A program made the translations under genes and the position numbers. Shown piece by piece: positions 1 to 64,000 of a stretch of DNA of 64,000 nucleotides. Numbering within the stretch: position 1 is the first letter of the stretch; each line of letters starts with the position of its first letter. Source of the stretch: Diphasiastrum complanatum (taxonomy: Eukaryota > Streptophyta > Lycopodiopsida > Lycopodiales > Lycopodiaceae); contig CM055102.1 in NCBI GenBank assembly GCA_029204225.1, forward strand, positions 16,056,229 to 16,120,228. Direction: 5' to 3'. A model generated the notes under the pieces. It saw only the letters and a list, made by a program, of their open reading frames with translations, searched no databases and had not been told where the DNA came from.

Positions 1-950
1 AGAATGAACAACACTTTAGTGATGGAAATCACGGTCATTCTAGATTACGCAGCGAAACATTAATAAATGAATGAAATGCCAGAAGCATAATTTGTCGCAA
101 ATAGCAAGACAAATTATATGTCGCGAATGATTCACAAAGAGTTAGACTGTGCTCAACTGATAATTAGTCACGAAGGATTCACGAAAGACAAGACTAAATG
201 TTAGTCATCTACTACCAGAAAGAACAACTAGAAAGATCAGACAGAATGAATAATAAGCATAGCAATATTAACACAGATCTGAACGCAGAACAAAGAATTG
301 TATCAGATTAAGTATATCATGTATACATGTCAATAATGCGGTAGAGCACAAGACTATAGCGGACGAAACCGCATGCCCTACGAAGCTTATACAATCTGTA
401 AAGGAATAAAATCTTATTGTTGAGAATCAAGAATCAATGCACAAGGCATCTACTTCATCTGTCTTTCTGATAAGCTTCTGAAGCTAATTTACATACACTT
501 CATCTTCTCATCGTCTTCTTCATCAACTTGAATACACAAATGGTATCCAGTATATGTACGTAATATTACAAGTGTGCAAATGTAGAAAGTACAGAGTGGA
601 TGTGCTGTCTGTAGGAGATAATGGGTGGCTGCAATCATTGTCAAGTCAATTAGTGCAGCTGCATGGGGTGAGCGTGAAAAGGGTGCGACGTCAGTCAATG
701 CTGAAGTGGCCGTTGGTGATGAAAAGTGCGTCACTCTTACGAATAGCCTTAGGAATAGATTTACAGGGTGTCTTTGCTTTTAGGGCACCTTTGGCATTCT
801 GTAAGATAGTGTCCCCTTTTCGCCTATCACCATAACGTGTGTGTTGCAATTCTTTCGTCTTTTCTTCGTCTGTGCGAATTTGCATGTAAATATGTAGACT
901 GCACGACAACGTTAGTAAATATGCAACATGAATGGAGGCAGATTAAAATG
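1..950. other. Left edge, no gene recognised
   Basis: I read both strands and found only short open frames with no recognisable motif. There is no clear LTR end, tRNA-like primer site or microsatellite. It may be an older repeat, or sequence into which the adjoining Gypsy fragment (starting near 955) was broken. I can say nothing more. Confidence 0.4.
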
Positions 951-954
951 GGAT

Positions 955-1365
955 TTAGGAGAGTAGAGGGAATAAATCCAACAATACCCAACTGGTATGC
1001 TCGATTTCATAAATGAAACCAGCATCAAGAAGCTTCTGAATATCTTCTCGTATCTTCTCACGATATGTGGGATTGGTGCGATAAGATTTTGCTCGAATAG
1101 GTATGGCACCATCCTACAATGGGATAGTATGGACGACAACGTCAAGAGAAACCTCTTTCATCTCTTTATAATTCCACGCAAACACATCTCCGTATTTGTG
1201 CAATAACTGTTCCAAGTCCCATAATTGATTTGAATTCAGGTGGGCTCCTACATGTACGATACGGTCAATGTCTTCATCATCATCCTTTAGGTTAAGAGGT
1301 ATGGTCTTTGCAGGTCCTTCAAAAGAAGTTGATGGCGATTGAGGCTCCCATTTTGGTTTAACCAT
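955..1365 (-). pseudogene. Gypsy reverse transcriptase, N-terminal part only
   Basis: The first frame (1365-1114) ends with LEQLLHKYGDVFAWNYKEM, the segment that precedes the RT fingers in plant Gypsy polymerases. The next part, in another frame, reads YRTNPTYREKIREDIQKLLDAGFIYEIE then SWV. The homology ends at about 955-970, before the catalytic FLDD-type box. The element is therefore 3'-truncated and cannot make a polymerase. Confidence 0.75.
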
Positions 1366-1701
1366 ACTGATGATGACATCATCAGTGGTATAATCCTTAA
1401 AATGCTAGGGAACATCATAAAGTGGATCATCAACTACCTCTGTGGGATCTTAGGAATATCCTCTACAAATGTATTGGTAGATGATGAAGCCTGACTAGGA
1501 TTTTTCTGATTTTGAATCGAAGGTTTGATTGGCTGTTTCAGCTTTTCACGCATTTAGAATTGCTTATCAGTCAATCGTACGTCAACCCTTGATTTGTTTG
1601 TTAGCATGCGGGATATTTGTGGATCGGTAATGGTAGGCATGCATGGGTGTTTTTGTGTGTTTTCACGAACTAAGTCTTCGTCAATGGTGTTCAAGATTTC
1701 A

Positions 1702-2238
1702 TCATTGTGTACATCCCATTGATAGACTTTTAGTTTGGGTCGGTATACGACGATTTCCTAAATGCTCGGGATCCAACAAGTGAATTAGCTGGTCGTCAGA
1801 TAACTCATGTTCTCCCCCCGTAAGAATGCCATCCTCATTGGTGGATATGTCCGTAATAAAGACATCTTCAGGCATCCACTCAATAGGGAGTGCATCTATC
1901 ATGTACAAGGGCAAGATGAGAGTGTTGATATCTGTGGAGTGTGTAGTGATTTCAATTGGGTCATCTTTTTGAACTTCTTGCACACAAAGAGTGGCATTGA
2001 CACAATCGATGGTTGCTAAGGCATATCCCCAATTGATGATATTGGTACTCTGCACGTAATGACCTTTTATAGTGGAATCGATACTATCGGGGTCATCATA
2101 GGTAGTTGAAGACCAATTATCTTCAATGCGTGCAGGCTTTATCTTTCTGGTGGCATCGACAGAGATTCGTCTGTCTTTGTTGCCAAAAACAATTTTGTTT
2201 TTCTTCCAATCTTGAATCACTCCGGCCATTCTAACCAA
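1702..2238 (-). pseudogene. Gypsy protease-RT linker
   Basis: This frame starts with AGVIQDWKKNKIVFG followed by DRRISVDATRKI, which in Gypsy elements directly follows the protease LG.PWL strand. It is shifted by one base relative to the upstream protease frame. The remaining 130 residues are an acidic linker without recognisable domains. It is part of the same degraded element. Confidence 0.65.
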
Positions 2239-2957
2239 GGTGTTCCAAGAAGGAATTGATAGGTGTGCAATTTATCAGGAAAATCTAGTATGACACACTC
2301 TATGGTAAAAATCAAACTGACAATTTTAATCGACAAATTGCTTATGTGACCGGCAGGTGTCATCATTCGTTGGTCAGCCATACGTAACTTGTACTTAGGC
2401 TTTTCCAATGTGGATATTTCCCATGCCTGTGCTAAGGACAAGGCGATAATATTCACGCCAGACCCACTATCAAGAATGGCTTGTACGGATGGATAGAATT
2501 TTTTGTAGTGCACTGGTAAAGTGATGCTATTACCTTTAGAAACACCTATATGAAGTAAGTTCATGTCAACATTATGAACCACTTCAATGTTTTTCGGTTG
2601 TCTTGACTCATCTGGTACATCAGGCTGTTGGGAGCTATGCAATATGACATCCCGCAAGGGTTTGGAAAACTTGACGGCCGTGTAGAAGGGCATGGTGATT
2701 TGAGCTTGTAAGAGATCAGAAAGAACCTCTATTCCTCGTGGTGGTTGCCCTTGCGTAGGTAACTGGGCGGATGGCGGAGTAGAAATCCTAGCTTCAGCTC
2801 TATCAAACTCATCTCGGAACTCATGGTATTGCCTTTGAGCTTCTACAGGGTCAGAGTAAGATTGTGGAATAATGGAAGTATTAGCAGGAGGGTGTGGTTG
2901 TGCTGGGTCCTTGTTCTCATCTAAGGCCCGATGTTGGGCGCGTCCGACAGCATGCAA
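2217..2957 (-). pseudogene. Gypsy aspartic protease
   Basis: The minus-strand frame contains the retropepsin active-site box AILDSGSGVNII and, about 80 residues later, FLLGTPWL, the second conserved protease strand (usually hILGRPWL). This enzyme cleaves the element's polyprotein in the particle. A one-base indel just after GTPWL throws the frame out, and the continuing protein (AGVIQDWKKNKIVFG) is found in the next frame from position 2238 downward. The N-terminal 100 residues are a proline-rich gag-pro linker. Confidence 0.8.
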
Positions 2958-3481
2958 CGGCTCTTCAGATATCCTACATGCTGGAACTGGCTTCTTGTTT
3001 TGGTTAGGACAATCTATATAGCAATGCCTTCTGATACAATCAGCACATTCAGTTACAAAGTCATATCGAAGTCGACATTCACTCCGAAAGTGAGTTGTTT
3101 CTCCGCAGACAAAACATCTCTTTTGAAGTGCTGAAGGGAAAATGACATAACCATTTTGATCAACTTCAATAGGTGGTTCCTCTGGATAATATGGCTCGTT
3201 AGGATAGGAGGTCGATGCCTCATCTACGTATGTAATAGAATGACCATAATCATAAGTAAGTTCATAGGCTGGGGTGTCATAGGAGGTATTGGGCCTGAAC
3301 TGGAGGTCGGCTCTGTTGGTTTGGCCTATTGGGTAGAGCAGATCCTCTTGGAGCTGGAAGTGCCAAGCATTGTTGTTGTGGAGGTAGGGGTTGTCTAGAC
3401 AATTCCTGGACTTGGACTAGAGTCATATAACGTGGGCTATATGGTGCTTTGTGGGTTTCCTCGTGGGGCATATTGCTGAGG

Positions 3482-3679
3482 TCAAGAGTATTGCATGTTG
3501 GGTGGGTTGTACCTACAGCTGGATGTGGTATGGGTGATCGTATCACATAGTATACAGTGTTGGGGTTCATAAAGACGGTGTAATAGACACTCATAACTGG
3601 TATGTGGACCGCGACATTGTGGGCACCATATGTCTTCTCGCCGATGGATAGCGTTACCGGATGGCAATTGCCCTGGCAA
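3482..3679 (-). pseudogene. Gypsy gag zinc knuckles
   Basis: Two cysteine/histidine clusters lie in one frame: CPQCRGPHTSYEC (C-X2-C-X3-H-X4-C, one residue short of the canonical spacing) and CILCDTITHTTSSC (C-X2-C-X4-H-X4-C, canonical). Such knuckles bind nucleic acid in gag nucleocapsid domains. The position between gag core and protease fits a Gypsy element. The frame ends and re-opens on both sides, so it is a relic. Confidence 0.7.
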
Positions 3680-4111
3680 CTGACTTTGAAAAGATTTTAA
3701 GGCTTACTGAAACTCTTTGTTGAGTTTCTCCATTTGTTGTTGATGTTGTTGATTCATCAACTGAAACTGAGATTTTCAAACTTGGTCGGAATCTCGCGGC
3801 TCACTTGGACGGTTATCAGGGAATACAAGGTGAGCTCTTTTCTCTTTCTGGTTCTCATCATCAAAACCTTCATCTTCTTCACAAATGGCATCGGACATAG
3901 CAAATTTAAGAGTAAAATACTCTTCGGTAGGTTTAAGCTCTTTACGGATGTATCTGTGAAGGCCAACTAGAAACCATATGATTAACATTTTATTAGTTGG
4001 TTGTTCCTGGACTTGACTTTTGAGACGTTTAAAACGCTCAATATAGTCATGTACGCGTTCATCTTTTTTTTTTTTAATATTACTAAGGCGTACAAAGGGG
4101 CTCTTTGTGAG

Positions 4112-4339
4112 TCAGAAAGGTTGGAAGCGTTTAATGAAAGACTCTTTCAACTCTGACCAATCTTGTCGATCGTCACGATTGAGGTTGAAAAACCACTCTC
4201 GTGCTTTATCTACCATGGTCATCGAAAAAAATTGGACTTTTGCATTATCAGTATATTCTTCATATACTTCACATGCATTCTCAAAGACTTGTAAAACTCG
4301 ATGAGGGTCCACATTACCATCAAACTTTGGTAATTCCAA
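4112..4339 (-). pseudogene. Gypsy gag core (retrotrans_gag-like)
   Basis: The frame reads LPKFDGNVDPHRVLQVFENA and later DKAREWFFNLNRDDRQDWSELKESFIKRF. That is the classic plant Gypsy gag pattern: the FDG...P..WL-like start, the A..WF..L segment and the W..LK..F..RF close. In the family it forms the capsid of the virus-like particle. Here it is a short remnant. The surrounding gag frame is split, with the upstream part continuing in another frame to about 4505, and an A/T homopolymer near 4064-4080 coincides with a frame change. Confidence 0.8.
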
Positions 4340-4559
4340 ACGGGATGTTCGTTTATCGGATCGGGCGGTATGGTGAGCATGGTGAACAAGTTGATCATCA
4401 GGGTTAGGGGTCCATTTGGATGGTCCAGGGTCTTGTTGAACCTGAGATCAAAGACGACAGAATTTGTTCTCATCATTTGGATAATTGGGTGGTGTGAATT
4501 CATCCATAAGTTCTTCGGATAAATTGTCCATGAGAACTAGGTCAACTCTTTTTTGTTGT

Positions 4560-5000
4560 TTTGTTTGTTTTTTTAATTTTTTTGGAATATATGGCTGACA
4601 GTAACTCAACCTAGCTTATCCAAGAATTCGAAAAAAATGTTAGAAACTCTAAAAATTTAGACATAGTTGAAGAATTAAAAAAAAATCGAAAAAAATCCGA
4701 AAACTCGAGAAATTCGAAAATCTAGAAAACTCAAAAAATTCAAAATTCGAAAAAGTCAAAATTCAAAAAAAATGAAAAATCCGAGAATATCGAAAAAGCC
4801 GAAAAGAAAACTGGCAAATCGGATCGTCGGACGCTAAGTCGTCGGATGCAACCTTGAAAAAAAGTTTACTTTTTGTAATTTTGTATCGGTCGTCGGATGC
4901 AATCATCGAATGGAATTTGTATTGAAAAACTCAAAAAAGTGAAAAATTTCGATCAACGCAAAAAAAGCGACGAATATTGCTACAAGCTGTAACCCACCGT
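4560..5000. repeat. A-rich stretch with GTCGGATGCAA words
   Basis: This stretch has many short runs of A and repeated AAAA-TCGAAAA-type words. At least three copies of (C)GTCGGATGCAA or close variants lie between about 4820 and 5005. The same word recurs many times at 47.8-48.2 kb. I see no coding potential. It separates the Gypsy remnant from the RRF promoter. Confidence 0.5.
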
Positions 5001-5111
5001 CGGATTAACGATACTTGACGTAGCAGGAGAAAGATAGGAGTCAAGATCTAAATATGTTTACATAATGTGTTTACAAGCCTGCATTATGGAACATGATAAT
5101 ACTTCTCTCAA

Positions 5112-5145
5112 CCAATTGCTACTAATGGAAGGAAAGTATAAATAG
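5112..5145 (+). promoter_or_regulatory. Probable RRF core promoter (CCAAT and TATA box)
   Basis: A CCAAT word sits at 5112-5116 and TATAAATAG at 5137-5145. The RRF start codon follows 87 bases after the TATA box, which leaves room for a transcription start near 5165-5175 and a short leader made largely of GAGC/GA repeats. This is the only well-formed TATA box immediately upstream of the RRF first exon. Assignment is by position and motif only. Confidence 0.6.
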
Positions 5146-5179
5146 ATTTGGAGCTTGAGCTTTCACTTCTTTTTTCAGT

Positions 5180-5230
5180 GGAGAGAGCGAGCGAGCGAGC
5201 GAGCGAGAGAGAGAGAGAGAGAGAGAGAGA
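5180..5230 (+). repeat. (GAGC)n/(GA)n tract in the RRF 5' leader
   Basis: About 50 bases of GAGC and GA repeats end one base before the RRF ATG at 5232. GA/CT tracts are common in plant 5' leaders and can influence transcription. An in-frame ATG at 5148 would add 28 residues of Arg/Glu low complexity. I prefer the ATG at 5232 because it gives a normal transit peptide and 5148 lies only a few bases past the TATA box. Confidence 0.7.
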
Positions 5231-5231
5231 T

Positions 5232-41722
<36,491 letters not shown>

Positions 41723-44700
41723 GGTGAGCTCAGTGATTGCATTCGATTACTGATTCTGTTTCTTCTAGAATCTAGCTGCACTTTTTAACACACCGACTTT
41801 TGTTCAGCTGAAGTGAATCTGCAGTTGACACTGCTTTCACAGAATCAATCAGAAAGATACTCTATTGCTGCATCAAACATTGGTTTCCACTCCCATCCTA
41901 GCTGGTTGGGTTGTTCAATCAATCTGCCTATATCCTGTCTTGAGATGTAAACTTTTTTCACTGATCCACAACACAGCAAATATTCTATACATCTGTAATG
42001 TATAGAATTACTCCTTGTATTCGAATCAAAGCCTCCTTCAAATGTATTTATGAACTTTGTTGGATGAATTTACTCTATACATGTAAAATGGCCTCCTTTC
42101 AAAGTCGGTCTCCTGGTACTCATGTTATGCCTTCTCTTTCAACTACCTCTTCCCTGTCTTTGTATTTGCAGTTAGATTGCACTGCTGCTAATTATGAATG
42201 GTAATGCAAGGAGTCCTAAAATTTGAAGAAGCATTTTGAATTTTTTTTTTCTCAGTATTCTTGAAAAGGAAGAATATTGGGCATTTGCCTCCATCTGCTG
42301 GGATACTCTTTGATATTGAGTGCCAGATTGCACTATTTAGAATTTTTATGGGTCTTGAGCTTTTCTTATGTAGCTCAACTGTTACCTAATTATAGTAGAA
42401 GGAAAAATTTATTTGCACTTCGGCAGTCTGGGGAGAGATTCTTTCCTCATTGTTGCTTTTGTACAAATCACTTCCACCTTGACAATCTTATACTTCTTGG
42501 GGGAGGGAGGTCTTTGATACTTCTCAAAAGTCCTCACTAGTCATTGAAAAAGAGCATATAACCTTGCTCCTTACACTTGGTGGCTTGCGCTTTCTCTTGG
42601 GCTAGGGGACCGAGTGACAGAAATGTCCAAATCAAACTATGCCAAAGATTGATGGTAAGCGGAGAACTGCTGTTGTTGAATCTATCTTCAGTTTAGTGAA
42701 ATAGAGGGAAGTTCTTGAGCATTGTGGTAACCATATCAGCCTATATGACAATATAAAAACTATAATATCCCCATAAGTGGCAGAACATCCTTTTTAGCTT
42801 GTGTGATAAACCTTACGAACCCAAATTATTTATATAAGATAGACTTGATTGTAGAAAACAATTGAAACCCAAGAATACAAAGATGAAAACCTATGTGAAT
42901 GTCCACATGGCACATATTGTACATTTTGCATCACAATCTAACATATTTGTATTGTGCTTTTGAGGCCATTAGTGATTTTCTTGCTTGTAAAGTGATGTAG
43001 AAGATGACAATGGCCCATGTGACTCACATAGGCAACAATATATATTTAAACACATTATACTAAATGAAATACAGTCTTATTCAATGATTTAATTGTGTAT
43101 GGCCTCACTAATATGAGCACATGTTGCTTTGATTTTGTGGGTATCTAATTTCACATTAGCTATATGTATGAGATTTTCTACTTAAATTGCTATTGATGTA
43201 GAATGGTTGTTGTGATGATGTATGCACTTGGTTGACGATTGTCACAAGTAATTGCACTTCAAATTGATAAAAATTGAGAAAGACAGTTGTCAACCATTCA
43301 TCCATGTCTTGAGAGTGACTTCTTTTGGCTTCCCTTGATGGTATGTCCAATTTTTACTACTTGTGTCTTTGTGCATTATTGTCCTTAAACATTTAGGAAA
43401 AGGTTTTTTCGTCAATGTATCTCCATTCACGCTTTTACCTTTACCACAAATTCCATCCCATCCCCCCCCTTTCAAAACACACACCCACACACCATATATG
43501 TTGTGGAACGCATTTTGTTGCTCTGTGTTCTAGAAAATAAGCATTTTGGACAGTGGAATGTTGTCTGGAACGCTATTATAATTTTTTTTGTTTTATTGAT
43601 ATATCATACTTGCACCTTTGATTCGGAACGTGTTTCGGGTTTTTGACTCAAAACATTGGCTCAGAACATTATTTTTTTTTGCAATATGGGTGTTAGATAT
43701 ATATCTCATGGATCCCATGGAACATGACCTGTGGGTCCCCATGGTATGAAACTGTTCCGTGGTATAGAACGGTTCCGTAATGTGGATTTTTTTAAAGAAA
43801 AAAATAAAAAAAAAATCAATAAAAATGCCCAAAAACGCTTAAAGACCCCCTAAAAAGGCCAACCAAACCCTAAATCCACAAATAAAAAGCCCCCAAAAGG
43901 GATTTTTCTATACTTTTCTTAATTTTTTTATTTTTTTGTATTTTTGTATTTTTCTTGTAGATTTTATAGGTTTTTTTAAAAAAAAAATTAATTTAGTAAA
44001 AATTGAAACAAAAAAACTAAAAAGAAATAGGTGTTCCGTACATGTTTTGTGGATATTTTCCATGGAACAATATGAAACAGTTATGTATTTCTTCTTATTG
44101 ATATATATTGCATAATTTATAAAGTTACAAATGCAGTTAATGTATGTACTTTGATTTGTGCAAACATTCAAGAACCAATCAAAATAGTACAAATTAAAAA
44201 ATGATTTCAGTTCCATTCCTATACTTCACCAACTTTTTCAGCATTGAAACTAGGGTGCTACGGTCCATAAAAAAAAAATTGGACATGAAATCAATTTTTT
44301 GCCAATTCCACAAGCTTGCTAGCAAGTTTACTAGCTTTTCGGCAATATAATGATTTTGACTTCCTAGATTTCTAAGGGGTATTGTTCATAAAAGGGTTAA
44401 TATGTTTTCATAAAAGCATGAAGAATTTCATGATACTGGTGAAAAAAGATATATGTTCCATCCTATACTTTGCCACCTTTCTCAAACATGGAAACCATGG
44501 TTCTATAGTCCATAAATTATTTTGGATATCACTGGCAATTGTATAGTGTGCATAGCGTATGGAGAGAGTACTCCTTGCCTTCTTATGTTGCTTTAGAGAG
44601 TTGTTGACATTTGATATTTTGTCAACTATGGATATATTATGGCCTACAATGTTTAGCAAAAATGGGGTCTTGTAGGGTTTAAATTTTTTTCCTTCAAAAA

Positions 44701-44861
44701 TCACCATAAGATTGCCTACGTCAAAATCTACAATTTGAATCTCATATTAGAAAAAAAAAAAAAAATTGGGCCAAGATTTCGGCACCCAATGCAATCCCCC
44801 CTTCAAACACGCACACACATAGATACACACACGTGTATATAGACACACATACACACATTCA

Positions 44862-44864
<3 letters not shown>
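41723..44864. other. RRF 3' flank and AT-rich spacer
   Basis: There is a possible 3'-UTR intron donor at 41724. I could not place a polyadenylation site. Sequence from 43.5 to 44.8 kb is AT-rich with homopolymer runs. No coding motif was seen on either strand. Confidence 0.5.
43505..43790. repeat. GGAAC/GTTCC word cluster
   Basis: GGAACG, GAACATTA, TGTTCC and GAACGGTTCCG words recur about ten times, including GTTCCGTGGTATAGAACGGTTCCG-like inverted pairs near 43754-43778. It resembles the shorter cluster at 16.39-16.45 kb. Non-coding. Confidence 0.55.

Positions 44865-44951
<87 letters not shown>
44865..44951. repeat. (TC)43 array
   Basis: Uninterrupted TC dinucleotides preceded by an ACAC-rich stretch. 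No LINE end was seen beside it. Confidence 0.95.
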
Positions 44952-44953
<2 letters not shown>

Positions 44954-45434
44954 AAATAGATTGCAAAGCTGACATCAAAAAATGTAGATCAAGTACTTTT
45001 CTTCGATCTGTTTTGCATTAAGTACTTTTGAGTTATCAAGCGTCTTTTTTTCATCATAATGTTGTTGTTAAATAAGTGCATGTGTTTCAAAAGTATAAAT
45101 ATTGTTTCCTAGATGGTACTTATATAAGATGACATTTATTTATTAGCCTTTGTTGATATCAAAGGCATTATCAAACATGAATTGCTTCAGTTCTTTTAAT
45201 AAGATACACTAGCGAAGTGTGCTCGCCGAAGGTGAACATATTTAGATGCGGCCAAAATTAGTTTGTCGATCCTTTGGTGGGTGGTGTTTTGGATGGATTG
45301 TGGAGGGGGGGGGTCACAAGGGTTAGTGGGTGCGTCGAGAACGGAAGGAGGCTCGAAGTCAAATGCGCGAATGGCGGACCAAAGTCCAATGTGGCCATGG
45401 TTAGGTATAGGGCTATCATGAGATTAGAGTACTA

Positions 45435-45440
<6 letters not shown>

Positions 45441-45503
<63 letters not shown>
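45441..45503. repeat. (GA)31 array
   Basis: Uninterrupted GA dinucleotides. No LINE terminus abuts it; the flanks are AT-rich. Confidence 0.95.
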
Positions 45504-45508
<5 letters not shown>

Positions 45509-46354
45509 ATCTACATGAAACTATAGCAAATGCAATCGAGGGACAAAATTTTAAAATTGTTATATTCGATAATTTTTAGGATATCAATTACAAAACATTC
45601 GACACACAGATTCATGGTAATGGTGAGTACGCGACACAAACAGTTCCAAATTTAGTCTTTCAAGACAATGGTTGTCACTCATTTGATGTATCTGATAACA
45701 CGAATTGTGAGTTGACCATACTTTGTAACTTTATTTGTAGATCAGCAAGTGTTAGCAAGTGTTAGAATATTGTTATTTCTATATAGTACTCTAATATTAA
45801 TGATCATTAAATCGACATCCAATAACAATCGATTTCTTCTAGGGATAAATTGTCCATCCATTTGTTGAAGATGAAGGAACTTCGCGAACCTCCTTTGTAA
45901 CCAAAAGGTATTACATGTGTGCACCTCGTCTCCAAAACAGAATAGTTCCATCACATCTTGCACAAACCTCACGTGATCCACCGAAATCTGTAACATTTAC
46001 ATTTTATGAAAAAACTTTATAAAAATTTGATGTGATCATAATAGAAGAAACCTACTTTACATCTCTTACATCCTCTAAACACTTTCATCCACAACCTGCT
46101 TTCAAATTAAGCCTGACATGTACCTTGGCGGAGTTCATAGGTTCGAACTAGACGCATGGATGTAATTGCTCCAAACCACGATATGCACCCAAAACCACAA
46201 TATCTTGAATAACATCCAAAACCTGCAAACAACCACAAGTGTTTAATTAGCACAATTCCTCCACAAATATAGTGCTTACTCAATATTCATTTCACTCTAA
46301 ATCACGATGCTCAATTGAAGATGGCATGCACTGTACCACATGTCACTCACATTC
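45504..46354. other. Spacer downstream of Helitron helicase
   Basis: On the minus strand this follows the helicase C-terminus. Short frames occur without recognised motifs. It may be the 3' part of the same Helitron. Confidence 0.35.
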
Positions 46355-47087
46355 TTATAACACTTTGGAGTACACGATATTGGGTGTGTATCTTGATACT
46401 TGGCAATTGGTAGCAAGTTCACCAATATCCTTCACCAATGCTCGTACGCATGATGCCTTTCTTACTCTCGATAGTGCAACATATAGTTTCCCATGACTAA
46501 AAATTGGACGCGACAAAAAGAGTCCAATCACTTCCATCGTCTGTCCTTGGGCCTTGTTGATGGTCATTGCAAAGTGCCAAATCATGATGCATATAAGTTT
46601 CCTCTCTACCATCTCCAACTCTCAAGAGAAACTTAGCAAAGTCAACCTGCTCATTTACATCACTTCCTTCCAATCCCATAACCCTCATGCTTGTTTTCAA
46701 CTGATGCACTTCAACATCTTTCCACAACTGTGAAAACTTCAGTGATGTAGCTACTATTTGTGCACGACTACCTCTTCTTACCACTGGCAAAACCTGTCGA
46801 AAATCTCCACCAAGAACAACTATTATTCCACCAAAAGGAGCATTTGAAGATAACAGATCGCGAAGAGTTCTATCAACACTCTCTGATGCGTGTTTGTGCA
46901 TCATTGGAGCCTCATCCCACACTATCAGACGACATGCAATTATGAGTTTACCCAACTCACTCTGTTTTGATATACTGCAAGTAGATGTTTTATGCAAATC
47001 CATCGAAAAATTTTTAAATCGAGAGTGAGCTGTTCGGCCACCTTTCATCAACAAAGCTGCTATTCCTGATGATGCAACAACAAATGC
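46355..47087 (-). mobile_element. Helitron helicase fragment (PIF1-like), internally deleted
   Basis: On the minus strand: VVASSGIAALLMKGGRTAHS (47087-47030), KLIIACRLIVWDEAPMMHKH (DEAP box), VVLGGDFRQVLPVVRRG, and QLKTSMRV. Then after a frame jump at about 46615 comes the helicase C-terminus, HFAMTINKAQGQTMEV and SHGKLYVALSRV. This is the PIF1/RecD2-type SF1 helicase of plant Helitrons. About 200 residues between the two parts, the Walker A region and the Rep nuclease are missing. It is a relic, transcribed right to left. Confidence 0.88.
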
Positions 47088-47805
47088 TTAATGCTTAGTG
47101 TTAAAAAATATAGTGTAATTCAGATCCAAATCATCTAAAGATCTTTAGTTACAAAAACAAGCAATTCACCAATCTTGCCAATGTAGAAAAATCAGCATCA
47201 ACAAACAAAATAGAATGCAAACTCTAATAGATCTTGATCAAACATGAATCAAAATATAAATAGAACATAAAATTGCAAGATATCACAAGTAGAGTGCACC
47301 AATGGATAGTAGAACCCAAGAGAACTATGTATAACCATGAATGAGGTAAGAGAGGTAGAAGATCAGTCTTCTCTCACGTGTGTACAACTATATATAGCAG
47401 ATCCATGAATATTCAAAAGTTTTCTCAAAAATGATAAGACCCTAACATAAAGTGACTAGGTTTCATGAATCTTATTCAAATTTGAATCTACTAGTAACTC
47501 GACTTTCTAGCTTTCCCTCCAACTCTAAAACGATAAATTTCAAATGCATTTAGACTAATATGACTATAAAAAATAAATGTCTAAGTCATGAAATTGGCCT
47601 CAATTGCCAAATAAACAAATGTAGCATTTGACTCAATATTGATCAAACTAGTTGAAATCTCTCACATCACTCTCATGGGAACGAATCTCCGCGTGACAAC
47701 TAGCTTCATCTCCTTGATGCTTGTGTGCTTGGATTTAGAATTTAGGCTAGGATAGAAAATTGCCCGCTACAAAAATATGTGACAATTTAAGAGTTGTCGA
47801 ATTTG
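47088..47805. other. Unassigned spacer
   Basis: AT-rich sequence without recognisable frames or repeats, between the Helitron remnant and the GTCGGATG repeat field. Confidence 0.4.
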
Positions 47806-48215
47806 TTGTTGGTTACAGCTTCAGATGCAACTGTCGGGTACGTCGGATGCAACTTGTTCTTAGGTCATCGGATCTAGGATATCAGATGTAACTCAAAACT
47901 AATATGTATTCGATGGGTTCGGATACAGAAATTGGAGATGCAATGGTAAAGTCTATATAGACAAATTTGTCGGATGTAATGGTCTGAATTCGGAGTAAAT
48001 CAGAATTAGACTTATGAAACATGAACTTGGATGTAATCGTCAGATGTAAATTGGATGTAAAGTTCAGATGTATCTCATGTGTATCTCGTTAGATTAGAAC
48101 GTCGGATGTACCATCGGTTGTAGGTCGTTGGATGCAATTCGTCGGACCTAAACATAGGATGAAACTGTCGGTTTAGATCATCGGATGCAACAATGAACTA
48201 GCCCGTCAGATGCAA
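47806..48215. repeat. Field of GTCGGATGYAA words
   Basis: In about 410 bases the word (C)GTCGGATGTAA/GCAA or close variants (CATCGGATGCAAC, GTCAGATGCAA, TTCAGATGTAT) occurs roughly 18 times, spaced 15-35 bases irregularly. The same word is present at 4.8-5.0 kb. No stable reading frame was seen. It ends where a Copia integrase fragment begins. Confidence 0.65.
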
Positions 48216-49004
48216 ATTTTATTGATTTTTGCAAGGAGCATGGAATCAAACATCAATTTAAACATGTTGATAAACCTCAACAAAACGGGATAGCTAATGG
48301 AAAGAATTGTACAATTGTCAAAGTTGCTAGGACAATGATGACGCACATGGGCATTACTGATTATATCTAAGCCAAAATTGTACGAACTGTTGTATTTTTA
48401 CAAAATAGAAGCCCAACAATTGTTGTACCTAATCACACACTTGAAGAGGCATTCAATGGTAAGAAGCCCAAGATGGATGGCTTGCGAGTATTTGGATGTT
48501 GTGTTTATGTTCACATACCAAGAGTGAAAGGACCAAAATGCAGGTGAAAGCATTGAAATGTATCTTCGCAAGATACGATGAGCAAACAAGGGGTATAGAT
48601 GCTATGATCCACTTGGACGATGCATGCACATAAGTCGTGATGTCTTTTTTGATGAGATTCATAGGTTTGGAGATGATGAGAGGGGTAGCGATGAACTATC
48701 AAAGCTTGTTAGTGAAGACGAAGCAATGCCACCTCCACAGGTTGATCATCAAGATGAAGATGAAGGTCATGATACTCCTTCAATTGTAGATATGAGATGG
48801 AGAGTGAAAAACAAACCTATTGGATTGGAAAAGATCGAAGTTGCAGATGTTAAGAGGGAGGAAAAAGATGGACCTTGGGATACCTATTTGCCTCATAGTG
48901 GATTACCTCAACATAAGTTACCTAAATGGTACACGAAGCTCATGAATGATGAGGAGGCAAAATTGATGAGTCTAGCAAGGAGGGAGAGCTGTGACATTCC
49001 ATGA
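48212..49004 (+). mobile_element. Ty1/Copia integrase fragment
   Basis: The plus frame reads FCKEHGIKHQFKHVDKPQQN, then VARTMMTHMGI, SPTIVVPNHTLEEAFNGKKP and LRVFGCCVYVHIPR, matching the end of the Copia integrase core (TPQQNGVAERKNRTI...P...W.G.KP....LRVFG). At 48624-49004 the continuation MHISRDVFFDEIHRFGDDER follows, then an acidic tail and a C-terminal segment not typical of Copia (DGPWDTYLPHSGLPQHKLP). Several stops occur before 48600. It has no LTR and no RT. Confidence 0.8.
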
Positions 49005-49309
49005 GAGAAAAGATGAAACTTGATAGATTTCAGGTAAATCTTACGCTCATGAGCAACGTCATTTTGTTTGTTGGATTCTCTTGAAGAAACTAAGAGTTTC
49101 TATCCTTCAAAGCCTTAGCATTTTTCTTAGTTGTTTTTTCCTTTGCTATTTTCTGACTGTTGCATTTTGAACTATGTTTCGCACAGTCTACATTTTTTAA
49201 CCGTTTTGTCGCACAATTTGCATTTTTGGGTCATGAGAAACATTCAGCACTAAGTCAAAAACACTTAGAAATAATCGAAGAAAAAAATGACCGCTAAAAC
49301 CATGCAAAA

Positions 49310-49560
49310 AACTCATTGCCTATGCTCTTGCAATATGGCGTCGGTTAATGGTAAAGGGAAGTGATCTTTTTTGTGACTTTTTATTCAATTCTTTCAAATC
49401 CACACATATTCTTAGTTTACCATTTTTATTGGGAACCACCATAATGGGTGATAACCATGTCGTATATTCAATCTCTTTAATGAAACCCGAAGCTAATAAT
49501 CTTTGTATATCTTCTTAAATCTTTCCTCTATAGAGCAGATTACAATGGTAGGGCATGAAT
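49310..49560 (-). mobile_element. Ty3/Gypsy RT fragment
   Basis: On the minus strand: EDIQRLLASGFIKEIE-like, then WLSPIMVVPNKNGKLRICVD and LKELNKKS, ending LPLTDAILQE. This is the RT fingers region. Frame shifts occur at both ends and no other Gypsy domain adjoins. Confidence 0.75.
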
Positions 49561-52500
49561 TTGCCTCTGTTATAGCCCGCCCTAAAAGTAGCTAGAGAAA
49601 ATTTTGCGGCCTTAGAAATGGCCGATAAAATATTTTATGACTTTTTGGCCAGTAGTTGAATTGAAAATAGTCGGCAAAGCCGTGCTAGAATTTCACGTGC
49701 TAGTTTTGAAAAGGGCTTTGAATGCACCACTCCTCCACTCTCTTATGGAGGCCACTAGGTGTACTATCCAATAGGGTGGGGACAAAAGGGCTTGAAGGGC
49801 ATGAAGAATGACAAGATTGCATTGTGAAGGGGATCCCTTGGAATTCGCTATAAGAAGGAGCCCACTCCTTGTATTTCAAGAGTTGGTATTTTTGGGAGTT
49901 GCTAATTTGGAAGTTGATATTTGGGAGTTGGTACTTTTGGGAGTTGCTAATTTGAGAGTTGAGTGTTCGAAAAGTTAGTTCTAGTATAGTGGGTTGAAGG
50001 TGATGTGAGTTATGTTGAGAGTGCATGTTTACTTGATGGAGAGCTTAATGGGTTGTTTGAGAGTAGTTTGACAATGTGGAATGTTGTTGTTGTCATGTAT
50101 TGCTCCATGCTTGTTAGTAGATGTTGGATACTTGTTGTCTTGTTGCTTAGTGTTGTTTGGTTGGCTTGTATGTCTTGCTTCTTGTGGGCCAATGCTAGTG
50201 CTTGATGCGGGATGTGTTAGGTGAATCTTATGTGGAGTGTCTTGTAGTTTTATTGCTTCACGAGCCAATATTGTCCATTGTAAGAGTAGGATGCTAATTT
50301 CTGGGTGATGATTGTTCAATGTCCATGGCTTGAGAGTAGGAGAGGATACTTACCTTTGTGTTTGATTAGTGGAGAGTTACTTGATCCTCCCTATTATGCT
50401 TACTTAGCGGTTATGGAAGGTTTTTATGGAAGGTTTGTAGTTGACGAATGGAATGATTAGGAGGTGGTGAGGGCCTGCTTGTGATGGTGTGGTTTATGTG
50501 TTTGGTTGTAGGATGAGGGTGTGTTGTTTTGCTTGTTGTGATTCCTTTTAGTAGGTTATAAGAAAGTATGGTGATGCACACCAAGTTTGAGTGTTGGTTT
50601 TAAGAGTGTTTTGGAAATGCTATGAGTAAAAGGTTGGATGGATTGTTTTGAATGTGTGTCAAAGGCTTGTTTCGTAAGCATTGAATGTGTGGTGTTTGAA
50701 TGGGTGTAGTCATGTTTGTGAAATGGGGACTGCTAATTTGATTGTTGGGCAATTGCTTAAAGGTAACTTGTTTGAGAGAGCCATACCATTGTAGCTGGGA
50801 TTGTAGTTTGTCATTAATAGGTTGTAGTGGATACGTTGATTGGGTGATTGCATGTTTGTCATTGAGTAGTAGCATAAGCGGCATGCCAAAATAAAGCAGT
50901 TGAGCACAATCAACGAAAGTGTTATCTTCAGTTGTCACAGCACATCTCGGTGGTCTCACAACGGCCTACTATAGCTATCAAGGACTGGTGCTGCTTGCGG
51001 CAACTCTTCTTGCAATCTGAGTGCTCGCGACCAACCATCGAACAACTAGTTGCAACCAGCAAGCAACCAATAGCAGCCATTCCAACGGCCAACCACGTCT
51101 ACCAGCGACCTCCAAGCCCTATTTTGCGGCATCCTACTGTGTTTCAGACCTGCGACAACCCATTTGCGGCTTACTGTGACTTGCCCATCATTTGTGACTT
51201 GCCCATCATTGAAACTCATCAAAAATCAGAAGTTTTTCTACATCTGATCGTTGCCCACAGTCTACTGCGGCCTCCAACACCTACCTGCGGCCCCCAACAA
51301 GCTTATTGCGACCTTTTTGAGGGTTGTACCAGCCTGTGATGACCTGTCCAATACCTGCAACCTGTTTGCAGCCCTGCCCTATGCTAATTTTCCTATCTGC
51401 AGCCTATTGTAGCCCTTTCTACCACATGTAAACGTTGTCCTATGTTTGTGGCAAGCTGATTTTGCCCACAGCAACCTGTGACAATGTCCTGATCTTGTTT
51501 TTTTTTCTCCGACCTCATTGCCTATCAAGCAACCTATGAATGCAAAGGCAAATATCAAACCGGTTTTTCAAGAGCAATGTGGCATGGAAAGCGGGGTTCA
51601 TGACTAGGGTTTCACATGCAACGACCACCTAATTGCACATTGAGATAAGTTTTTACTTGACCTAAACTTTCTTTCTAGTCACTTAAGCTTCATGATGTTC
51701 TGGTTACTAAGCTCTTAAGATAAATCAGAATGGGATGTGAGATTGTTGTTATAGTCATTTGAGAAGTTTTCACACGTGTGAACCTGTTGCAAGTACAAAG
51801 GATCAAGAGAATGAATTATTGCACACTAAACTAGCTTCTATTCCAAAAACAATGTGATGGAAAACATTGGCAAGCTAGTTAGCAACAAGGCAAGAGCATT
51901 CATGACAATCTAACTATAATTACACCTCAAATAGATCAAATGGAAGCTTCACTTGAAGAAGTGTCTTCTTGAGGTACAAAGCCACCTTATTTATAATACA
52001 AGAGGCCTTGTAGAACTCGTGGAGAGAGAGAGAGAGAACAATCTAGATGCCACATTGCCTCTACCTCTCCACTAGATGACAAAAAGAGAAATGGATAAGA
52101 GTTGAGAATCTCTCTTTTTGAGAATCCTTGACCTACAAGAGTAGCCTCACATGCTTCTTGATAGGTTCTAGACCTACACATCACTATGAAGAGTAAAAAT
52201 GTAACTTGACTCTAATTGAGAAATTACTTGGACTAGTCTACCTCAAGTTTGGACAAACCCCAAAACTTGTATAGTATTATTTTATTTTACAACACTTTCA
52301 CATCATTTACACTTTGAAGGAGGTTGTTATGAATGGTCTAGGGAAGTAAGCTTGTTGAGAGGCTAATTACATCAAGTTTATAAAGGACGAGGTATTACGA
52401 ATTTAAGCATTGCTAATTGTTGCAATTTTCAGTTGTACTCATTTAAATTGGTGACTACTTGTGAGTTTTCGTAGTTTTTTTTTAAGCGTGAACTAGCGTT

Positions 52501-52780
52501 CAGTTTGGAATTAGTGTAATGAATATCAGATGTTGTGGGGTTAATTAAGGGATAGATTGCTTTTCATTTCTTGACGTACTAACTGAAATCAAGAAAGATT
52601 GTAGCCAAGAATAGTATTGAATTAATGCATTTTACGAAAAAGTAAAAACCCACAGGTTGTTTACTTTCTGATTGTTAAGCTAGATCTGCTAGCTAAACAA
52701 TAATAAAACGTCAAGTTCGAAAAGTGTTATTTCTATTTTTGTCATTTATGAAGAGAGTCAACTAGACTCCACTTCTGTGA
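49561..52780. other. Repeat-rich spacer without a gene
   Basis: At 49569 TGTTATAGCCCGCC could be an LTR start. At 49880-49960 GGGAGTTGCTAATTTG and GAGTTGGTA words are repeated. From 50990 to 51480 the sequence is a loose array of TGCGGCC/TGCGACC/CTGCAACC words. None encodes a recognisable protein. A short GA tract lies at 52022-52038. Confidence 0.4.
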
Positions 52781-52786
52781 AACACC

Positions 52787-52820
52787 AGAGGGGGCCGTCC
52801 ACTAGAGGGGGCCGTCCACC
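52787..52820. repeat. 18-bp tandem duplication
   Basis: AGAGGGGGCCGTCCACY is present twice back to back. Confidence 0.85.
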
Positions 52821-53484
52821 ATCTGTGGTTGAAATACACCGCCTTGGATAAGCGCCGTACTAGTCACACCCGTCGATGGAACTGTCTAGTGAAATATCTA
52901 GACCCGACGACCGACGAAAATACCACCGCTTATCAAACAAGACAGTGCATATAACTGGCACCCCACATTGCACAGAAAAATAACTAAAAAGAGGATACCT
53001 CACATTCATTTAACAAGCATCGATATTGCAAGGTCTTTTTCTGTATGCTCTATGATAGTTAAAAGTATGGACATCGTTATGAAGTTTGCAACTGCCAGCC
53101 TCTTACACCCCACATGATCTGCTAAGGACCTAGACCCACCCATTGAGGGTCCCACAACCTCAAAGGTACGCATTCACACACTATGGCCTACATTCGTAAT
53201 CCAAAAACTAAAGGCACTAGCAATCAGAGAATTGGGAACAAATACCTAGACCAAGGAAGCTAGCAGATCATTGAACCAAAGTGCTAGCACTCATTCTCCT
53301 TGCAATTGTACTTCTGAGAGCCTAGAGAACTCTCATCGATTGGGAAGCATAGGGTAATAGAGAAGGCCCCCAGAATTGGATATGGCAGGTCCTCCGTTAC
53401 TCACATAGGGCATAACCACCATATGTAGTGGTGCCCCTTGAACCTTTTAGGACTTTTTGGCTAGACCAATCCCTTGCCGAAAAA

Positions 53485-53512
53485 GACTCTAACATTGGTG
53501 CGTCTGTCGAGA
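53485..53512 (+). other. Possible Gypsy LTR end and primer-binding site
   Basis: CTCTAACA is followed by TTGGTGCGTCTGTCGAGAG (from 53495), similar to the TTGGCGCCGTCTGTGGGA site found after the 5' LTR of many plant Gypsy elements. If right, the acidic frames at 54.1-55.2 kb lie in the position of gag. Confidence 0.45.
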
Positions 53513-54154
53513 GTTGAAATCTTTTCAGGGGATGTTGTTTGGAAGAGTAATCATCTGTATCACCGGTCTACAAAGAACTGGTTGTTAGTTAAGTGAGCAA
53601 CTATGACCCGCTAGACGCGTCTGCCAGGAGTAATTTGATAAGGGAGTATTGCTTGAAAGGTGATGGCCTACAAAGAGTACGCACTAGAAATTTTAGTTGA
53701 ATGAGTGTGTTGTCAAGGCCGTTAGCTGAATGACTAGCATTTTAGTACGAGTTGCTTGACTAGTTGACTAGTGTCCCATGTTGGTTCAAAAAACAATTAC
53801 TGTGTTATTGAATGTTGAGGTGGTTTGCATCACGCAAGCACTGATCCCACTACTAATTTGTTAGAGAGCCACACACTTAGCCGACCTGCTCTCTAGTATC
53901 CGTAGGATGGAAGCCTAAGGTACTACACACCCCTTGCTAGAACTGATGAAGGCCTTGTACCTCAAAATGGTAGATCTCCTAGTTGGACTATGGAAACTCC
54001 TGTGATATCAATTACTCAAAGGAGACTTCTAGAAAAAGTACAACAGGTAGGGCCATTGTCTACCAAGCCATATACTCGGGTCCTAGATGAAGTCCACATC
54101 CTAAACATCTGCTAGACAAAATTGGACAAATCACGACGCCATGACTAAAAATAT

Positions 54155-55216
54155 ATCACTACTTAGGCATCCAAGAAATATCAACAAAACAATTTTATCT
54201 CATTGAGTATAGTATCCCAAACCTTTGGTCCTTGGGTATGTCACTTTATCAAGGTTGGCTGATGACGTTTTTAGTATTGAACACTTCAGAAGAAGAGATA
54301 GAGAGGTATCCTACCTTGGATCATGAATACGAATTCAAAGGCACATCTATGAAATCTAACAACAAGTTTGAGGAAACCATTGATCTATTCCTAGAAAACC
54401 TTAACAATGATGAGGAGGCTACACAACTAGATTATCTTAGGCCAGGAAAATTGGAGATGGAGGACATAGATGTTGAAGACAAACACATCATAGTAGAGGA
54501 CATCTTCAGTGAACTTCATCTAGAGCCATAGAGCCGAAAGACGACCACTCGACCTAGATGGATTCTCATACACAGAAGTAGACCTGGGTACAGAAATTAC
54601 GCTACAAGAGACCAGCTTAGTACCTATAGAATCAAGTCCAGCTGTAGATAGCATAAGAAGTTTAGCAGGAGATTCACCTCCCCTACCCCCAAAAGTGGCT
54701 GACACTCAGGAACAATCATCACAAGAGCTCACGACGCCAACTCTCCTTGAAGATCAAGAGATTAATGCCACTGATCTACAATTAGCACTAGCACTCTCAC
54801 TATTAGAGTGAAAATTATTAGCAGCTATAAAAGACGAGTTGGAGATTATGTCAGAACACCTTGAGGATATTCATTTAGAACCCGAAGTAGGAGAATCATC
54901 AACACAAAACGAAGATGAAGATACTTCCTCCAATAATGATAATCTGGTGTTAGAAGAAGAATATGAAGTGAATCTAAATACCTCCATGAGAGAGGATGAC
55001 CTCGCAATTACTGCTGATGAGGGAGATGTGACCAAACATGAAATTGAATTGATTGACAAGATTAGAAAGAGAGGGTATTATGGAGGAGATACTAGAGAAA
55101 GCTTAGATGAAATTGACAATACCCATAAGATTAGAGTGAATCCACCAGAGTCTGTCCCTACACCTACCCCAACTATGATAAGGAGGGCCACTGTGTGTCA
55201 TAAAACGTGGGGATGA
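54155..55216 (+). pseudogene. Broken acidic reading frame of unknown family, with a UIM-like motif
   Basis: Three frames give a continuous acidic protein. The first is KIYHYLGIQEISTKQFYLIE to ...DIFSELHLEP (stop at 54531). The second, in another frame, runs 54540-54810: RPLDLDGFSYTEVDLGTEIT to INATDLQLALALSLLE (stop). The third is 54839-55216: MEIMSEHLEDIHLEPEVGES to ...MIRRATVCHK. More than a fifth of residues are Asp/Glu. LQLALALSLLE fits the ubiquitin-interacting motif core (hydrophobic-x2-A-x3-S-x2-acidic). A phrase like LHLEP occurs twice 110 residues apart, suggesting an internal duplication. It follows a possible Gypsy primer site by 0.65 kb. I do not recognise the family. Confidence 0.4.
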
Positions 55217-55675
55217 CCGGCAGCAAAAACTCGAGGCTTTGAGCGTAGGCGTGTAGGAACGGAAACACAACAGTTAGTAGCAGAAATATTCAAGTAGAAT
55301 GATTCATACAGATTGCGCAAATAAACAACGCAATAGTGAGACAAAAATTGCACTCTGATCAATATCAACAGTGAGTACAATGGCTTGAAGTAATAACTTC
55401 AGCTTGTTGAGCGTGATAACGCTGGCCATAGATAACTCTAATTGAAAAAGAAATTCAATTAATACTTACATAACTTGATTCAGCTAATATCTATATTTAA
55501 AATTGTCGAGAGAAAAATATGTTATGCCTTAACTGCCATTTACTCCAGTTTTGCATATGTACAAAGTAGGTAACCGCCCTTAGGATATTTCTTTCTCCAA
55601 TTGTTTTAGAGTTGATGATAAGTTGGCGACGTCGGTATGCCAATGTAGCAAAAATGTGAAAAACCCGAAAAAATC
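55217..55675. other. Unassigned spacer
   Basis: No coding motif or repeat was seen. It could be LTR sequence of the minus-strand Copia element to the right, whose LTR start lies at 56195. Confidence 0.4.
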
Positions 55676-56050
55676 CGAAGGTGCCCTTAGACTGAAGGTA
55701 TGTAAATCTTGAAGGTGCCCTTAGACTGAAGGCAACGAAAAAGGCGAAAAAGCCGAAGATGCCTTAGACTAAAGGCAGCGAAGAAGCTGAAGGTGCCTTA
55801 GGCTAAAGGCAGCGAAAAGGCCAAAGATGCCTTAGACTAAAGGCAACGAAAAAGTCGAAGGTGCCTTAGACTAAAGGCAACGAAAAAAAATCGAAAAAGT
55901 CGAAGGTGGCTTAAAATGGTTTTTGAGGCATTATGGCCACTTTGTCGCATTTTTCGCGAATGGACGAAAAAGGTGAAAAAAGACGAAGGTGCCTTAAAAT
56001 GATTTTTAAGGCATTCTGGCCACTTGGCCATTGTGTCGCATTTTTTGTGA
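55676..56050. repeat. 34-bp minisatellite
   Basis: The unit GAAGGTGCCTTAGACTAAAG followed by GCAACGAAAAAGTC is repeated about six times (55676-55910, 34-46 bp per unit). Two longer units of about 80 bp then share GAAGGTGSCTTAAAATG and GGCATTMTGGCCACTT. It lies within the presumed LTR of the minus-strand Copia element. Confidence 0.85.
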
Positions 56051-56391
56051 AGGTACCTAAAAAATGTTTAAGGCAAAAAAAAAAAAAATCCTAAAGGAAA
56101 AATGTGAAGGTTCGAAAACATGTAGTCGGCCTCCGGTTTTCAGGATGCTCATTACTTGAACGATCTGTTTAAGATTGTGCAGAAGAAATCTAACAATCCT
56201 CCTTAATGTGGATCCTGAAAAACTTTGATCTTCAGATTTAACATATCGTTAAATCTGAGATGTTGCTCCTTTGATAGAGCCTTTGTGAAGTAATCTGCTG
56301 CCATGTAGTTTGTTTTGTAGAAAACCAATGCTACTTCCTTGTTGTGCACTTTCTCTCTAAGATAATGATACCTGATTTCTATATGTTTGCT

Positions 56392-57012
56392 TCAAGAGTG
56401 AAATCTCGGATTGAGAGATAGCGCTATTGTGATTTGATTGTCACAATAGATTGTTGTAGGAAGTAATTGTGCAAGGTTGAGGACTGCAAGCGGTTGTCTT
56501 AGCCAGATCGTCTCTTTTTTGGCATTTGTGACAGCTATGTATTCGGATTCTGTTGATAATAATGCAATTGAGGTCTGCTTCCGGCTGTTCCATGAGATTG
56601 GGCCTTGGTTGTATAAAAATACAAATCTAAAAGTTGATTTTCTGGTGTCGACATCTCCTGTCCAATCCGCATCTGTGTAGGCTTCAAGGATGTTGGCAAT
56701 GTGGCTGCCTCTGTAGCAGATGCTGAGAGTTTTCGTTGCTTGGATGTACTTCATGACCTTTGTTAGTGCCTTCCAATGAGTTAAGCCTAGATTTGACAGA
56801 AACTGGCTGCGTGTACTTATCGAATATGCAAGGTCTGGTCGCGTGCAGATCATTGCGTACATCAGTGAGCCGACGATGGATTGAAACGGGTAGCGCTTCA
56901 TCTCCTCATTTTCTGCCTCAATTTGAGGAGACTGTTCCTTTGATAACTTTAGTCCAAGGTCGAGTGGAAAGTGAGTTGGTTTGCAGTTGGCCATTCCATA
57001 CTTTTCCAGCAC
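56392..57012 (-). pseudogene. Copia RNase H region
   Basis: YPFQSIVGSLMYAMICTRPD, LEAYTDADWTGDVDTRKST, STESEYIAVTNAKKETIWLR and IYCDNQITIALSLNPRFHS give the Copia RNase H signature (Y.DADWAG, TESEY.A, DN...A). The frame stops before the TKHIEIRYH segment. The region is well preserved. Confidence 0.88.
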
Positions 57013-57765
57013 GTTGTTGAGATATCATTGTTGATTGATAAAAATCAGTCTGCTGGGTCAATCTCATTGGATTTGGATTCCAAGACAATAGTGGACTGGA
57101 CCCATGTCAGTCATCTTGTATTCCTAGGACATCATGCATTTTGTATCCTTCATCAGATTCAGATTGTTACTGAATAAGAGTGTATCATCAACATAGAAAG
57201 TGATGATGATGAAGTAATCTGATACAGACTTGAAGTAGACATTCGAGTCTGTTGAGTTTGGAATAAAACCATTCTCTATCAAAAATGTGTTGATCTTCTG
57301 GAACCAGGCTTTGTGTGACTATTTCAGCCCATAGAGCGCCTTGTGGATCTTGCGTACAAGGTGCTTATGCTTGTCGTTGAGTTCGTATCCCTATGGCTGC
57401 GTCATATAGATTTTCTCTTCGATGGTTCCATTGAGGAAAGCGGTCTGGACATCCATCTGGTGGACTTCAAGGTCCGTTGCGGCTGCAAAAGAGAGGAGTA
57501 GACAAATCGAAGCATGTTTGAGAACTGGACTGAAGGTTTCTAAACAATCCAGATTTGGAATTAGGGAAAAGCCTTTGGCGACTAGCCTGGCCTTGTAACG
57601 ATTTAGCCTTCCTTCAGCGTCGTACTTCGCCTTGAATATCCATTTGCATGGAATTAAATTTTGGTCTTTTGGCAACTCAATGAGTGTCCATGTTTGATTT
57701 TCCATAAGAGAATCGAATTCGGTGTCCATCGTTGCTTTCCACTGGTCAGTATCAGGAGTAGACAT
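57013..57765 (-). pseudogene. Copia reverse transcriptase
   Basis: WKATMDTEFDSLMENQTWTL, CKWIFKAKYDAEGRLNRYKA, RLVAKGFS, HQMDVQTAFLNGTIEEKIYM and, after a stop at 57391, TFYVDDTLLFSNN with the intact YVDD box near 57195. All are standard Copia RT motifs. An in-frame stop just after the IYMTQP segment and another near 57120 break it. Confidence 0.88.
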
Positions 57766-57789
57766 TGCCTGAGAAACGGTGGTTGGTTT

Positions 57790-58197
57790 CTACACAAAGT
57801 AGCAGGCCGGATCATCCATAAATCTGGATGGAGGCTGTTTGGACTTGTTCGACCTTCTGGGTTGAACTTCGGTCCTCTGATGTGGGTTGACTCGTTGAGG
57901 TTCTGACTCATTGTCTGAGTCATTGTCGTTATTCAGCAGTTGAATCCCTGGATCGAAATTGTCTAGTTGTTCGATCCTTGGGTCAGAATTATCAGCAGCT
58001 TTTCCATTGTGGTCGATGAACTGGTCTTCCACAAAAATGACATCTCTACTGGTGAATGCCTTCTCGGTATCCAAATTGTAGATCTTGTATGCTTTGTGAT
58101 TTGGGGAATAGCCGATGAAGATCGTGTTTTTGCACTTATCATCTAGCTTTCTTCTTAGATCTTTCGAGATTTGAGCAAAAGCGATGCATCGAAACAC
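57790..58197 (-). pseudogene. Copia integrase C-terminal part and acidic linker
   Basis: LRRKLDDKCKNTIFIGYSPN and HKAYKIYNLDTEKAFTSRDV match the Copia integrase C-terminal segment (KLD.K...CIF.GYS...KAYR.Y). An Asn/Asp-rich linker and a basic patch (QPRRSNKSKQPPSRF) follow, as is usual before the Copia RT. Confidence 0.8.
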
Positions 58198-58410
58198 TCG
58201 AATATATTTGAGTGATGAATTTGATCATGTCCACACCTCATAAGGTGTCTTGTCATTTAGGGCTTTAGTGATGGATCGATTCTGCAAATATGCAGCTGTA
58301 GTAACAGCTTCTACCCAGAATTTTTTTGGAAGAGAGGCATGGGCCATCATGCTCTTGGCACTTTTGATGAGTGTCTGATTCTTCCATTCAGCTACACCAT
58401 TGGACTGAGG

Positions 58411-58884
58411 TCAGTAGCTGGTTGTATATTGTTGATGTATCTCGTTGGCCTTGCAGAACTCCTTGAATTCTGTGCAGATGTACTCTCCCCTTCCATCTAT
58501 GCGTAGAGCATTGATCTTCTTCTGGGTCTGGTCTGCAGATGCCTTGAACTGCTTGAAGAACTTGAATGCTTCAGATTTGTTCTTCATATAGTAGGTTGCA
58601 GTCCTTCGAGAGAAGTCATCGATGAAGGTTAGAAAATAGAGAGCTCCCCCTGTGGAAGCAGTCTGCATCGGGCCACAAATGTCACTATGTACAAGGTCAA
58701 GCAAGCCCTTGAATGTATGAACTGAGTCTGAATTGAAGAGACTTCTAGCATGCTTGTTGATAATACAACTTTCGCATGGAGAAGTTGGCTTGTTGACTGA
58801 AGGCAGATCTTGTACTAGACTCTGAGCTGACATTTGCTGAATACTATTGAAGTTAAGACGGCCAAGTTTGAAATGCCACAGCAT
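58411..58884 (-). pseudogene. Copia GAG-pre-integrase and integrase core
   Basis: MLWHFKLGRLNFNSIQQMSA is the pre-integrase box. Then come CESCIINKHARSLF (zinc-binding Cys pair), LDLVHSDICGPM (first catalytic Asp), YFLTFIDDFSRRTATYYMKN (second Asp) and GRGEYICTEFKEFC (catalytic Glu region). The integrase joins cDNA to the host chromosome. The frame ends at QQYTTSY and continues after a stop with PQSNGVAEWKNQTLIK. Confidence 0.88.
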
Positions 58885-59030
58885 ATCAGTTGATTCAAAA
58901 GTGGCTGTGGGAAGAGCTTGACTGCTAGAAGAATAGCAATGGTTGAGTTTGTAAAGATAGTCGCTTCTTCTTCCGTAGGCTAGAACCTTCCAGAATTTGT
59001 CAAAAATTGTGCAGCCTTCTGTATCGAATT

Positions 59031-59723
<693 letters not shown>

Positions 59724-59832
59724 CACTAACTCTAAGGAGCTAGCTACTTAAGACCTTTTGGTCCTTTGATCGCTCTGTGCATCTACAGAGTGTTCAACTC
59801 ACTACTCTCTATCACTCCTTCTCTTCGTTCAG

Positions 59833-59840
<8 letters not shown>

Positions 59841-59903
<63 letters not shown>
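59841..59903. repeat. (AT)31 microsatellite
   Basis: Uninterrupted AT dinucleotides. Confidence 0.95.
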
Positions 59904-59906
<3 letters not shown>

Positions 59907-60042
59907 GTCAGAGTCTTCTGATTTATTGTAATTATAGTTTACAAGATGATTAGCCGTTTAAACAGGATCCGTAGATCCGTTATATTAGAGAAACTTAGAG
60001 CCCGAAGAGGGCCTTTGAAAAAGATGTTTTTTTATTTTTTTT

Positions 60043-60258
60043 CTAGAAAAAATTGTCGAGAAGATCAATTTTATTAGCTAGGTAGGCCTCGTATTGATTA
60101 TAATGGTCAAAATCAAAATAAACTTGGGCTGGATCGTTTAGAATTCTTACAAAAAGATTATGTACAGGAGCAGAAACAGAAGTAAAAACAATATTTACAG
60201 ATTTCTCTATTATTTTGTCGAGCTCCTCTTGGGTAATCAACACTTTTGGTGAAGAAAC
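60043..60258 (-). other. In-frame continuation of the H3-like gene beyond a TAG
   Basis: Directly after the TAG at 60259-60261 the same frame runs on for 71 codons: VSSPKVLITQEELDKIIEKS, then NDPAQVYFDFDHYNQYEAYL to a stop at 60043. It has protein-like composition (a helical acidic/hydrophobic segment). Either the gene once ended here and was shortened by a point mutation, or the TAG is read through or removed. No family recognised. Confidence 0.5.
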
Positions 60259-60894
60259 CTACTGAGGAGCTGGACAAATAACAGGAGGAGGAAGGGGTGA
60301 CGATTCTCGATCTGAGTCAGATTCTCCAGCATCTGACTCATAGCTCAGGAAGATACGAGGTCTCTTGGCCGGGATAACTCTAGGAGGAAGGGAAGCAGCT
60401 GGCCTTTGAGATCCAGCCTTCTTGGGGACATGCTGCTTCCTCTTCCTCCTAGAGGTAGTCGGCAAGTCGGTTCTATCCAGAGGCAAGTCTTTATAGGTGC
60501 TGGTATTATCAACATGCAGAACAGAATATCGGTCCCGAAGCCTTCTGAGAATGACGAAATCTTTTGGCATGATGGTGACACGCTTACCATGCACTGTCAA
60601 AAGACAAGTATCCTCAAAAAACTGGAACAAAAAATCTTCTGCGGCACCCTGTAAGGCCTGCGTGGCTGTCACGACAAAACGAACATTTAGCCCAAGTGAC
60701 AGAGTAACATTCCTTACAGATCGGCCGAAAGGAGCTCCAGGAATCAACAATTCAGTTAATCTCTGGAGTTTTCTTATCTCCCTCAGCCAGACCTGCTTCT
60801 TGCCACGTCTACGGCCAGTACCAGGGAGAACACGAGAATGAGATGGTTGTACAATGGTTATGGCACAGGCAGTGGATTTGGTGTTGGCCATCAT
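60259..60894 (-). CDS. Divergent histone H3-fold protein with long C-terminal extension
   Basis: The frame starts MMANTKSTA; the second Met (60891) aligns ANTKSTA with the H3 N-terminus ARTKQTA. The tail is only about 32 residues and lacks the K9, K14 and K27 regions. Residues 33-122 form the histone fold: VWLREIRKLQRLTELLI (alphaN), PFGRSVRN (alpha1), RFVVTATQALQGAAEDFLFQ (alpha2) and HGKRVTIMPKDFVILRRLRD (loop 2 and alpha3). Loop 1 has canonical H3 length, unlike CENH3 where it is longer. An 88-residue extension follows, with basic patches (SRRKRKQHVPKK, PAKRPR), an acidic Ser/Asp run (SDAGESDSDRESS) and a Pro-rich end. The product would be nuclear and could replace H3 in nucleosomes or mimic it. 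There is no intron. It is divergently paired with the plus-strand frame at 61788. The same frame continues 71 codons beyond the stop. Confidence 0.85.
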   Translation of the reverse strand: MMANTKSTACAITIVQPSHSRVLPGTGRRRGKKQVWLREIRKLQRLTELLIPGAPFGRSVRNVTLSLGLNVRFVVTATQALQGAAEDFLFQFFEDTCLLTVHGKRVTIMPKDFVILRRLRDRYSVLHVDNTSTYKDLPLDRTDLPTTSRRKRKQHVPKKAGSQRPAASLPPRVIPAKRPRIFLSYESDAGESDSDRESSPLPPPVICPAPQ

Positions 60895-61034
60895 TCTCAA
60901 AAGAAGAAAATTAAAAAAAAAAAAAGTTTAAACAAAAACAAAGGAGATGAAAACAAAAAAATTTGCGATAAAAAAACGCTTGAGATCGATACCAGAACTG
61001 AATATTGGTTTCGAACACAAGAGATACACAAAAT

Positions 61035-61650
61035 ATTTTAAGAAACGAGATGCGCGTTCGAAAGCGATATTGGACTACTAGTGGTATCGGTTTCGAGCGC
61101 ACTGTGAGAGAGGCGTGGATGCTTGAACGGTGAGAGAGTGCGCTTGAGAGCGATATTGGGAGCGAAAACCGAAAATTTTGCAAAAAAAAATGAAAATTCC
61201 GAGGACTTATATATACGATATTTTTGCACGTGTGAAAAGACGGCCGAGACACGTGTCGTCAGTTAATTGGTCCACGTGAAATGTCCGTACTGACAATGAT
61301 GACTCAATTATGAGGCCACGTGGGCTGGGACACGTGCACGAATCCGTTTTCGACGTGTCATTCTCGCACATGACAGAGGTCAGATCAATCATTCTCTGTA
61401 TGGCGTATTAATTTTGACCAATCACACGTCGACACGTGTTCCTTCGCTACTCCTCCACACATGCATTTTTTTTTTATAAATAGGTCATTTTCGGCTCGGA
61501 TTTTCATGCCAATTTACGATTTATTGGCCGGATATCGATTTCAAGCGCACCGTTTGCACTGATTACTCTCCATTGACTTACTTGCGCCTAGAACCGATAT
61601 TGCTGGTATCGTATTCAAGCGCGCATTACATCTCATTTCTTTTGTGCTCT
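61035..61650. repeat. Imperfect inverted repeat flanking the bidirectional promoter
   Basis: Left arm (about 61038-61095) reads TTTAAGAAACGAGATGCGCG then TTCGAAAGCGATATTGG. The right arm (about 61590-61645), read on the minus strand, is AAAGAAATGAGATGTAATGC followed by GCGCTTGAATACGATACC. Further copies of the words TTTCAAGCGCA, GAGCGATATTGG and GGTATCG occur in mirrored order on both sides. The two halves of the leader region appear to be a diverged inverted duplication, centred on the G-box cluster. Confidence 0.6.
61200..61490. promoter_or_regulatory. Bidirectional promoter with six CACGTG cores
   Basis: A minus-strand TATA box (TATATAAG, plus 61206-61213) lies about 280 bases before the H3-like ATG. 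A plus-strand TATA box (TATAAATAGG, 61475-61484) lies about 300 bases before the ATG at 61788. Between them CACGTG occurs at 61227, 61250, 61273, 61317, 61331 and 61433, with ACGTGTC/ACGTGKC extensions typical of plant ABRE/G-box elements bound by bZIP and bHLH factors. The arrangement suggests co-regulation of the two divergent genes, possibly by stress or light signals. Confidence 0.7.
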
Positions 61651-61787
61651 GTGTTCACGCGCTCGGATCCAATACTCTAATTTTTAATATCTCTTTCAAG
61701 CGCACATTGCCTTGAGGTGCTTGCCTGACCTGCCGTTTGCGCCTGAGAGCAATATTTGGAATTTTACATCTGTTGTTTTTGTTTAAA

Positions 61788-62279
61788 ATGTCTAATTTTG
61801 ATTTTAATTTGCTTTCTTTTTTTTATGATGATGGTATTACTGATAGTTTGGAGTATTTCAAATCTTTTTTTTCTCCTTTTCATTGTATTCTTCCTTCTAT
61901 AATTGAGGGCCCTGGTGTGGAGGCATTTTCTGAGATATATCTCAGATTTAACTCCTTGTTCAGTACTCCATTATTCAGATCTCAGAATAAGGACATGATT
62001 CATTATTTGGACCTGGTGGCACTCGACAAGCATATCTATAAAGCTAAGCTTGACAGAATGTTTACCAAGTTACATAATGATTTCAAGTTTGTAGATGAGT
62101 GCCCAATTCACAATAAAAATGTAGATTTGTTAATTTTCAGTCTGCTTTTGTTTTTTTTTCTTTTGTTAAATATTTTTGACGATTCGGAAGCTGTCTCTTC
62201 CACTTCTAAAGCTACTTCTTCTAGTGGTACAAAGTCTAAAAAGTCAAAGATTGTAGATATAGATACTTTTTTTTATTGA
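61788..62279 (+). CDS. Unknown reading frame divergent from the H3-like gene (part 1)
   Basis: ATG 61788 opens MSNFDFNLLSFFYDDGITDS, then LEYFKSFFSPFHCILPSIIE and HYLDLVALDKHIYKAKLDRM, followed by a very hydrophobic run (LIFSLLLFFFLLLNIF, about residues 112-127) and a Ser/Lys-rich end (TSSSGTKSKKSKIV). The hydrophobic run may be intron rather than protein, since TTAATTTTCAG precedes it. The frame ends TTTTTTTTATTGA after a T homopolymer, and the next protein-like piece (TSVNLDDCSDFDPARN) is in another frame. The family is not recognised. Confidence 0.45.
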   Translation: MSNFDFNLLSFFYDDGITDSLEYFKSFFSPFHCILPSIIEGPGVEAFSEIYLRFNSLFSTPLFRSQNKDMIHYLDLVALDKHIYKAKLDRMFTKLHNDFKFVDECPIHNKNVDLLIFSLLLFFFLLLNIFDDSEAVSSTSKATSSSGTKSKKSKIVDIDTFFY

Positions 62280-62309
62280 TACTAGCGTTAATCTAGATGA
62301 TTGTTCAGA

Positions 62310-63259
62310 TTTTGATCCTGCTCGAAATAGGGCATCGTTTTAGGCCCTAGAACACCCACTATCCTTTCTCTTTCTGATAAATCTTTGATCACTTTGCCTA
62401 CTTATAATATAGATAATAATTCATTTTTGACAATATCAGATCTTTTTTACTTCATTGAAGCTAAGACTCTTTGTATTTTGAGCAAAGAGCTTGATGAATC
62501 TTCGGATGTAATTGATTTTGATGTTGATGATGATGTACATAATGATAAGTTTTATTCAGGGAAAGATTGCTTGAAAATAGTTGTGGAGAAAATGCGCAAC
62601 AAAGAAGATAATCTACCTTCTGAGGAAGAGTTTCTTAGACTCCAAAGTTAACTTGGTTTTTCACAACCAGCTGCCTATTCACCAACAATATTGACATCAA
62701 AAGGTGGACATAATATTGATGGAGAGATAATAATCAGGGAAGACAAAGTTGAATGCGTAAGTTTTTATATCTTATCACGTACTAGTAGATTTGTTATGTC
62801 AGATTATATACTGGAGCTTACTTTATTTTTTATCATTTCAGAAAATAATTTTCCTTGATGATTTCGCAATTCGTCGAGGAGGGCAGAGATCTTCTACTGG
62901 AGAATTTTCAAGAGATCATGCACTGGGACACTATCCGAAGTTCTTCAAGAATAATGAGATAAGTGTTGTCCATTCAAAGTTTCATCAACTTGGTGAGACT
63001 ATGATTATGGCAATCAAGGCACTGTCTCATTTTCTTGGAGGACATAATTTCAATAAGGTGCATAAAATAATTTTTTGTAAAAAAAATCATTGCGGTTAAA
63101 ATTTTAGGATATGGACCAGTGAATTTCATGTTCAGATCATCTCATTTTGCATTGTATGCTGCTTACGTTGATTTGAGTAAGCATGAAAACTATGAGCTGT
63201 TGGATCCATACGAAAGAAGAAAATTGTTGCATGATTCTAAGTTGCAACTTTCATTGTAA
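62310..63259 (+). pseudogene. Unknown reading frame (part 2), interrupted
   Basis: It continues as GPRTPTILSLSDKSLITLPT, YFIEAKTLCILSKELDESSD and EKMRNKEDNLPSEEEFLRLQ to a TAA at 62649. In the same frame follows LGFSQPAAYSPTILTSKGGH to EDKVEC, then a clear intron (62757-62841, GTAAGT...TTTCAG), KIIFLDDFAIRRGGQRSSTG and HALGHYPKFFKNNEISVVHS, ...MAIKALSHFLGGHNFNK. A second apparent intron (about 63057-63110) leads to YGPVNFMFRSSHFALYAAYV and ...LLHDSKLQLSL, with stop at 63259, but its phases do not match cleanly. Compact introns and a protein-like alphabet indicate a real gene, now or recently functional. The family is not recognised. Confidence 0.45.
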
Positions 63260-63336
63260 AAAATATCGGAAGCAGAGTAAATCAGTACCAAAAGTATCTA
63301 ATTTAATTGCACATATTTGTCTATCGTAGTGTAAAA

Positions 63337-63998
63337 TCAAAATCTTACCATATAATGTGTTATATGATCAACACCCCATGCACTTTGAACTGCATCCACA
63401 AATTCACTGATTGTTTTCTGTATCATTTGTAGATCAGTATTTGAAACTTTATCTTTTCTCAAGTATTTCACCATGTTGTCTAACTTTTTCCAAATTTCTA
63501 CTTTGTGTATACGAGTAGAATTTTCTTCTTCGAAATCTTGAGTTGCTGCAATAATTTCTTTCCAAACCGTGTATTGAACCTTGGATTGTTTGCCAGAATA
63601 ATTTGATAAAAATCTTTGAGCTTTACATCCTCCAATGCTCGGCTTGTATGGAATATTTCTTGTTTTACCTGATAGTTTGTCATCGTTTTTTATTTTAACG
63701 TGGTTTTTATGTAAGCATGCTTTGGACAACACATTCTCTAATATGGAAATAGCTTCCTTCGCAGAGGCCTTTGGTTCGGAATTCCATGCAAAGAAGATGT
63801 GAAGATATATTATTTTTTCTATAATATGCACCTCTGCATGCAATGTACAGATATGAACATTTCGTAGAGAAATTGGTAGTACATGTTTCCAATTAGGATC
63901 TTCTCGATCTCTTGATATTCATGTACTCCTTGTCATGTCTTTTGTTGTTTTCATGCAACACAAACAAGGGTGTTTAGAGTTAGCGCCATGAGATACAT
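63337..63998 (-). CDS. Unknown partial gene running off the right edge
   Basis: The minus frame from the window edge reads VSHGANSKHPCLCCMKTTKD (a Cys pair in a zinc-ribbon-like setting), a TGA at about 63919, then REDPNWKHVLPISLRNVHIC, LHAEVHIIEKIIYLHIFFAW, SGKTRNIPYKPSIGGCKAQR and AVQSAWGVDHITHYMVRF before the stop at 63337. The middle is a Lys-rich helical segment. From memory this has the feel of proteins carried by large DNA transposons, but I cannot name a family. It converges with the plus-strand frame, leaving only about 77 bases between their stops. Confidence 0.45.
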
Positions 63999-64000
63999 TG

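Follow-up and report, generated by a model that had tools for sequence, protein, structure and literature searches.

In the fungus Pseudocercospora fijiensis and its relatives, a hAT DNA transposon has captured histone H3 and amplified it to hundreds of copies, and the copies of the housekeeping H3 gene have all been inactivated by RIP, the original excepted (according to the available portion of PMC6710886). The listings from our searches of open-licence PMC papers, those on lycophyte genomes and transposons included, contained this fungal precedent and neither a plant or other functional transposon-borne histone nor a diverged, maintained H3 in plant transposons. Among DNA transposons more generally, the CMCT type (EnSpm/CACTA, Mirage, Chapaev, Transib, Plavaka, ESTA and Lanisha) is described in the available text of PMC12730594 as having a transposase pattern of D, D, C(2)C, H(3-4)H, E and CA..TG ends. 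Genes directed at chromatin are also found on transposons: VANC, encoded by VANDAL elements, is reported to counter silencing and acts on DNA methylation (available text of PMC13317346), TET/JBP transposons carry a DNA-methylation gene thought to counter silencing (available text of PMC12730594), and HarbingerS elements with a SET domain are named in the title of a reference in that same paper.

Here we describe an H3-like frame in a 64,000-nucleotide stretch of the genome of the clubmoss Diphasiastrum complanatum, which we refer to as the window. Our main reading, to which we give a probability of roughly three in four, is that this odd H3 is one decayed copy of a gene borne by DNA transposon families that are very common in the genome. 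The frame runs uninterrupted on the minus strand at 60259..60891 and encodes the first 210 aa of the gene, followed by a premature stop; it comprises a tail that begins MANTKSTA..., a histone fold at about residues 32-120, and the start of a C-terminal extension. The H3 fold of this frame is real, because it matches the Pfam Histone profile (PF00125) with 84.1 bits and an E of 1.2e-23, against a curated cut-off of 26.4, and because the best PDB chains for the protein are H3 (E 2e-20, residues 32-120); matches elsewhere in the genome identify the same gene. The first-pass annotation had called this fold from the letters of the window, together with a loop 1 of H3 length and an ARTK-like N-terminus lacking K9, K14 and K27, and on each of these points the profile search, the alignment and the tail of the window copy agree with it. 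Pfam matches of the window protein to CENP-T_C and CbiC fell under the cut-off and were set aside.

We searched the genome (1.745 Gb in 5176 contigs) both for the Histone family and with the window protein. The Histone family search gave 6325 first-look candidates, the best of which alone were scored (150 by count, with 153 matches reported); 13 near-canonical H3 places head the result, and the remainder score far lower, many of them with in-frame stops. With the window protein as query there were 7671 first-look candidates, and all 150 scored places match, most of them over residues 1-210 and, the window copy itself excepted, at 78-87% identity; among these 150, matches are present on each of contigs C1-C23. 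Many of the 150 scored copies contain in-frame stops, mostly TAG and TGA, and C>T or G>A accounts for 71 of the 109 changes among five copies of the window's own family (W, described below), as expected for the decay of methylated repeats. The frame is one copy of a repeat and not a single-copy H3 variant; the suggestion that it might be a lineage-specific H3 variant serving as a host gene is unsupported.

To place these copies in their surroundings we fetched 20 regions with H3-like copies, four further copies taken from the top-scoring window matches, and extensions of these loci. The first 20 regions fall into family A (13), family B (6) and one further type (locus L013), and the window copy together with loci L033-L036 makes up a third family, W. 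We note in passing that L013 holds two different H3-like stretches in a single locus (4818-5210 and 7098-7714), whose frames resemble family A frames at A6 5610-6227 and 6338-7015; it is a fourth carrier type. A separate observation concerns L033 and L034, in which about 600 bp beside the H3 gene is tandemly duplicated at about 88% identity (L033:3883-5137, L034:3642-4857), and which are 98% identical including their flanks, as a segmental duplication.

In structure, the repeats resemble DNA transposons about 8-8.7 kb long. All three families start with CATTAG, with ends of the form CATTAG...CTAATG, and in the one A copy and one B copy examined for terminal inverted repeats (TIRs), these are perfect: 37/37 bp for the A element at C6:51592963-51600908 (A6 2564-10509), and 35/35 bp for the B element in B7 at 4846-13526. 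The W terminal inverted repeats are imperfect, and L034 has both ends, about 8.4 kb apart. In the window, the right terminus of the element in H3 orientation is TATTAGAGAAACTTAGAGCCC at 59983..60008, which matches the terminus CATTAGAGAAACTTAGAGCCC of the sister W copies; no left end was found for the window element. The left ends of B and W have a subterminal AATGCCATGTAGGA in common. Genome-wide, allowing up to 2 mismatches, the terminal motifs match 1694 times for A, 2024 for B and 1326 for W, counts of ends rather than elements and with short derivatives included, and the reversed controls match 0 times. Of the 20 window-type H3 places listed on C1 and C2, 6 are followed within about 4 kb downstream by a correctly oriented W terminus (exact matches only), where by our estimate chance would place far less than one.

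Insertion itself can be read from a 1.09-kb element with family A ends (L021:1084-2173) that lies within a family B copy: the target is intact in L018 and L023, with a duplication of 0 bp, and L028 has a small gap at the same empty site. At nine other end pairs, 0-3 matching bases flank the element, and because the number varies, no constant length of target-site duplication is shown. A second short element with family A ends occurs at L018:8686-9860, and both (1.1-1.2 kb) are likely to be non-autonomous derivatives. From these comparisons, at least three families with transposon-like ends (A, B and W) carry H3 together with the same companion genes, so that of the several origins first proposed for the window frame, capture of a histone by a transposable element is the one that these families bear out.

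The surroundings of the window copy are themselves rich in transposons, as read by eye, with pieces of mobile elements at 46497-47054, 56392-57012, 58411-58884, 35289-37508 and 19374-19832; these include a Pif1-like (Helitron) helicase, copia RNase H and integrase, LINE-like reverse transcriptase and endonuclease, and hAT-like pieces. Long CT and TA microsatellites occupy 59530-59904, just beyond the right end of the element. On the other side, beside the window, two direct repeats of about 430 bp that are 95.6% identical and start 5.5 kb apart (L029:3852-9833, at about 67.9-73.8 kb) are likely to mark an LTR retrotransposon upstream of gene X.

When proteins are compared between families, the companion genes X and Y, like H3, prove common to A, B and W, and a further gene, Z, occurs in A and B. 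In family B the genes follow one another as X, Y, H3 and Z, with X and H3 pointing forward and Y and Z in reverse; some segments are inverted in family A relative to B, and within B the left part of L023 is inverted (L023:1-2263 against L028:1-2248), a pattern that suggests repeated internal inversion. Across 24 H3-bearing loci (13 A, 6 B and 5 W, the window included; most slices are 10 kb, and some genes lie outside them), tblastn with single gene pieces taken from A and B only detected X at 15 loci, Y at 20 and Z at 13, while L026 and L036 gave no match to any of these genes. In the window, gene Y lies in pieces on the plus strand at 61788..63256, divergent from H3 and conserved with families A and B (W:10745-12285 gives E down to 3e-29 against B7 and 2e-10 against A6). 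The intergenic region between them, 60892..61787, contains four imperfect copies of ATATCGATTTCAAGCGCAC at 61084-61705, and similar motifs were counted in W copies; the head-to-head arrangement of H3 and Y in W and B, with the motif array between them in W, suggests that the two may be co-regulated.

The C-terminal part of gene X, a putative DDE transposase, lies on the minus strand at 63340..64000, and the gene runs past the window to about 64937. The window X matches family B with E 4e-67 and family A with E 7e-47, and against the B row the W row is 66% and the A row 45% identical. Its motifs follow in the order KLD, DLKTL, a C(2)C pair, HI...H (H(4)H) and GMEKSH, and we read the order D, D, C(2)C, H(4)H, E by eye in B7, L035 and A6; D46, D144, C164 and C167 are invariant in the three rows, and the final exon, which bears H(4)H and E, could be aligned in two of the three. 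Searched against Pfam up to E 10, X gave only CbiC (0.022), in one member, and no transposase, and against PDB the best E was 0.67, again with no transposase; the label is for this reason a reasoned call from the motif layout. Gene Z alone gave nothing useful against PDB. In Pfam scans around the copies nothing reached the cut-off, and ten single ORFs gave weak matches below it; the other scans covered one window frame, three minus-strand frames of L028, the minus frames of L016, and four pieces of plus frames from these two loci.

The 88-residue C-terminal extension originally described for the window protein proves not to be its natural end. Codon 211 is a sense codon in L035 and L036 and a stop in the window copy and in L033 and L034 (near-identical duplicates of each other); beyond it, L035 meets further stops, and the frame of L036 continues to codon 369. 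The continued part of L036 matches the C-terminal part of family B H3 (27% over 118 residues, blastp E 3e-11, shuffle z 14.5), with the same alignment endpoint in both, so that the 88 residues form only the beginning of a longer, conserved region at the C-terminus. A remnant of this domain persists in the window past the premature stop, on the minus strand at 60046..60258, where 71 codons can be followed until the frame is lost at a deletion junction (60041..60044). Here about 2.4 kb between the H3 gene and the right end is missing relative to L033 (L033 position 6306 joins 8683 at W 13957/13960), and comparison with L034 and L036 gives the same joint. The earlier suggestion of a decaying duplicate thus holds for this one copy, through its premature stop and 2.4-kb deletion.

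Across families, K4 is present in 24 of 24 copies with a tail that could be read and K9 in 0 of 24, in line with the truncated tail noted at first; more broadly, of the modifiable lysines K4, K9, K14 and K27, K4 alone is kept, and it is the whole tail beyond residue 8, not K9 alone, that has been replaced. Family A tails read MARTKQTARDPR (13 copies, with D at position 9 in 11 and G in 2), family B tails MDRRKQTRRDFF (6 copies) and family W tails MARTKSTARAIT (5 copies, with private changes in three); residues 1-8 of H3 are retained in full in a typical A tail, at 7 positions in W and at 5 in B. In family W, the window copy is the only one read in which R2 and R8 have both changed; of the others, two have MARTKSTAR, one has K at position 2 and one has H at position 8. 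The ARTKQTAR stretch of family A sits after MSEE (MSEEMARTK, with the start perhaps four residues upstream) and may for that reason not be the mature N-terminus; within family A, tail and fold were observed in a single open frame in L010 only (417 aa).

We compared the fold in 23 copies, omitting the B copy L021, whose tail is out of frame with its fold. R69, H113, K115, R116, T118, K122 and R129 are retained in all 23 and R83 and D123 in 22, residues of the H3-H4, H3-H3' and DNA contacts. R49 is retained in 6 of 23 and R72 in 7 (with K in 13), both DNA-contact arginines, and K79 is lost in all 23. Most contact residues of the fold are retained, R49 and R72 being mostly changed.

Maintenance of the protein was assessed by counting synonymous changes with the trinucleotide context held. 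In W (5 copies), 43 of 109 changes are synonymous against an expected 32.1 (sd 4.2, P 0.008); in B (4 copies, without L018 and L021), the figure is 28 of 58 against 19.4 (sd 2.7), reached by 0 of 1000 simulations; in A (13 copies), 21 of 58 against 19.0 (sd 3.3) is not significant. Mean pairwise dN/dS is 0.48 in W, 0.26 in B (5 copies) and 0.45 in A. The choice of high-scoring copies with long frames biases this sample against stops. We consider the stronger argument for maintenance to be that the H3 frame is retained across families whose DNA can hardly be aligned: blastn of A against B gives nothing, of A against W (the window) 48 bp, and of B against W a few pieces at about 66-76%. A unique, neutrally evolving frame, the outcome that the first-pass annotation held would count against it, is not what we see; the frame is highly repeated, with a synonymous excess in two of three families.

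What the histone does for its carrier can be addressed more tentatively. Lysine 9 of H3 is the residue by which plants usually silence transposons. If the element H3 forms nucleosomes with H4, a K9-less H3 would be predicted to resist H3K9-based silencing of the element and so may help it to withstand that silencing. It is possible, albeit with the odds against it, that a transposon lineage evolved a K9-less, K4-keeping H3 in order to pack itself unsilenceably, making a nucleosome component into an anti-silencing weapon. The same retained tail start is open to another use, since the K4-bearing start of the H3 tail is a known docking site of reader domains: the histone could work within the transposition complex, where it might bend DNA, pair the ends or dock X through the K4 tail, rather than counter silencing. 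The possible co-regulation of H3 and Y would fit such a role, but no reader domain was found in the scanned pieces of X, Y and Z, and we regard this account as doubtful. That H3 was once captured and has simply been copied since without a role, as in the fungal hAT elements whose captured and amplified H3 copies are inactivated (available portion of PMC6710886), would explain the in-frame stops in many copies and the lack of a selection signal in family A; we hold it to be quite unlikely, given that H3 is retained in families whose DNA hardly aligns, that these families preserve the K4 end of the tail along with most contacts of the fold, and that W and B have both a synonymous excess and a C-terminal domain in common.

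As to where the histone came from, its source may be H3 or CENH3, and it might be a captured CENH3 that steers the element to centromere-type chromatin or keeps the element tolerated there. In their ARTK start and free tail the element H3s are CENH3-like, and helix 1 of all three families carries LIPxAPF (P63 in place of R in 22 of 23 copies, A65 in 23 of 23), close to plant CENH3s. Plant CENH3s resemble the element H3s in their ARTK start, divergent tail and LIPxAPF-like helix 1, and in a tree of 15 sequences, four of them centromeric, the element H3s cluster with one another (84) and, less firmly, with plant CENH3 (a weak bootstrap of 69); family B also has one extra residue in loop 1. Unlike plant CENH3, however, the element H3s are repeat-borne, have large extensions, C-terminal in W and B and N-terminal in A, and in A and W keep a loop 1 of H3 length. 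Their identity to host H3 (44-53%) and to rice CENH3 (45-52%) is about equal, and copies occur, among the scored matches, on every contig C1-C23. A query with an Arabidopsis CENH3 core found canonical H3 at 59% identity, and no host CENH3 was recognised among the 150 scored places, the rest of which lie at 47-56% and are not separable from element copies; because the host CENH3 was not found, this comparison is incomplete. On balance this account of a captured CENH3 that serves the element at centromere-type chromatin seems to us unlikely. Several large DNA viruses encode histones, and the multi-gene content of the elements might suggest an endogenous virus carrying one, as was also proposed at the outset; yet tblastn against IMG/VR with X and the window H3 found no relatives, the Pfam-scanned stretches, which do not take in every frame, contain no capsid, polymerase or packaging domain, and TIRs of 35-37 bp with a 1.09 kb TIR-bounded derivative (L021:1084-2173) are features of transposons, which leaves a viral source highly improbable.

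Under the main reading, a histone gene borne by DNA transposons, annotators should expect many divergent 'H3 genes' in this genome to be transposon cargo. If the transposons kept their H3 as the families diverged, the histone itself would be a front in the arms race, and whether heterochromatin can be escaped by replacing the substrate of silencing becomes a testable question. The very large number of copies and the preservation of the K4 end amount to a natural experiment that can reveal which portions of H3 are required by an element of this kind.

The fungal hAT element, from what is available of PMC6710886, is the closest precedent for the cargo, being likewise a DNA transposon that amplifies H3. 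In contrast to it, the clubmoss element H3 has a core about 50% diverged, occurs in three families, and has its own tail and extra domains, and the clubmoss X matches no Pfam transposase family; the scanned stretches gave no hAT Pfam match, and no 8-bp duplication was seen at the ten insertions examined. With the CMCT type as set out in the available text of PMC12730594, the clubmoss elements share 5'-CA..TG-3' ends, TIRs and a DDE order in which C(2)C and H(4)H precede the last E, and they differ from it in that X has no profile match and there is no constant target duplication of 2-5 bp; histone cargo is unmentioned in that text. A SET domain, such as that of HarbingerS, would modify histones. 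Like HarbingerS, VANC and TET/JBP transposons, as far as the available texts of PMC12730594 and PMC13317346 describe them, the clubmoss element carries a chromatin-type gene; unlike them, its cargo is the histone itself.
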